Positions 1 through 64,000 of a stretch of 64,000 bases of DNA are shown here, one piece after another. The DNA is from a bacterium (GTDB lineage Bacteria; Electryoneota; RPQS01). Made by a program: the position numbers and the translations under genes. The notes below the pieces were generated by a model. The model saw only the letters and a program-made list of their open reading frames with translations. It was not told the DNA's origin and did no database searches. The stretch lies in NCBI GenBank assembly GCA_036504735.1, contig DASXUQ010000010.1, forward strand, positions 186,001 through 250,000. Direction: 5' to 3'. How positions within the stretch are numbered: position 1 is the stretch's first letter; every line of letters begins with the position of its first letter.

Positions 1-1
1 C

Positions 2-295
2 GCCGGCTATGAAGATACGCGTTCCAACGAACATCTTCGTGACCAGTTGGCGACGATTCGGGAACGCATCACGCAGCAGCAGACCTATCTTGGCAGCATC
101 GGGCAGCGGCTCGATCAGACCAAGTCACGCCTGAAAGAGCGTGAACTCAACTTGACGAACAGCCTCGAGGACGCGCAAGGCGTCGACATGCCCAGTCTCG
201 TCGCCCGCATGGCGACGGAATCCGGCGCGTACAACGCTTTGGCGGCGATGGGGCAAAAACTGCTCGGGCAATCCTTAGTAGACTATTTAGGATAA
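2..295 (+). CDS. flgL: FlgL-like flagellin-family protein, C-terminal fragment
   Basis: The frame is open from the window edge, so only the last 97 residues are seen. They form one long amphipathic helix with an [24 protein letters not shown] ending and a terminal SLVDYLG. This is how FlgL (hook-associated protein 3) and flagellin D0 helices end: an ATE/QxAY segment, then a short hydrophobic tail. FlgL forms the junction between hook and filament. The identification rests on this ending and on the flagellar genes downstream; a third flagellin-like protein cannot be excluded. The stop lies 10 bases before gmd, so the two are probably co-transcribed. Confidence 0.6.
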
Positions 296-305
296 AGGTG
301 AACAC

Positions 306-1361
306 ATGCGGGCATTGATTACAGGCATCACGGGGCAGGACGGCAGCTATCTGGCGGAACTGCTGCTGGCAAAAGGCTATCAGGTCTACGGCATGGTACG
401 CCGCTCGAGCCAGGACAATCTGGGGCGCATCGAGCATCTGCGCACGCGCATTCAGGTGTTGCAGGGAGATTTGCTGGACGCCAACTCGCTGGAGAAAATT
501 CTGCGCGAATCCCGCCCGAACGAGGTCTATAATCTCGCCGCGCAGAGCTTTGTGCCGACCTCCTGGGAGCAGCCGATTCTCACCGGTGAATTTACAGCCC
601 TCGGCGTGACGCGCCTGCTTGAAGCCGTGCGCTCGGTGGATCCGTCGATCCGCTTCTACCAGGCATCGTCTTCGGAAATGTTCGGCAAGGTGCGCGAAGT
701 GCCGCAGGGCGAGAATACGCCGTTCCATCCGCGGAGTCCGTACGGCGTCTCCAAGGTCTACGGCCATTACATCACCATTAACGCTCGCGAGAGTTACGGG
801 CTGTTTGCCGTCTCCGGCATCCTTTTCAATCATGAATCCCCGCGTCGCGGTAAGGAATTCGTCACCCGCAAGATCACCCGCACGGCTGCGGCAATTCGCC
901 TCGGTCTGGCCAAGACCCTCGATCTGGGCAATCTGGACGCGCGCCGCGACTGGGGTTTTGCCGGCGACTACGTGGATGCCATGTGGCGCATGCTGCAGCA
1001 AAACACGCCCGAGGATTTTGTCATTGCCACCGGCGAAACTCATTCGGTGCGCGAGTTCTGCGAACTGGCGTTTGCGCATCTCGGCTTGAATTACCGCGAC
1101 CACGTGCGCGTCAACACCCAACTGGTCCGTCCCGCCGAAGTCGATCTGCTGGTGGGAAACGCCAGCAAGGCAAAGGCCCTGCTGGATTGGGAACCGCGCA
1201 TCCGCTTCCCGGAATTGGTACGGGTGATGGTAGATCATGATCTGGCCGACTTGCAGAACGGCGCGACCGATTACCCGCAGGCCACGCGGACGCAAAACCG
1301 CCGCAATGACCTGAATCCCGTAGTGATTCCGCCGGCAGCAACGGTTCCGGCAGTCGGCTGA
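306..1361 (+). CDS. gmd: GDP-mannose 4,6-dehydratase
   Basis: A 351-residue extended short-chain dehydrogenase/reductase that should convert GDP-mannose to GDP-4-dehydro-6-deoxymannose, the precursor of fucose, rhamnose and perosamine-type sugars. The N-terminal NAD(P) motif GITGQDG is at residues 7-13. The catalytic set S122-S123-E124 and Y146-x3-K150 is in the expected order, followed by the family-typical NHESPRRG and [11 protein letters not shown] segments. The ATG follows an AAAGGTG ribosome site. Its position directly before the glycosyltransferase series suggests it supplies a deoxyhexose for flagellin glycosylation; that link is inferred. The last 35 residues are low in similarity to the family core and look disordered. 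Confidence 0.93.
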
Positions 1362-1401
1362 CATCTTTCTTCATGTTCGCAACATCTAAAGAGATCCATA
1401 A

Positions 1402-4400
1402 GTGAATCGCAGCCTGCGCATCGGGATCGACGTTCGAGGCCTTGAAGTCGAGACCTCTCTCCGTCGCGGCATCGGACGTTATGTCTGCAATTTGATCCGC
1501 GCTCTTGCCGATCAGACGGTGGGACATCAGATCACGCTCCTCGGCGATGCCATGCCCTGGCACGTGGCACATCTTGCGCCGCTGCTCGAGCGGGGGCACG
1601 TGCGCTATGTCACCTACCATCCGACCTTCGCGTCGGAACTCGACGTGCTGCTGCTCACCGATCCCGCGCCGGTCCTGACCGGGCGCAAACTGCTGGCGTA
1701 TCCGCTGAACGGGCTGCCTTGTGCGACGATTTTCTACGATTTGATTCCGCTGGCCTTTGAGCGGGAGTATCTGGAACCGAATCCTCAGTTGCAGCAGGAA
1801 TACTTTGCGCGGCTGGAGGAAGCGTCCGAAGTGGCGTCGCTGTTTTTGACGATTTCGCGGTTTGTCGCCGAAGACCTTCATGTCCGTTTGGGCGTTGAGC
1901 CCTCGCGCATTGAACCGGTGATGGGTGGTCTCGACGAGGCGTTTCGCGACGCACCGTCTGCCGGCGAAACGGAGGCTGCACTGAAGCGTCTGGGCATCAG
2001 CGACCCGTATTTTCTTTACACCGGCGGCACGGATTTCCGCAAGAATGTCTCGGCAATTTTGGCCGCGTTTTGGCAGATGCAGGCGCAATCGCCGCGACGT
2101 GTCAAACTGGTTCTGTCCGGCGAGTTTTCCGCGGCGTGGAGACAGCAGGCGGAGAGCAATCCGGACTTTCGCGAGCATATGCAGGACATTATCACGCTCG
2201 GCTATGTGAGCGATGAAGACTTGCGCTGCCTGTATGCCGGCGCGATCGCCTTCGTGTTCCCGTCGCTTTACGAAGGTTTTGGCCTGCCTGCCCTCGAGGC
2301 CATGGCATCGGGATGCCCGGTGATCGTATCCGACGGCAGTTCTTTGAAGGAAATTGTCGGCGATGCCGGGCTGCTGGTCAATCCCGCGCGATCCGCCGAA
2401 ATCGCCCGTGCCATGCTGCGCGTATTTGCCGAGCCCTCCCTCGCCGCATCGCTGCGCGAAAAAGGCGTTCAGCGCGCGAAACAGTATACGTGGGAAGACG
2501 TTGCCGCGCGAACGTTTGCCGCTCTTGGGCGCATTGCCCGTCCGGGCCGCACGCTTTCCGCTCCGTCACGCCGGATGCGTGTTCTCCTCCAGAACCGTTC
2601 CAACGCTTTCGAGTCTCCCGGTGGCGACACCGTGGTCATGGAAGAGCTGTACCGCACTCTCCGCGCGTATGATGTGGACGTTGAAGCGGCCGGCGGCTCG
2701 CCCGATTTGGCCGATGTGGATCTCGTGCATCTCGTCAACCTCACGGTCACCAGAACCGGCGAAGAGGTGGCGCGCAACTGCTCGAGCCAAGGTGTACCCT
2801 TCGTGCTAACGGCGTTGTTTGAAGATTGGCCGCTCTATTTGAATCCGTCCTTTGAGTCTGCCGGTCTTTTCAAAGAGTACCTTGAAAGCGGGCAGGATGA
2901 AGCGGTTTTCGCCCGTGGCTTGGCCCGCTTGCACTCCATGCCGGCTGGACCGCGCGTGGGCGGCGAAGACATTGCCCATCAGGCGGCGATGCTGTTCGCC
3001 TGTGGTGAATCGGAAGCCGCGCGCCTTGCCGAGGCTTATCCGCAGAGCGCCGGCCACATTCGCATTGCCAAGTTCGGCATCCGGCCCTACACGCAATCCA
3101 ATGCGCAGGGCAAGGCGATGGTGAAGCGAGCTTTGGGCGTGGACTCGTACGCGCTCTGTTGCGGACGTCTCGAAACCCGCAAGAACCAGCTTATGCTTTT
3201 GAAGGCGCTCGAAGACAGCGAACTCCCCATTGTGCTCGCGAGCGGCGGCTTCAGCTACCAGCCGCCTTATGTCACGATGGTGACCAGATTCCGGCGCCGG
3301 GGACCGGTTCGTGTGCTTGGACGCGTCAGCTTGCCCACACTGCGCGAAATTATGGCGGCGGCCACTGTACATGTCCTGCCGAGTTGGTACGAACTACCCG
3401 GCCTGGTTACGCTTGAAGCGGCCAGTGCGGGCACCGCAGTTGTCGCTTCCGACTGGGGCGCAATCCGGGATTACCTGCCCGAAGGCCTGGTACATACCTG
3501 TCAGCCCGACGATCCCGCATCGATCCGCGCCGCCATTGAACGCGCACTTGCCGCCGGGCCTAATCCCGAAGCCAAAGAGCAGGCCGAGCGCCATACGTGG
3601 GAAGCCTTCGGCGAAGCCACGTACTCGGCATATGAACACCTTCTGTCACGCTCGCGCGCTTCATCCGTGTCATCTGCCGCCGTTCCGCAAGAAGAATCCA
3701 ACATTCAACGATACCCTTCCGTGGAGGAAACCATGAACTCTGCCGAACGCATGACTCCGCGTTTCGACGCATCGATCATCATTCCCGTTTACAACCGCAG
3801 CCGCCTGACGCAGGAGTGCCTGGAGGCACTGTCCGCCGTCGAGTGTCGCGCCAGTTACGAAGTCATCGTGGTGGACAATCATTCCACCGATGAAACGCCC
3901 CGTATCCTTCAGGCGCTGGAAGGGGACGTCACCATTTTGCGGCAGAGCGAAAATCGCGGTTTCGCCGCCGCCTGCAACCGGGGGGCGCGCGTGGCGTCGG
4001 GTGAGTTTCTCGTCTTCCTCAACAACGACACGAAGCCGCAGCCCGGCTGGCTCGACGCCCTCGTGGATTGCGCCCGTGCCGAGTCCAATGCAGGCGCGGT
4101 CGGATCCCGGCTGCTGTATCCCGATGGCAACGTGCAGCATGCCGGTGTGGCGATCAGCGAAGCGGGCATTCCCTACCATATTTTGCAGAATTTCGGCAGC
4201 GAGCATCCCGCGGTTACCGAGCAGCGCGACATGCAGGCGGTTACCGCCGCGTGCATGCTGATGCCGGCGCAGCTCTTCCACGAGTTCGGCGGATTCGATG
4301 AAGGCTATCGCAATGGCTTCGAGGACATCGATCTTTGCATGCGCATTCGCGCCCGGCAGTATCGTGTCATCTATTGCCCGCAGTCCACGGTCATCCATCA

Positions 4401-5268
4401 TGAAGAAGCTTCCGAAGGCCGCAAGGCGCACGACGCCGAGAACTTGAACCGCTTCCTCAACCGGTGGCAGGCGGCCATACAGCCAGATGAACTGCAGCTT
4501 CTGGCGCGGTACGGTCTGACCATTTCGTGGAAGAACGGAATCGGCACCTATGGCGATCTGCCGAAGAAGACCGAACCCCAGCATCCTGAGGCCACTATCG
4601 AATCCGCGCAGAAATTGTATGCCGATGGCCAGCTCGAAGAGGCGGCTACCGTGCTGCAAAGCCTTGTGGAAAGCCGGATGGTGCTGGGCAAGGAAGACAG
4701 CTTTGAAACCTACCAGACTCTTGGCAACTGCCTGGCGCGTCTGAATCGCATCGAGGAAGCCGAGAAGGCTTACTGCGAAGCGATCAAGCTCGATGAGGCT
4801 TCGGATCGTCCGTATCTCGGCCTCGGCGCGCTGGCAATGCTTCAGGAAAACTGGCAAGCGGCCATGTACGGCTTCATGACGGCACTGGCGAAGAACCCCG
4901 GAACCATCCGCGGCGAATTCGGCGTCGCACTGTCCATGGCGGTGCGCAACATGCACTGCGACGCTCTGGAGCACTTCCGCCGCGTGCTTGAAAAAGACTC
5001 GAACAATGCCGAAGCGCTGTTCTATTTCTACCGCAGCGCGGTGGAAAGCGGTCAGCCGCAAATGGCCATTGAGCCGTTGACGCGTTATCTGGACAGTCAT
5101 CCGCGCGACACGAACTTCCTCTTCAGCCTTTGCGGCGCTTACTGGAAGTCCGGCGAAATGTCCCGGGCCGTGGATCTATGCCAGCGCGTGCTGGAACTCG
5201 ACCCCAACCACGTTGCGGCGCGTGAAGTGATGGAACACCTGCAAAGCACCGTACTCGAACATGCATAG
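1402..5268 (+). CDS. Multi-domain glycosyltransferase GT4-GT4-GT2-TPR
   Basis: A very large cytosolic protein (1,288 residues, GTG start) joining three transferase units. Residues 1-380 are a GT-B, GT4-type domain with an E291-x7-E299 donor site. Residues 393-745 are a second GT4-like domain with a more diverged N-terminal half and its own E664-x7-E672 pair. Residues 788-1025 are a GT2 GT-A domain with IIPVYN, the LNNDT metal-binding segment around D876 and a FEDIDLC acceptor motif. Residues 1065-1280 form TPR repeats, which may bind the acceptor protein. Such chains build an oligosaccharide in successive steps. The surrounding flagellar genes suggest flagellin as the target. The last 8 bases overlap the next gene. 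The linker at residues 745-788 contains a strong internal start site (separate entry). Confidence 0.88.
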   Translation: MNRSLRIGIDVRGLEVETSLRRGIGRYVCNLIRALADQTVGHQITLLGDAMPWHVAHLAPLLERGHVRYVTYHPTFASELDVLLLTDPAPVLTGRKLLAYPLNGLPCATIFYDLIPLAFEREYLEPNPQLQQEYFARLEEASEVASLFLTISRFVAEDLHVRLGVEPSRIEPVMGGLDEAFRDAPSAGETEAALKRLGISDPYFLYTGGTDFRKNVSAILAAFWQMQAQSPRRVKLVLSGEFSAAWRQQAESNPDFREHMQDIITLGYVSDEDLRCLYAGAIAFVFPSLYEGFGLPALEAMASGCPVIVSDGSSLKEIVGDAGLLVNPARSAEIARAMLRVFAEPSLAASLREKGVQRAKQYTWEDVAARTFAALGRIARPGRTLSAPSRRMRVLLQNRSNAFESPGGDTVVMEELYRTLRAYDVDVEAAGGSPDLADVDLVHLVNLTVTRTGEEVARNCSSQGVPFVLTALFEDWPLYLNPSFESAGLFKEYLESGQDEAVFARGLARLHSMPAGPRVGGEDIAHQAAMLFACGESEAARLAEAYPQSAGHIRIAKFGIRPYTQSNAQGKAMVKRALGVDSYALCCGRLETRKNQLMLLKALEDSELPIVLASGGFSYQPPYVTMVTRFRRRGPVRVLGRVSLPTLREIMAAATVHVLPSWYELPGLVTLEAASAGTAVVASDWGAIRDYLPEGLVHTCQPDDPASIRAAIERALAAGPNPEAKEQAERHTWEAFGEATYSAYEHLLSRSRASSVSSAAVPQEESNIQRYPSVEETMNSAERMTPRFDASIIIPVYNRSRLTQECLEALSAVECRASYEVIVVDNHSTDETPRILQALEGDVTILRQSENRGFAAACNRGARVASGEFLVFLNNDTKPQPGWLDALVDCARAESNAGAVGSRLLYPDGNVQHAGVAISEAGIPYHILQNFGSEHPAVTEQRDMQAVTAACMLMPAQLFHEFGGFDEGYRNGFEDIDLCMRIRARQYRVIYCPQSTVIHHEEASEGRKAHDAENLNRFLNRWQAAIQPDELQLLARYGLTISWKNGIGTYGDLPKKTEPQHPEATIESAQKLYADGQLEEAATVLQSLVESRMVLGKEDSFETYQTLGNCLARLNRIEEAEKAYCEAIKLDEASDRPYLGLGALAMLQENWQAAMYGFMTALAKNPGTIRGEFGVALSMAVRNMHCDALEHFRRVLEKDSNNAEALFYFYRSAVESGQPQMAIEPLTRYLDSHPRDTNFLFSLCGAYWKSGEMSRAVDLCQRVLELDPNHVAAREVMEHLQSTVLEHA
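3723..3735 (+). promoter_or_regulatory. Internal ribosome site and ATG inside the glycosyltransferase gene
   Basis: A GGAGG sequence at 3723-3727 is followed after 5 bases by an in-frame ATG (3733). This lies exactly in the low-complexity linker before the GT2 domain. Initiation here would yield a separate 511-residue GT2-TPR protein. It is either a working internal start or a scar of a gene fusion. Confidence 0.5.
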
Positions 5269-8185
5269 AGTCGTCGTAGTGCAATGGTCCCGGCTGGGCG
5301 ACGTGCTGCAAACGCGGCCGTTGCTCCGCCACATCGCACGGCGCGATCCGGAGGCCCGGATCACGCTCTGTGCCGATGCTCGCTATGCGGGGATCATTGC
5401 CGCGATGCCCGAGCCGCTGGATTTCTGGCCGGTTGATCTGGCCCGGCTCAGCGCCCTTGCCCGTCATGCGTCGTCCCAGGCTCAGGCGATCTCCGATCTC
5501 CGCGACCTGCTCGCCCGCGACGCCGGAACGGAAATCCGCAACGTCTACGTATTGAGCCGTTCGCGCGCGGCGTGCATCTTTGCCGAAATGTTGCGTTCCA
5601 AAACCACCTTTGGCTACCGGCGCGTAGACGGCGCGATTCTTTCACCGACTCTGCTTCAGGACTTTGAGGCCGGCATGGCGAATGGAACGCCGCCGCCTGT
5701 GCAACTGGCCGATCTGTGGACCTGTCTGGATGAAGCGGCGCGAACTTCCGAGTGGCTGTCACCGCTCCGCAGCCCGTGGCACGGGACGAGCGAGGAGGGC
5801 GCTGAGAACATTGCCCTGCTCTGCGATGCGGGAGAAGAGACCCGGACTATCCCTACGGACTGGTTGGCCGAAGTCGCCACAAAGCTGCTCGAGCGGGAGA
5901 ACGTACGGATCACGCTCCTTGGCGCGCGCGCACCTCATCCGGGAAATGACCGGTTATCTGCGCTGAGCGCAAGCACGCACCGCGTATCCGACCATCGGGG
6001 GCAGACAACCCTCGATCAGTTCTTTGCCAACCTTGCCCGGCAGGACCGCGTGATCGGACCGGATACCGGCGGCCTGCATCTGGCCGCTGCGCTGAACGTC
6101 CCGGTGATCGGCCTCTACTTTGGCGGCGCCTCCTGCCTCACTACGGGACCGTACAGTGCGCGAGCGGTGGTCTTGCAGGATCCGGCGTGGATGGATGAAA
6201 CCGCCATGCATGTCGTATCGCTGACCGATGCCCGAAAAGAGTTGCCGCCGAGTGCCTGCACACCGGCGTTGGATGAAAACGGTGTTCGTTATGAATCCGC
6301 CGCCTGGCCCTACGATCTCCGCGAACAGATTGCTTCAGCCCGCAGGGACTTCATCACGCGAATGGCAGAAGGTGTGACGGTCATCATCCCCGAGTGTTCC
6401 GAAACTCACTATACGGACGAATTGCTGACCGATCTGCACCGTGACCTTGCCGGAACAGCCGCGGAAATTCTGCTCGTCAGCAGCGGTCCGGTCAGCCGGC
6501 GCACCGTCCCCGATAGCTGCCGGTGCGTATCCAGTCCAGAGTTGCTTACGTTCGCCCAAGCCTGCAATCGAGGCGCTTTCGACGCTCGCTTCAACCGCTT
6601 GCTCTTTCTCAACAACGACACCCGGTTTGCTCCCGGCGAACTGCGCACGTTTCTTTCGGCAGCACCGCGCGAAGGCGTTTGCTCGCCGTTGATCCGCTAC
6701 CCCGATGGGCTTGTGCAAAACTGCGGCGTCCGGTTCGAGCAGGGCCGTGTTGTCGAAATCGGTCACGGTTCACTTGAGACGCAGGCATTGACCGAGAAGG
6801 CAGATGCCCTGTCTGCCGTCGCCTTGCTGGTCAACCGGAAAGACTTTTTGGCCCTGAACGGTTTCGATGAGCACTTCGTGAATGGCTATGAGGATTTGGA
6901 CCTCTGTCTTAGAGCGCGGGAATCCGGCCTGTCATGCCGCGTTGTGCCTTCGGCATCGGTCACACATTTTCGCGGGTCCACTGCCGGACGCTTTTCTCAG
7001 GAAGACCCCAATCGCGTGCGGTTCGCGCAGCGCTGGGAAGAGTCTTTAACCGCGTCGCATTCTGCGTCTGACCCCGACCAAACCCTGACCAGCGCGCCGC
7101 TGCTGTTGATTTCCGCCGAGTCCGCCTGCGCCGCAGGCAGTTCGCTTCGCTGGATGTGGCCGTTGGAAGAAAGGGGCCTTCGCCCTTATCAAGATTTTGT
7201 CTGGCTGACCGAGGCCCGAGCACGGCGGCAACCTGAGACCCTTCAGCGTCTGCTCACCTCCGCGAAAACGGTGATCGTCTTTCGAGCCCTTGAGACCGAT
7301 CAGGTTCAGGATGCCGTGCTGAACAGCGGCCGCAGACTCATCGTCGATTCGGACGACCTGTTGATCGGACGTTTCGCGGCGGATTCGCTGCGCGGCCAAT
7401 CCCGCCGCGCTTACGAGGACCGTTTCCGGCGCCTGCTCGACAGGGCAGCCGTCATCACCGCCAGCACCACGCTGCTGGTCAATGCGCTGCGGGACCTCGG
7501 TTACACTACGCTGCATCTGCCTACCGCGCCCGCAACTCAGCAATGTTCGCCGCGAATGGAAGCAAGAGATGAACGCCGGGAACTGCGCATCGGTTTCTTC
7601 GGTACTCCGTCCCATCTGCTCGACTTGGGGAGCATCGTTCCCGCCCTCGATCAGGTCCTGGAAACGCATCCGGACGCCCGCTTCTACTGGTGGGGATGCC
7701 GCCCGGGCGAACTGGCCTATCATCCTCAGGTGCGGCAGGGTGGACCGGTGGTTGAGGATTACACCACGCACCTGCGCCGCCTTCACCGGTTCGATCTCGA
7801 TCTGGTTCTGGTCCCGCTGCTGCCCGGCAAGGCCTCGCGCATGAAGAGCGCCGTCAAATACTTCGAATATGCGCTGGCCGGGCTTCCCGCGATTTATTCC
7901 GCCGTTCCGCCTTACATGGACGCCGTCACGCACGGCATCACCGGCTGGCTGGCGGATGAATCAACCGCATCGTGGATGAATGCGCTGAATACCTTGTTGA
8001 CCGATGCCGGTCTGCGCCGCACCGTGGCGGCCAATGCTCGCCGAGACGTGGAGTCCCGCATCCTTGACTCCCGTGCGTGCCCCATCGTGAATGAGATTCT
8101 GAATTCGATTCTACCGGCGCATACGGCGCAAACTCTATTCGACAGGAGCCTTGCCGTACAGGCAGATCATGAACCCGTTTGCTGA
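5261..8185 (+). CDS. Multi-domain glycosyltransferase GT9-GT2-GT4
   Basis: A 974-residue protein with three transferase folds in a row. Residues 1-345 resemble ADP-heptose-type GT9 enzymes: RLGDVLQTRPLL at the N-terminus and the GPDTGGLHLAAAL donor loop near 267-279. Residues 371-595 are a GT2-like domain: NND at 451-453, then NGYEDLDLCLRA. Residues 612-950 are a GT4-like domain ending in KYFEYALAGLPAIYS. The GT9 part lacks the cysteine cluster found in the two GT9 proteins further downstream. The ATG overlaps the preceding gene by 8 bases, which implies translational coupling. A role in elongating a flagellar glycan is inferred from position. Acceptor and sugars cannot be read from the sequence. 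Confidence 0.85.
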   Translation: MHRVVVVQWSRLGDVLQTRPLLRHIARRDPEARITLCADARYAGIIAAMPEPLDFWPVDLARLSALARHASSQAQAISDLRDLLARDAGTEIRNVYVLSRSRAACIFAEMLRSKTTFGYRRVDGAILSPTLLQDFEAGMANGTPPPVQLADLWTCLDEAARTSEWLSPLRSPWHGTSEEGAENIALLCDAGEETRTIPTDWLAEVATKLLERENVRITLLGARAPHPGNDRLSALSASTHRVSDHRGQTTLDQFFANLARQDRVIGPDTGGLHLAAALNVPVIGLYFGGASCLTTGPYSARAVVLQDPAWMDETAMHVVSLTDARKELPPSACTPALDENGVRYESAAWPYDLREQIASARRDFITRMAEGVTVIIPECSETHYTDELLTDLHRDLAGTAAEILLVSSGPVSRRTVPDSCRCVSSPELLTFAQACNRGAFDARFNRLLFLNNDTRFAPGELRTFLSAAPREGVCSPLIRYPDGLVQNCGVRFEQGRVVEIGHGSLETQALTEKADALSAVALLVNRKDFLALNGFDEHFVNGYEDLDLCLRARESGLSCRVVPSASVTHFRGSTAGRFSQEDPNRVRFAQRWEESLTASHSASDPDQTLTSAPLLLISAESACAAGSSLRWMWPLEERGLRPYQDFVWLTEARARRQPETLQRLLTSAKTVIVFRALETDQVQDAVLNSGRRLIVDSDDLLIGRFAADSLRGQSRRAYEDRFRRLLDRAAVITASTTLLVNALRDLGYTTLHLPTAPATQQCSPRMEARDERRELRIGFFGTPSHLLDLGSIVPALDQVLETHPDARFYWWGCRPGELAYHPQVRQGGPVVEDYTTHLRRLHRFDLDLVLVPLLPGKASRMKSAVKYFEYALAGLPAIYSAVPPYMDAVTHGITGWLADESTASWMNALNTLLTDAGLRRTVAANARRDVESRILDSRACPIVNEILNSILPAHTAQTLFDRSLAVQADHEPVC

Positions 8186-9389
8186 ATTTGCCATCTTCCC
8201 ATCGCGCTGCGGCTTGCCTTCGGCGATGCACGTGCCCACAGACACGCTGATTCACAGCCGCGTGAACCCGGAGCGCGAGGCCGCTGATATTGCCGACGCG
8301 CACTCGAATCCAGCGGCTTCGTCGACCGTGATCATCGGTGGCGGGCTCGGTTATCTTGCCGAGGCGGTATCGCAGTTGCGCGGAGCCGGACACCCGGTTC
8401 ATGTGATCGAGCCTCACCGCGAGGTGCTTTATCTTGCGCGTGCGAGCAGAGGCTATTGTGCCTATCTTACATCCGAACGAATTCACGTGCACTGCGCGGT
8501 TACGCGCACCGGTCTCTCTGCCACGCTACGGGACCTGCCGGCGGATGCGGCCGTGATTGTTGCTCCTTATCTGCTGCGACTTAGCGAGCAGGCGGATTTC
8601 CCGCTGGGTGGTCTGTTAAGGATCGTGCGTGCCGAAATCGCCTCGTCTGCAGTGTACAATCCGCTGCTGGCGGCGCAGTCGGGAGTCTTCGACAGGGTTC
8701 TGGCGAATCTTCCCAGCGTCTTCGCCGCGCGTCTAAGCGGGAGCAAAACCTCCATCGTAGCCGGCGCCGGGCCGAACTTGACCGAGTGTCTGCCTGCCTT
8801 GGCCGCACAGCGCTCAGGAATCACGCTCATCGCCGCCAGCGGCGCCGTTCCCGCGCTGCTCAATGCGCGCCTGACGCCCGACTGGGTATTTGCGCTGGAA
8901 GCGAAGGACACCGTCATCAAAGATCTCGAAGGTCTACCCCTCGGAACGCGTGTTGTGGTCTTTCCGTCTACGCATCCGGCCATCATCGGCGGAAACCGGT
9001 TCTCGCTTATCGCGGGCGCGAGTGCGGGCGCGCCGGGCCTGGAGACTCGCGGCGGCAGCTCCGTGATTCCGGCTCTGGATTTTGCCCTGTGCTCCGGCAG
9101 CAGCGATGTGGTGTTGATAGGTGTGGATTTGGGCAACCAGAACGGCACCTATGCTGCGGGCAGCGCGCGAAGCAATGCGGTATCGGAGTTTCGGAATGCC
9201 GAGCCTCCCAAGTTTCTATCGATGCGTGCCGGGCTCGAACGCGTCCTGCACGAGCGACAGCATCCATCTCGCGCCATTTATCACGTCCTCCGCCAGGGCC
9301 GGACGCTGTGCGGCACGGAGCGAATTTCTCCTGAGCGGGCGCGAGTGCTGCTTCATCAACGATCATTTTGCGAGGTTCAAGGTGAATAA
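8169..9389 (+). CDS. Motility accessory factor (Maf/MptE-like, DUF115) glycosyltransferase
   Basis: About 406 residues. The N-terminal part has a Rossmann-like GGGLGYL loop at 57-63. The centre has the DUF115/MptE-like core: VAGAGPNL, then AASGAVPALLNARLTPDW and the IGVDLG strand. Maf proteins of this family attach nonulosonic acids such as pseudaminic or legionaminic acid to flagellin Ser/Thr before export, which fits the location between glycosyltransferases and flagellins. The start is uncertain: an AGGAG at 8144 is only 2 bases from a TTG (8151) and 20 from the ATG used here. The gene overlaps both neighbours by a few bases. It is shorter than classical Maf proteins (over 600 residues). 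Confidence 0.8.
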   Translation: MNPFAEFAIFPSRCGLPSAMHVPTDTLIHSRVNPEREAADIADAHSNPAASSTVIIGGGLGYLAEAVSQLRGAGHPVHVIEPHREVLYLARASRGYCAYLTSERIHVHCAVTRTGLSATLRDLPADAAVIVAPYLLRLSEQADFPLGGLLRIVRAEIASSAVYNPLLAAQSGVFDRVLANLPSVFAARLSGSKTSIVAGAGPNLTECLPALAAQRSGITLIAASGAVPALLNARLTPDWVFALEAKDTVIKDLEGLPLGTRVVVFPSTHPAIIGGNRFSLIAGASAGAPGLETRGGSSVIPALDFALCSGSSDVVLIGVDLGNQNGTYAAGSARSNAVSEFRNAEPPKFLSMRAGLERVLHERQHPSRAIYHVLRQGRTLCGTERISPERARVLLHQRSFCEVQGE

Positions 9390-11211
9390 CATTTCCGGGT
9401 TCGAGCGGTATCTTCTGGATCCCGAAAGCCTGCGCGCAGTCAGCGAAGCCACCGATCTGCCCACCGGGCGGGCGCGAAACGGCCAACCGTCACTTTCGTT
9501 TCGCGGTATTCGCCTTCACTCGCAGGGAGATCCGCAGGCGGAAGCCGAGTTGCTGCTGGAGAGTGCGCGCGGTGAACTGGATGCGGCGCTGGCAAAATCC
9601 GTCGATGAACCGGTCACCTGCCTGATCTACGGTGCGGGTCTCGGGTACCTTATCCAGGCGATCTGCGCGTATGCGCCGGAGGGGCGGATCCGCATCGTGT
9701 GCCTCGAAGCGGATGCTGAAGTCGCCCGCAAGGCATTGCAGTTGCGCGTGTGGGAGCCCTGCAACGTGCCTGTGAGTTGGGTTGTCGGTGCCGGCAACCG
9801 CGATGGATTAAAGCACTGCGGCAACACGGCGAACGCGGTCGTCTTCAAGCTCACGCCCGGTTACCGGGCCAATAAAGCGGTCTATGCAGAGTGGTTGACG
9901 TCACTCGATGCGCGCGTCACCGCCGGACGCCCCATGCGCATTCTCGTTCCGACGCCGCTTTATGGCGGCTCCTTGCCCATCGCTTTCCACTGCGCGGAAG
10001 CCTTTCGTGAACTGGGGCACACGGTCGATGTCCTCGATCTGTCGCCGTGGCATCCGCAATACAAAGCGATTGAATCGGTCACGACGGACGCGCGCCATCG
10101 CAAGGTTCTGCAGGGCATGTACGCCACGTATCTTAGCGAACTGATTGCCGCTCGGGCTCTCGATTGGAATGCCGACCTCGTGTGGGCAGTGGCGCAGACA
10201 CCGCTCACGGCCGGTGCGCTCGATGAGATGCGTCACGAGGGGATTCACACCGCCTTGTGGTTTGTCGAAGACAGCGCCGTCTTTGGTTACTGGCGCGAAC
10301 TGGCGTCGCATTTCGACGCCGTATTCAGCATTCAGCGCGGCAAATTCCACGACGAGCTTAAAGCCGTCGGCGCCAAACATGTCCATTATCTGCCCTGCGC
10401 GGCCAATCCAGCGGTGCATTATCCGCTGAATCTCAGCGAGGCCGATCAACAGCGCTTCGGTTCGGACGTGAGCTTCGTCGGTGCGGGCTATGCCAATCGT
10501 CAAACGCTCTTCGCACAACTGGCGCTCAAGAACTTCAAGATCTGGGGCGCGGATTGGCCGGCTCAGTCTCCTGCATCGGTGTATGTGCAAGAAGAAGCGC
10601 GTCGTGTGACTCCCGAAGAGACGGCGGCCATCTATGCGGCAACCAAGGTGAATCTTAATCTGCACAGCTCGCCGCACCATGCGGGCGTGAATCCATTCGG
10701 CGACTATGTCAACCCCCGCACCTTCGAAATCGCCGCGTGCGGCGGATTCCAACTGGTGGATTCCCGTTCGGAGCTTGCGGAACTGTTCGAAGCCGGTAAA
10801 GAGATTGCGGTGTTCAAGGACGCCGCGGAAATCCCTGAGCTGGTGAATCACTACCTTGCCAACCCCGATCAGCGGGAGCAGATGGCAGCGTGCGCGCGCG
10901 AACGCGTGCTAAAGGAACATACCTACACCCATCGGCTGTCCGGTGCGCTGTCCTTCCTTGAATCACGCTTCCGCAAGCTTGCCGAGCGCAAGCGCGGCCC
11001 AAACTATGTATCCTCTCTTAAGCAGGCCGCCGGAGATGATGAAGAGTTACTGGCCTTCCTGTCGGCGTTTTCCGATGAGGAGGAGATCGATCTGGACAAA
11101 ATCGTCTCGCGGATTGAAGTAGGCAAAGGCGAACTGACACGCACAGAAGGCATCTTCCTGCTCATGAAAGAATTTCGCGATTGGGGCCGCGAGAAAGGTG
11201 TGATCCAGTGA
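9382..11211 (+). CDS. CgeB-type glycosyltransferase with Maf-like N-terminal domain
   Basis: With the GTG start at 9382 (8-base overlap with the previous stop) the protein has 609 residues. Residues 1-165 carry a GAGLGYL loop at 84-90 in the same context as the preceding Maf-like protein, which suggests a shared N-terminal domain. From about 175 the protein is a GT-B transferase of the CgeB/DUF3880 type: PTPLYGGSLP, LWFVEDSAVFGYW, a second half with VSFVGAGYANR, and a Glyco_trans_1_2-like nucleotide-sugar segment with NPRTFEIAACGGF. The C-terminal 60 residues are acidic and helical. CgeB relatives often decorate spore or surface proteins. Flagellin as acceptor is inferred. Confidence 0.8.
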   Translation: MNNISGFERYLLDPESLRAVSEATDLPTGRARNGQPSLSFRGIRLHSQGDPQAEAELLLESARGELDAALAKSVDEPVTCLIYGAGLGYLIQAICAYAPEGRIRIVCLEADAEVARKALQLRVWEPCNVPVSWVVGAGNRDGLKHCGNTANAVVFKLTPGYRANKAVYAEWLTSLDARVTAGRPMRILVPTPLYGGSLPIAFHCAEAFRELGHTVDVLDLSPWHPQYKAIESVTTDARHRKVLQGMYATYLSELIAARALDWNADLVWAVAQTPLTAGALDEMRHEGIHTALWFVEDSAVFGYWRELASHFDAVFSIQRGKFHDELKAVGAKHVHYLPCAANPAVHYPLNLSEADQQRFGSDVSFVGAGYANRQTLFAQLALKNFKIWGADWPAQSPASVYVQEEARRVTPEETAAIYAATKVNLNLHSSPHHAGVNPFGDYVNPRTFEIAACGGFQLVDSRSELAELFEAGKEIAVFKDAAEIPELVNHYLANPDQREQMAACARERVLKEHTYTHRLSGALSFLESRFRKLAERKRGPNYVSSLKQAAGDDEELLAFLSAFSDEEEIDLDKIVSRIEVGKGELTRTEGIFLLMKEFRDWGREKGVIQ

Positions 11212-12815
11212 GCGCGCGCCATATTGCAGTGGTGAACTTCACGCGCATGGGCGACCTAATTCAGAGTGGACCGCTACTGCGATCCCTCGTGTCCGCGAAC
11301 CCAGGGTGCCGGTTGACCCTCGTGGTCTTCGACAAGTTCCGCGATGCCGCAACGCGACTGCCCATGGTAGATGACGTGATCGGCTTCGACGTCGACAGTC
11401 TTTCTGCGCGGCTTGACGCGCGGCGCGGCGATCTTCCCACGGCCTATGGTTACATCCGCTCGTTCCTCCGGCATCCGCTGCTGCAGAAGGTCGATGATCT
11501 CTACAACCTGTCGCACACACCGCTTTCGGCCACGCTCTGCCGCCTGATGCGGCCGGCGAACACGTTTGGAATGCAATGCACACCCTCCGGCCGGACCACG
11601 GTCCGCGGAGAATGGTTCAATTACCTGTTGAGCGTTATGTCTAACCGCCGTCTGAATCCGTTCAATCTATCCGAAATCTACCTGCGAATGAACGGGCAGG
11701 GCGGCGATCATTCCGGTTTGGAATTCACCATAACCGAAGATGACCGCTCTGCCGCTCGCGCGCTGCTTGAAGCGGCGGGCATCGGCATGAATGAGCGCTA
11801 TGTCGTCCTGCAACCGGGCGCCAGCAGCGCCTCGCGGCAATGGCCGGCGGCAAGTTTCGCCGATCTGGCACGCAGGCTGGCAAATGCGAAGTATCGCGCG
11901 GTCATAACCGGATCCGTTTCCGAGGAAACGCTCGCCGCACAGATTGCCGCCAACTCGGCGCAGAATGCGGTTTCGCTGGCCGGAAAGACGAATGTCGGGA
12001 CATTGACTGCCGTGCTCGAAGGGGCCGAGCGCGTCATCAGCAATGACACGGGCACGATTCACCTATCCGCGGCTGTGCAGACTCCCGCCATTGGCATTTA
12101 CCTCGGTCCAGCCTCGGCGAAAGATACGGCTCCCTACGGGGACGGCCACATCATTCTTGAAGCGGACGAGCCCTGCGCACCGTGCGACTATCAGCATCAT
12201 TGCCGTGATTATGCGTGTCACCGTGCCATTTCGCCGGAAACAGTGTTCGCACTGATCGTCAATGCCGGAACGAGTCTGCCGCAAGTGAAGGGCGCCCGCG
12301 TGCACCGCACGTCGCTTACCGCTAACGGCACCTTCCGCCTGGCCCGACTGAATCAGCCTGAAACCGGCCATGATGATGCGCTGCTGGCCTTGTACCGGAC
12401 GCTCTGGGATGCCCTGCTGGATGGTCCCTCGCCTGAACACGATGTGCTCCTGGCAGAGTGTTCGGAGGGATTGGATGACCTGCGGAGCATTCTGGCGCAA
12501 GCCCAGCAGTCTTCCGATGCCATTCGCCGTGAGGCTCTGAAGCCGGATTCCGACCGCGACCGCTTGACCGCGCTGCTCAAAGGACAATCGGTGTGGCATA
12601 ACGCGCTATGTGAAATCATAGCGTCCCATCCGGATTTGTCACCGTTGCCGCGCTTTCTCCTCGTGCGGGCCAGCGCTCTGCACGCGGACACGCTTAAGGG
12701 CTACCTTGAAGATCTCCGGATAACCATGCGCCTTTTCCGGCGCGGTGTGGAGATTCTGGAGTCCGTGTGCAAACTCTCGCAGCCATCCAGGAGCAGCTAT
12801 GCCGTCGCAGAGTAA
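11208..12815 (+). CDS. GT9 (heptosyltransferase-family) glycosyltransferase
   Basis: The GTG start overlaps the preceding TGA (GTGA), giving 535 residues. It is a GT9 enzyme with an N-terminal FTRMGDLIQSGPLL loop, the central VVLQPGASSASRQWPA segment, and the donor-site SNDTGTIHLSAAV. After these comes a four-cysteine stretch (CAPC-x5-C-x4-C, residues about 323-337). Many GT9 enzymes carry such a cluster, and in the autotransporter heptosyltransferase TibC cysteines bind iron. The usual GT9 donor is ADP-heptose; other sugars are possible. About 170 extra helical residues follow the GT9 fold and may contact the acceptor. It is clearly paralogous to the next gene. Confidence 0.85.
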   Translation: MSARHIAVVNFTRMGDLIQSGPLLRSLVSANPGCRLTLVVFDKFRDAATRLPMVDDVIGFDVDSLSARLDARRGDLPTAYGYIRSFLRHPLLQKVDDLYNLSHTPLSATLCRLMRPANTFGMQCTPSGRTTVRGEWFNYLLSVMSNRRLNPFNLSEIYLRMNGQGGDHSGLEFTITEDDRSAARALLEAAGIGMNERYVVLQPGASSASRQWPAASFADLARRLANAKYRAVITGSVSEETLAAQIAANSAQNAVSLAGKTNVGTLTAVLEGAERVISNDTGTIHLSAAVQTPAIGIYLGPASAKDTAPYGDGHIILEADEPCAPCDYQHHCRDYACHRAISPETVFALIVNAGTSLPQVKGARVHRTSLTANGTFRLARLNQPETGHDDALLALYRTLWDALLDGPSPEHDVLLAECSEGLDDLRSILAQAQQSSDAIRREALKPDSDRDRLTALLKGQSVWHNALCEIIASHPDLSPLPRFLLVRASALHADTLKGYLEDLRITMRLFRRGVEILESVCKLSQPSRSSYAVAE

Positions 12816-14439
12816 AATCCTGGTCATCAGTCTTACGCGGATGGGTGACATCATTCAGTCCATCCCTTTCTTCCGCCGCTTGCGGCTGAAGCATCCGGAC
12901 GCGGAGATTCACATGCTCGTCGAGAGCTGCTTCACCGATGTCGCCGCACTCGTTCCCGGCGTCGACGCGGTGCATGCTGTGAAACTCGAAGACCTGCTGC
13001 CATGCCTTGGCGCGGGGAAAGCATTGGATTTGGCTCGTGCGGTCTCCTTTTACCGGACGTTTGTGGATAAACTCCGTAACCAGAACTTCACCGAAGTGTG
13101 GAATCTGACGCACACGCGGCCCTCTATGGTGCTCTGTAATCTCCTCGCCGGAGAGCAGGGAAGAGGCGTGACCCTGGATCGCGAAGGACTGCAGCGCGTC
13201 AATTCTCCCTGGCTGCGCTATTTTTTCGCCACCAATCTCGCCCGCCCCTGGTGCCAGTTCAATCTTGTGGACATCTACGCCAATTGCGTCGATGGAGTGG
13301 AGTGGACGGCGGGTCGCGATCTGCAGGTGGATCTTCCAGCCGCGTCATGTTCCGGCACTACCACTGCGGCGCACTGGATCGCCATTCATCCGGGCGCCTC
13401 GCAGCAGGCGAAGCAATGGCCCGTGGCGCAGTATCGCGAGGTGGCGCGCCGGTTGGCGAAACACAGCGATGTGGAGTTCGTACTGATTGGCGGCCGTTCG
13501 GATGCACCGCTTGCCCGCGAGTTCGAGGGCATCCCGCGCGTCCGGAACCTTATCGGCAAGACATCCGTGCCGCAACTGGCGTTGCTGCTTTCCCATTGCC
13601 GCCTGTTGCTCAGCAACGATTCCGGGCCGATGCACATCGCCGCCGCCGTGGGCACCCGCGTCATCGATCTCACCGTCGGCAGCGCCCTGGCCGGCGAAAC
13701 CGCGCCCTACGGCGAAGGCCACCTGGTGGTCGAGCCGGATAGCGATTGTTTCCCCTGCTCGCCGCATGGCGCCTGTCCTTCGCAGCCGTGCGCCGCGCGC
13801 ATCTCAGCGGAGACGGTTGCCGCGCTGACGGAACTGGAACTGGGTATGCGATCCTCGCTGGCTCCCGATGATCTCGGCGGCTGCCGCGTCTATCGCACTC
13901 GCTTCTCACAAGCGGATGGCCTGCTGGAACTCGAGCGCCTCTTCTCCCGTACGGCTTGCGTACGCGACGACGTCAACGCGTTTGCCCGTCCGGCCTGGTT
14001 GTCCGCGCTGGAAGGCCGCGGAGTGGGGGCGGCCGCGTCGCGCTTCGTACCCACGGATCTGATGGCGGCGGCGCAGCGCGCGCAGGATGCCGCCATGCAA
14101 ATCGAAGATCTCGCCGCCCAGATCGCCCGTGCGGCCACGTCTGCCCATGCGGACATCGAAGCCATTCAACGCTGGGGCGCCGCCCTTACGGGACAGGAAG
14201 AGCTGCTGCGCACGGCGCTTCAGAGTCACGGATTGCTGCGCAGTGCCCGTGCTTACACCGATATTGCCCGCGCCAGCCTCGCGGGAGGCACCCTGGCCGA
14301 CCAAGCCTCCGAAACCGCGGACATCTATCACATGCTGGGCGCGTTGCTGCGGCACATCGCGGGCGCGGCTCCTACCCTCGAAATCAATAATTCACACATA
14401 ACGTACTCTCGTGAGGATGCTCATGCGAATCTCGCTTAA
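12799..14439 (+). CDS. GT9 glycosyltransferase, paralogue of the preceding gene
   Basis: 546 residues from the ATG at 12799, chosen because AGGAG sits just upstream; it overlaps the previous gene by 17 bases. GT9 hallmarks are LTRMGDIIQSIPFF near the start, IHPGASQQAKQWP in the middle and LLSNDSGPMHIAAAVG at the donor site. A cysteine cluster (CFPC-x6-C-x4-C) matches the paralogue upstream. The C-terminal 200 residues are helical and Ala-rich, with heptad-like spacing and no recognised domain. Two adjacent GT9 enzymes may add consecutive sugars of the same type. Confidence 0.85.
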   Translation: MPSQSKILVISLTRMGDIIQSIPFFRRLRLKHPDAEIHMLVESCFTDVAALVPGVDAVHAVKLEDLLPCLGAGKALDLARAVSFYRTFVDKLRNQNFTEVWNLTHTRPSMVLCNLLAGEQGRGVTLDREGLQRVNSPWLRYFFATNLARPWCQFNLVDIYANCVDGVEWTAGRDLQVDLPAASCSGTTTAAHWIAIHPGASQQAKQWPVAQYREVARRLAKHSDVEFVLIGGRSDAPLAREFEGIPRVRNLIGKTSVPQLALLLSHCRLLLSNDSGPMHIAAAVGTRVIDLTVGSALAGETAPYGEGHLVVEPDSDCFPCSPHGACPSQPCAARISAETVAALTELELGMRSSLAPDDLGGCRVYRTRFSQADGLLELERLFSRTACVRDDVNAFARPAWLSALEGRGVGAAASRFVPTDLMAAAQRAQDAAMQIEDLAAQIARAATSAHADIEAIQRWGAALTGQEELLRTALQSHGLLRSARAYTDIARASLAGGTLADQASETADIYHMLGALLRHIAGAAPTLEINNSHITYSREDAHANLA

Positions 14440-15052
14440 TGGACTTGAACTCGCGCGCCGCGCCGAAAACGACCAGACGGTCGGCCAAGTGCTTGCCGAA
14501 CTTCGTTCGGAAATTCAGGCAGGCGGCAAAATCGTCACCGACGTCGTGCTGGACGGCCATGCCCTGCCCGACGGCTGGCAGCGCCGGCAGCGCCTCTCCG
14601 CGCCGGTTGCCGCCGTGCGCAACCTTGAGATCACCGTGCAGGAACCGCAACTGCTGAAGCGCCAAACGCTGCATGACGCGGCCTCTCTCGCCGGACGGCT
14701 GGTCAACCAGACCAAGCCTCTCAGCCGCAAGTTCCGCCTCGGCGACGAAGTTACCGCCAATACCGAACTGGCCTCCTTCCTCGACGATCTTAAACTGGTG
14801 CTTGCAGGTCTCGACCATTCCACTCGTACCGCCGATCCGGCGGGCCGCATCACCCCCGTGCGCGACCGCATCATCGAATCCGCCAATCGCCTTTTGCCGT
14901 CGCTGGACCGCCTCTACAAGGCCCAGGCCGGCGGGGATTACATCGCGGTGGCCGATGAACTGGAGTATGATCTCTGCGAGCAAATCTCCGGCTGGGAGCC
15001 GTTGCTGACGGATGCGGAGCGCACATTGGACTCTCTGCCGCAGGCTCAATAG
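14423..15052 (+). CDS. Hypothetical protein of the flagellar glycosylation island
   Basis: 209 residues from the ATG at 14423, preferred to GTG 14411 and ATG 14417 because GAGG lies 6 bases upstream; it overlaps the GT9 gene by 17 bases. The first 70 residues alternate hydrophobic and polar positions and could be a small beta-rich domain. The remaining 140 are helical and acidic, with no signal peptide or membrane segment. I do not recognise a family. The overlap with the GT9 gene and the location before the flagellins suggest a cytosolic accessory, for example a chaperone or acceptor-binding partner; this is a guess. Confidence 0.7.
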   Translation: MRISLNGLELARRAENDQTVGQVLAELRSEIQAGGKIVTDVVLDGHALPDGWQRRQRLSAPVAAVRNLEITVQEPQLLKRQTLHDAASLAGRLVNQTKPLSRKFRLGDEVTANTELASFLDDLKLVLAGLDHSTRTADPAGRITPVRDRIIESANRLLPSLDRLYKAQAGGDYIAVADELEYDLCEQISGWEPLLTDAERTLDSLPQAQ

Positions 15053-15103
15053 CAAGATGCTCCCTGCTTGCAAGAAACTGTGCCGCGCCGCTCCCACGAA
15101 AAT

Positions 15104-15131
15104 TAAAGTTTCACGTGCTGGTTTCCGATAC
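15104..15131 (+). promoter_or_regulatory. Probable sigma-28 (FliA) promoter before merR and flagellin 1
   Basis: TAAAGTTT at 15104-15111 is followed after 12 bases by TCCGATAC. The flagellar sigma-28 consensus is TAAAGTTT-N11-GCCGATAA, so the -35 part is perfect and the -10 part matches at CCGATA with a spacer one base longer. It lies 61 bases before the merR start. Confidence 0.6.
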
Positions 15132-15192
15132 TGAGAGTGACTGACGAATTGACAACATTTACCAAGAACGTGAAAGTGAAGGAGCCGCTGTT

Positions 15193-15543
15193 ATGCCGAA
15201 GGGACATGGATTGAAAGCGCCGAAGCTTTTCTCGATAGGGCAGGTCAACGCCATTACCGGCATCCCGAAGCCCACCATCCGTTACTGGGAAAAGGAATTC
15301 GAAGGGTTTCTTGAGCCCGGGCGCACCACAGGGAACCAGCGGCGCTATGACGAGAAGAGCATTGCCGATCTCGAAAAGATCAACTATCTGGTCAAAGTGC
15401 AGGGATACACGCTGGATGGCGCCCGCCGCAAACTGGATCTGCTGCAGAAAATCGAAACCAGTGATGTTCCGCCGTCCGATCCGCTGGCCGAACTAGCCCG
15501 CGCCATGTCGCAGTACCTGCTGAAGAAGCTGGTCAAAGAGTAA
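15193..15543 (+). CDS. MerR-family transcriptional regulator
   Basis: 116 residues. Residues 13-85 form a MerR winged helix-turn-helix: FSIGQVNAITGIPKPTIRYW is the recognition region, then the wing (NQRRYDEKSI) and the second helical pair with VKVQGYTLDGARRKL. The C-terminal 30 residues form a short helix. There is no ligand-binding domain and no Cys, so a metal or drug sensor is unlikely. An AAGGAG site precedes the ATG. It sits 36 bases before flagellin 1 behind a sigma-28-like promoter, so it is probably expressed late with the filament. Possible roles are feedback on flagellin or glycan genes. Confidence 0.9.
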   Translation: MPKGHGLKAPKLFSIGQVNAITGIPKPTIRYWEKEFEGFLEPGRTTGNQRRYDEKSIADLEKINYLVKVQGYTLDGARRKLDLLQKIETSDVPPSDPLAELARAMSQYLLKKLVKE

Positions 15544-15579
15544 CACAATCGCAACAAACAATCAGAAAATAGGTTCATC

Positions 15580-16479
15580 ATGAGTACACGGATCAATCAC
15601 AACTTGCTGTCTATGTCGGGTCAGCGCGCGCTCTGGACCACCCAGAACGATCTGGACCAGGCAGTGCAGCGCCTCTCCTCCGGCCTTCGCATCAACCACT
15701 CGTGGGACGACCCCACCGGGCTGGGAATCTCGGAGCGCCTCCGTTCGTCCATCGGCGGCATGCAGGAAGCCGAAAAGAACGCCTCCTACGACATCAACAT
15801 GATGCAGACGGCCGAAGGCGCGCTGGGTGTCATCGACGAGAAACTGGTCCGCATGCGCGCCATCGCGGTGCAGGCCTCCAACGGCGTGCTGACCACCCTG
15901 GACCGCCAGGTGGCCAACGTGGAATTCCAGCAGCTCAAGAGCGAAGTGGACCGCATTGCGAAGACCACCAACTACAACGGCTTCTACCTGATCAACGGCA
16001 GCCACGCGGCGGCCTCGCAGAGCACCGACACCACGATGGCCCTCGGCTACAACAATGTATCCACCGCGGGTGACGCCGCCGCCATCAAGTTCCATATCGG
16101 CGAAGCCAACGTCGCCGGTCAGGACTACTACTACGTGAACCTCGCGTCCATGACCAGCTCATCGCTGGGTCTGGCCGGTCTCGATGTTTCCAACACCGCC
16201 AGTGCGCAAATGGCTGTCGATACGATTATCTCGGCCATCAACTCCAAGGACGTCTCGCGCACCTTTATCGGATCCATGGTCAGCCGCCTGCAGAATACGA
16301 TTCTCAATCTGAAGATCCAGCAGGAATCCGCCACCAGTTCCGAGTCTTCGATTCGCGACGCCGACTTTGCCGCGGAAATGTCCAACTTTACGCGGGCGCA
16401 GATTCTGATGCAGACCGGTGTCTCCATGCTGTCCACGGCGAACCAGCTCCCGCAGATGGTCACGCAGTTGGTTGGCTAA
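15580..16479 (+). CDS. fliC: Flagellin 1 (short type)
   Basis: 299 residues, the filament subunit. The N-terminal D0/D1 block (STRINHNLLSMS, LSSGLRIN, GLGISERLRSSIGG) and the C-terminal D1/D0 block (ESSIRDADFAAEMSNF, then LSTANQLPQMVTQL) are intact. The central part is only about 100 residues, so the outer D2/D3 domains are missing. The middle contains Ser/Thr-rich stretches (SQSTDTT, NVSTAG) that could be O-glycosylated by the enzymes encoded upstream. Export would use the flagellar type III route, so no signal peptide is expected. The second flagellin (18963) is very similar. Confidence 0.95.
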   Translation: MSTRINHNLLSMSGQRALWTTQNDLDQAVQRLSSGLRINHSWDDPTGLGISERLRSSIGGMQEAEKNASYDINMMQTAEGALGVIDEKLVRMRAIAVQASNGVLTTLDRQVANVEFQQLKSEVDRIAKTTNYNGFYLINGSHAAASQSTDTTMALGYNNVSTAGDAAAIKFHIGEANVAGQDYYYVNLASMTSSSLGLAGLDVSNTASAQMAVDTIISAINSKDVSRTFIGSMVSRLQNTILNLKIQQESATSSESSIRDADFAAEMSNFTRAQILMQTGVSMLSTANQLPQMVTQLVG

Positions 16480-16525
16480 TCCTATGATGTGAGGTCCAAA
16501 CGCTGAATCCGAGGCGATCAAACTC

Positions 16526-16969
16526 ATGACAGGCGCAACCTTTAAGGCGCGCGGTGCTTATCCAACAGCCCGCGCGCTGCGCAGTTTGCTTCAGGAACTG
16601 TTTGCGCAGTCCCTGCGGCAGATTGAATTGCTGGAGTGCGAGGACTATGAGGCCCTCGACGAGGTGCTGACCAGAAAGGCCTGCCTCGCCGAGATGCTGG
16701 CCGCTGTTCTCGAACAGGCGCGCAAGCTGGGCTGGGAGCTGCAGGATCCCTCGACCTATCCGGTCCAGGGACCGTGCGTACCCGTGATTCGCGACGCGGC
16801 CGAACTTTCCACGCGGCTGCAGGCGCACGAAAAGTACTGTCTGGGCGAGATGATTGCCCGCAAGAGCCGCATCGGAGAACGGCTGACCTCGCTCCTGAAT
16901 CGTCGCACCGCCGCGGCCGGGTATAGAATACCCCGGGTGCGCGGCAACACCATCGATACCGAACGCTGA
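16526..16969 (+). CDS. FlgN/FliT-like flagellar chaperone (tentative)
   Basis: 147 residues, almost entirely helical: a long first helix with EDYEALDEVLTRKACLAEML, a middle Pro-rich turn, a second helix, and a basic tail ending GNTIDTER. FlgN and FliT chaperones have this size, this pattern of helix with an early E/D-rich ‘counting’ segment, and sit beside hook-associated and filament genes. The family match is by pattern, not by a decisive motif. It lies between flagellin 1 and asnB with gaps of 46 and 7 bases. The ATG follows a GAGG at 16511. Confidence 0.5.
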   Translation: MTGATFKARGAYPTARALRSLLQELFAQSLRQIELLECEDYEALDEVLTRKACLAEMLAAVLEQARKLGWELQDPSTYPVQGPCVPVIRDAAELSTRLQAHEKYCLGEMIARKSRIGERLTSLLNRRTAAAGYRIPRVRGNTIDTER

Positions 16970-16976
16970 GACTCTT

Positions 16977-18812
16977 ATGTGCGGATTTGCCGGCGAATTT
17001 CTGCTTGACGAACAGGACCAGGTGAACCCCCGGACCCTCGAGCGCCGCGCGTGCTATTTGCACCACCGTGGTCCCGATGCTCAGGGCACATGGCATGACG
17101 AGCTGGTGGGGCTTTCCCACGTGCGCCTCAAGCTGCTGGATCTGGACAATGGCCGTCAGCCCATGCGCAGCCCGCAGGGCACGGTGCTATCCTATAACGG
17201 GGAAATTTACAACAGCACCGAGCTGCGCGCGGAACTTACCGTGCGCGGTCACGAGTTCCGCACGGTCAGCGACACGGAAATCGTGCTGGCCGCCTATGAG
17301 ACATGGGGCGCCGCCGCATGGAACCGTCTGAACGGCATGTTCGCCTTCGCGCTGTATGATCCGCACAAGGCCCGGCTGTATCTGGTGCGCGACCGGCAGG
17401 GCATCAAGCCAGCCTATTACCGTTTTACACCGCGCGCCGTGGAATTCGGCAGCGAGCCCTCGGCATGGGATCATCTGCATGTCGGCCAGACTCCGCTGAA
17501 TCCTCCGGGCGTGCTGCATTACCTGCGTTTTGCGCAGCCCACGTCCGGCGCGCATTCCCTCTTCCACGACCTCAAGGTGCTGGAGCCGGGAACGCAGCTC
17601 GTGGTCGATCAGCATGGAGCCGTCGTTGAACGCTGGTTCGCGCCGTCGCAAAACTCCCACGTCGGGACTCAGGACAGCCTGCCCGTGATCCGCGCCAAGG
17701 TGCGGCATCTTCTGCATCTGGCCGTGGGGCGTCAAATGGTGGCCGATGCGCCGGTGGGTGTGTTCCTCTCCGGCGGGGTAGACAGCGCCATCCTCGCCGG
17801 ACTGCTTGCGCAGATGCGGCCCGAGCGTCCGCGCACCTATACCATTGCGCTGGAAGGCGATGAGGCGGAGTTCGCTCCCGCGCAAGCGGTGGCCGACCGC
17901 TGGAAGTGCCGCCACACGCAGGTCGCGGTCTCGCCCGCCCGCTTCTTTGAAGCCATGCGTGACATCGTCCGCCTGCGCCATGTTCCCACAGTGTATCCGA
18001 ATGAAATTCTGATTTGTCTCCTCGCGCAGGAAGCGGCGGCGGATGTCAAAGCCGTGCTGACCGGCGAGGGCGCCGATGAACTTTTCGGCGGGTATACGGG
18101 AGTGCTGACGGTCTTTGACCTCTATACCCGCGCCTTGGCCTCTCCGGAGCCGCTGAAGGTGCTGCTGCAGAACGTTTTGAAGACCGAGAACCCCAACCTC
18201 GATCTGCGCGACGACTCGCGCTTCTTCGCCAGCGTCTTCTCCTGGTTTCATCCGCAGGAATTGGAGCCTCTGCTTTCGCGGCGCTGGCGGGAACACCTGC
18301 ACCGGTTTGAGGCCGAAGATCCCTTTGCCGGAATCCTGCGGACTTTTGGCGGCACCTCTCCGGAAAATCGTTTCCACTGGCTGTTGCAGTATGCTCATCT
18401 GCCCAACCTGCTGGGACGTTTGGATGGCGCAACCATGGCGGCCTCCCTCGAAGGGAGAGTGCCCTACACCGACACCGATTTAGTGGAATATGTCTCGGCG
18501 CTGCCTCATGCTCTGAAATTTGAGGCGGGTCAGCCCGACAAACCTCTCCTTCGCAGCATTTTTTTCGATCTCTTGCCTCCTGAGGTGGCCCAGCGGCCCA
18601 AACGTGCCTTCGATGCCTCGCTGGATCGCCTCTTCGCGAGCCCCGAGGGTCGGCGCGAGCTGGAGCAAATCAACCATTCCGGACCGATGTCGGAGATCTT
18701 CAACCCTTCGGCGCTCGCCATGTGGTTGAACTCCAACCGGTCGCTCGGCCACTGGCAGAAGTGCTGGCTGCTCGTCTGCCTGAACATGTGGCTGAATCGC
18801 AACATCTTGTAG
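16977..18812 (+). CDS. asnB: Asparagine synthase (glutamine-hydrolysing) family protein
   Basis: 611 residues. The class II glutamine amidotransferase domain begins with the required Cys2 (MCGFAGEF), then LHHRGPDAQG and SYNGEIYN. The ATP-pyrophosphatase synthase domain has the SGGVDSA loop near residue 265 and GEGADELFGGY near 365. The length is standard for AsnB. The textbook reaction makes asparagine from aspartate, glutamine and ATP, but relatives amidate sugars, peptides or lipids. Here it lies between a FlgN-like gene and a flagellin, so a glycan- or flagellin-modifying role is plausible but unproven. The gap to the upstream gene is 7 bases. Confidence 0.9.
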   Translation: MCGFAGEFLLDEQDQVNPRTLERRACYLHHRGPDAQGTWHDELVGLSHVRLKLLDLDNGRQPMRSPQGTVLSYNGEIYNSTELRAELTVRGHEFRTVSDTEIVLAAYETWGAAAWNRLNGMFAFALYDPHKARLYLVRDRQGIKPAYYRFTPRAVEFGSEPSAWDHLHVGQTPLNPPGVLHYLRFAQPTSGAHSLFHDLKVLEPGTQLVVDQHGAVVERWFAPSQNSHVGTQDSLPVIRAKVRHLLHLAVGRQMVADAPVGVFLSGGVDSAILAGLLAQMRPERPRTYTIALEGDEAEFAPAQAVADRWKCRHTQVAVSPARFFEAMRDIVRLRHVPTVYPNEILICLLAQEAAADVKAVLTGEGADELFGGYTGVLTVFDLYTRALASPEPLKVLLQNVLKTENPNLDLRDDSRFFASVFSWFHPQELEPLLSRRWREHLHRFEAEDPFAGILRTFGGTSPENRFHWLLQYAHLPNLLGRLDGATMAASLEGRVPYTDTDLVEYVSALPHALKFEAGQPDKPLLRSIFFDLLPPEVAQRPKRAFDASLDRLFASPEGRRELEQINHSGPMSEIFNPSALAMWLNSNRSLGHWQKCWLLVCLNMWLNRNIL

Positions 18813-18850
18813 CTCATTGGAATAGAGACCCTTCTCCGGGTACACTGCGC

Positions 18851-18877
18851 TAAAGTCCACCGCGCCTTCGCCGATAA
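18851..18877 (+). promoter_or_regulatory. Sigma-28 (FliA) promoter of flagellin 2
   Basis: TAAAGTCC at 18851-18858, an 11-base spacer and GCCGATAA at 18870-18877 match the sigma-28 consensus almost base for base. The flagellin 2 start lies 85 bases downstream of the -10 element. Confidence 0.9.
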
Positions 18878-18962
18878 CTCTAACGAATAGTTTGAACGCG
18901 AGGCATGAAAGCGAGCCCAGCGTCCCTGTGTCACAAAACGCACTCTTCGGAGGAGGAAGTAA

Positions 18963-19859
18963 ATGAGTACACGGATTAATCACAACATGCTGTCGATGTC
19001 GGCGCAGCGTTCAATCTGGACAACCCAGAATGATCTCGATGCGTCGGTGCAGAAGCTGTCGACAGGCCTTCGGATCAATAATTCTTGGGATGATCCGACA
19101 GGCTTGGGTGTCTCGGAGCGCATGAGGGCGAATATCGCCGGTATGCAGGAAGCCGAGAAGAACGCGACCTACGACGTCAATATGTTACAGACGGCCGAAG
19201 GCGCGCTGGGTGTTATCGATGAGAAGCTCGTCCGCATGCGCGCCATCGCGGTGCAGGCTTCCAACGGTATCCTGACCACGTTGGACCGGCAGGTGGCCAA
19301 CGTGGAATTCCAGCAGCTCAAGAGCGAAGTAAATCGTATTGCCAAGACGACCAACTACAACGGCTTCTATCTGATCGACGGCAGCCACGCGGCGGCCACG
19401 GCGAACACCGATACCACCCTCGCTTTGGGTTACAACGGTGTTTCCGAGACCGACGCCTCGGGCATCAAGTTCCACATCGGTGAGAACAATATCGCCGGTC
19501 AGGATTTCTACTATGTGAACCTGGGCGACATGACCTCCTCCGCATTGGGTCTGAACAGCCTGAACGTGGCGGACACGGCGTCCTCGCAGGTCGCGGTGGA
19601 CACGTTGATCAAGGCCATCAATTCGAAAGACACGGAGCGTACGTTCATCGGCTCGATGGTCGAGCGCCTCCAGAACAGTATTCTGAATCTCAAGATCTCG
19701 CAGGAAAGCGCGACCAATTCCGAGTCGACGATCCGTGATACGGACTTCGCCGCGGAAATGTCGAAGTTTACCCGCGCGCAGATCCTGATGCAGACAGGTG
19801 TCTCGATGCTGAGCACAGCCAATCAGCTCCCGAACATCGTCTCGCAGCTTGTAGGATAA
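18963..19859 (+). CDS. fliC: Flagellin 2 (short type)
   Basis: 298 residues, same layout as flagellin 1: conserved D0/D1 ends (STRINHNMLSMS, LSTGLRINNS; STIRDTDFAAEMSKF, LSTANQLPNIV) around a small centre. Most differences from flagellin 1 lie in residues 140-215, the surface-exposed part. Long stretches are nearly identical in DNA, for instance the region coding for EKLVRMRAIAVQASNG, which suggests recent duplication or gene conversion. It has a near-perfect GGAGGA ribosome site and its own sigma-28 promoter, so it is probably the main filament protein. FliD follows after a stable hairpin region. Confidence 0.95.
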   Translation: MSTRINHNMLSMSAQRSIWTTQNDLDASVQKLSTGLRINNSWDDPTGLGVSERMRANIAGMQEAEKNATYDVNMLQTAEGALGVIDEKLVRMRAIAVQASNGILTTLDRQVANVEFQQLKSEVNRIAKTTNYNGFYLIDGSHAAATANTDTTLALGYNGVSETDASGIKFHIGENNIAGQDFYYVNLGDMTSSALGLNSLNVADTASSQVAVDTLIKAINSKDTERTFIGSMVERLQNSILNLKISQESATNSESTIRDTDFAAEMSKFTRAQILMQTGVSMLSTANQLPNIVSQLVG

Positions 19860-19864
19860 TGGCC

Positions 19865-19933
19865 CGCACTTTCCGCGAAGGAAAGAGCGTGGCCGAAAGG
19901 TAATCGTGCCGGGCGCCGCTTTCTGCGCCCGGC
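19865..19933 (+). promoter_or_regulatory. Two RNA hairpins between flagellin 2 and fliD
   Basis: The first hairpin (19865-19889) pairs CTTTCC with GGAAAG inside flanking CGC/GCG. The second is strong: nine bases at 19908-19916 (GCCGGGCGC) pair perfectly with 19925-19933 across an 8-base loop. No T-run follows, so it is not a classical terminator. It could stabilise the flagellin mRNA end or reduce expression of fliD relative to flagellin. Confidence 0.55.
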
Positions 19934-19969
19934 CATGGCCACGACTCCGCCTTCAGAAAGGAAGTGCCT

Positions 19970-21886
19970 ATGTCTTCAAATCCAACATCCACTGTGTCGG
20001 GGTTGGTGTCCGGCATGGATTGGGAAACGACGATCAAACAGCTTCTGGCGATTGAACGTCGTCCTCAAATCATGCTCCAGGATCGAAAAGATCAAAATGA
20101 CACCAAGTTGAGTTTGTGGGCGCAGATCCAATCGAAGGTCCAGAATCTCCAAAGTGCGATGGAGGGCATGGACCAGCGGTCTGAGTTCGCGGTAAAATCG
20201 GCATCCTCCTCCGATCCATCGTTAGTGGCGGTTGCGGCTAATGCCTCTGCGGCTGAAGGAGCGCACACCCTCGAAGTGCTGCAGCTCGCCAAGGCCCACA
20301 GAATCGCGGCACAGGGATGGCCAGACAAGAGTCAAACCGGCGTCGGTGACAGCGGTGGTAACTTCGTGATCCAGGTCAACGGACATACCATCACTCTCGC
20401 CGACGCCGATCTCTCTCCGTCCACCACCCTGGAGGACCTGCGCAATCTCATCAACGGCTCCGCCGACAACCAGGGGCTGGTCACCGCGTCCATCGTCGAC
20501 GATGGCTCGGGAACGAACCACTACCGCCTCGTCCTTACGTCCGACGCGACGGGCACCGATAACCAGATTGTCATTTCCAACAACCCGACCGGTCTGGACT
20601 TTGCCAACAATCGCATCGACACCGCGGAAACCGGTCCCAACTGGACAGGCACGTCGGCCCTGACCACATTGGGGAGCTATTCCGGCACCACCAACAAAAC
20701 CTTCACGTTCACCGTGGCCGGTTCGGGAACCCAGACCGTCGGCAGCGGGGACATGACTCTCAACTGGGTCGACAGCCTCGGCAATACCGGATCGGTCGTC
20801 GTCCCCAATGGCTACGCGGGCGACAATCTCGCGGTCTCCGAAGGCGTACAGATCTCCCTTGGCGCGGGCGACCTCGTGGCCGGACAATCGTTCGATGTGG
20901 ACGTCTTCACGCCGCAGCTTACCGCCGCGCAGGATGCCCATATCCGCATGGACGGCATCTTTATGTCCAAGGCGTCCAACACCGTCACCGATGTGCTCGA
21001 CGGCGTCACCATCAACTTGCTGTCTGCCGACGCCAACAAGACCGTCAACCTGTCGATCTCCAATGACAAGCAGGCGGTCAAGGACAAGATCCAGAGCTTC
21101 GTGACGTCCTACAATTCGCTGATGACGGACATGTCCACCTTCTCGGCGTACGATGACAAGAACAAAGTGTCCGCGCCGCTGACCGGGGACAGTTTTCTGA
21201 GTTCCATTCGCTCCCGGCTGTTGTCGACCGTCGCCGAAGCGGTTAAGGGGCTTCCGGATTCCGTCCGCTACAACAACCTGTCGTCGGTGGGGATTACGAG
21301 CGGCACGGGCGGACAGCTCAGCGTCGACAGCGAAGCCCTCGACACCGCCCTTGACGAGCACTTCGAGGATGTCGTCAACTTTTTCACCAAGGATTTCACG
21401 TCGGAAGACAGCAAAGTGTTCTTCGTCAACGCGGGCGAGAATACGCAGCCGGGCTCCTACAATCTGCAATTCAGCTATGACGCGTCCGGCGCGATTTCCG
21501 GCGCGACCATCAACGGCCATGCGGCCACGGTGGATGGTCAGCTTATCCATGGCGCGGCCGGAACCCCCGTCGAAGGGTTGATTCTCGGCTTCACCCATTC
21601 GGGCGGCGGCGCAGGCAGCGTCAACACCGGCATCCGTTTCTCGCAGGGCATCACCGGATCTATCGCCGCCGAATCCGCTCAAATCGTCAATGACACCACC
21701 GGGACGGTTCACTTTGCGATGGATGACCTGACCAAAGCCAATGAGTCCCTTGACCGTCAGATTACATCCTGGGATAGCCGTCTGTCGACCACCGAGGAAC
21801 GGCTGCGGCATCAGTTCACCCAGCTCGAGACCCTGATTTCACAAATGAAGAACCAAAGCAGTTATCTTTCTGCCACTCTTGGATGA
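19970..21886 (+). CDS. fliD: Flagellar filament cap protein FliD
   Basis: 638 residues from the ATG at 19970, preferred to GTG 19964 because AAAGGAAG then lies at the right distance. The N-terminal FliD_N domain has STVSGLVSGMDWETTIKQLL. The C-terminal FliD_C domain covers roughly residues 310-635, with VKDKIQSFVTSYNSLM and the end helix WDSRLSTTEERLRHQF followed by LETLISQMKNQSSYL. It caps the growing filament and helps flagellin fold. The central segment (about 110-310) is rich in Ser, Thr, Asp and Gly and is the variable outer part. fliS overlaps its stop codon. Confidence 0.95.
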   Translation: MSSNPTSTVSGLVSGMDWETTIKQLLAIERRPQIMLQDRKDQNDTKLSLWAQIQSKVQNLQSAMEGMDQRSEFAVKSASSSDPSLVAVAANASAAEGAHTLEVLQLAKAHRIAAQGWPDKSQTGVGDSGGNFVIQVNGHTITLADADLSPSTTLEDLRNLINGSADNQGLVTASIVDDGSGTNHYRLVLTSDATGTDNQIVISNNPTGLDFANNRIDTAETGPNWTGTSALTTLGSYSGTTNKTFTFTVAGSGTQTVGSGDMTLNWVDSLGNTGSVVVPNGYAGDNLAVSEGVQISLGAGDLVAGQSFDVDVFTPQLTAAQDAHIRMDGIFMSKASNTVTDVLDGVTINLLSADANKTVNLSISNDKQAVKDKIQSFVTSYNSLMTDMSTFSAYDDKNKVSAPLTGDSFLSSIRSRLLSTVAEAVKGLPDSVRYNNLSSVGITSGTGGQLSVDSEALDTALDEHFEDVVNFFTKDFTSEDSKVFFVNAGENTQPGSYNLQFSYDASGAISGATINGHAATVDGQLIHGAAGTPVEGLILGFTHSGGGAGSVNTGIRFSQGITGSIAAESAQIVNDTTGTVHFAMDDLTKANESLDRQITSWDSRLSTTEERLRHQFTQLETLISQMKNQSSYLSATLG

Positions 21887-22305
21887 CCATGAAACTGAAT
21901 TCTACGCACACGATCTACAAGGAGGCGGACGTCGCCTGCAGCCGTCCGCAACTCGTGCTCATGCTGCTCGACGCCGCCGGCCGCTATTCCCGCGAAGCCG
22001 CGTCTCATCTGCGGGCCGAACGCTGGGCCGAAAAGGGCCAGGCCGTTGACGCCGCTTTCGAATGCCTGGCCGAACTCCGCAAGGGCCTGGATATGACCGC
22101 CGGAGGCGAGGCCGCCGCCAATCTCGATCAGATGTACGACTTCCTGATTACCAAGCTGACCATCGGCAATGCGTCCCGCGACGCCGCGCAATTCGATCAG
22201 GTTGCCCAAGCGGTACAGACCTTGCGTGATGCGTGGGAACAGCTCTTCGAACGTCTCCGCGCCGAAGGTAAACTCGTCGCCGATGATGGCGCCATCATAC
22301 GGTAG
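21883..22305 (+). CDS. fliS: Flagellin export chaperone FliS
   Basis: 140 residues, helical bundle. FliS binds the C-terminal helix of flagellin in the cytosol and prevents early polymerisation. Visible traits are the AVACSRPQLVLMLLDAAGRY-like first helix (the family has T-x-xP-x-x-L-x-x-x-LYDGA), the LD-Q-MYDFLI segment near residue 85 and the final helix with TLRDAWEQL. The ATG overlaps the fliD stop (ATGA), so the two are translationally coupled. The classic ‘YDGAI’ motif is altered to LDAAG. Confidence 0.9.
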   Translation: MTMKLNSTHTIYKEADVACSRPQLVLMLLDAAGRYSREAASHLRAERWAEKGQAVDAAFECLAELRKGLDMTAGGEAAANLDQMYDFLITKLTIGNASRDAAQFDQVAQAVQTLRDAWEQLFERLRAEGKLVADDGAIIR

Positions 22306-22375
22306 TACTTGAGCGTGGCATGAACCTTGCTCAATACTCTGATATAGCAAACTCACACTCCTATGCGATATTGCC

Positions 22376-22684
22376 ATGAAAGTTAATGATCTGCATGGTG
22401 CCATCCGCGGCCTCGACCCGCGCGAACTCCAGAAAACGGAGCGGCCTCCCGAAAAACCGGAAGCCGCGAACCACCAGTCCACCGATGGTGACTCACTGGA
22501 TGTGAGCCTGTCTGCTCATGTTTCAGCCCGTTCCAGCGAAAACATGGACGCATCGCAGGAGGCCTCCGCCCTCAGCCCGGCGCGAGTGCAGGAGATCCGC
22601 GACCGGATTCAGTCCGGTTTCTACAACTCCCCGGCGGTGATCGGCGACACTGCAGACAAGCTGTTGAGCTTTTACTCCCGCTAA
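22376..22684 (+). CDS. flgM: FlgM-like anti-sigma-28 factor
   Basis: 102 residues. The first 65 are polar and probably disordered. The last 35 contain LSPARVQEIRDRIQSGFYNS and then IGDTADKLLSF. This is the FlgM C-terminal pattern (V-x-x-I-x-x-A-I-x-x-G-x-Y, then a second helix ending KLL). FlgM holds sigma-28 inactive until the hook is finished and is then exported. Its place at the end of a run of sigma-28-driven genes fits. No Shine-Dalgarno sequence is evident before the ATG. A terminator follows 25 bases after the stop. Confidence 0.85.
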   Translation: MKVNDLHGAIRGLDPRELQKTERPPEKPEAANHQSTDGDSLDVSLSAHVSARSSENMDASQEASALSPARVQEIRDRIQSGFYNSPAVIGDTADKLLSFYSR

Positions 22685-22709
22685 CCAAGTTTTGTCCTTT
22701 CCGCTACAG

Positions 22710-22737
22710 AAAGTGGGTCAATTTTGCCCACTTTTTT
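22710..22737 (+). terminator. Rho-independent terminator after flgM
   Basis: AAAGTGGG (22710-22717) pairs with CCCACTTT (22727-22734) across a 9-base loop, and the T-run continues to 22737. It closes the flagellar block. Confidence 0.9.
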
Positions 22738-22812
22738 GTTGGCCTCCGCCCGACCCCGGCCTTTCTCCGCCTGTTTCCCACCCAAACGCATGACAACGCG
22801 TCAACTTCCTTA

Positions 22813-22828
22813 TGGTATGAATCTTGCC
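22813..22828 (+). promoter_or_regulatory. Possible sigma-54 promoter before the signalling cluster
   Basis: TGGTATGAATCTTGCC fits the -24/-12 pattern TGGCAC-N5-TTGCW with GG and GC ten bases apart; two -24 positions deviate. It lies 59 bases before the first REC gene. No sigma-54 activator is encoded in the window, so the call is tentative. Confidence 0.35.
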
Positions 22829-22886
22829 GAATTGTCATTTATGAACTGTCTCTGCGCCTATCCTGAACCTACTAAGAGTCCTGCCC

Positions 22887-23702
22887 GTGAGTCGAATTCT
22901 ACTGATTGACGACGACGTTCAGGTGAATGAAGTGATGAAAGCGACCCTCGAGGTCCTCGGACACAATGTTGTGGCCGTCGAAGATCCGCAGAAGATCGCC
23001 GAGACCCTGACAACCTTCCACCCCGACGTCACGCTGGTGGACTATATGCTGCCCGGCATTTCGGGTCTCGACGTGTTGCGCGAACTCAGCCACTCCGATC
23101 CCCATTCCATCCGCTACCTTGCCACAGGAATGGCCGATTTCCGGTTACTGCAGCGCGCGGTAGATGCCGGAGCCAGTTCCCTGTTGAGCAAGCCCTATCG
23201 CATCACCGACCTCGTCGCGCTCATGGACCTGGCCGCGCAACTTGCCGCCGCTCTGCATGCGGAGCAAACGCCCGGCAACGCGGCGGACGCGTCCCTGTGC
23301 CTGAATTTTTCTATGGCCGAAACGGCGGACATGGGCGACATGATCGGCCAACTGATCTCCTTTGCCCGCAGCCATGGGGCGGAGGATGACGTGGCCACTC
23401 GCCGCCTGCCGCTCATCGCCGGCGCGCTGGTCCGCAACGCCCGTGTGCACGGCGTTGCACAGGGCGCAGACTCGTTCACGGTAGAAATCGAAGACAGCGG
23501 AACGAATTTCCGCCTGAATGTGACCGATAACGGCCGGGGCTTCGACTCGCAGAAGGCCGTTGCCCGCGCCCGCTCCTCTATGGACAAGCCCTGTGCCTCG
23601 GGACTGCAGCTTGTACTCGCGTTGAGTAATGAGCTGCGCTTCGAAAACAACGGCTGCCGCGCGTGCGTAACTCTCGGCAAATCCGGACGGGAAACGCCAT
23701 GA
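22887..23702 (+). CDS. REC domain fused to HATPase, no dimerisation/phosphoacceptor domain
   Basis: 271 residues, GTG start. Residues 2-120 are a receiver domain with acidic pocket D8-D10, phosphoacceptor D52 and the conserved Lys in LLSKPYR. Residues 150-268 form a GHKL ATPase: NARVHG (N box), DNGRGF (G1) and ASGLQLVLALS (G2). There is no HisKA domain between them, so it cannot self-phosphorylate on histidine in the usual way. It may act like an anti-sigma kinase (RsbW/SpoIIAB type) switched by phosphorylation, or bind a partner kinase. The next gene overlaps by ATGA. Confidence 0.85.
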   Translation: MSRILLIDDDVQVNEVMKATLEVLGHNVVAVEDPQKIAETLTTFHPDVTLVDYMLPGISGLDVLRELSHSDPHSIRYLATGMADFRLLQRAVDAGASSLLSKPYRITDLVALMDLAAQLAAALHAEQTPGNAADASLCLNFSMAETADMGDMIGQLISFARSHGAEDDVATRRLPLIAGALVRNARVHGVAQGADSFTVEIEDSGTNFRLNVTDNGRGFDSQKAVARARSSMDKPCASGLQLVLALSNELRFENNGCRACVTLGKSGRETP

Positions 23703-24982
23703 CATCCGCGGGCGCCGCCAACGGGAGTCCGCATCCCTTAGGGAAGAACCTCCTCCCACCGGACCTGATTGCCGGCGGGGAGGCAGGATTTTTGCCTGTT
23801 GTTTTGCATTTGCTGGATCTGCTGCCGCTGGCCTGCCGCATCGTGGATGCAGACCGCCGCGTGGTGTGGCAGACACCCGCACTGCAAAACCTGCTGACGC
23901 TCAACGGGGACCTGTGCTGCGAGAGCCTTGGCTGTCAGCACCATGCTGCCGACTGCCCGAGCCTGCGCACCATCCAGTCGGGCCGCGCCCAGCGCGCCAA
24001 CCGCTGGCTTGGCCGGCTGTATGTGTCCGTGGAAACGGTGCCGCTGACCGCCGCCATTGATGGCCGCGACGCCAGCTTCGAATTTTTCACGGACATCACC
24101 ATCGAAAAGCGGCTCGAGACCGCCTATATTCAGCAGCAGGAACTGCTGGAAGCCACCAACAAGGCGATGATCGAAATCAATCATCACCTCGAAGCGGCGC
24201 AGCAGGAACTCGAAGTCAAGAATCAATCCCTCGAGCAGGCCAATGATCAATTACGCTCGCTGGATCGTCTGAAAGATGAGTTCATCAGTATCGTCTCCCA
24301 TGAACTCAAAGCGCCGCTCACATCGATTAAGGGATCGGTTGATCTGATTCAGCTCTTCGAACGGGACAAACTCAGCCCCAAAGGCAGCGAGCTGCTGGCC
24401 ATCTGCCGCCGCAGCACGGACCGCCTGAACGGCATGGTCAAGGATCTGCTGGACGTCGCTCGCATCGAATCGGGCCGCCTCAGTCTGGAATTCGTGCGTT
24501 TCCCCCTGCACTCGGTGATTGTCGAGTGCTTCGAGACGTCGCGCACTCTTGCCGAGCAGAAATCCCTCAGGCTGGACAACGGCGTGCCCGAGGAACTGGA
24601 AATTGAGGCGGACTATGGCCGCCTGCTGCAGGTCCTGATCAATCTCGTGAACAACGCCATCAAGTTCACCGATCAGGGCGGCATCACGGTAGACGCTCTT
24701 GCCGAACCTGCCGTGGTCACGATCACCGTGACCGACACGGGTATCGGCATCCCCGAAGACGCTCAGGCAACTATTTTCGAAAAGTTCGGGCAGGTCGGCA
24801 GCACCTTACATCGGAACACCAACGGCACCGGCTTGGGATTGTCCATCGTGCGCGGGATCGTTCGGGAGCATGGCGGTGAAATCGGAGTGCAGAGCGTGCC
24901 GGGCCATGGCAGTTGCTTTACCTTCACGATTCCCCAACCTCCAGGAAAGGTACGCGCCTATGCCGCCAGTCCTCTTGATTGA
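23699..24982 (+). CDS. PAS-containing sensor histidine kinase
   Basis: 427 residues from the ATG at 23699 (ATGA overlap with the previous stop). Residues 35-140 form a PAS-like sensor with a Cys-rich loop, CC-x4-C-x6-C with two His in between (residues 73-86). A coiled-coil linker follows (140-190). The HisKA domain has H201 in IVSHELKAPLTSI. The HATPase domain has NLVNNAIKF, DTGIGI and GTGLGLSIV, so it should be an active kinase. No membrane segment is visible, so it senses a cytosolic cue. The Cys/His loop could bind a metal, haem or Fe-S cluster. Confidence 0.92.
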   Translation: MTSAGAANGSPHPLGKNLLPPDLIAGGEAGFLPVVLHLLDLLPLACRIVDADRRVVWQTPALQNLLTLNGDLCCESLGCQHHAADCPSLRTIQSGRAQRANRWLGRLYVSVETVPLTAAIDGRDASFEFFTDITIEKRLETAYIQQQELLEATNKAMIEINHHLEAAQQELEVKNQSLEQANDQLRSLDRLKDEFISIVSHELKAPLTSIKGSVDLIQLFERDKLSPKGSELLAICRRSTDRLNGMVKDLLDVARIESGRLSLEFVRFPLHSVIVECFETSRTLAEQKSLRLDNGVPEELEIEADYGRLLQVLINLVNNAIKFTDQGGITVDALAEPAVVTITVTDTGIGIPEDAQATIFEKFGQVGSTLHRNTNGTGLGLSIVRGIVREHGGEIGVQSVPGHGSCFTFTIPQPPGKVRAYAASPLD

Positions 24983-25325
24983 TGACGATCCGGATATACG
25001 CGTGCTCGTAGAGATGGCTCTCCGCCTGCACGACATCGACACCATTGCCTGTTCGCAGGGTATGGAAGGCCTGAAGGCTCTCGAGACGTCCATCTTCAGC
25101 CTGGTCATCCTCGATGTGATGATGCCGGACATGTCCGGCTATGAAGTGTTACATACGATAGCCACGCGCTTCGGGACTCAGGCGCCACCGGTCGCGGTGT
25201 TCTCCGCCCGGCCTCCCGACGCGCTGGCCCGGGAACTCCACGGTTTGCCCGTCGCCTGCATCCTGCCCAAACCCTTTGAGCCGGACAAGCTGGCCACGAT
25301 TGTTGAAGCTCTAATAAGGAAATAA
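24960..25325 (+). CDS. Stand-alone response regulator (CheY-like)
   Basis: 121 residues from the ATG at 24960, 23 bases inside the end of the kinase gene and preceded by AGGAAAGG. A single receiver domain with D8-D10, phosphoacceptor D52 (LDVMMPDMSG), Ser/Thr position in VFSARP and K in LPKPFEP. It has no output domain. It could shuttle phosphate to the HPt protein encoded next, or bind a target directly. Confidence 0.93.
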   Translation: MPPVLLIDDDPDIRVLVEMALRLHDIDTIACSQGMEGLKALETSIFSLVILDVMMPDMSGYEVLHTIATRFGTQAPPVAVFSARPPDALARELHGLPVACILPKPFEPDKLATIVEALIRK

Positions 25326-25326
25326 T

Positions 25327-25635
25327 ATGGCCGAGTCTCAACCCAGCCGGGTGGTGAAGGAGCTGCGCGCGGCATACCTGAAATCCCTGGCGGTGAAGAT
25401 GACAGAACTCGCGGAGGCTCTCAAGGCCCGCCAATTTTCCGCGATTGTTCGCCTCGGACACCAACTCAAGGGCTCCGGCCGTTCCTATGGCCTGCCCGAA
25501 ATCTCGGACCTTGGCGCTCGCATGGAAGAGGCCGCCGAAAATCGCCGGCTGACCGTGCTGGAACCCCTGCTGGCCGAGTTCGAGGCGACGATGAACCACG
25601 TCGCCGATGATCAACCTACGTCGGAGAAATCGTGA
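25327..25635 (+). CDS. Histidine phosphotransfer (HPt) protein
   Basis: 102 residues, helical. The active-site motif is LGHQLKGSGRSYG with phosphoacceptor H45, followed by the L-x-D-L-G-x-R-M-E helix typical of HPt domains. HPt proteins pass phosphate between receiver domains. It begins two bases after the response regulator stop and overlaps the next gene by GTGA, so the three are made together. Confidence 0.88.
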   Translation: MAESQPSRVVKELRAAYLKSLAVKMTELAEALKARQFSAIVRLGHQLKGSGRSYGLPEISDLGARMEEAAENRRLTVLEPLLAEFEATMNHVADDQPTSEKS

Positions 25636-27125
25636 GCGAAGTGCGCCCATTGATTATCGTCGCCAATGATGACGCGGATATGCTCCAACTGACGGCGGCG
25701 CAGATCCGCGAATACGGCTACACCAACGTTATCACGGCGGACGACGGCGATGTCGCGGTGGAACGCGCGCGCGAACTCCGCCCCGACGTGGTGATCTCCG
25801 ATGTCTCGATGCCCCGCGTGGACGGTTTTCAAGTCTGCCGGATTCTCAAGTCTCCGCTGTTCAACGGCAGCGAGACCATTCCCGTGATTCTGACGTCCGC
25901 AACCTACCGCGACGTGATCGCCGAACAGGTTGCCCGCAGCGTTAAGGCCTATGCGTATCTCGAGCAGCCGCACGATCCGGCGACGCTCTTTCGCCTCATT
26001 GAGCTGGCGCTGGGGAAGACTCAGCCGGAAATTACCGACCGCCACCTGCTCCGGTACCTCGGAACCATCGCCGTTGTCGATGATGATCCCGATGTCGTCC
26101 GCCTGCTCGAGCATATCCTGCGGTCCGACGGCTGGCGCGTGCTGGTGGCCACCGATGGCGCTCAGGCCAAGCGCCTGATCGAAGAGACGCCCGTGCAGCT
26201 TGTCCTGCTGGATTATCAGATGCCCGATTGCAACGGGCTCGAACTGCTGCGCTGGGTCAAGCAGAAGCGCCCGCAGGCCGTCGCCATTATGATCACGGCC
26301 AACTCCAGCGAAGACGTACTGATTGACCTCATCAAGAGCGGCGCCGATGATTATATCCGCAAACCGTTCGATCTGGACACGGTCAGCGTCGCCTGCCGCA
26401 ATGCGCTCAACAAGTTCAACTTCCTGCGCATCCACGAGCAATTCCAGGAAAAGATCGAGAAGCTCCGGTCCGTAACCGACTACCTCGATCTGGTGATCAA
26501 TCTCAGCCAGGAAGCGATCTTCTCCTGCGATCTGGTGGGCCGCTGCCGCATCTGGAATACCGGCGCGGAAAAGATGTACGGCTACGCCGCCGAGGAGATG
26601 CGCGGTCACATTGTCGACGACTTCCTCGATCCGCCCGACTTCAAGCGCAAGTCGCCAGATGTCATCAAGATCCTCAAGCAGCGCGGCGGCTCGATGGTCG
26701 AGCCGGAGATCATGCGCCGCAAGAAGAGCGGCGAGATCTTCCCCGTATTCGCTACCTATTCGGCCATTTATAATTCCGAAGGGGAGTACATCGGCTTCTC
26801 GGTGATCGAACGTGACGTCACCACCGTGCGCGCGCTCGAAACCGAAAAGATCAAATCTGCTCGTTTGCGGGCTATCACCCAGACGGCCGTGACGGCCAAC
26901 GACCAGATTAATACCCCGCTTGGCGTCATTCTCGGCTACGCGCAGTTCCTGCAGCGCAAGCTCGGGCCTCTGAGCCCTGAAGACACGGCGGCGCTCGAAA
27001 CGATTCAGCAGCAGGTCCTCAAGATCAAGGGGATCATGAACAAGCTCAAACTGATGAGCGATCCCATTGTCAAGAACTACTCCATCGAAGGAGTGACCAT
27101 GCTCGACCTGAATCAGTCCCGCTAA
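25632..27125 (+). CDS. REC-REC-PAS protein with degenerate kinase dimerisation domain
   Basis: 497 residues, GTG start. The first receiver (6-125) keeps D57 but has Q112 where the conserved Lys should be (YLEQPHD). The second receiver (145-258) looks intact, with D194 and K244. A PAS domain follows (280-400). The last 90 residues resemble a HisKA domain, but the H-box reads ANDQINTPLGVILGY with D424 at the place of the phosphorylated His. No ATPase domain follows. It is therefore probably a scaffold or phosphate sink that dimerises, not a kinase. Confidence 0.85.
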   Translation: MSEVRPLIIVANDDADMLQLTAAQIREYGYTNVITADDGDVAVERARELRPDVVISDVSMPRVDGFQVCRILKSPLFNGSETIPVILTSATYRDVIAEQVARSVKAYAYLEQPHDPATLFRLIELALGKTQPEITDRHLLRYLGTIAVVDDDPDVVRLLEHILRSDGWRVLVATDGAQAKRLIEETPVQLVLLDYQMPDCNGLELLRWVKQKRPQAVAIMITANSSEDVLIDLIKSGADDYIRKPFDLDTVSVACRNALNKFNFLRIHEQFQEKIEKLRSVTDYLDLVINLSQEAIFSCDLVGRCRIWNTGAEKMYGYAAEEMRGHIVDDFLDPPDFKRKSPDVIKILKQRGGSMVEPEIMRRKKSGEIFPVFATYSAIYNSEGEYIGFSVIERDVTTVRALETEKIKSARLRAITQTAVTANDQINTPLGVILGYAQFLQRKLGPLSPEDTAALETIQQQVLKIKGIMNKLKLMSDPIVKNYSIEGVTMLDLNQSR

Positions 27126-27164
27126 TCCCGATTCGCAATCAGTACAACACAAATAGGGTGCTCT

Positions 27165-27530
27165 ATGGAAACGTTGAAAAAAAAGGTGCTGGTGGTGGAT
27201 GATGACGAGGTCATCCGCGATCTACTCATTAACTTCCTGAAGTTCTCCGGTTACGAGGGAACGGGTGCACCCAACGGTCAAGCCGCGCTGGATATCGTGC
27301 TGGTCGATCCGCCGGATATGATCATCACCGACATCCACATGCCGTTCATGAACGGCTTCCAGTTGCTGCGCGCCGTCAAACGGGTCAATCCTGACTTGCC
27401 CGTGGTGTTTATCACCGGCTTTGCCCACTTCCGCCGCTTCTTTGCCGACAAGACGGCCCGGGCGGACGGATTCCTCGAGAAACCCTTCTCGCTGGAAGCT
27501 ATCGACAGCCTGGTGAAGAAGTTTCTGTAA
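27165..27530 (+). CDS. Stand-alone response regulator
   Basis: 121 residues, one receiver domain: acidic D12-D14, phosphoacceptor D56 (IITDIHMPFMNG), VFITGF at the Thr position and K in FLEKPFS. It lacks an output domain. An AGGG site lies 9 bases before the ATG. It follows the scaffold-like gene after 39 bases and is probably the last gene of that transcript. Confidence 0.93.
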   Translation: METLKKKVLVVDDDEVIRDLLINFLKFSGYEGTGAPNGQAALDIVLVDPPDMIITDIHMPFMNGFQLLRAVKRVNPDLPVVFITGFAHFRRFFADKTARADGFLEKPFSLEAIDSLVKKFL

Positions 27531-27646
27531 ACCGGACGCATTCACTGGCCGAATCGTCAGGGCACCCGGTCCGCGTCATTCTGTCGCCGGTGGGTGCCTT
27601 TTGCCGCTTGTTGAAGGGGCGGTTTGGAGCTACACCTCGAGCCCTA

Positions 27647-27677
27647 TTGACTATCTGGCTCATAATGAATATATTTG
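27647..27677 (+). promoter_or_regulatory. Promoter TTGACT-N17-TATATT(TG) before the REC-PAS kinase
   Basis: TTGACT at 27647 and TATATT at 27670, spaced 17 bases, match both the sigma-70 pattern and the Bacteroidota pattern TTG-N20-TAnnTTTG. The expected start of transcription (about 27682) is within two bases of the ATG at 27684. Confidence 0.7.
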
Positions 27678-27683
27678 ACCCAT

Positions 27684-29645
27684 ATGGAAAGCCGTGAACT
27701 GCTTATTATTGATGATGACGAGTCGATCCACAAGGTGCTTGTGGACTATCTCTGCTCGCGGGGGTTCAGTGTCTACTCGGCCTTTAATGGGCGGGAAGGA
27801 CTGGACCTGCTCCGCCGTCATCCCAGCATCCATCTGGTCATTACCGACGTCCGGATTCCCGGTGCGGACGGGCTTGAAGTCCTGACACAGATCAAACAGC
27901 GCTACCCGCAGATGCAGGTGGTGCTGATGACCGCGTTCAGTGACAAGAACCTCGCCATCCGGGCCTTCCGCCAAGGCGCCGACGACTTCCTCGAAAAGCC
28001 GTTTCATCTTGATGATCTGGGCGAGGTTCTCGAACGCAGCGTGAGTCGGCAGCATCTCCGCTCGCTTTCGCGCCGCTGGCGGCAACTGCTCGAACACCTG
28101 CCCCTCGGTCTGGTGATCTGTTCGCCCGACGGCATGGTGGAGGGGGTAACCCCTGCCGCCCAGCTTCTTCTGAACAGCTCGCTGGAGGATATCGTCGGCC
28201 GGCCGCTGTGGGAGGTTCCCGGGCTGGAAGCCGCGAAGACCTTTCAGCCGCAAGACACCCCCGGCACGCAGTCTGAGGTGATTGAGGTCAGTATCTGCGG
28301 ACGCTGGATCGTCGTGCAGCCTGTCGAAACCGGCCTCGGCTCCGATATCGTCTCGACGTTCTTCGTGGTCTCGGATATCACGGAAGAGAAGGCGCTGCAA
28401 AGCGAACTCTCCAATTTGTCCAAGGAGTTCGAGGCCCGCGTCGAAGAGCGAACGCAGAACCTGATTACGGAACTGGAGTTTTCCCAGCAACTGCTCGACA
28501 CCGCCGGTGTGCTGATTGCCGTGCTTGACGGCGAGGGCAAGCTGGTGCGGCTCAACAAGTTTGCCGAGGAGATTTCGCGCTTCAACCGCCGCGAAGCCGA
28601 GCATGTCTTTTCGCATTTTGTCCAGCATCCCGAGTCGCCGCTCTCCCGTATCTTTGATCCGCGTTCCACTGAGGAGCTGGCCGGACTGATTGCCGATCTG
28701 CCCACGCGCGACGGCTCCATGCGCATCATCTCCTGGAGCACACGCAACTTCGTCTCGCGCCAGGGCATGAAGGGCCGGCTGATTGTCGGGATCGACGTCA
28801 CCGAGCAGAAACAGCTCGAGTCCATGCTCAAGAGCTACAATGTGCAGCTCGAGAACATGGTCGAATCGCGCTCGCTCGAACTTCGCAAAAAGGACGCGCA
28901 GCTCATCCACACCGCGCGTTTGGCGTCCCTTGGCGAAATCGCCGCCGGCATCACGCACGAAATGAAGCAGCCGCTGAATGTGATCTCCATTACCGCCGAT
29001 CTCATCAAGCTGCTGCACAAGAACCGCACGCTGACCGACGATCTGCTGCTCTCCAATCTCGAGAAGATCCGCCGCACGGTCGACCGCATGGCGACCACTA
29101 TGAATCACCTGCGCGGCTTCACGCATATCGATTCGGCCAACTTCAAGCCGTTCCGTATTCAGGAAGCGGTGGATGGGGCACTGTCCATCATTGGCCAGCA
29201 GATCCGCCTCGACGATATCGACATCAGCCTGGAAATGCCCGATCAACTCCCCAAGATCCAGGGAGAGCTTCATCAGATCGAGCAGGTGCTGGTCAACCTG
29301 ATGCAGAATGCCCGCGATGCCATTGTCGGCAAAATGCAGGCAATGGAAGCCACGGGCACGATGGATGGCGCACCCAAACGTCTGGCGGTGCGCGGCGGCG
29401 CAAGGAACAATGGCCGCGAAGTTTATGTAGAAGTGGAAGACACCGGTTCGGGCGTGGACGCGGCCATCCGCGAACGCATCTTCGAACCGTTTTTCACCAC
29501 CAAGGAAGCGGATCGCGGCACAGGACTCGGCCTGTCGATCAGCATGAACATTGTTCAGTCCCACGGGGGTGCGGTCGAACTGGAAAGCACTCCCGGCCAG
29601 GGCAGCACGTTTCGCGTGATCTTTCCCGCGGCCCCGTCGGAGTAA
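27684..29645 (+). CDS. REC-PAS-PAS histidine kinase
   Basis: 653 residues. Receiver at 5-118 with D55 and K in LEKPFHL; PAS-like segments at about 130-235 and 265-375; long coiled coils at 235-265 and 375-410. The HisKA H-box has H425 in AGITHEMKQPLNV. The ATPase has NLMQNARDAI, EDTGSGV and GTGLGLSIS. It belongs to the NtrB/ZraS-like HK4 class and is probably cytosolic. An alternative TTG start (27675) would lie inside the promoter, so ATG 27684 is used. No ribosome site precedes it, which fits a leaderless mRNA. It has its own promoter, so it is separate from the upstream cluster. Confidence 0.92.
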   Translation: MESRELLIIDDDESIHKVLVDYLCSRGFSVYSAFNGREGLDLLRRHPSIHLVITDVRIPGADGLEVLTQIKQRYPQMQVVLMTAFSDKNLAIRAFRQGADDFLEKPFHLDDLGEVLERSVSRQHLRSLSRRWRQLLEHLPLGLVICSPDGMVEGVTPAAQLLLNSSLEDIVGRPLWEVPGLEAAKTFQPQDTPGTQSEVIEVSICGRWIVVQPVETGLGSDIVSTFFVVSDITEEKALQSELSNLSKEFEARVEERTQNLITELEFSQQLLDTAGVLIAVLDGEGKLVRLNKFAEEISRFNRREAEHVFSHFVQHPESPLSRIFDPRSTEELAGLIADLPTRDGSMRIISWSTRNFVSRQGMKGRLIVGIDVTEQKQLESMLKSYNVQLENMVESRSLELRKKDAQLIHTARLASLGEIAAGITHEMKQPLNVISITADLIKLLHKNRTLTDDLLLSNLEKIRRTVDRMATTMNHLRGFTHIDSANFKPFRIQEAVDGALSIIGQQIRLDDIDISLEMPDQLPKIQGELHQIEQVLVNLMQNARDAIVGKMQAMEATGTMDGAPKRLAVRGGARNNGREVYVEVEDTGSGVDAAIRERIFEPFFTTKEADRGTGLGLSISMNIVQSHGGAVELESTPGQGSTFRVIFPAAPSE

Positions 29646-29709
29646 CGCGCGGTGGCGGGTGGAGTTCGCGCCTCCCATTTCCTTGCTCTGTAACCAGATT
29701 AGGTTGAAC

Positions 29710-30312
29710 GTGGGAACTGACTTTTCCTGGCTCATCAATATGGACCGCGCCGCGTTCGAGGTCCTCAATAAGACGTTCACCAGCCGTCTGTTCGACTCGC
29801 TGATGCCTGTCGTCTCCAACATGCTGGTCTGGGTGGTGCCCTTGGGCATCGCGTGGGTGGTGTTCTTCTTCTTCACCGACCGCCGCGGCAAGATTGTCGC
29901 CCTCTGCTGCTTCGTGGTCATTGCGGCCACCGACCAGCTCTCATCGCACGTCGTCAAGCCCGCTGTGCAGCGCGTCCGGCCATGCAACGTGGTACCGGAA
30001 GCGCGGCTCTACAAGGACGGACAATGGCAAACCACCGACAAATTTGCCCTGACCACCTATGTCCACTCGTACAGTTTTCCTTCCAGTCATGCGGCCAATA
30101 TCGCGGGGCAGGCGATGTACTGGGGCTACTTCTATCCGGAAATCAGCCCCCTGCTGGCCGCTGCTGCGTTGCTGGTAGGTTTCAGCCGCATCTATCTCGG
30201 CATGCACTGGCCGTTTGATGTGCTGTCCGGCTATCTGCTGGGCATCGCCGTCGCCCTGACCATTGCCTACCCGTTGCGGGCCTGGGTGTTGCCGCGAGAT
30301 GAGAACCGATAA
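29710..30312 (+). CDS. PAP2-family membrane phosphatase
   Basis: About 200 residues with five to six membrane spans. The three phosphatase motifs are present: KPAVQRVRP (KxxxxxxRP), FPSSHAAN (PSGH-type) and SRIYLGMHWPFDVLSGY (SRx5Hx3D). Family members dephosphorylate undecaprenyl diphosphate, phosphatidylglycerol phosphate or lipid A at the membrane's outer face. The start is uncertain: GTG 29710 is chosen because it gives the usual short N-terminus before the first helix; GTG 29659 and ATG 29740 are alternatives. Confidence 0.88.
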   Translation: MGTDFSWLINMDRAAFEVLNKTFTSRLFDSLMPVVSNMLVWVVPLGIAWVVFFFFTDRRGKIVALCCFVVIAATDQLSSHVVKPAVQRVRPCNVVPEARLYKDGQWQTTDKFALTTYVHSYSFPSSHAANIAGQAMYWGYFYPEISPLLAAAALLVGFSRIYLGMHWPFDVLSGYLLGIAVALTIAYPLRAWVLPRDENR

Positions 30313-30318
30313 CAAAAA

Positions 30319-30343
30319 AGAACCCCGATGCTATCGGGGTTCT
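30319..30343. terminator. Terminator between PAP2 gene and a convergent gene
   Basis: AGAACCCCGAT (30319-30329) and ATCGGGGTTCT (30333-30343) form an 11-bp stem with a 3-base loop. The A-tract at 30314-30319 becomes a T-run on the minus strand, so it works best for the minus-strand gene but can also end the PAP2 transcript. Confidence 0.85.
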
Positions 30344-30372
30344 CACATTTGTGGAAGAGTCGGACGGGTGGT

Positions 30373-30774
30373 TCAGCGGAACATGGCTTTGATCGAGCCC
30401 CACGTGTGCTGCACTGCCGAGAAAGACAGGGACACTTCCCGGATATCGCTATACCGGTACGTTCCGTCCCGGTCTACCATCTTCAGACGGTAGTAAAACA
30501 TGCGCTGATTGTCGGCATCCAGCGGGCTGATATCGGAGAACTCATACTGCGAGTAGGAGCCCTTCGCATTGATCTGCCCAACCGTGAAAAAGGTCCGGGC
30601 ATCCGCCGAACGCTCGATCACGAACATCTGGAAATTCTCTTCGAGGCCGGTGGACCATTCAAGCTGGCTATGATCTACAACCGGAAATACGCGAAAGTCT
30701 GTCAGTTCAATGGCCGCCATTCCAGCGGCGGCACATCCTAACAACAATAGAAACAAAAGGGTATACTTATACAT
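30373..30774 (-). CDS. Small secreted protein, fibronectin-like fold (hypothetical)
   Basis: 133 residues from the ATG at 30774, chosen because GGGAGG lies 9 bases upstream and a signal peptide (YKYTLLFLLLLGCAAAGMA) follows at once. The mature part has LEWSTGLEENFQMFVIERS and FYYRLKMVDRDGTYRYS. Such W-x-T-x-x-E-x-x-x-x-F-x-I-E-R-S patterns are typical of short beta-sandwich modules in secreted FCB proteins, usually next to a type IX sorting tail. Here no sorting tail follows. Function unknown. A promoter precedes it. Confidence 0.75.
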   Translation of the reverse strand: MYKYTLLFLLLLGCAAAGMAAIELTDFRVFPVVDHSQLEWSTGLEENFQMFVIERSADARTFFTVGQINAKGSYSQYEFSDISPLDADNQRMFYYRLKMVDRDGTYRYSDIREVSLSFSAVQHTWGSIKAMFR

Positions 30775-30805
30775 GGAAGAAACCTCCCTGTTCTTCAACA
30801 ATCAG

Positions 30806-30834
30806 AAGTTACCGATTAATCTTCAAATTGTCAA
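30806..30834 (-). promoter_or_regulatory. Sigma-70-type promoter of the small secreted protein
   Basis: On the minus strand TTGACA (30834-30829) and TAACTT (30811-30806) are 17 bases apart. The predicted transcript starts about 25 bases before the ATG at 30774 and would include the GGGAGG ribosome site. Confidence 0.6.
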
Positions 30835-30852
30835 GTACCTTAGGACAGCAAG

Positions 30853-32256
30853 ATGAAGTTAACCTTTCACGGGGCATCCGGCGAAGTGACGGGGTCCCAA
30901 TATGTCTTTGAAGTTGGCGGTCGACGGGTTCTGATGGAATGTGGTCTCTTTCAGGGGCGGCGCCAAGAGGCGTACGACAAGAACCGCCATCCCGACTACG
31001 ACGCCCGCTCCCTGAATGCCGTCGTGCTTAGCCATGCCCATCTTGATCACAGCGGCAATCTGCCGCGGCTGGCAAGTCTCGGCTACAACGGGCCGGTGTT
31101 TATGACTCCGATCACAGCGGACCTTTGTGATCCCATGCTGCGGGACTCGGCGCATGTGCAGCTTAAGGATTTGGAATTTGTCAACAAGCTCCATCGTCGC
31201 AAAGGCCGTCCGGCCTTCAACCCACTGTACACGATGGAAGATGCCGAGCAGATCCTGACCCAATTTCAACCCCGTCCCCTGCGTCAGACCTTTGATGTGG
31301 TGCCGGGAGTGCGGGCGACGTTTATCAATGCGGGGCACGTGCTGGGTTCAGCGCAGATCATTCTGGATCTGGAAGAGCATGGCCGCCACCTGAGACTGGG
31401 CTTTACAGGAGACCTTGGCCGTTCGCAACTCCCGGTACTCAAAGACCCGGATCATCTGACCGATGTGGACGTGCTGATGACCGAAACCACCTATGGCAAC
31501 CGTGATCACGATCCGATCACCGAGAGCGGGCCGCAGTTGTTGGAGGTGATTCTCTCGACGTATGCCAAGCGCGGCAAAGTGATCATCCCGTCGTTTGCCC
31601 TCGAACGCACACAGGAGTTGCTGTTCCTGCTGGCCGAGATGCGCTCTTCAGGAAAGCTGCCAAAGGATATGCCGGTCTATGTGGACAGTCCGCTGGCGGT
31701 CAAATGCACGGAGATCTTTGCCCGCCATAAGGAAGCTTACGATCCGGAGACGCAGGCCTTGATCAAGAGTGGCATCAATCCCTTCGACTTTCCGGGCCTG
31801 CATTTTACCCAGTCGGTGGAGCAGTCGAAGGCTCTGAATGTGGCTGGGCAGCCGATGATCATTCTGGCGGCTTCGGGCATGATGGAAGCGGGGCGGATTC
31901 TGCACCACCTGCACAACAATATCGAGGATCCTCACAGCACGATTCTGATCGTGTCCTATCAGGCAGAACATACCTTAGGAAGACGTATAGCAGAACGTAT
32001 GCCGGAAGTGAACATCTTCGGTGAACCGCACAAATTACGCGCGCGGGTGAAGATACTCAACACTTTTTCTGGTCATGCGGGCAAAACGGATCTTTTAGCC
32101 AACGTTCGGATGGTGAAAGAGACGTCTCCACGGCTGAAAACGGTCTATTTGGTCCATGGTGAAGAGTCCCAAGCCGTGCCGTTCATGCAGACCCTGCAAA
32201 GTTGGCACGCGTTCGACTGTGTTTACCCCAAAAGAGGGGAGACCGTAGAACTCTAA
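30853..32256 (+). CDS. Metallo-beta-lactamase/beta-CASP RNA-processing hydrolase
   Basis: 467 residues. The MBL metal site is H61-x-H63-x-D65-H66 (SHAHLDHSG), with H of NAGHVLGS and the GFTGDLG strand. The beta-CASP part has TETTYGNR, PSFALERTQELL and the final FSGHAGKTDLL His. This is the CPSF73-like ‘RNA specificity domain’ architecture found in bacteria and archaea; members act as endo- or 5'-exonucleases on RNA. It is monocistronic here: divergent promoter on one side, strong terminator on the other. Confidence 0.9.
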   Translation: MKLTFHGASGEVTGSQYVFEVGGRRVLMECGLFQGRRQEAYDKNRHPDYDARSLNAVVLSHAHLDHSGNLPRLASLGYNGPVFMTPITADLCDPMLRDSAHVQLKDLEFVNKLHRRKGRPAFNPLYTMEDAEQILTQFQPRPLRQTFDVVPGVRATFINAGHVLGSAQIILDLEEHGRHLRLGFTGDLGRSQLPVLKDPDHLTDVDVLMTETTYGNRDHDPITESGPQLLEVILSTYAKRGKVIIPSFALERTQELLFLLAEMRSSGKLPKDMPVYVDSPLAVKCTEIFARHKEAYDPETQALIKSGINPFDFPGLHFTQSVEQSKALNVAGQPMIILAASGMMEAGRILHHLHNNIEDPHSTILIVSYQAEHTLGRRIAERMPEVNIFGEPHKLRARVKILNTFSGHAGKTDLLANVRMVKETSPRLKTVYLVHGEESQAVPFMQTLQSWHAFDCVYPKRGETVEL

Positions 32257-32281
32257 GGTTTGAACATTGAACCGGAAACGG

Positions 32282-32311
32282 CAAAGCCCCGGCTTTTGGG
32301 CCGGGGCTTTG
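32282..32311. terminator. Bidirectional terminator between convergent genes
   Basis: CAAAGCCCCGGC (32282-32293) pairs over 12 bases with 32300-32311, with short T-runs on both sides. It separates the beta-CASP gene (+) from the subtilase gene (-). Confidence 0.85.
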
Positions 32312-32335
32312 TGCATGCAGGAAATGGCGACGGGG

Positions 32336-35300
32336 TTACTTTAGCAGCATCAGTTTTTGGGTTTCGACGTGGGTTCCAGCCTGGAAGCGGTAGAAATAGA
32401 CGCCGGAGGACGCGCTTTCACCCGACCAACTGTAGGTGTGGGAGCCAGCTTTCATTGGCTGATTGACCAGCGTGGCCACCTTCTGGCCCAACAGGTTGAA
32501 CACATCGAGCCGCACGGCGGCATCGGCGGTGAGTTCAAACTGGATGTTTACCGTATTGTTGAAGGGATTGGGATAAGCCTTGCAGAGTTTCTCCGACTGC
32601 ACCACGGGTTGGCTATCGAGGACTTCCTGATCGGACGGGCGGCCCATGCGATGATTCAGACGGTCATAGAAGTCAGACAAACGCCGGTGAGCGGATGCGG
32701 GTGTGCTTTGGACCTGCGGCCCGCCTGTAGAAAGCAGGGACACGATGTCAGACGCCACGGCGGCCCACAGGCTGTCCTCGCCTGCCGGTTCGGCCAGAAT
32801 CGTCTGCAACTCGGTCGTAGCCGCAACGTAGTTCTGCGCGGCAATGAGCGCCCAGACCGCTTCGCGCCGTCCGGCATACCTTACGGCCATCGGGCGGGTC
32901 GTATCGGCCCAAAGAGTGTACAGCGAATCAAAGAGCACTGTGCCCGAAGGGACGGTGTGCAGGCCCGTCCGCAAGGCTCCACGCGCGGCCCAAAGCGCGG
33001 CTTCATCGTCAGGATATTGATCCAGCATGGCGCGGTAGCCTTCGCTGGCCGTGCTGTAGCTGCTGTTCAGTTCGCTGGCGGCCGCATCGGAATAGGCGGC
33101 GAAGGCCGGGTCTTTCTCGGTAATGATCAGGGTTCCGCAGGTGGTACCGCTGGCGGAGGGTTGGCCAACAAACCCGGTCGTCGGGCAGAAGTGCTTGTTC
33201 GTGGAACTGGGTGCGGAATTGTCCGGCTCGAAGTAGTTTTCCTTGACATTGTGTTGCTTCACGATTCGGCAGCGCTGACTGACATCGTACATGTACGTGC
33301 CGTTGACGTCAAAATGGAAAGTATTGAAGCCGGAGTTCAGCAGCGGGTAGGACGTGGACAGGTAAACCAGCGGCGCAAAGCCTGCCGGTGGATCCTCGCA
33401 AATGCACGTGAATCCGCACGACCCGCACCAGAGGGCACTCTGGCCGGCTCCCACATAGTTGCCGGCGGAGGCCTGGCCGTACTGGTTCAGGACGATGTTG
33501 GCGGCGTTCTCGCACTTGATCTGATAGGGGAGATTCAGCGCAATGCGGTTGCAGGTCAGGCGGGCAGTGGTGGTATTGAAGTAGCAGCCCGCGATCGGCG
33601 ATGTTCCGGTGCCGTTGCTCACGATGGTATTGTGGTCAAACAGCGCCGCTTCGCCGGTGTTCGGATCGTCGCCCACCCAAAAGACACCGCCCCGGCCACA
33701 GTTGCGGATCGTGTTGTGGGTGATCGTGCCCTGACTGGTCGCGCCGCGAATGCCGTAATTCGTGCAGGCTTCGATCAGGTTGCTGTCCACCAGCATGTTG
33801 GCGCTGGAAATGTCCAGCCCCACGCCGCAATCATAAAGGTGGGAATTGTTGACGACGCAGCCCGGAGTCGGCTTATAGACGAAGATTCCGCCGCCGCGCA
33901 CGACACCATAGCTCATCATCAGGCTCGACTGATAGCCGTGAACGTTAATGGGACCCCACGTGCCGGTGCCGCTGGGCTCGAGCCGAACCGAGTCCGACGC
34001 CGTTCCGTTGACCACCAGTGTCCCCAGCACTTCGAGCGTCGCGCCCGGCCCGAAGGTCAGCCGGACTCCCGGTTGCAGCGTCAAGGTTTTTCCCGCCGGG
34101 ACAATCAAGCCGCCTTCGATGTAATAGGGGCTGTCACCTGAACCGGCGTAATTGGGGCTGTGCGGATCGTAAATATGGGGACGGATCGTCAAGTTAGTCG
34201 CCAGCGTCTTTACGCCGGGTGCGCGCAGCAAGGCTTTGAAGGCGTTGACACGACCGTAGCCGGAGACCGTATCCGGGCCGGGCTGAAGAATATCATCGGC
34301 GCTCTGCTCGAGAATACTCCTGATTTGTGACGCGGATAAGGTTGAATCATAGGACTTAAGCAGACCCGCAATACCTGCCACGGCAGGAGAGGACATAGAA
34401 GTGCCCTCCATATATTGGACCAGTTCTGCGGGGTACTCCGTGCACATCCATCTGCAACTATCTTCCGCATGCGGAGCACGATCCGATACAATGTCCATGC
34501 AAGCATCATTGGAGCAATCTCCCAAACCACCGCCGGGTGCGGCTACGGTAACGCTATGTCCAGCACGGGAATGAAAGCAGCCTGTATGCGTACACGACTC
34601 CCCTTCCAGTCGCTCATCGTTGGGATTTGTACCGGCGATAGCAAGCACATAGGATCGCCCAGCATCATCGGCAAGGTTGGCAGGATAGTCGCAGTCCGTA
34701 CCGCCAAGTTCGTTACCGCAAGCGAATGCCAAGAGCGCACCGTGCTGACCGGCGGCGTCTATGGCTACGTCAAGGGCCGGATTATCGTGCACAGGGACAC
34801 TATAGCTGATGTTGAGGATCTGAGCGTGCCGGGAAACGTCGGCGTGAGTAATACAGACGGCCATTGTCCAGGCATCCGGGTCGTTTTGATAGACCATCTT
34901 CACAATTAATCCGGTGCAGGCCGGGCAAACGCCGACAACCCCATAGCTATTCTCCTCAGCTAAAGCAATCCCGGCCACATGTGTGCCGTGACCTCTAACA
35001 TCGTCAAATGCCCGTTCCGGGAAAGGCGGATTACCATAACTGGGGTAACCTAAGGTATCGAGGATGATGCGTGTTGAGTCAGCAAGATCTGGATGCGTCA
35101 ATACGCTATCGTAGGTTGGCACCCCTGTGTCCAGAATTGCAAGTCTGGTTGACCGCGAGCCACGGCAAATAGCATGTGCTTCCTCGATCATCATATCCGC
35201 GCCAATCGTGCCTCCCCCTTGGCCAGTGTTCTTAAAACTCCATTGAAGACTCCAGCACGAATCTGCGGTTTGAGGGTGGAAGATAATATCCGGGCAACAG

Positions 35301-35644
35301 TGCAGGGTGTTGGAGTTGGTTTCGAAGTCAGCGCAAAGCGGAACGACTGCCAGCGACTCGGGGAACGCAAGGAGGTACATGCGTAAGGTCGGCAGTTGGC
35401 CTTCCACTGTTGCCGCATACTTGGAACAGAGTGAACTTAATGCGGCGAAGCTCGTGTCCGTCTTCACGACGAGCATCGCTTTGCCTTTCACCATCTCCAC
35501 ATCTTGGCCGTTCCACGTCTCTGTAGTTGTGTTCCATTGGCCGAAAGCTACGCTTGCCCATAGTAATATCATACCGGCCGCACATCTGCATATCCACCCA
35601 CACTTGAAGAAGCGTTGAGCACCCACATTGACCTCCAGTTTCAT
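32336..35644 (-). CDS. Secreted subtilase (S8) with beta-helix and type IX sorting tail
   Basis: 1,102 residues. A signal peptide ends near residue 36. The S8 peptidase domain (about 165-470) has D172 in AILDTGVP, H219 in GHGTHVAGI, the oxyanion Asn in CGNELGG and nucleophile S416 in GTSMSSPAVAG. Residues about 485-760 are right-handed beta-helix repeats (IEACTNYGI, ITHNTIRNCGRGG). A helical stretch follows, then the final 75 residues with YPNPFNNTVNIQFEL and SSGVYFYRFQAG, a type A sorting domain for the Por system. It should be exported and anchored at or shed from the outer membrane, acting on extracellular protein. The ATG overlaps the preceding gene's stop (ATGA). Confidence 0.92.
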   Translation of the reverse strand: MKLEVNVGAQRFFKCGWICRCAAGMILLWASVAFGQWNTTTETWNGQDVEMVKGKAMLVVKTDTSFAALSSLCSKYAATVEGQLPTLRMYLLAFPESLAVVPLCADFETNSNTLHCCPDIIFHPQTADSCWSLQWSFKNTGQGGGTIGADMMIEEAHAICRGSRSTRLAILDTGVPTYDSVLTHPDLADSTRIILDTLGYPSYGNPPFPERAFDDVRGHGTHVAGIALAEENSYGVVGVCPACTGLIVKMVYQNDPDAWTMAVCITHADVSRHAQILNISYSVPVHDNPALDVAIDAAGQHGALLAFACGNELGGTDCDYPANLADDAGRSYVLAIAGTNPNDERLEGESCTHTGCFHSRAGHSVTVAAPGGGLGDCSNDACMDIVSDRAPHAEDSCRWMCTEYPAELVQYMEGTSMSSPAVAGIAGLLKSYDSTLSASQIRSILEQSADDILQPGPDTVSGYGRVNAFKALLRAPGVKTLATNLTIRPHIYDPHSPNYAGSGDSPYYIEGGLIVPAGKTLTLQPGVRLTFGPGATLEVLGTLVVNGTASDSVRLEPSGTGTWGPINVHGYQSSLMMSYGVVRGGGIFVYKPTPGCVVNNSHLYDCGVGLDISSANMLVDSNLIEACTNYGIRGATSQGTITHNTIRNCGRGGVFWVGDDPNTGEAALFDHNTIVSNGTGTSPIAGCYFNTTTARLTCNRIALNLPYQIKCENAANIVLNQYGQASAGNYVGAGQSALWCGSCGFTCICEDPPAGFAPLVYLSTSYPLLNSGFNTFHFDVNGTYMYDVSQRCRIVKQHNVKENYFEPDNSAPSSTNKHFCPTTGFVGQPSASGTTCGTLIITEKDPAFAAYSDAAASELNSSYSTASEGYRAMLDQYPDDEAALWAARGALRTGLHTVPSGTVLFDSLYTLWADTTRPMAVRYAGRREAVWALIAAQNYVAATTELQTILAEPAGEDSLWAAVASDIVSLLSTGGPQVQSTPASAHRRLSDFYDRLNHRMGRPSDQEVLDSQPVVQSEKLCKAYPNPFNNTVNIQFELTADAAVRLDVFNLLGQKVATLVNQPMKAGSHTYSWSGESASSGVYFYRFQAGTHVETQKLMLLK

Positions 35645-36852
35645 TTGAGCAGAATTATTTTTGCAGGCGGGATGATTTCCCGGCTGCCATTTGTGATTGT
35701 AGCCTTAAGAAAATAGATGCCGGAAGACAGCCCCGGCGGGTTCAGCCACACCGAGCCGGGACGCTCCACCTCTTGCGTATAAACTTCCCGGCCCAAAAGA
35801 TCATAGATCTGTAGCATGGCAGGCCGATCATAGGTGACCACAAAGCCGCCATTGCTGGGGTTGGGATAGACCGTCAGGGCGGGCGTAGCCGGGAGTGGCC
35901 GGACAGGCGCGGTGGCATCGGGGACGCCCGACACATAGATTCCCGCCCCATTGATGGCCAGGCAATGGTCAGGTGCGGCAGACAGCAGGATGGCTGGAAC
36001 GGTGTTGGTGGTATCCGCCTGCCACTCGGTCAGGTCGTCGGACACCTTGAAATAGCCTTCGTCAGTGTAAACCAGCAGGCCGGTCTCCGTATACGCGATG
36101 GCAGCTCCGATCGTGATGTAATCCGGAAGCGGGAATACCAAGGTATCCCCCGTCACCTCATCATAGCGGCCGATGTGGTGATAGCCGAGGGCATAAACCC
36201 ACGGCTGCACAGGATGGTACGCCGTACCTTGAATCGCTTCCTCAACTGACAGCACAAGCCGGAACGTGCTGTCGGGAATGCTGACGCGCCACAACGTGTA
36301 GTCCGCCGTATAGTAGAAAACTTGCGGCGCGTTGCGCGCCCAGAAGAACGGATGAAAGTCCGTCGGCCCGCCGAACCACGTCCAATGCTGGCCGCTGTCG
36401 CGCGAAATATAGATGGAGCCGTTACCCTCTGGTTCGCTCAGGGTGACCCAAAGAGACGTATCGGCTGGGCAGATCATAAAATCGTTGGTCCCGCCCCCAA
36501 ACCACGTCCAGGTGGAGTCCTCAATTTGCATGTAGATTCCGTTATCGGTAGCGGCAAAGAGGTTGGACCGGCAGTAGGGGTAGGACACCAGCCGGAAAAT
36601 GCGGCGGCCGCGCAGCCCAAGATAGTGCCAGACCGTATCCGTTTCCGCACAGGCCCAGACCCCGCCCCCTTGCGGATCTCCCACATGCGCATACGCTCCG
36701 GCCAGCACCTGCGAGCGGTCCGCCGGGTCGATGATGGCACAGTACATCAAAGGTGACGGCTGCCCAAGGAACCGCCACGGGTCCTGACACGCGCAAGCCT
36801 CTCCCAAGAAGAGGCCCCAAGCCATCAAAGCAAGCCAAATCAGAGTCTTCAT
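35641..36852 (-). CDS. Secreted beta-propeller-like protein with type IX sorting tail
   Basis: 403 residues. Signal peptide (MKTLIWLALMAWGLFLGEA). The body has repeated blades with Asp-box-like segments (YISRDSGQHWTWFGG, TDNGIYMQIEDSTWTWFGG), as in sortilin/BNR propellers. The last 80 residues (LTVYPNPSNGGFVVTYDRP, GIYFLKA, KIILLK) are a type IX sorting domain. No catalytic motif is visible; it is probably a surface or adhesive protein. It is translationally coupled to the subtilase gene. A leader with a terminator-like hairpin lies upstream. Confidence 0.85.
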   Translation of the reverse strand: MKTLIWLALMAWGLFLGEACACQDPWRFLGQPSPLMYCAIIDPADRSQVLAGAYAHVGDPQGGGVWACAETDTVWHYLGLRGRRIFRLVSYPYCRSNLFAATDNGIYMQIEDSTWTWFGGGTNDFMICPADTSLWVTLSEPEGNGSIYISRDSGQHWTWFGGPTDFHPFFWARNAPQVFYYTADYTLWRVSIPDSTFRLVLSVEEAIQGTAYHPVQPWVYALGYHHIGRYDEVTGDTLVFPLPDYITIGAAIAYTETGLLVYTDEGYFKVSDDLTEWQADTTNTVPAILLSAAPDHCLAINGAGIYVSGVPDATAPVRPLPATPALTVYPNPSNGGFVVTYDRPAMLQIYDLLGREVYTQEVERPGSVWLNPPGLSSGIYFLKATITNGSREIIPPAKIILLK

Positions 36853-36872
36853 AGCTTCATATCTCCAAAGCC

Positions 36873-36975
36873 CAACAAAAAAGCGAACGGCCTTGATTTA
36901 CAAGGGGTTCGCTTTGAATAGTCGAATGCAGCCACACCGCCTCCCGTCCCTAAGGTGTATAGCCAAATGATGTTG
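36873..36975 (-). ncRNA. Candidate leader RNA or small RNA with intrinsic terminator
   Basis: A consensus promoter at 36981-37009 would start an RNA near 36974. It contains a hairpin (ACACC/GGTGT, 15-base G-rich loop AGGGACGGGAGG) and then a strong terminator about 60 bases later, still before the ATG at 36852. This layout is that of an attenuator or riboswitch, or of a free small RNA of about 100 bases. No known riboswitch class is recognised. Part of the loop (AGGG) can pair with CCCT of the terminator stem, a possible antiterminator. Confidence 0.45.
36877..36915 (-). terminator. Intrinsic terminator in the leader of the propeller/subtilase genes
   Basis: On the minus strand AAAGCGAAC (36915-36907) pairs with GTTCGCTTT (36888-36880). 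An inner CTTG/CAAG stem extends the hairpin, and a six-T run follows. It lies 25 bases before the coding start. Confidence 0.8.
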
Positions 36976-36980
36976 GTTCC

Positions 36981-37009
36981 AATATAATCTATCGGTGGCG
37001 GATTGTCAA
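36981..37009 (-). promoter_or_regulatory. Consensus promoter TTGACA-N17-TATATT
   Basis: TTGACA (37009-37004) and TATATT (36986-36981) on the minus strand with an ideal 17-base spacer. It reads toward the leader RNA and the two secreted-protein genes. The 378-base stretch between 36853 and 37230 holds only this promoter, the leader and the terminator at 37135. Confidence 0.8.
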
Positions 37010-37134
37010 GCCTTTTCGCATAAACAGTGGCAGTTGAAGATCGAATATGGATTTGCGTGTGAAACGGGAAGGAGTTGCATCCGGCACTCGCTGCAGGTGT
37101 GATCCTGTGCTGCCCTTCTCTTGACGGCCTTCAG

Positions 37135-37170
37135 AAAAACGGAACGGGCGGCCCTTGCGGGTCGCCCGTT
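37135..37170 (-). terminator. Terminator of the large secreted-protein gene
   Basis: AACGGGCG (37143-37150) pairs with CGCCCGTT (37163-37170), extended by CCC/GGG. On the minus strand the stem is followed by CCGTTTTT. Confidence 0.85.
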
Positions 37171-37230
37171 CTAATCCTACAGATTGAGATCCTTCTGCCC
37201 GAAGACGGGCGTCAGGATGACCCTAAAGGG

Positions 37231-39693
37231 TCACTTCATCAACAACATCTTGTGGGCAGCGCTGAAGCTGGCGGACTCGATGCGGTAGATATAGACGCCG
37301 CTCGAAAGCGAGCTGGCATCGAAGTGAGCGGTATAGGAACCCGGAGCCACCTGGCCGTCAACCAGCGTCGCCACTTCCTGGCCCATGACGTTGAAGACCT
37401 TCAGCGTCATACGTTCGGTGCGCGGCACGGAGTAACGGATTTCCGTGGTGGGGTTGAAGGGGTTCGGGAAGTTCTGCTCGAGCGTCCACTGCGCCGGGAT
37501 CACGTGAGTGTTGTCCGAGACGGCGTTGGTCGAGACGATGGTGGCGTGGATGTTGTAGAAGTAGTTGGCCGTCGCCGGGGCGCCGGTGCCATTCCACGTG
37601 TAGTTGTGAGCATCATCCCACGGCTGGGAATCATCACCCAGAATGGCCGGGAATGCCGTATCGGCCGTGCTGACGGTCTCAATCCAAACCCAGAACGGGC
37701 CGGTGAGGTTGTGCAGCGTGGCTTCACTGTGCGTGTCCACGGTCTTCCACTGATCCGGGCCGGTTTCGCTGGAGGCCACGGTGATCAACTGATTGTACAG
37801 GGACGTTCCGGGAACGCCGGCGTTGTCGGCATAGACATGATAGCGGATCGGCAGATCGCCGGGCTGGCCCATGTCATACTGCGCGAGCAGGCCGGTCACA
37901 TTGTAGGTTCCCACCACCACGGAGTCGGTCTGCGGGGTGAACTTCACCAGCGGGCCGGTGCCATTAGCGTAGTTGAATCTCCAGTGCACCGTGCGGTTGT
38001 CATAACCGATTTCCGGTTCGGCGGACGCCGGCTGCAAAACGACGTTATTGACGATAGAGGAGTCGTTGCTCAGATTCTCGTCCGTGCTGAGTTGTGACCA
38101 CGCCTTGATGGTGTAGGTGCCGGCCGTGTTCAGGGTCACGTTACCGATCTTGGTGACGGTAGCGCCCGGCTCCAGCGAGAACTGGGTGAACGGACGGTTG
38201 GTCTGGCCATTGGCAATCACGCGGAAAAACGCAGGAATGCTGTTTTCCGCCGTCTGGCCGACGTTCTGGAAGTAGGCCTTGACGCGGATCGGGCGGCTGA
38301 CCATGTTGGGGTACTTCACCTGGAAGGTGTAGCAGGTCACGTCATTGGGGAAGCCAGCCGTGTAGTCGAGGGTAAAACCGTCGAACTTGGGGCCGACATC
38401 CACGGTGTTGTGATTGCTATCCGACTGGAACGTGAAGCGGAACTTCAGCACGTTGCCGAGCAGCGCGGAGAAGTTCATGGGGTTCTGATAGGAGGAGTCG
38501 AACCCTGCCCACGTCGGCGGCAGATCCGTGTAGACGAAGTTCTGGGCCGGCGGCGGCTCGCAGGTCGGGTTGGAAACCGCGCACCAGCTACGGCCGGAGT
38601 CGATGGAGACTTCCATGCCCCAGTAGTCGCAACGAGCGGGGAAAGAGTCGCATTGAACCACACCCGTGCAGGCCACGTCGGCGATCAGGGTGCCGTTGGC
38701 GTGATTACGGGTATCCATAAGCGGCGACTCGAGCACCGTATGCATGTTGGCATTATACTGGCTGTTCGAAGCGTTATTGCACACGACAATGTGCGAGCCT
38801 GCCGGGGAGGAGGCATCGGTGGCAATGCGCCAGAGATTGCCGCCTGTGGGCAGGTTGGTGCTCGTCGTCCACTGGCCAACCGCATTGCAGTCGTCGGAGA
38901 ACACGGTGTCCGTGGCGCCGGTCTGATAGACGCGGATGTTGTCGACTTCCCAGCCGAACATGGAGGGGATATCAGGAGTCGAGGTGGCCGGATCCGAGGC
39001 AAAGGCAAAGCGCAGTTTCACATTCTGGCCAGCCCATGCGGAGAGGTTCACCGTCTCCTGATGCCACGTGGTGCTGGCACCACACCAACCGGGCACGTTG
39101 ATGCCTTCATGGTGCTGGAAGCCGAAGCTATAGAGGCTTGTGCGATCATAGGCCGGACTCAAAGCTGTTGAAGGAACAACAGTCCACGTGGCGCCACCGT
39201 TGGTGGAGATGCGGAGATTGCATCCGTCCCAACCGTTGTAACTGGGGGGATCAAATGGGCCTGTGGGCGTCTCCACACTGTAGCGGTGCCAGAAAACCAT
39301 GCCGGGAGTCGTCGCCGGAAGCTGAACCGGCGGGCTGTCGAGCACCCAGTATTCGGCATCATGATAGCCATTCAAACCATTGGTGGTGTCGCCGACCCAC
39401 CAGGAGGTCCCGGTGCCGCCGAAGGCATTGAAGTCATCAATGTGCCACGGGGATGGGGCTGCGGTCAGATCGATAGGCGTCCAGCCATCAAGGTCTCCGG
39501 TCTCCCAGTTCTCAAAGTAGATGTTCTCATCCAGAGCGCGGCCATGCGGGCGCACGGTCACGTTCGTCGCCCGTTGTACTTCCGGGCTTCTGTGCTGAAT
39601 ATCACCGATCAGTGTGTTCGTCATGCCGGCAAAAGCCGCCATCGTAAGGCACACGGTGCAGAGCAGCATCCAAACAGGCAAACGTCGAGTCAT
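37231..39693 (-). CDS. Large secreted protein with type IX sorting tail
   Basis: 820 residues from ATG 39693. The GTG at 39723 is rejected because it contains the GGAGG site. A signal peptide (LPVWMLLCTVCLTMAAFA) is followed by beta-sandwich modules. Two contain MAM/jelly-roll-like patterns ending in GWEVDNIRVYQTG and FDGFTLDYT, and a CARDB-like region has PIRVKAYFQNVGQTAENS. The end (FPNPFNPTTEIRYSV, SSGVYIYRIES, KMLLMK) is a type A sorting domain. No enzyme motif is visible. It is probably an abundant surface or released protein, perhaps carbohydrate- or protein-binding. It has its own promoter and terminator. Confidence 0.85.
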   Translation of the reverse strand: MTRRLPVWMLLCTVCLTMAAFAGMTNTLIGDIQHRSPEVQRATNVTVRPHGRALDENIYFENWETGDLDGWTPIDLTAAPSPWHIDDFNAFGGTGTSWWVGDTTNGLNGYHDAEYWVLDSPPVQLPATTPGMVFWHRYSVETPTGPFDPPSYNGWDGCNLRISTNGGATWTVVPSTALSPAYDRTSLYSFGFQHHEGINVPGWCGASTTWHQETVNLSAWAGQNVKLRFAFASDPATSTPDIPSMFGWEVDNIRVYQTGATDTVFSDDCNAVGQWTTSTNLPTGGNLWRIATDASSPAGSHIVVCNNASNSQYNANMHTVLESPLMDTRNHANGTLIADVACTGVVQCDSFPARCDYWGMEVSIDSGRSWCAVSNPTCEPPPAQNFVYTDLPPTWAGFDSSYQNPMNFSALLGNVLKFRFTFQSDSNHNTVDVGPKFDGFTLDYTAGFPNDVTCYTFQVKYPNMVSRPIRVKAYFQNVGQTAENSIPAFFRVIANGQTNRPFTQFSLEPGATVTKIGNVTLNTAGTYTIKAWSQLSTDENLSNDSSIVNNVVLQPASAEPEIGYDNRTVHWRFNYANGTGPLVKFTPQTDSVVVGTYNVTGLLAQYDMGQPGDLPIRYHVYADNAGVPGTSLYNQLITVASSETGPDQWKTVDTHSEATLHNLTGPFWVWIETVSTADTAFPAILGDDSQPWDDAHNYTWNGTGAPATANYFYNIHATIVSTNAVSDNTHVIPAQWTLEQNFPNPFNPTTEIRYSVPRTERMTLKVFNVMGQEVATLVDGQVAPGSYTAHFDASSLSSGVYIYRIESASFSAAHKMLLMK

Positions 39694-39771
39694 CAGTGTG
39701 TTCTTCCTCCGTCGGGTTATCACTCGATCCGCATCATGCGGACCTGTGGAGTAGCAAAGTGCATTTGAAAT

Positions 39772-39800
39772 AAAATAATCAATTCCATAGGCATAGTCAA
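39772..39800 (-). promoter_or_regulatory. Promoter TTGACT-N17-TATTTT of the large secreted protein
   Basis: TTGACT (39800-39795) and TATTTT (39777-39772) on the minus strand, 17 bases apart, in an AT-rich patch. The transcript would start about 70 bases before ATG 39693. Confidence 0.6.
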
Positions 39801-39851
39801 GTTTTATCGTACTGCGGTTTCAGTACTTCAGACACCCCTCAAAGGTGGTCA

Positions 39852-40235
39852 TCATACAATTTTTCCAATGATATAACCAATGACGATGCCAATCAGAAAG
39901 ACATAGGTCAGCACACGGGAATCCACGACCGAGCGGGAGTGTCCCCTTTGGGCCAGAAAGATGGCCGCAAAGTACCCCGCGCCGTTCATCAGCCAGAGGA
40001 AGGGAATGGAGAGTGCCTTCAAGATGAGTGGGCCGGCCCAGGGGATAAGGCCGAGAATGGCGATGAGCCCGGTAAAAGCCGACGTCAGCAGTCCCACCAA
40101 TGCGGCAATTGCTGCCACCAGACTGCCCTTGAGGCCCAGCAACCAGCCGACCAATACGACCAGCAGAGTGACGGCCAGCGCGATCAGGGTGCGCCTGTAT
40201 TGGGCCCAAATGATAGCGATTCTTGGAGTATACAT
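39852..40235 (-). CDS. Small integral membrane protein (hypothetical)
   Basis: 127 residues with about four hydrophobic segments: 15-35, 38-62, 65-95 and 108-125 (ending VFLIGIVIGYIIGKIV). The N-terminus is basic and cytosolic. AGGAAATT precedes the ATG. A +1 frame on the same strand is also open but codes for a polar, unlikely sequence. No family recognised. Length and topology recall small holin-like or stress-response membrane proteins. Confidence 0.7.
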   Translation of the reverse strand: MYTPRIAIIWAQYRRTLIALAVTLLVVLVGWLLGLKGSLVAAIAALVGLLTSAFTGLIAILGLIPWAGPLILKALSIPFLWLMNGAGYFAAIFLAQRGHSRSVVDSRVLTYVFLIGIVIGYIIGKIV

Positions 40236-40263
40236 AATTTCCTATCCACTAATTGCTATGCAA

Positions 40264-40292
40264 AAGATACGCCCATCCGCAACCATTTGCAA
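40264..40292 (-). promoter_or_regulatory. Promoter TTGCAA-N17-TATCTT(TTG) of the small membrane protein
   Basis: TTGCAA (40292-40287) and TATCTT (40269-40264) on the minus strand with a 17-base spacer. Predicted start about 22 bases before ATG 40235. Confidence 0.55.
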
Positions 40293-40412
40293 GCGGCACG
40301 CCGGAGGAAAGTTATTCGCAGCCATGCCCACTGCACCATAGAAAACCGGCGATAAACATTTAGGTCTTTGTTTCTATTCTTATTGGTAAGCAGTTGTCCG
40401 CTACTATGGAAA

Positions 40413-40436
40413 GACCCCGCTCGGAAAAGCGGGGTC
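40413..40436 (-). terminator. Terminator of the hybrid kinase gene
   Basis: GACCCCGCT (40413-40421) pairs perfectly with 40428-40436 over 9 bases. On the minus strand a short T-run follows. It lies 30 bases beyond the kinase stop. Confidence 0.75.
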
Positions 40437-40465
40437 ACCATTGTTCGAGAATGTCGGCGCAGGAA

Positions 40466-43400
40466 TTAGCCGCGCAAGGCGGCGGCAATTCGCAGCAAGT
40501 ACTCCCGGGTACCTGCCGGCTTCTGGATGATGTCCTTCACGCCGATTGCTTCCAGTTCAAGGCGCAGCTCCGGTTCGAGGTAACCGGTCGTGGCGATGAC
40601 TTTCAACTCCGGTCTGTGCTGCATCATCCAGCGAATGGCATCGGTTCCGGCAAGGTGGGGGAGACCGAGATCGGACAGCACCAGATCAACCTCCAACATG
40701 TGCTGTTCGAACAGGACTACCGCCGACACTCCATCGCGGGCAACCAGTGTCTTGTAGCCGGCAGCCGTCAGGGACGTGACCAGAAGTTCGGCCAGACTGG
40801 CCTCGTCTTCAATAATCAGGATGGTCCCCTGCCCCTGTGTCAGCACTTCCGTCTGTCGCGGCTTCGCGGGACTCGCGGTCACGTTGGGCGGGACGGGAAT
40901 GTAAAGATGAAAGGTGCTGCCTTTCCCAAGGTCCGACTCCACGCCGATAAACCCCTTGTGGTTGCGTACAGCGCCGTAGGACACCGCCATGCCGAGGCCG
41001 GTGCCTTTGCCCTTTTCCTTGGTGGTGAAGAAGGGCTCGAAGATCCGCTGCCGCGTGACCGCGTCCATTCCGGTTCCGGTGTCGGTAATGTCAATCAGGA
41101 CATAGGAGGCGGCCGAGGCGTCTGCAAAGGAGCGGCGGACCGTCGTGCCATCCACGACACTTGTCTGGATCGTCATCACACCGCCGTCCGGCATGGCATC
41201 GCGGGCATTGACGCAGACATTCAGGAGGGCCTGATGAACCTGAGCGGCATCGGCCATGATGAGGGGCAGGGATTGGCCGGGAAGGAAACGGACCTCGATG
41301 GTACGCGGAAAGGTCTCTTGCAGCATCCTCCGCAGCTCCTTCAGCATCACGTTGAGGTCCAAGGGTCCGTACACGATGTCGCTCTTGCGGGCGAAGGTCA
41401 ATATCTGCCGGACCAGTCCCGCGCCGCGATCCGCAGCAGCTTCCATGGCGGTCAGGCCTTTCTGCACGTTCGCAGGCAGGCCTCCACTGGTTTGCAGCAT
41501 GCTCACATAGCCGAGAATGATCGCCAGAATATTGTTGAAATCGTGGGCGATGCCGCCGGCGAGTGTGCCGATGGATTCTAACTTTTGGGCCTCGAAGACC
41601 TGCCGCTGCAGAGACTGTTTTTCCTCCTGCGCGCGGGCCCGCTCCGTGACGTCGCGCACGATTCCGAGGACCGCGTGCTGGCCGTCCCAGTCCACGAGGC
41701 TGAGGCGTGCTTCCGCGGGGAAAGATGTACCGTCCTGCCGCTGCATGTCGCCTTCCACGAAGACATAGCCGATGGATGCCAATTGTTCGCCGATGCGGCG
41801 CGGCTGATCCGGCGTTGCCGGGACAGCCACATGGGAAACGGTCATGGAGGTCAGCTCGGTGTGCGAGTAGCCAAGTGCCTCGCAGGCGCTGCGGTTCACG
41901 GCGATGATCTGCCCGCTCTCTCCGACCAGGAAGATGGCGTCGCCGGCGCATTCGAACAGTTGGCGGAACCGCTCTTCGCTGTGGTGGAGTGCGGATTGGG
42001 CCTCCTCGCGTTCCCGCAGCGTACGCAGAGCCAGAATGCCATAGGCGAGATCGTCGGCCAGTTCCTGAAGCAGGTAGACCTCAAGGTCGTCGAACGCCGT
42101 CGGCTTGGAGGAGTACAGCGCCAGTGTTCCCAGCGGCGTCCCGGACGTCTTCAGCGGCAGAATGATGAAGGACGGACAATGGCGGTCATCCACGCCGAAT
42201 CGCAGGGTCAGGTCCACCAGGTCTCCACCCGTATCCTGCGCAACATAGACCTCCCCCTGCCGCAACTTGTCGATGATGGATGCTGTCCGGTCGGACTCCA
42301 GGATCGACGCGATTAACAGGTGTCTTTCGTCTTCATCACTGTCAAGCCCGTAGTGAGCTGCAGGAGTAATACGGGAGAAATCGCCGTCCGGGACGGACCC
42401 TACCCATGCAAGGCGGTAGCCGCCGATTTCCACCAGTGCGTGGCAGACCCTGTGGAGGAGCACCTGCTCTTCCTGAGCGCGCACCAGGATCTCGTTGCAG
42501 GCGCCGATGGTCCGCAGGGCGCGGTTGGTCTTGCGCAGCTCCATTTCGACTTGGGCGCGCACGATGGCTGAACCGATCAGGTCCGCCGCCGTGCGCAAGG
42601 CATCCACCTCGGAGACGGTCAGCTCGCGTTCCTCGCGCACCTCCGCGAGGGCGATATTTCCCCACCAGTCAGCGCCGGCGAAGATGGGCAGCATCGCCAC
42701 CGTGCGTGCGCCGGTGGCCTCTAAGGCGGCGCGCTCACCCGCCGGCAGATCGCGCACATACTCACAGATCAGGTCTCCCTCAGAGAGGACATTGATCCAG
42801 CGCGAAAAGGCGCCGCCGTTGAGGGAAGCGAAGGGACCGTTTGCGGACTCCCCTTCCGGCACAACCAGATCCTTAGCGCGCCAGCAGAAACGCAGCGCAA
42901 AGCGCACACAGTTCTCTTCGTCGCGTTCCACCTCTGCAAGGTATAGATGACTGACGTTTACGGCAACCCCGAGGCGGCGCAGAATTCCGGGAATCCGCGT
43001 GCGCCAGTCGCCGGGCTCGAGAAACTGATCGGCGGCGAAATTCACAGCACTGAGAATCCGCTCGCGCCGCAGGGCTGCGGCCTCGCGGCGGCGTGGCTCG
43101 GTCAAGTCCCGGAGAGTGATCAGCAGCAGCGTAGTACACCCGGAGCGCAGGGGAGTGACCGTCAAGGCCGCGTCGAACATCGTGCCGTCCACACGCCGTA
43201 CCGTGCACTCGATCCGCTCCGGGGTGCCTGCGAGAGCGGTGACATACAGACTGCCGATCCGGCTTCCGTCCGCATCATCGGTGGACGTGTCGAGCACAAA
43301 GGATTCAATGGGGCAGCCGATCAGATCATCGCGGGCGCCGGAAAGCGCGGCGGGGGCGCTGTCGCTGCAATCGCAAATCATGCCATCCTTCAGCAAGAGC

Positions 43401-43498
43401 GCCGCGTCCTCGAAGCCATTGGCGATCTCGCGGAACAGGGTGTAAAGATCGGTAGAACCGGAATCCGGCTCGTGACGAAAATGAGGAGCAATCGTCAT
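40466..43498 (-). CDS. Hybrid sensor histidine kinase PAS-GAF-GAF-PAS-HK-REC
   Basis: 1,010 residues, no membrane segment. PAS at 18-135; GAF-like at 148-315 and 325-490; PAS at 505-620; short coiled coil to 640. The HisKA H-box has H652 in [13 protein letters not shown], and the ATPase has [16 protein letters not shown] and [11 protein letters not shown]-terminal receiver (890-1008) has D943 and K in IIQKPAG. It should be an active cytosolic kinase that passes phosphate to its own receiver. No partner regulator or HPt lies beside it; the HPt encoded at 25327 is a possible acceptor. Confidence 0.93.
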
Positions 43499-44157
43499 AG
43501 TTGCCCTTTCGCCATCATGAGGCGACGCATTTTTCTAATCAGCATCGAATTGAAACCTGGAGTGTTTGGAGTTCAGGTGGCCACGGTTTTCAACTGGGTC
43601 TGATCCACAACGGCATAAAGCCAGAGAGTCTAATAGTTGTCCTGCGAGCGCCTTGGCGCCACCCGCTAATGAAATCAGAAATTTTGTATGAAAGATGCAG
43701 CGAAAAAGTTGTATATGCCTAAAGAAATCAAGTAATACTCGTGGAGCCAGAGCAGGAAAGATCGACAGGAATGCTATGAACCCTCATGATAGAGGAGTTA
43801 GAAGTCAAAAGCAATGGGGAAAGGCACATCATTATGCACCATTTGCGCTCGAAACAAATTTTCAAGTGCAGAGTTTTCTGCCACGCCTCTCTTGGTGTCA
43901 TTATCAGAGGTTCCGTCCCATGCAGCGTTCATGTGAGTCATTCGGCACAATCAGCGTTTTTTGGTTTGACTGGTCGCCTGAATGCGGCGAAAGTCGAGGG
44001 ATATGTTCACCAAAAATTGATCATATGTATAGAACTTATGGACTTCCACAATCGATCAACTAAAGGTAACTTATAGGGTTGTCTATGCTGACCGGATGTC
44101 AGAATCACCGAGCGGTCTTCAAATGCGACGAATTGCGCGTGCGATGGGGAAGGCAAG
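43499..44157. other. AT-richer intergenic region, no supported gene
   Basis: About 660 bases with visibly lower GC than the flanks. Three overlapping plus-strand frames exist (43501-43722, 43695-44063, 43786-44076). The last would code for 96 residues (start MIEELEVKSNGERH) with many ATA, AGA and AGG codons that neighbours avoid. None shows a recognised domain, and only the 43786 frame overlaps a GAGGAG. It may be a decayed or foreign fragment. The far end carries the lpxH promoter. Confidence 0.4.
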
Positions 44158-44188
44158 TTGATTTACCCCTTGAAACTTAGTATATTTG
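44158..44188 (+). promoter_or_regulatory. Promoter TTGATT-N17-TATATT(TG) of lpxH
   Basis: TTGATT at 44158 and TATATTTG at 44181-44188, with the same TTG-N20-TATATTTG spacing as the promoters at 27647 and 50130. The expected transcription start (about 44193) coincides with ATG 44194. Confidence 0.7.
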
Positions 44189-44193
44189 ATAAC

Positions 44194-44949
44194 ATGGCCC
44201 CTATGCCGTCCTTGACCGCGCTCGCAGCCCCGGTCTACTTCCTGTCCGATGCACATCTCGGCGCGATTCTTATCCCGGATGTCCACCAACAAGAACTGAA
44301 ACTAAACCACCTGCTGGACCGAGTGTCCGATAACGGGCGGAGCCTTGTGCTGGTCGGAGATCTGTTCGACTTCTGGTATGAATGGCGGCACGTGATTCCC
44401 AAGTCGCCGTTCCGCGTGCTTGCCCGGCTGCGGCAACTTGCCGATCACGGTGTAGCGATCCATTACCTGGCCGGCAATCACGATTTCCGGTTGCGGGGAT
44501 TTCTGGAGAGCGACGTGGGAATGCGGATTCATCAGGACACTCTGTCCGCGGAAATCGGCGGGCAGCCCGTGTACATTTTCCACGGTGACGGTGTGCTGGA
44601 GCGGGATCATGGGTACCGCTTCGTGAAGAAAGTCCTGCGCAACCGCGCCGCCCAACGCGTGTTCTCCTGTATTCATCCGGATCTGGCCATGCGTCTGGCA
44701 CACGGCACCAGTGTGACCAGCCGCGCCGTCATCAAGTCCAATCCGAATGACGACGCCGAATACCTGAGTTATGCCCGGAAGAGGTTTGCCGAGGGCTACC
44801 GTGGGGTCGTGATGGGGCACACCCATCGCCCGGTGGAACATAAGGAAGACGGCTGCACGTACGTCAACCTCGGCGACTGGATTATCCACTATACCTTCGG
44901 TTTGCACGACGGCACATCGCTCGGCCTGCAACGGCTTGCAGAGACCTGA
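44194..44949 (+). CDS. lpxH: UDP-2,3-diacylglucosamine diphosphatase (LpxH-like)
   Basis: 251 residues from ATG 44194 (ATG 44203 is an alternative). A calcineurin-like metallophosphoesterase with SDAHLG (19-24), GDLFDFWYEW (55-64), GNHDF, HGDG and GHTHRP. The long GDLFDFWYEW form and the later Arg/Tyr-rich insertion fit LpxH, which splits UDP-diacylglucosamine to lipid X in lipid A synthesis at the inner membrane. No ribosome site is visible, and the promoter suggests a leaderless mRNA. In-frame codons upstream (TTG 44158) fall within the promoter and are rejected. Confidence 0.88.
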   Translation: MAPMPSLTALAAPVYFLSDAHLGAILIPDVHQQELKLNHLLDRVSDNGRSLVLVGDLFDFWYEWRHVIPKSPFRVLARLRQLADHGVAIHYLAGNHDFRLRGFLESDVGMRIHQDTLSAEIGGQPVYIFHGDGVLERDHGYRFVKKVLRNRAAQRVFSCIHPDLAMRLAHGTSVTSRAVIKSNPNDDAEYLSYARKRFAEGYRGVVMGHTHRPVEHKEDGCTYVNLGDWIIHYTFGLHDGTSLGLQRLAET

Positions 44950-45023
44950 GAGCCTTTCGTCTGATCATCGTCTTTTGCCGCGCGCCCGGCGTCCGGTAAA
45001 GTCACTTCATAAACATTTCGCAT

Positions 45024-47204
45024 TTGAGCGTTCCAAAGTCTCCGACTTCCAAAGAACCCCGCCCACGCGGGAAGCGCACGGTGCTGTGGCTGGTGTTGAT
45101 TGCCGCCGCGGTGATCCTGACCGGCGGGACCGGTTTCTACCTGTATCTGCGCAGCGGCATGCCGTCGGTGGAGCAGCTCGAGAATTTCGAGCCGCAACTC
45201 TCGACCAAAATTGTCGACCGCAACGGCGATCTCCTCAAGGAGATCTATACGCAGCGGCGGAGTTACGTCCCCCTTTCCGAAACCACGCTCTGGGTGACCA
45301 AGGCATTTCTGGCGATTGAGGACCACAAGTTCTACGAACACTGGGGGCTGCGGCCCATGGCACTGGTGAAGGCCGTGCTCGAGAGTGTGGTTCGCTTCGA
45401 TTTCCATTTCCGCGGCGCATCGACCATTACCCAGCAGCTTGCCCGCAACCTTTATTATACCTCCCAGCGGAATATCGTTCGTAAACTGCGCGAGGCGCTC
45501 ACCGCCATCGAGATCGAGCGCTACTACTCGAAGGACGAAATCCTCGAGATGTATCTCACGCAGACCTATTTCGGGGCCGGAGCCTACGGTATTGCCGCTG
45601 CGGCCAGTACGTACTTCTCCAAATCTCCCGCCGACCTGACTCCCGAAGAAGCGGCGCTGATGGCCGCCATTCCCAAGTCTCCCACACGCTATAATCCGCT
45701 GGCCAATCCGGAGAACGCCCTCACGCGCCGCAACGCGGTGCTGATGCGTATGCGCGAAGTCGGTTATCTCAATGATGCCGCCTATAATGAAGCGCGCAAG
45801 AAGCCGCTGGGCTTGAGGCCATCCACCATTGACGGCAGCCTGGGCATTGCCCCCTATTTTACGGAGACGATCCGCCAGCAGCTCAACTCCATTGGCCGTA
45901 CGTACAATTTCGATCCCTATAAGGATGGCGTCACGGTGCACACCACGCTGGATGCCACCTTGCAGGCCTGCGCCGAGGATGCCATCGGCTCATCGCTGCC
46001 GGAATTGCAGAAGCGCGTAAACACCACTTTCCGCGAAACGGAACTGTCCTGGATCCTGCAGAAGGTCTATCCTAATGCCTCGGTAAAAGAGCGGCGGAGG
46101 CTCAGCACGGAGAGCCGCACTGTAGACTCTCTGGCCAACATCTACATGCCGGTGCAGGTGGCGTTCATTGCGCTGGATCCGTCCACGGGCGGAATTCTGG
46201 CGATGGTGGGCGGACGCGACTTTCTGGAATCCAAATTCAACCGCGCGGTGCAGGCTGTAAGGCAGCCGGGCTCCTGTTTCAAACCGTTTGTCTATGCAAC
46301 GGTGCTGGACCAGGGCATTCCGATTACGACGCGCGTTTCCAATGAGCATATCAGCTTGCCCGGAGGCGGTGGGAAGACCTGGTCGCCGCAGAACTATGAC
46401 GGCGACTACGGCGGGACGGTGGATCTGCGTGAAGGTCTGTACAAGTCGCTGAATGTTGTCGCCGTGCGGCTGATTCACGATTACACCTCGGCCAAAAATG
46501 TGGCCGCCATGGCCCACAAACTGGGGATCACGACGCAACTGGATCCGTACGACGCCCTTGCGCTGGGTTCGTCGGGAGTGATCCCGCTGGATCTGGCGTC
46601 GGCCTTTGCGGTGTTCCAATCGGGCGGTGTGTGGTCCAAGCCGATGTATATGACCGAAATTAATGATCAGTTCGGTCAGCCGATTGTCAACTACCGCCCC
46701 GAGCATAAGGCGGTGCTTTCCGAACAGACGGCTTTTCTGGTGCAGTCGCTACTGCGGTCGGTGGTGGACCGCGGCACGGCGGCGGGACTCCGGGGGCAGT
46801 ACGGATTCCGCCAGCCGGCGGCGGGCAAAACCGGCACCACCAACGATTACACCGATGCCTGGTTTGTGGGCTTTACTCCGCACCTTCTGGCCGGCGTGTG
46901 GGTAGGGCTGGACGATCCTTCCAAATCTCTGGGCCGGGGCATGCAGGGCGCGCGCGCCGCGCTGCCGATCTGGGCCAAGTTTATTGTGGAAGCCTACAAG
47001 GAATTAGAATATCCCGCCGACGATTTTGATGTGCCGAAGGGCGTGACGTCCGCCTCGGTCTGTGATGACACCGACATGCTGGCCACGCCCAATTGTCCGC
47101 GGGTGCACACCGAATATTTCAACAGCAAATTTCCGCTCCCCGACCCGTGCACGCTGCACGGCGGAACGAAGAGCGCGAAAAAACAGAGGCCGAGCCTCTT
47201 CTAA
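45024..47204 (+). CDS. Penicillin-binding protein 1A-type (bifunctional)
   Basis: 726 residues. N-terminal membrane anchor at 19-42. The GT51 glycosyltransferase domain has E99 in AIEDHKFYEHWG, GASTITQQLARNL and EMYLTQTYFGAGAYG. The transpeptidase domain has S417-x2-K420 (PGSCFKPF), SLN in YKSLNVVAV and KTGTTNDYTDAWF near 600. It polymerises and cross-links peptidoglycan. The start is a TTG without a clear ribosome site; no better in-frame start precedes the anchor. There is an insertion of about 60 residues (ELQKRVNTTFRETELSW onward) between the domains. Confidence 0.93.
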   Translation: MSVPKSPTSKEPRPRGKRTVLWLVLIAAAVILTGGTGFYLYLRSGMPSVEQLENFEPQLSTKIVDRNGDLLKEIYTQRRSYVPLSETTLWVTKAFLAIEDHKFYEHWGLRPMALVKAVLESVVRFDFHFRGASTITQQLARNLYYTSQRNIVRKLREALTAIEIERYYSKDEILEMYLTQTYFGAGAYGIAAAASTYFSKSPADLTPEEAALMAAIPKSPTRYNPLANPENALTRRNAVLMRMREVGYLNDAAYNEARKKPLGLRPSTIDGSLGIAPYFTETIRQQLNSIGRTYNFDPYKDGVTVHTTLDATLQACAEDAIGSSLPELQKRVNTTFRETELSWILQKVYPNASVKERRRLSTESRTVDSLANIYMPVQVAFIALDPSTGGILAMVGGRDFLESKFNRAVQAVRQPGSCFKPFVYATVLDQGIPITTRVSNEHISLPGGGGKTWSPQNYDGDYGGTVDLREGLYKSLNVVAVRLIHDYTSAKNVAAMAHKLGITTQLDPYDALALGSSGVIPLDLASAFAVFQSGGVWSKPMYMTEINDQFGQPIVNYRPEHKAVLSEQTAFLVQSLLRSVVDRGTAAGLRGQYGFRQPAAGKTGTTNDYTDAWFVGFTPHLLAGVWVGLDDPSKSLGRGMQGARAALPIWAKFIVEAYKELEYPADDFDVPKGVTSASVCDDTDMLATPNCPRVHTEYFNSKFPLPDPCTLHGGTKSAKKQRPSLF

Positions 47205-47219
47205 CCTGAGGAACCTGTT

Positions 47220-48419
47220 ATGTCTACCTTGTGCCGTCGCCGTAATCGCGGAAGTGTGGCACTCGTTGTCAGTATTATCGTCGTCGTGCTGGTGGTGGTG
47301 GTACTGGTCTTCCATTTTGTCTCCCGCCGTCAGCCCGCCGAGGTCAAGAATTTCCAGGAATTGGTGATGCACGTTGACAAGCTCAACACGCAGATCTCCG
47401 ATCGCGAAGGCAAGATCATGGATCTGGTGCGCAAGTACAACGCGAGTCATCCCAATGCGGCCTTCGATACCACCGGCATCGCGGCGATGGGACTCTCCCC
47501 GGAGCAGGCCGAAATTCTCTCCAAGCGCGTCTCGCAGGAGAAAGACGTCTCCTATCGCGGACTGCTGCAGGAAGTGATCAGCCTCAACGGCGAAGTCGAC
47601 AAGTTGAACCAGCAAATGGACGAGCTGCGCTCGCAGCTTCCCAAACCCTATGCCGTGCAGCAGGGAGACAGCCATTTCAAGGTCTGTCTGGAATGGTTGA
47701 CCAGCGAGAAGGGCGTGCCCGAGGATGAAGCGGTGAAGCTCATCGAACAGTCCGCGTTGACGCAGGAACTGCTCCCCGGGTTCGAGGTCTGGAACTATTA
47801 CGAGGCTCCGAAGGCGGAAGGAGACAAGCCGATCTTTGGAACGTTTGTGACGCAGGGCACCGCGAAGCTCTCACCCAATGCCCTGGCTCGTTCGACCAAG
47901 CGCCGGATTGATTCGGAACGCCAGAACCTGATTCAGGCCCGCAATCAGAAGGAAGAAGAGGTCAAGGATCTGGAGACCCGCCGCGCCGAACTGACGGACC
48001 AGATCAAGGGTCTCGAGGAAGAGCGCAAGAACATGATGAACCAGATGGGCGAAATGGCGCAGAAGAACGAATCTCTTGCCCGTCAGCTCGCCTCGGTTTT
48101 TTATGTGGTGGGAACGTTCAAGGATCTCAGCAAGCAGGGGATCATCAAAAAACCGACGCTGGGCAAGTGGCAGTCCTCGGACATGGACAAGATCCAGAAC
48201 CCGAGCGTGCTGGACACGCGTGCCGATACGCGTATCACGTTTACCGCGGCATCGGTAGGATTGGGCCGCATCAATCAGGTGTTGCTCTTCCCGCGCTCCT
48301 ATGACGAAGGTCAGGATTTCAAGATCACGGTCAGTGAAGACAAGCAGACGGTGACGATTGATCTTTTGAAGCGTGAGAAGTTCCAGCTTTCCAAGCTGGC
48401 CGTGGCTGTAGATGGCTGA
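47220..48419 (+). CDS. Membrane-anchored coiled-coil protein with LysM-like segment
   Basis: 399 residues. A single hydrophobic helix at 14-34 (VVSIIVVVLVVVVLVFHFV) places the rest outside the cytoplasm. Coiled coils cover 45-70, 100-140 and 230-290. A stretch at 144-190 (YAVQQGDSHFKVCLEWL, then PGFEVW) resembles a LysM module. The C-terminal part has VFYVVGTFKDLSKQGIIKKP, like the YVIGTKKELKxxGII motif of Cbp1-type coiled-coil proteins common in Bacteroidota. The role is unknown; peptidoglycan binding would fit the PBP gene 15 bases upstream. Confidence 0.75.
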   Translation: MSTLCRRRNRGSVALVVSIIVVVLVVVVLVFHFVSRRQPAEVKNFQELVMHVDKLNTQISDREGKIMDLVRKYNASHPNAAFDTTGIAAMGLSPEQAEILSKRVSQEKDVSYRGLLQEVISLNGEVDKLNQQMDELRSQLPKPYAVQQGDSHFKVCLEWLTSEKGVPEDEAVKLIEQSALTQELLPGFEVWNYYEAPKAEGDKPIFGTFVTQGTAKLSPNALARSTKRRIDSERQNLIQARNQKEEEVKDLETRRAELTDQIKGLEEERKNMMNQMGEMAQKNESLARQLASVFYVVGTFKDLSKQGIIKKPTLGKWQSSDMDKIQNPSVLDTRADTRITFTAASVGLGRINQVLLFPRSYDEGQDFKITVSEDKQTVTIDLLKREKFQLSKLAVAVDG

Positions 48420-48438
48420 GACGAGATGCTGAAAGCAC

Positions 48439-48497
48439 ATGCGTTCAGCGAAATACTACTCAATGAGTCTCATTGTGTCTGTTTCGCTGAACTGCAT
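48439..48497. repeat. Long nested inverted repeat
   Basis: GTTCAGCGAAA (48443-48453) pairs perfectly with TTTCGCTGAAC (48482-48492), extended by ATGC/GCAT with one bulge. Inside, CAATGAG and CTCATTG form a second stem. A T5 run follows five bases later, so it may end the upstream transcript. Its size and nesting exceed an ordinary terminator. Confidence 0.6.
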
Positions 48498-48557
48498 GGC
48501 GGATTTTTAGCATTTAAGCGATCTGGGGAACTTTGAGCCAGTTGCGTCGTATCAGGC

Positions 48558-48575
48558 ATAACACAGAAGTGTTAT
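48558..48575. promoter_or_regulatory. Palindrome ATAACAC-N4-GTGTTAT, possible operator
   Basis: A perfect 7-base inverted repeat with a 4-base centre lies 36 bases before a small gene. A TTGACA overlaps its right edge (48576-48581), so a dimeric repressor bound here could block a promoter. No good -10 hexamer at 17 bases is seen. Confidence 0.35.
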
Positions 48576-48611
48576 TTGACAGTAAGGCTATGCTAATTCT
48601 GGAGACCTGCC

Positions 48612-48797
48612 GTGACAAATTCCTCACAGATGCTTCCTGAAAATCCTGATGGCACGGACGCTCTGCAAGACGGCTGGGTGACGCCTTCGAAGACGCCTCG
48701 CAAATCGGCCGCACAGACCTCGCCCCACACGCCGGATCCTAAAACAGATTCCGACACCTGGGATAAGGTTCAAGACGGCTGGGACAAACATAAATAG
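48612..48797 (+). CDS. Small acidic hypothetical protein with repeated QDGW
   Basis: 61 residues, GTG start with GGAGA eight bases upstream. The protein is polar and Pro/Ser/Thr-rich, with no signal peptide or membrane segment. A short motif occurs twice: DALQDGWVTP near the start and DKVQDGWDKHK at the end. A strong terminator follows 25 bases after the stop, supporting a real transcript. Family and function unknown. Confidence 0.6.
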   Translation: MTNSSQMLPENPDGTDALQDGWVTPSKTPRKSAAQTSPHTPDPKTDSDTWDKVQDGWDKHK

Positions 48798-48822
48798 CCC
48801 CGCACACATTTCCCGACAATTC

Positions 48823-48850
48823 AAAGGCCGCGATTGCTCGCGGCCTTTTT
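48823..48850 (+). terminator. Rho-independent terminator of the small gene
   Basis: AAAGGCCGCGA (48823-48833) pairs over 11 bases with TCGCGGCCTTT (48838-48848), followed by a T-run. Confidence 0.92.
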
Positions 48851-48873
48851 ATGTCTATAAATGAAGTGATGGC

Positions 48874-50052
48874 CTATGTCGATTTGCGTTTCGACAGGAT
48901 GATGCGGATCCAGTCTCTGGGAGTAGAGAGTTCTCCTCTGCGCTCACGCCATAACAGCACCAGCGCAAGGCCCATGAACAGAATGTTGGGCGCCCACATG
49001 GCAATCCATGGTGCGACGCGGCCGCGGTCGGCGATGTCCTCGCCGCCGATCAGGAAGACCCAATACACCAGGAAGAAGACGATGGAGTACCCCGCCGAAA
49101 CTCCGATGCCCGACTTCTTCACCCACTGACCGAGCACCGATCCTAAGATGGCAAAGACGATACACGCCGCGGGGATGGAGAATTTCTTATTGACCTCGAC
49201 CTTGAGGTTGTTCAGTTCCCGCCGGTTGGTCTTCAGTGAATCAGTCTTTTCGATCTGCTTGATGCGGCTTAAAAGCTGCACGGTATTCAGCTCCCGCTCG
49301 CCCCGCCAGTCCGACTCCGTACGCCGTAACGACATTTCGGGAGAATAGATCCGGAACACGGCCCGGGAAAAATTCGTAATCTGAAAATCGGAGGGTTTTG
49401 CGCGGGTGGCGCGGTCTATCTCCCCGTCCCGCAGCAAAAACTCAAAACTCTCGGTGTTCTCGTTGTAGCGCAGCACGCCGTTCTTGGCGGTGATGGTGCT
49501 GCTGTACTCGGGATCATTCTCCTGATAGACCACTACGTCCTTGACCTCGGAGGTGGTCTGGTTGACGTCCCGCGCAATCATCACATAGCCCGGAATATCG
49601 GAAAGAAAGACTCCCGGCTCGAGGACCATGGTGGGCTTCTTGCGTCGAATGTCGGCCTGAAGCTGCCGGGCGCGGTGGTTCATCTGGGGCAGCGCCTGAT
49701 CATTGAACAGGGCCACCGACAGGGCAATCAGAACGCCCATGAACAGCGCCGGGCCGATCAGCCGCAGAGGCCCGGACCCGGAGGACTTGAGGGCAACAAT
49801 CTCGCCGTCGGAGGACAGCCTCGCGTAACTGGACAGCGTTCCCACCAGCACCGACATGGGCACAGCAAGCGCGACCATCCACGCCAGATTCAGGAAAAAG
49901 AACTCGGCAACGGTGGACAACGGCAGCCCCTTGCCCGCAATTCTTCCCAGCATCTGGAACAATAAGTTCAAGACAAACAAGAAGATAATCAGACTGAGGC
50001 TGAAGATAAACGGGGGGATAAATTCCCGAATGATGTAACGCCAGAACGTCAT
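48874..50052 (-). CDS. LptF/LptG-family permease (YjgP/YjgQ)
   Basis: 392 residues from ATG 50052 (TTFWRYIIREF-type start); the longer frame adds 20 residues of unlikely sequence. Three N-terminal membrane helices (about 10-35, 50-75, 95-120), a periplasmic jellyroll (130-290) and three C-terminal helices (from about 300, with PAACIVFAILGSVLGQW) match LptF/LptG. The pair forms the membrane channel of the Lpt lipopolysaccharide transporter with LptB. F and G cannot be told apart here. A second member is at 55552. Confidence 0.88.
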   Translation of the reverse strand: MTFWRYIIREFIPPFIFSLSLIIFLFVLNLLFQMLGRIAGKGLPLSTVAEFFFLNLAWMVALAVPMSVLVGTLSSYARLSSDGEIVALKSSGSGPLRLIGPALFMGVLIALSVALFNDQALPQMNHRARQLQADIRRKKPTMVLEPGVFLSDIPGYVMIARDVNQTTSEVKDVVVYQENDPEYSSTITAKNGVLRYNENTESFEFLLRDGEIDRATRAKPSDFQITNFSRAVFRIYSPEMSLRRTESDWRGERELNTVQLLSRIKQIEKTDSLKTNRRELNNLKVEVNKKFSIPAACIVFAILGSVLGQWVKKSGIGVSAGYSIVFFLVYWVFLIGGEDIADRGRVAPWIAMWAPNILFMGLALVLLWRERRGELSTPRDWIRIILSKRKST

Positions 50053-50129
50053 ACGGTAGGCTAACGCGCGATGGTGGAGGCGGTCTCCCAGGGGAACGGG
50101 TCTTGAAGCCAAAGATACGCCAAATTTTC

Positions 50130-50160
50130 TTGATTTTCACCTTGGAATGGCCTATATTTG
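50130..50160 (+). promoter_or_regulatory. Promoter TTGATT-N17-TATATT(TG) of tRNA-Ser
   Basis: TTGATT at 50130 and TATATTTG at 50153-50160 with exactly the same spacing as the promoters at 27647 and 44158. The start would be near 50165, about 27 bases before the tRNA. Confidence 0.75.
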
Positions 50161-50191
50161 TAGGCTTTTGAAAAGCTGGGCCATTTTGAGG

Positions 50192-50274
50192 GGAGGACTA
50201 GTCCTAATGGTAAGGCGGCGGTCTTGAAAACCGCTGGGCGAAAGCCCTTGGGGGTTCGAGTCCCTCGTCCTCCG
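50192..50274 (+). tRNA. tRNA-Ser (anticodon TGA)
   Basis: Acceptor GGAGGAC pairs with GTCCTCC plus discriminator G. Anticodon stem GCGGT/ACCGC encloses CTTGAAA with anticodon TGA. A long variable arm (GGGCGAAAGCCC) is typical of class II serine tRNA, and the T arm has GGTTCGAGTCC. CCA is not encoded. Confidence 0.95.
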
Positions 50275-50345
50275 CAAAGGAAACTAAGAAAGCACGAAAA
50301 TCCGAAATCCGCAGCGTAAAGGCAGACAAAACGGAAGACGGAGGG

Positions 50346-50792
50346 ATGATGAAGTCGGCCGCGACCACGGTGAAAGACTATCTGGCCGAATTGCCGGTGG
50401 AGCGCCGCGAGGCGATTGCAGCGGTGCGGAAGGTGATTCTGGCGAACCTCCCGGAAGGATACAAGGAGGTGATGGGCTGGGGGATGATCTGCTATGTGGT
50501 GCCGCTGTCCACCTATCCGGACACGTACAACGGGCAACCGCTGGCGATCGCGTCGCTAGGGTCGCAGAAAAATTACATGTCGCTGTACCTGTTGGGGGTG
50601 TATGGGCACAGGCCGACAGAGGAGTGGTTCCGCAAGGAATGGGCGGCGGCCGGCCTGAAACTGGACATGGGAAAATCCTGTGTGCATTTCAAGAAGTTGG
50701 AGGATCTGTCGCTGGATGTGGTCGGCAGGGTGATCGCGCGCATCCCGGTCGACCGGTTTATTGCCGCTTACGAGCAGGGGCGGAAAAAATAA
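50346..50792 (+). CDS. DUF1801-family protein
   Basis: 148 residues, soluble. The pattern is that of DUF1801/YdhG-like proteins: TVKDYLAELPVERREAIAAVR, then PEGYKEVMGWGMICYVVP, LYLLGVYG and a C-terminal helix with DRFIAAYEQ. Their fold is related to frataxin-like/YjbR domains; the biochemical role is unknown. GGAGGG touches the first ATG, so the second ATG (50349) may be the real start. It lies between two tRNA-Ser genes. Confidence 0.85.
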   Translation: MMKSAATTVKDYLAELPVERREAIAAVRKVILANLPEGYKEVMGWGMICYVVPLSTYPDTYNGQPLAIASLGSQKNYMSLYLLGVYGHRPTEEWFRKEWAAAGLKLDMGKSCVHFKKLEDLSLDVVGRVIARIPVDRFIAAYEQGRKK

Positions 50793-50902
50793 TCAATATT
50801 TTATTTTGCGATGGCCGGCCTTATGGCGCCGGGTGCGCGTCGCGCACACATGGAACGTTACCTCGAAGGTAGATAGTAAAGCCGTTATGAAGGGAGCTTG
50901 TC

Positions 50903-51220
50903 ATGGCAGTGCTCGTTCTGGTCGACGTACCGGGTGTCAAGAAGCAGGACTATGAGAACCTGCGCAAGGAAGTCCGCTGGGAAGATAATCCGCCCAAAGG
51001 CGCGATGATTCATGTCGCCGGGGTTGATGAGTCCGGCGTGATGCATGTATCCGATGTCTGGACATCGGAGGAAGACTTCAATAACTTCGTGACAACACGG
51101 CTGATGCCGGGATTTCGTAAGTTCAATCTTCCGCAGCCGGTAGCCAAGATCTATCAGGTTCACAATGCCAATGTGTTCGACCTGATTGATCAATTGAAAC
51201 CGGCGCCAATGACACGGTAG
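50903..51220 (+). CDS. Small dimeric alpha/beta-barrel (ABM-like) protein
   Basis: 105 residues. The pattern of strand-helix-strand with GVDESGVMHVSDVWTSEEDFNNFV and a final strand KIYQVHN resembles antibiotic-biosynthesis-monooxygenase-like (ABM) dimeric barrels. Here the typical line is ‘D-x-W-x-S-x-E-x-F-x-x-F’. AGGGAG sits 6 bases before the ATG. Substrate and partner cannot be inferred. The 110-base gap before it shows nothing further. Confidence 0.65.
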   Translation: MAVLVLVDVPGVKKQDYENLRKEVRWEDNPPKGAMIHVAGVDESGVMHVSDVWTSEEDFNNFVTTRLMPGFRKFNLPQPVAKIYQVHNANVFDLIDQLKPAPMTR

Positions 51221-51243
51221 ATCGGAATGTGAATTCAGAAGCC

Positions 51244-51260
51244 AGAATGTCGGCGCAGGA
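51244..51260. repeat. 17-base repeat shared with 40448-40464
   Basis: AGAATGTCGGCGCAGGA occurs here, before tRNA-Ser 2, and again at 40448-40464, just after the hybrid kinase gene. Both copies are intergenic and in the same orientation. Confidence 0.6.
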
Positions 51261-51300
51261 TTCCTTTGGCTTTTTGGATTTTTGATGTTTTGGCTTTTGA

Positions 51301-51390
<90 letters not shown>

Positions 51391-51428
51391 CAAATAGTTT
51401 TCCCTATTTTAGAATTATTGGTGCTCTT

Positions 51429-51902
51429 ATGCAGAAGATTACAACCTTCTTATGGTTCGATAATCAAGCGGAAGAGGCGGCGAAACTTTATGTATCGCTG
51501 TTCAAAAATTCGAAGATCCTGAACATCACGCGGCACGAGGGCGCGGGACCCGATGGCACTGAGACGGTGGCCGTCGTTGATTTCCAGTTGGACGGGCAAC
51601 TGTTCATGGCAATGAATGCCAAGGGGCCGTTCAAATTCACCGAAGCCATTTCCTTCATGGTAAACTGCGAGACGCAGGAGGAAGTGGACAGACTGTGGGA
51701 GAAGCTTACAGAAGGCGGTGAGGAATCCATGTGCGGCTGGCTCAAGGATCGATTCGGATTATCCTGGCAGATTACTCCGATAATCCTGAATAAGATGATG
51801 GCCGATCCAAATCGGAAGAAAGCAAACGCCGTGATGCAGGCGATGCTCGGGATGCAGAAGATCGACATTGCGGCGCTGAAACGGGCCTACGATCAGGGGT
51901 GA
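51429..51902 (+). CDS. VOC-family (PhnB / 3-dmu-9_3-mt-like) protein
   Basis: 157 residues with the glyoxalase-fold PhnB pattern: ITTFLWFDNQAEEAAKLYVSLF at the start, DFQLDGQLFMAMNAKGPF in the middle, then CGWLKDRFGLSWQITP and a C-terminal helix with AVMQAMLGMQKIDI. The name ‘3-demethylubiquinone methyltransferase’ for this Pfam family is misleading; these are small metal- or ligand-binding proteins of mostly unknown role. It begins 38 bases after the tRNA. Confidence 0.9.
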   Translation: MQKITTFLWFDNQAEEAAKLYVSLFKNSKILNITRHEGAGPDGTETVAVVDFQLDGQLFMAMNAKGPFKFTEAISFMVNCETQEEVDRLWEKLTEGGEESMCGWLKDRFGLSWQITPIILNKMMADPNRKKANAVMQAMLGMQKIDIAALKRAYDQG

Positions 51903-52089
51903 TTCCGCCACGGTCATCCGCGGCAGGGCGGCAAAGGCGCTGAGCTAAAGGGTGACCGGAATTCATCAGCCTGCGGTTTCCCTGTTCCCCCATGGCGTAT
52001 CCTATGTGACGCGCGTGCTACGCCTCCGGAGCACGCGTTTTTGTTGCAGGAAGCGGACGAAAGAAGAACGAAAGCTGAACGAGTTCGCA

Positions 52090-52977
52090 GTGCGCATTCT
52101 CACAATCATTACCTTACTCATCCTGGCCGTTGGTTCGCTGTCCTTTGCGGCGGAGCCGCTGAAAATTGTGGCTTCCACAACGGATCTGGCGGCGGTGGCG
52201 CGGGAGGTGGGCGGTGCGCGAGTGACCGTCGAAGCTCTCTGCCGGGGAGACCAGGATCCGCACGATTTTGAGATCCTGCCCTCGCAAGTGATGCAGGTGC
52301 AGCAGGCCGACATCTATCTGAAAGTCGGACTGGCCCTCGATCCCTGGGCGGACAAGCTGATTCAGAGCGCGGGGAATACGAGGCTGCGGGTGGTGGATTG
52401 TTCCCACGGCATCGATGTGATCGGCAAGGCCGAACATCATTCCGAAAACAGCCCGCATCCGCTGGGCAATCCGCACTACTGGCTCGGCCCGTCCAATCTG
52501 ATTACCGTGGCCGAGACCATCCGCGACGCCTTTAAGGATGCCGACTCTTCTTATCAGGATGTCTACGGCCAGCGTGGCTACACCTTCCGCAATAAGATGG
52601 AATCGGCGATCTCCCGCTGGAAAACCACGCTTGCGCCGTGCAGCGGAATGGGCCTTGTATCATCCCATCCGAGCTGGGACTATTTCGCGCGGGATTTTGG
52701 CCTGGAGATTGTCGGCACGGTGAGCCGTGTTCCCGATGCCGAACCGTCTCCGGTTGAACTGGCCACGCTGGAGCAGACGATTCGCACTCGAAGCCGCGTC
52801 GTGTTTTTGCGCGAACCGTTTACGTCCGACCGCTTTCCCAATGTGCTGGCGCGGGACACGGGCATTTCCGTGCTTACCGTGCCGTCGTCTGTTGGCGCAC
52901 TGCCGCAGGTCACCGACCTGTGGTCGCAATTTGATTACCTGACCACGCAGTTAGCTTTGCACTGTCAGAAACCGTAG
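52090..52977 (+). CDS. Zinc/manganese ABC transporter substrate-binding protein (ZnuA-like)
   Basis: 295 residues from GTG 52090, which puts a signal peptide (RILTIITLLILAVGSLSFA) at the N-terminus. Cluster A-I fold with metal-ligand positions DPHDFEILPS, NPHYWLGP, SSHPSWDYFARDFG and a C-terminal acidic site in REPFTSDRFPNVLARDTG. It captures Zn or Mn in the periplasm. The His-rich loop is very short (EHHSENSPHP). No permease or ATPase gene accompanies it, so it must use distant partners or act otherwise. Confidence 0.88.
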   Translation: MRILTIITLLILAVGSLSFAAEPLKIVASTTDLAAVAREVGGARVTVEALCRGDQDPHDFEILPSQVMQVQQADIYLKVGLALDPWADKLIQSAGNTRLRVVDCSHGIDVIGKAEHHSENSPHPLGNPHYWLGPSNLITVAETIRDAFKDADSSYQDVYGQRGYTFRNKMESAISRWKTTLAPCSGMGLVSSHPSWDYFARDFGLEIVGTVSRVPDAEPSPVELATLEQTIRTRSRVVFLREPFTSDRFPNVLARDTGISVLTVPSSVGALPQVTDLWSQFDYLTTQLALHCQKP

Positions 52978-52986
52978 TGAGTTCTT

Positions 52987-53688
52987 GTGGCCGCTACCCG
53001 TAATACGTCGCAGCAAGCTGTTGCCCCTGAGATGAAGTCCCCCAGCGACAAACTCGAAAATCCCCGCCGCCGCCGTCAGGTGGTGCTCGGGCTCGTGCTT
53101 TCCGGATTGGCGCTGGTGATGGCACTCCTGTGGGGCATCTGGGCGGTGCTGCACAATGAGACCGGCGTATTGATTGTGACCTCGCATCCGCCCGGGGCGG
53201 AAGTGATTTTGAATCGCCGTCCCACCGACCTGCTGACCAGCGCCTTTCTGTCGGATCTTCCCGCGGATTCCTTCCTCGTGAGTCTGCGTCTGGACGGACA
53301 CCGGCCTGTTCCGCCGGCGCAGGGCGTGCGGATTGCGCCCAACGAGACGACGCGCGTGACCTTTATCATGGCTCCTATCGAGCGCGGTGACCGCCGTCCG
53401 CTCCCACCGGTCAGTGGACGCAGCACCAACTGGCAATGGCGCAGTGTGCGCGTGCGGTCGGATCCCGACAGCGCGGCCATTATTGTCGACGACAAAGAGC
53501 TGGGGATTCGCACGCCGTTAACGCTGCTGCTCGATCCGGGCGTGCATCACGTGCAGGCTCGCTGGCCGGACGGAGCGCGGGATTTCAAAAATGTGACGAT
53601 TGATCCGTCGCAGTCCCCGCCGCAGATCACCATGAAACCGGCCACCTACGAAAGCTATCCGCGGCCGAAGAAGGGGATTCTGCGATGA
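52987..53688 (+). CDS. PEGA-domain membrane protein
   Basis: 233 residues, GTG start. A basic N-terminus (NPRRRRQ) precedes one membrane helix at 33-55. Two PEGA-like beta modules follow: one with VLIVTSHPPGAEVILNRRPT (60-125) and one with VRVRSDPDSAAIIVDDKELG (152-215). PEGA domains are surface-layer or periplasmic structural modules. The stop overlaps the next ATG, so the two products are probably partners. Confidence 0.82.
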   Translation: MAATRNTSQQAVAPEMKSPSDKLENPRRRRQVVLGLVLSGLALVMALLWGIWAVLHNETGVLIVTSHPPGAEVILNRRPTDLLTSAFLSDLPADSFLVSLRLDGHRPVPPAQGVRIAPNETTRVTFIMAPIERGDRRPLPPVSGRSTNWQWRSVRVRSDPDSAAIIVDDKELGIRTPLTLLLDPGVHHVQARWPDGARDFKNVTIDPSQSPPQITMKPATYESYPRPKKGILR

Positions 53689-54065
53689 AACGGGAGATCC
53701 TGCGAGTCGAACCCGCGAGCGCGGTCCGTATTGGGTTTGTCGTCGGGCTGTTCACCGGCTTTGTGGCGGGCCTGGTGGAAGCGGTGCTGCTGAAGGCCAT
53801 GTCCGGCACGCCGGGCGGCTCGCTGCTGCCCCCGGAGGCGGCTCCACTGGCCAATTCCAGCGCGGGCACGCTGTTTCTGCTGGCCATCGTCATGGGCCTG
53901 CTGTTCTCTTTGATTTTTGCATTTCTTGGCGCGCTGCTGGCGTTTGCCTATAACATGGCCGCGCGATCCTTCGGCGGTATTGAATTTCACATGAGTGGTG
54001 ATGACCGGCCTCCGGCTCGCGAAGCGGAAGCTGTAGAATCGCCTGAGGATGAAGACGATGTCTGA
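53685..54065 (+). CDS. Small membrane protein, two helices (hypothetical)
   Basis: 126 residues with hydrophobic segments at 14-38 (IGFVVGLFTGFVAGLVEAVLL) and 62-90 (LFLLAIVMGLLFSLIFAFLGA), linked by a Pro/Gly/Ser loop; the tail is acidic (SPEDEDD). ATGA overlap with the PEGA gene and 8-base overlap with gltX indicate one transcript. No family recognised. Confidence 0.75.
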   Translation: MKREILRVEPASAVRIGFVVGLFTGFVAGLVEAVLLKAMSGTPGGSLLPPEAAPLANSSAGTLFLLAIVMGLLFSLIFAFLGALLAFAYNMAARSFGGIEFHMSGDDRPPAREAEAVESPEDEDDV

Positions 54066-55485
54066 TGTTCGCGTTCGCTATGCTCCCAGTCCCACCGGCT
54101 ATCTGCACGTCGGCGGTCTGCGTACGGCACTCTACAATTACCTGTTCGCCCGGCAGCATGGCGGCACGTTTGTGCTGCGCATCGAAGACACCGATCAGAC
54201 CCGCAAGGTGGAAGGCGCCGTCGAGAATTTGCTCGAAGTGCTGGAGTGGCTCGGCCTGGAGTTCGATGAAGGGCCGTCGCGCGGCGGAGAGTATGGACCG
54301 TACGTGCAATCGGAGCGTCTGGAGATGTACCGCGAGCATGTGCGAATTCTCGCCGGGACCGGACATGCCTATCCCTGTTTCTGCAGCAGCGCGGAACTGG
54401 ATGCGATGCGCTTGGATCAGCAGGCGCGGGGCCGCGTGCCCATGTATGACCGCCGTTGCCGCAGGATGGATCCTGCCGCTGCCAAAGCGCGGATCGACGC
54501 CGGAGAGCCGCATGTCTGGCGCATGGCCGTGCCCGAGCGGCGCGTACTGATGATCAGCGACGTGATCCGCGGCGATGTACGCTTCGACACCGACACGGTG
54601 GATGATCAGGTGCTGCTCAAATCGGATGGCTTTCCGACGTATCATCTGGCGAACGTGGTAGACGACCATTTCATGAAGATCAGCCACGTGATTCGCGGCG
54701 AGGAATGGCTGCCGTCCACCCCCAAGCATGTGCTGCTCTATGAATTTTTCGGCTGGACCGCGCCGGTGTTTGCCCATCTGCCGCTGCTGCTCAATGCCGA
54801 CCGCAGCAAGATGTCCAAGCGGTCGGGCGACGTGGCCGTGGAAGAGTACCGCAAGAAGGGCATTCTGCCGCAGGCGCTGATTAATTTTGTCGCGCTGCTG
54901 GGATGGCACCCGCAGGATGACCGCGAAGTCTTCACCGTACCCGAGTTGATTCACGAATTTTCTCTCGAGCGCGTCAACAAGGCCGGCGCAATCTTCGACA
55001 TGGCCAAGCTCGAGTGGATGAACGGTGAGCACCTGCGAATGCTCTCCGACGAGGCTGCGCTGGATTACCTGCTGCAGTTCACCAATGGCAGCGTGTCGCG
55101 CGACGTGCTTCGCCAGGTGTGGCCGATGATGAAGACGCGGATCCGCCTGCCCAAAGATCTGTTCGGCGACAATCTCTATTTCTTTGCCGATCCGGTGGAG
55201 TACGACCCGGCGGGTGTGGCCAAGCACTTTGCCAATCCTGAGATCATGCAGGTGCTGGATGCCTACCGCGACGAACTGGGCCGCGTCGAGCCCTTCGATG
55301 CCGCGACGCTGGAAGCCCATCTACGCGCGCTGGCCGAGCGTCACACGCTCTCGGCGGGCAAGCTCATTCATCCCACGCGTCTTGCGCTGACCGGCAAGAC
55401 CGTCAGCCCGGGCCTGTTCGAGATGATGGAAATGCTGGGACGCGACACCGTGGTGAGACGACTTGCCAAGGCGCTGCGTCGCTGA
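54058..55485 (+). CDS. gltX: Glutamate--tRNA ligase
   Basis: 475 residues from ATG 54058; GAGG lies 9 bases upstream, while ATG 54049 would touch it. Class I synthetase with the HIGH-type motif PSPTGYLHVGG (10-20), the RIEDTDQTR segment, and KMSKR (SKMSKRSGD, near 250). Charges tRNA-Glu. The zinc-type cysteine region (CFCSSAE) is partly present. Whether it also charges tRNA-Gln cannot be read from the sequence. Confidence 0.95.
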   Translation: MSDVRVRYAPSPTGYLHVGGLRTALYNYLFARQHGGTFVLRIEDTDQTRKVEGAVENLLEVLEWLGLEFDEGPSRGGEYGPYVQSERLEMYREHVRILAGTGHAYPCFCSSAELDAMRLDQQARGRVPMYDRRCRRMDPAAAKARIDAGEPHVWRMAVPERRVLMISDVIRGDVRFDTDTVDDQVLLKSDGFPTYHLANVVDDHFMKISHVIRGEEWLPSTPKHVLLYEFFGWTAPVFAHLPLLLNADRSKMSKRSGDVAVEEYRKKGILPQALINFVALLGWHPQDDREVFTVPELIHEFSLERVNKAGAIFDMAKLEWMNGEHLRMLSDEAALDYLLQFTNGSVSRDVLRQVWPMMKTRIRLPKDLFGDNLYFFADPVEYDPAGVAKHFANPEIMQVLDAYRDELGRVEPFDAATLEAHLRALAERHTLSAGKLIHPTRLALTGKTVSPGLFEMMEMLGRDTVVRRLAKALRR

Positions 55486-55551
55486 CCTCCATTCCGTCCG
55501 ATCCGGTATTCTCCTTATCATTTATCCCTTATCCCTTAGCCTTCTATTTGA

Positions 55552-56628
55552 ATGAAGCAGCTTGACCGATACATTCTCCGGCGGTTTTTCGAGTACTTCT
55601 TTTTCGCGCTGCTCGCCAGCGTGATTATTTTTGTTACCGTAGACAGCACGGAGAATCTGGACAAGTTTATCGATGCGAAGGTGAAGTACTACGAAATTGC
55701 GTATTACTATTACCTGTATCTGCCCTATATCACGTATCTGACTCTGCCGGTCTCCGTATTGCTGGCCACGCTGTTCAGCATCGGCGGACTGGTCTACCGC
55801 AATGAGCTGACCGCCATGCAGTCGGCGGGCTACAGCCTGTGGCGGGTGCTGGGTCTGTTTTTGCTGGTGGCTGTGCCGCTCAGCGGGGGGATGCTGGCCT
55901 TTGGGGAGAGTGTGGTGCCGGCGGCCAATCACGAACGCAACGACATGTACCGTGTGCGCGTGAAGAAGCAGCAGAGTTCGGCGTCGACACGGCAGGGCAA
56001 GCTGTTCATTCAGGTCAGCCCCAGCGAGTACCTGAAGATGGAAGGCTACGATCCGCAGACGCAGACGGGTGATCATGTCACCATGCACCAGTTCGAAAAC
56101 GACCGTGTGCTGCGCCGGATCAATGCGGACCGCATCCACTACAACGGCAAATCGTGGGTGCTGTACAACGTGTTCACGCACGATTTTGGCGGTCAGGCTC
56201 TGGCCGTTGCCCATAAGGATTCCCTAGTGCGGGCCGATCTGCACATCACGCCGATGGACCTGTCGCAGGTGACTATCGAGCCTGAAGAGATGAACTACAA
56301 AGATCTGAAGGCGATGGTCGGGCGGCTGGAAATCAGCGGTGTGAAGGCAGGGAAGTGGGTGGTGGATCTGGCCTTCAAGCTGTCGCAGCCCTTTGCTACG
56401 GTGATCATCGTGTTGTTCGGCGTGCCTTTCGCGGCGTTCCGGCGGCGGGGCGGGCTGGTGCTGGGATTCGGACTTTCGCTGCTGGTGTGTTTTGTCTATT
56501 TCGGTTTCATGCAGATCGGCAAGATCCTCGGCTACAACGGCACGATTCATCCGCTGATGGCGGCATGGGCGGGAAATATCGCCTTTGGCCTCCTCGGCTT
56601 AGGGCTGATCTGGAGAGTGCCGAAGTAG
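55552..56628 (+). CDS. LptF/LptG-family permease, second copy
   Basis: 358 residues with the same plan as the gene at 48874: three N-terminal helices (LDRYILRRFFEYFFFALL, then PYITYLTLPVSVLL), a periplasmic domain and three C-terminal helices (PFATVIIVLFGVPFAAF, GFGLSLLVCFVYFGFMQIG). It likely pairs with the other copy as LptF/LptG. The Gly/Leu-rich ending and PHPLMAAW-like segment (IHPLMAAWAGN) favour LptG. No clear ribosome site; the upstream stretch is pyrimidine-rich with TTATCCC repeats. Confidence 0.88.
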   Translation: MKQLDRYILRRFFEYFFFALLASVIIFVTVDSTENLDKFIDAKVKYYEIAYYYYLYLPYITYLTLPVSVLLATLFSIGGLVYRNELTAMQSAGYSLWRVLGLFLLVAVPLSGGMLAFGESVVPAANHERNDMYRVRVKKQQSSASTRQGKLFIQVSPSEYLKMEGYDPQTQTGDHVTMHQFENDRVLRRINADRIHYNGKSWVLYNVFTHDFGGQALAVAHKDSLVRADLHITPMDLSQVTIEPEEMNYKDLKAMVGRLEISGVKAGKWVVDLAFKLSQPFATVIIVLFGVPFAAFRRRGGLVLGFGLSLLVCFVYFGFMQIGKILGYNGTIHPLMAAWAGNIAFGLLGLGLIWRVPK

Positions 56629-56669
56629 AAAAGGCAAAAAGCGAAAATCCGTCTGATGCATATATGAGA

Positions 56670-56705
56670 ACAGGCGAACCTTGCGGTTCGCCTGTCCTGT
56701 TTTTC
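56670..56705 (+). terminator. Rho-independent terminator after the LptG-like gene
   Basis: ACAGGCGAACC (56670-56680) pairs over 11 bases with GGTTCGCCTGT (56685-56695), loop TTGC, followed after four bases by TTTTT. The stem-loop form with a TTGC centre recurs at 37143-37170. Confidence 0.85.
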
Positions 56706-56721
56706 GGAATAGCGAGATTGC

Positions 56722-57978
56722 TTAGAAGAGCAGTCTCTGCGAGAAAGCGAAGCCAACGCCGCGGGCGCCGTTGAAGGCGCCACCGGCCCAGGAGCCGCCG
56801 AGGTCGAGAAGGTAGTGTTTGAAGTGGAAGCCGGTGCCGGCTCCGAAGCGCGAGCCCCAGAGACCGCCGACACTGATACCACCCTGCACCACCCACCATC
56901 TTACCGGGAAGTACTGACCGGCCACGCCCACTTCCAGGCCGCTGCGGCCCTGAACGGTGGTGGAGGTGCGGACAGCGATGTCACCGAGCAGATTGGCCTT
57001 GGGGCTAAGCTTGTACCGTCCGTTGGCCTGCAACACGACGGGCAACTGGGTTTCCACCGTGCCGCCGCCATAGGTCGTGTCCACTTTGTGGAACGTGCTG
57101 TCCATGTTCACCTTGCTGCCAAGCTGAATGCCGGAGCTGTCAACGAAACCGGACACGAACTTGTTTTCTTTCACATCCCACGTGATGCGGGCGCCGATCT
57201 GCTGGGCGGAAAGGCCGACTTCCCACTTGTCATTCAGCACGGCCATGGCGCCGAGATCGAAGCCCACGCCGTCGCCACGGGTGGACGTCACGGAGTGGAA
57301 CACGCCGCCGCCTACGAGCGAGGCGGTGGTATCGGTCATGTTGACCTTGAAACTTCCGGAGACCTGTTCGGACTTGGCCAGTGCCACGCCCTGATAGAAA
57401 TGGAAGCCCGCGCCGAAGTACAGATCGGGAATCTTTTCCTGATCGAAGCGGTAGGCGAAACCTGCGCCGTAATCTACCACGGCCTGGCCCGTTCCTTCCA
57501 GCGTTCCGAAGTTGTACATGCGGTTGACGTCATTGCCGGTGAGGGCCAGCACCGCCAGATCCTTCGGCAGATTCATCGTGCCGGCGGACTGCATGGCAAT
57601 GCGCGCGCCGAAATGCTTGAAGCCGAACCCGAGCACCGGGAGGGCCATCTGCATATCGCCGCGAATTCCCGAACCGGGAATCTGATCGAGAATGCTGCGG
57701 ATTTCCGAGGCTTTGTAGTTGTGGTCACCGGCGAAGTGCTTGTTCCAGTAACCGACGCTGAACGAGTTGTTGGCGATGCCGAGGCCCAGCGAGGGGAGTT
57801 CCCACGTGGCGGTATAGCCGCGGTCGGGACCAAGAATCGCCGGATTGAAATTCAGCGCATCGCTCTTGTCGAACAGATCATGCACGCCTGCGCGGCTGAC
57901 CGATTGCGGATCCAGAGCCTGACCGAAAGCGGCCAGAGCCACGACGAGGATGGCGACCAATAGAAGTAGAGTTCTCAT
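56722..57978 (-). CDS. Outer-membrane beta-barrel protein (DUF5723-like)
   Basis: 418 residues. Signal peptide (LLLLVAILVVALAAFGQA). The mature start SVSRAGVHDLFDKSDALNFNPAILG is the ‘N-P-A-x-L-G’ entry seen in DUF5723/PorV-like barrels of the FCB group. Alternating strands run to a final FAFSQRLLF, an aromatic C-terminus as for Bam-inserted barrels. The gene start overlaps the lipoprotein stop (TAATG). Transport or anchoring role is inferred. Confidence 0.8.
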   Translation of the reverse strand: MRTLLLLVAILVVALAAFGQALDPQSVSRAGVHDLFDKSDALNFNPAILGPDRGYTATWELPSLGLGIANNSFSVGYWNKHFAGDHNYKASEIRSILDQIPGSGIRGDMQMALPVLGFGFKHFGARIAMQSAGTMNLPKDLAVLALTGNDVNRMYNFGTLEGTGQAVVDYGAGFAYRFDQEKIPDLYFGAGFHFYQGVALAKSEQVSGSFKVNMTDTTASLVGGGVFHSVTSTRGDGVGFDLGAMAVLNDKWEVGLSAQQIGARITWDVKENKFVSGFVDSSGIQLGSKVNMDSTFHKVDTTYGGGTVETQLPVVLQANGRYKLSPKANLLGDIAVRTSTTVQGRSGLEVGVAGQYFPVRWWVVQGGISVGGLWGSRFGAGTGFHFKHYLLDLGGSWAGGAFNGARGVGFAFSQRLLF

Positions 57979-59507
57979 TAGTCGTTCCCCTTCGTGCTGA
58001 CGTTGCGCTTGAGGTCGGCGATAATCTGGACCTTTACGTAATCGCTGGCGTTGGCGACGCGTGTCGCGCCATCCGAACTGGTCAACGCGAGGTCAGTACG
58101 CGTGTAGAGTTCGCCGGCTTTCAACAGTGTGATCGTCGTGCTGTCCAGCATCAAGGTATCCACCGTCATGACTTCCGAAATGGCGTTGCCATTGGCGTCA
58201 AGCTGCGGAATGGGAATGATCATATCGATGACCGTGTCCACGTTCGCGTGGGACGTCGACAGCACATTGTTGCGGATGGAATCGGCCACCAGATAGACGC
58301 GGCCACCCACCGGCAGATGATTCCAGACGCGGATAATCGCCATCGCGCCTTCCTGTTCGATGTCCTTTGCGCCGTCGATCTTCACGGTATCAATCTGGTC
58401 GTCGCCCGTCGCATGCATCGTGCTCAGCGTGAAACTCAGCGGCGAGCGCATCTCGATGTTCAGATTGATCGTGTCACTGCCGGAGACCTGAAGGACATCG
58501 CCGTTCATGGTCATCGTGGCGGTGGCCGATACGGTTTCCGGGTAGATCTGGATCATGTCGGCCAGACCGGTAACCACAAAGGTGGTATCGCCCGCCAGCG
58601 GCACGTTGCTGCGGACAATCGTGTGATTCACGCCGTTGCCGGTAGGCGGTTGCGCGTGCATCAGTACATTCAGGTCCGTGGTCGCATGGTAAAACGTGGG
58701 GTTGCCCTTCATATGAATGTAGGCGTCCACGGTCGTGGGGTGTACGGCGTTCCAGCCCTGCGGCAGTTGCTCGACATCGGTAGTTGAAGACACCGTCGGC
58801 AGATGCAGATTGTTGATTCTGCCGGAGAAGGAGATAAAGTGCATGGCACTGAGCCGGGCGCCGATCTCCAGAGCGTCGTTCAACGGCGCGCTGACGCTGA
58901 TCGTAATCGTCCCTGCGTCCGGCTTCATGTGATAGTTGTGCAGACTGATCACCGTGTCGCGTTGCACGGTGGTCACGGTGTTCACCGTCACGTGCAGGGT
59001 ATCGCCGGAGTTGCTCGTCAGGTTACGGATGGTGACACGCACCGGGCCGCCGCTGGCGCCCGACGTGCTGCGCAGCGACAGGGTCAAGGTGCCGTCATTG
59101 ACGACCGCATCGGTGACCGTGTGCTGAGTCGGCAGAGTGGCAACGGCTGACGCTGAGGAGAGCCCGGCCGGCTTCGGGAAGGGGGTGACCGTCAGGCCTT
59201 GCACGGTCAGCGAATCATGCAGCGGTACATTGACCTTGGTGAATGCCGAAAAATAGAGCTGGCCGGTGCTGTCCTGACCGATGCCCGATCCACTATCCTG
59301 CAAGGCCGAATCCGACATGACCAGTTCAGTCAGTCCATAGGTGCGAACACCCAGAGGTACGACGAGATGAGTGTCCCAACTCAAATCTCCGGGAGCTTGG
59401 GGGAGCGAGCATCCGCCCGCTGCCAGCCCAAGAAATACGCAGAAGCAAAAGACGTGAATAAACCGCCTCGTGCGTGGGACCTTCAGCTTCTTAACCGTCT
59501 CTTTCAT
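57978..59507 (-). CDS. Lipoprotein, beta-rich (hypothetical)
   Basis: 509 residues. A basic start and hydrophobic stretch lead to AAGGC with Cys33 as the likely lipidated residue. The rest has many short Ser/Thr/Val-rich strands (SLTVQGLTVTPF, TVTATMTMNG) and looks like repeated beta-sandwich domains. No enzyme motif. AAAGGA precedes the ATG. It begins 9 bases after the ahcY stop and overlaps the barrel gene, so lipoprotein and barrel may form an outer-membrane pair. Confidence 0.75.
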   Translation of the reverse strand: MKETVKKLKVPRTRRFIHVFCFCVFLGLAAGGCSLPQAPGDLSWDTHLVVPLGVRTYGLTELVMSDSALQDSGSGIGQDSTGQLYFSAFTKVNVPLHDSLTVQGLTVTPFPKPAGLSSASAVATLPTQHTVTDAVVNDGTLTLSLRSTSGASGGPVRVTIRNLTSNSGDTLHVTVNTVTTVQRDTVISLHNYHMKPDAGTITISVSAPLNDALEIGARLSAMHFISFSGRINNLHLPTVSSTTDVEQLPQGWNAVHPTTVDAYIHMKGNPTFYHATTDLNVLMHAQPPTGNGVNHTIVRSNVPLAGDTTFVVTGLADMIQIYPETVSATATMTMNGDVLQVSGSDTINLNIEMRSPLSFTLSTMHATGDDQIDTVKIDGAKDIEQEGAMAIIRVWNHLPVGGRVYLVADSIRNNVLSTSHANVDTVIDMIIPIPQLDANGNAISEVMTVDTLMLDSTTITLLKAGELYTRTDLALTSSDGATRVANASDYVKVQIIADLKRNVSTKGND

Positions 59508-59516
59508 TAGAATCCT

Positions 59517-61978
<2,462 letters not shown>

Positions 61979-61991
61979 AGTCCTCTTTCAT

Positions 61992-62038
61992 GGGCGAATT
62001 GCGGAAGGCTGCGCTCTCTTCGCCCGCTCAGAGCGCAG
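61992..62038 (-). ncRNA. H-type pseudoknot in the metK leader, candidate riboswitch
   Basis: Read on the minus strand, CTGCGCTCT (62038-62030) pairs with AGAGCGCAG (62017-62009) over 9 bases. The loop contains GGGCGAA (62025-62019), which pairs with TTCGCCC (61998-61992) over 7 bases. Connecting loops are 4, 1 and 10 bases, sterically reasonable for an H-type pseudoknot. The AGAGGA site and ATG follow within 14 bases. It shows none of the conserved bases of SAM-I, SAM-II or SAH riboswitches that I can recall. Confidence 0.6.
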
Positions 62039-62044
62039 TCCGTT

Positions 62045-62074
62045 ATTGTATGGTGATTCAGTAAAAAATTCCAA
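62045..62074 (-). promoter_or_regulatory. Probable metK promoter TTGGAA-N18-TACAAT
   Basis: On the minus strand TTGGAA (62074-62069) and TACAAT (62050-62045) are 18 bases apart. Transcription would begin near 62038, exactly at the first base of the pseudoknot stem. Confidence 0.55.
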
Positions 62075-62107
62075 TTTCCCTTTTTCCCAAAGGGGAAGGG
62101 CCAAAGA

Positions 62108-62168
62108 CCGTACCCTTCGCGGCAGCCGTAACCTTCGCGGCGGCAGGGCTCTTGGGTATTGCCCTGCC
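62108..62168. repeat. Tandem 18-base repeat and hairpin upstream of metK
   Basis: Two 18-base units (62108 and 62126) share CCGTA(C/A)CCTTCGCGGC with two mismatches overall. A perfect 8-bp stem follows (62142-62149 with 62161-62168, 11-base loop). The block lies between the nucleotidyltransferase gene and the metK promoter. No gene is supported in this 300-base gap. Confidence 0.55.
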
Positions 62169-62280
62169 CCGCTTGGCCATATGTTTGAAGATTTGAAGAG
62201 CCGGGCACCATCCTGCCTTAGCCGGGCATGCAAAATCCCAAGACGCATGCCGCGGCGAAGCGTAGGACGGCATCTGCGCC

Positions 62281-63282
62281 TTACTCTCCCGCCAAATCCG
62301 GGCCGGATTCAATTTCGCTGGAATCGCCGAGGTTGTAGCGTTGAAAATAGCCGGTAATGGTGGAATTGTTGCCGACGAGCGATCCCGAGACCAGCGCGCT
62401 TTCGACGTGCGCGCCTTCTCCTAAGATGCTGTCCCGCACCATGGCGTCGCGCACAACCGCGCCGTGGCCGATGGTGGCATACGGGCCGATGATGGCGTTA
62501 TCGAGGACGGCGGAGGGGTGAATGTAGACCGGCGGGACAATCAGCGCGCCCGGGTGCTCGCCCGAAGCGCCGTTGTGCTCTCGATCCAGCAGGTGGCGGT
62601 TGGTCGCCAGCAGCGTCTCCGGCTTGCCGCAGTCGAACCACTCGCTGACCGGGAAGGTGGAAACCTGCTCGCCCTGTTCGATCATCAACTGCAACGCGTC
62701 CGTAAGCTGGTACTCCCCGCGAGTGGTAAGCTGGCGTTCGAACAGCGTGTTGATACTCTGTCGCAGCAGCGGAGCGTTGCGAATCAGGTAGATACCGACC
62801 AGCACCAGATTGGATTTCGGATACTCGGGCTTTTCCACGAGGCGCTCCACGCGGCCTTCGGGAGTGAGTTCCACCACGCCGAAACGGCGCGCGTCCAGCA
62901 CGGTCTTGACGCCGAGACTGGTCGTTTTTTCGTTGGCAATCATCCCCTTCAGATCGGTCTCGAAGATCGTGTCGCCGAGGATGACCAGCACTTCTTCGTC
63001 CTGCTCGTCGAGTCCGAGGGAGACGGCGTCAGCCAGACCGCGCGGCTCCGCCTGCACGGCAAATTCGGCGGGCAACGCATGATTCTGCCGCACGTAGGTC
63101 TCAATCAGGTCGCCCATCTGCCCGACGACCAGGCTGACCTTCGTCACACCGGAATCGGCCAGTGTGTCGAGAATATGGCCGAGAATCGGCTTTCCGGCGA
63201 CGTTCAACAGGACTTTCGGCTTGGTGAAGGTATGGGGCCGAAGACGTGAACCGAGTCCGGCGACTGGGATGATTGCTTTCAC
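62281..63282 (-). CDS. Sugar-1-phosphate nucleotidyltransferase with left-handed beta-helix tail
   Basis: 333 residues. The catalytic domain (1-235) has IPVAGLGSRLRPHTFTKPKVLLNVAGKPI (GxGxRLxP...K), the LVILGDTIFE metal loop, and VEKPEYPKSNLVLVGIYL. A hexapeptide beta-helix (from about 255: IHPSAVLDNAIIGPYATIG) ends the protein. The RmlA/GlmU-like family makes NDP-sugars. RmlA2-type thymidylyl- or a glucose-1-phosphate uridylyltransferase are the likely options. It could feed the glycan cluster. Confidence 0.88.
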   Translation of the reverse strand: MKAIIPVAGLGSRLRPHTFTKPKVLLNVAGKPILGHILDTLADSGVTKVSLVVGQMGDLIETYVRQNHALPAEFAVQAEPRGLADAVSLGLDEQDEEVLVILGDTIFETDLKGMIANEKTTSLGVKTVLDARRFGVVELTPEGRVERLVEKPEYPKSNLVLVGIYLIRNAPLLRQSINTLFERQLTTRGEYQLTDALQLMIEQGEQVSTFPVSEWFDCGKPETLLATNRHLLDREHNGASGEHPGALIVPPVYIHPSAVLDNAIIGPYATIGHGAVVRDAMVRDSILGEGAHVESALVSGSLVGNNSTITGYFQRYNLGDSSEIESGPDLAGE

Positions 63283-63359
63283 GGGGTGGTGGTGTTACTC
63301 GGAAGAAGAGGGATAATCCGGTGCCGATGACGCCAACGCAGGTAAAATCCTGGTGCGAT

Positions 63360-64000
63360 TCAGGCGACCGGCTGGTAATTCTTGAGCTTGGTGATGATAG
63401 GAATGTCCATAGGGTCCTGCGCCCGCAGGACGGCAAGGTAAACCGTGGCCGCATCCAGCAGCAGCAACATGCGCAAACCGGTTTCCAGACGCGACATTTC
63501 CCGCCCCCATAGTTCGGCGGGATCCAGTGTGAGGTGCGAAATGCGGTAGGAATCCAGCAGGCTCTTCATGCCCAGCCGGGGGTCGGTGAAGGTTTTCCCG
63601 AAGTACCATTCGCCGAGGAAGATCACCAGCGGCGGCGGGAGCACCTGGCCGAGGAATTCAAAGGCTTCAACTTCATTGTGCGCCATCTCCGGCAGGGGAG
63701 ATGCGTGTGACCAGACCTTGCTGTTTTCGGAGAGCTGCGCGCGGAAACGGAACGCCTGCGCGGGCATGCCCAGCCCGTCTACGGTGTAGATGACCGGAAC
63801 CTTGTCGATCAATTTGGCTGCCAGCGCCAGAGCGGGATTACTTTCCAGACTCAGTACCCGGTACTCTTCGGCAACACGGCTCAACGTCTCGCAGATGGCA
63901 CGGCATTTCGGTGCCACCTGAAACCCATAGAGCGCGTCGAAGATTGCGATCATGGCGCCCAAACCGAAGCCCACGGCCGCGCGCGGAGGGTAACCGCCGG
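63360..64000 (-). CDS. Bifunctional phosphoglucose/phosphomannose isomerase (5' end missing)
   Basis: The frame is open to the window edge, so the N-terminal part is missing. The visible 213 residues include GGYPPRAAVGFG, then IYTVDGLGMPAQAFRFRAQLSENSK and LPEMAHNEVEAFEF. This is the SIS-domain C-terminal half of archaeal/bacterial Pgi/Pmi enzymes, with the family-typical L-x-E-x-x-H-N-E catalytic segment. It interconverts glucose- and fructose-6-phosphate and mannose-6-phosphate. It could supply mannose for GDP-mannose and gmd. The gap to the next gene is 77 bases. Confidence 0.85.
   Translation of the reverse strand, partial: GGYPPRAAVGFGLGAMIAIFDALYGFQVAPKCRAICETLSRVAEEYRVLSLESNPALALAAKLIDKVPVIYTVDGLGMPAQAFRFRAQLSENSKVWSHASPLPEMAHNEVEAFEFLGQVLPPPLVIFLGEWYFGKTFTDPRLGMKSLLDSYRISHLTLDPAELWGREMSRLETGLRMLLLLDAATVYLAVLRAQDPMDIPIITKLKNYQPVA

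Follow-up and report, generated by a model that had tools for sequence, protein, structure and literature searches.

Results

Genes and promoter at the locus

On the minus strand of the window (the whole 64 kb stretch of DNA analysed here), the gene of a 403-aa secreted protein is followed by that of a 1102-aa secreted S8 subtilase, and the two genes overlap by 4 nt as an operon (Table 1). A preliminary description of this DNA, made from its letters, had named them as a surface-protein and protease pair, and the matches to PF18962/TIGR04183 and PF00082 agree with it. Five full-length paralogues of the 403-aa protein are found in the same genome. A secreted-protein gene paired with a subtilase-like gene of 1,100 aa was noticed at three loci of this genome, the window locus among them, and in G010, a genome of the same family (L071, L072, L074); in one such pair, a second secreted-protein paralogue sits between the two genes.

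Ahead of the 403-aa gene, TTGACA-N17-TATATT (37009-36981, minus strand) was the top sigma-70-like match in a consensus scan of the 64 kb window and the sole one to reach 11/12, with 6/6 at the -35 element, a spacer of 17 and 5/6 at the -10 element. This sigma-70-type promoter would start the RNA at about 36974. Both the promoter and a leader of about 100 bases with a terminator ahead of the start codon had been proposed in the preliminary description, and both were recovered here, the leader measuring about 98 nt on the minus strand. The same-strand upstream neighbour (37231-39723) is also a secreted-protein gene; by inspection, its leader carries no terminator. At three of the four leaders described below the upstream neighbour is divergent, which, together with the upstream terminator at the window copy, indicates that the leaders have their own promoter.

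Table 1. Positions of the features at the window locus and of the three sister leaders (C10, C17 and C19 denote sequences of the same genome)
Feature	Position	Strand	Basis or remark
-35 element TTGACA	37004..37009	(-)	Consensus scan, 6/6; TTGAC[AT] in 4/4 paralogous leaders
-10 element TATATT	36981..36986	(-)	Consensus scan, 5/6; TAT[AG]TT in 4/4 paralogous leaders
First hairpin, GGCTATAC...GTGTGGCT, G-rich loop AGGGACGG, includes SD-like GGGAGG	36930..36964	(-)	Predicted in the window leader; not kept in paralogues
Candidate leader-peptide ORF, 28 codons from GTG	36849..36935	(-)	Open in 4/4 leaders
Full terminator, AAGCGAAC-18 nt-GTTCGCTTTTTT	36877..36914	(-)	Ends 24 nt ahead of the ATG at 36852
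Intrinsic terminator hairpin, AAGCGAAC-18 nt-GTTCGCTT	36881..36914	(-)	Arms invariant at 4 loci; apex diverged, still paired
Terminator arms, AAGCGAAC / GTTCGCTT	36914-36907 / 36888-36881	(-)	8 bp each, apex paired
T6 tract then GTTGG	36877..36882	(-)	CTTTTTTGTTGG also at ordinary 3'-end terminators of the genome
GGAG Shine-Dalgarno of main gene	36863..36866	(-)	Sequence; TTTGGAGA invariant in 4/4 leaders
403-aa secreted protein, signal peptide and T9SS type A sorting domain	35641..36852	(-)	Pfam PF18962 E 1.4e-8, TIGR04183
1102-aa secreted S8 subtilase, right-handed beta-helix region and T9SS sorting domain	32336..35644	(-)	Pfam PF00082 E 6e-38
3'-end terminator of upstream gene (37231-39723)	37135..37171 (about)	(-)	Separates upstream gene from TTGACA promoter
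Leader copy C17	C17:253168-253295	(-)	Ahead of paralogue, protein 55% identical to window gene
Leader copy C19	C19:316895-317021	(+)	Ahead of paralogue, protein 80% identical to window gene
Leader copy C10b	C10:255831-255956	(+)	Ahead of paralogue, protein 53% identical to window gene

Terminator and its tail

By our own criterion, the window holds seven strong terminator-like sites, and by inspection the one in the leader is the sole case lying in a 5' leader. The tail CTTTTTTGTTGG occurs at 10 sites in the genome vs 0 for the reversed control. Four of these belong to the leaders, and five of the six others resemble ordinary 3'-end terminators. Since the tail is common to ordinary 3' terminators, the leader hairpin looks like a typical terminator of this organism that has been set before a gene. 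As a separate observation, the presence of CTTTTTTGTTGG on the genome's intrinsic terminators (22710-22742 of the window, L049, L051 and L057) could be a lineage-specific terminator signature.

Sister leaders and scope of the search

A DNA search (BLAST) of the same genome returned three more copies of the leader (E 1e-13, 2e-12 and 8e-9), labelled C17, C19 and C10b alongside W for the window copy. The genome contains exactly four such leaders, each before a paralogue of the 403-aa gene. The exact hairpin pattern gave four matches there and none in the reversed control, and a covariance model, built from the same four leaders that it then scores, returned them with E values of 1e-27 to 1e-34. 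The recurrence of the layout before three paralogues, seen by BLAST, pattern and covariance model, makes the leader more than a chance arrangement. Visual inspection of the genes predicted near the three other copies revealed no transposase.

Across 11 genomes of the family, the covariance model gave nothing else convincing (next-best match E 0.09), and the exact hairpin pattern was absent from 80 other genomes (10 of the same family and 70 further) and from viral contigs. The leader is missing from two further paralogues that come second in a tandem arrangement (L013, L014), and likewise from the homologous genes (29-32% identity) of the family members G010 and G008. When the protein or its alignment was compared with the named genome collection, no close relative was returned, only one weak Gemmatimonadaceae match. 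As far as the collections searched show, the element appears to be an orphan of one species.

Conserved and diverged parts of the leaders

All four leaders keep the -35/-10 pair, the 17-base spacing, the distance of 156-158 nt from the -35 element to the ATG, the terminator arms, the T6-GTTGG tail and TTTGGAGA, and the RNA from promoter to terminator spans 97-99 nt at 4/4 loci. Identity across the four is 8/8 and 8/8 in the arms and 18-19/19 in the tail. The promoter spacer has diverged (4-8/17 identical), as have the terminator apex (7-10/18 between the three leader types W, C10b and C17/C19) and the leader body (22/66 to 40/68, or 33-59%, between types). All three apex versions still pair, outperforming 93-98% of the sequences made by shuffling their 18 bases (2-7% tail). 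Fourfold-degenerate coding sites, compared between W and C10b and between W and C17, are near random along most of the gene, where about one third of them are identical; sites so randomised in distant pairs argue that the kept terminator is not plain inherited identity. This evidence comes from four paralogues in one genome, not from independent species, and gene conversion is probable in the family.

C17 and C19 agree at 92-100% of leader positions from transcription start to terminator and at 91-97% from transcription start to ATG, the likeness extending through the signal-peptide codons. Identity between the two loci is about 40-58% further upstream and 47-70% across most of the remaining gene, and their proteins are 54-55% identical. 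Near-identity at the 5' end despite such different genes points to exchange of the 5' module, and this leader and signal-peptide unit was probably moved between paralogues by gene conversion. The C19 coding sequence is closest to W (80% in protein, mostly 70-97% in DNA). Near the 3' end, C19 and C10b run through 40 alignment columns without a difference, likely a gene-conversion tract. Module exchange lowers the independence of the copies; the argument from the three diverged types would still stand. The paralogous genes L009, L010, L011 and L012 (on C10, C19, C17 and C10) look mosaic: their 5' module and 3' sorting domain are conserved and their middle is variable.

First hairpin and open frame

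The first hairpin is absent from the C17 and C19 leaders and only loosely similar in C10b. The whole window leader folds slightly better than its shuffles (z about -1.4 to -1.7), and RNAalifold on the four leaders gave no structure common to them ahead of the terminator region. An antiterminator search, in which the RNA was folded up to the 3' arm, returned partial candidates that differ per leader, none of them conserved across the four, and no conserved sensor or aptamer was found among these leaders. At the gathering level, an Rfam scan of the window matched two tRNAs only and no leader family; at relaxed thresholds on the leader, the best local matches lay far below the cutoff, in keeping with the earlier statement that no known class fits.

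The candidate frame in W is preceded by an SD-like GGGAGG (36945-36940), runs through the terminator and ends in a TGA that overlaps the main ATG. The corresponding frame is open through the terminator in 4/4 leaders, with the same TGA overlap in all but C10b, where a TAG comes five bases earlier; its possible product would be MAAFDYSKRTPCKSRPFAFLLGFGDMKL in W and MAKIQQSKRTHSASGTFAFLLAFGDL in C10b. In these two leaders the G-rich element is GGGAGG-N4-GTG-GC[TC], which reads as a Shine-Dalgarno sequence with a start codon and is weaker in C17/C19, and in C17 a 1-nt insertion puts upstream ATG starts outside the frame that reaches the main gene. The three leader types yielded such a frame in 30, 18 and 28% of shuffles of their variable blocks. 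The product, about 0.015, is too favourable a figure, given that the leaders share ancestry and that this frame was picked out after the fact, and the frame could be due to chance. A leader peptide as an established fact was rejected: the terminator itself fixes the best conserved part (TTTTTTGTTGG, a tail common to the genome's terminators), and the FAFLL stretch of the frame is there because the terminator dictates it.

Discussion

In this study, we found a leader with its own promoter and an intrinsic terminator before the start codon, all in the same orientation as the genes that follow. The sequence suggests that the 5' leader of the secreted-protein/subtilase operon acts as a transcription attenuator, a reading to which we give a probability of roughly 0.6, and the brake is probably of an ordinary kind. 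At the terminator, most polymerases would stop with a transcript of about 98 nt, and those that read through would make the operon mRNA, with the ribosome-binding site just past the terminator. Comparison of the sequences shows the promoter, the fixed distances, the maintained terminator and the four paralogous copies. We infer termination in vivo and regulated readthrough. The preliminary description had offered a riboswitch or an attenuator; the attenuator layout stands, whereas a riboswitch with the G-rich-loop hairpin does not. It had taken a lack of conservation of the hairpins as telling against its reading, and such a lack was found for the first hairpin but not for the terminator.

The main rival to an attenuator is a fixed, unregulated brake that would cut expression by a constant amount, or a duplication leftover spread with the 5' module, in either case without signal-dependent control. 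Neither sensor nor antiterminator is conserved, the four copies are one paralogous family of one genome, and the C17/C19 near-identity into the signal-peptide codons and the likely C19-C10b conversion tract are what such a spread would leave. Against this, the arms are kept in W, C10b and C17/C19 while apex and flanks have diverged and the pairing of the apex has been restored, so that recent conversion alone is insufficient, and the fixed 156-158 nt distance suggests function. We regard this rival as possible, though on the unlikely side. A separate small RNA of about 98 nt, acting in trans from a gene that happens to abut the secreted-protein gene, is less likely and in our judgement improbable. 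Promoter and terminator do bracket an RNA of nearly constant length at every locus, but its body differs strongly among the three leader types, it is found only directly ahead of the 403-aa gene family, and the interval between terminator and ATG has no room for a further promoter. Lack of conservation in the RNA body, together with its constant spacing to the start codon, favours a cis-acting attenuator over a free small RNA. A new riboswitch class sensing through the G-rich-loop hairpin would suit the hairpin-terminator-gene layout and the empty Rfam searches, but it is very improbable, and a shared aptamer was rejected, given that this hairpin is missing in C17/C19 and only weakly similar in C10b, that no structure or antiterminator is shared across the four leaders, and that relatives with homologous genes lack the element.

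As the leader body is not conserved and yet in every copy a frame crosses the terminator to end at or beside the main start codon, we propose, tentatively, a ribosome as the input of the attenuator. A ribosome close behind the polymerase could keep the hairpin unfolded and then continue into the main gene, in the manner of E. coli pyrBI, where a ribosome-suppressed terminator is known (PMC5021804, PMC4824070). Translation-coupled readthrough of this kind seems a possible but rather unlikely input. Ribosomes of E. coli have usually not caught up within <100 nt unless there is a pause site (PMC4824070), and the length of the candidate frame, <100 nt, counts against it. The wider idea, in which a short frame crossing the terminator to the start codon of a type-IX-secreted protein would switch the whole paralogous family according to how tightly ribosomes trail the polymerase, and the leader and signal-peptide module would be swapped by gene conversion, is doubtful.

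If regulated, the leaders would mean RNA-level control of a secreted-protein and protease family in a poorly known lineage with type IX secretion sorting domains, and premature RNA ends at about 98 nt would be predicted at the four loci. Naville and Gautheret (2010) listed 15,930 5' terminator/attenuator candidates in 302 genomes (PMC2965389), and since uncharacterised 5' terminators are this common, the finding alone changes little. Like those candidates, the present leader has a premature intrinsic terminator in the 5' UTR; unlike them, it is known from a single genome and a single family of paralogues. Mobile attenuators, which are terminators carried by insertion sequences (PMC2965389), likewise place similar terminators at several positions of one genome, whereas the genes behind the present leaders are always homologous, never unrelated, and have the same promoter. 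The pyrBI leader (pyrL) differs in that its leader gene has 135 bp (PMC4824070) against about 28 codons of a candidate frame here, and in its UTP-sensitive pausing and pyrimidine link, whereas our leader precedes secreted-protein genes. Common to both is an intrinsic terminator inside an open leader frame just ahead of structural genes, such that translation across the terminator could suppress termination.
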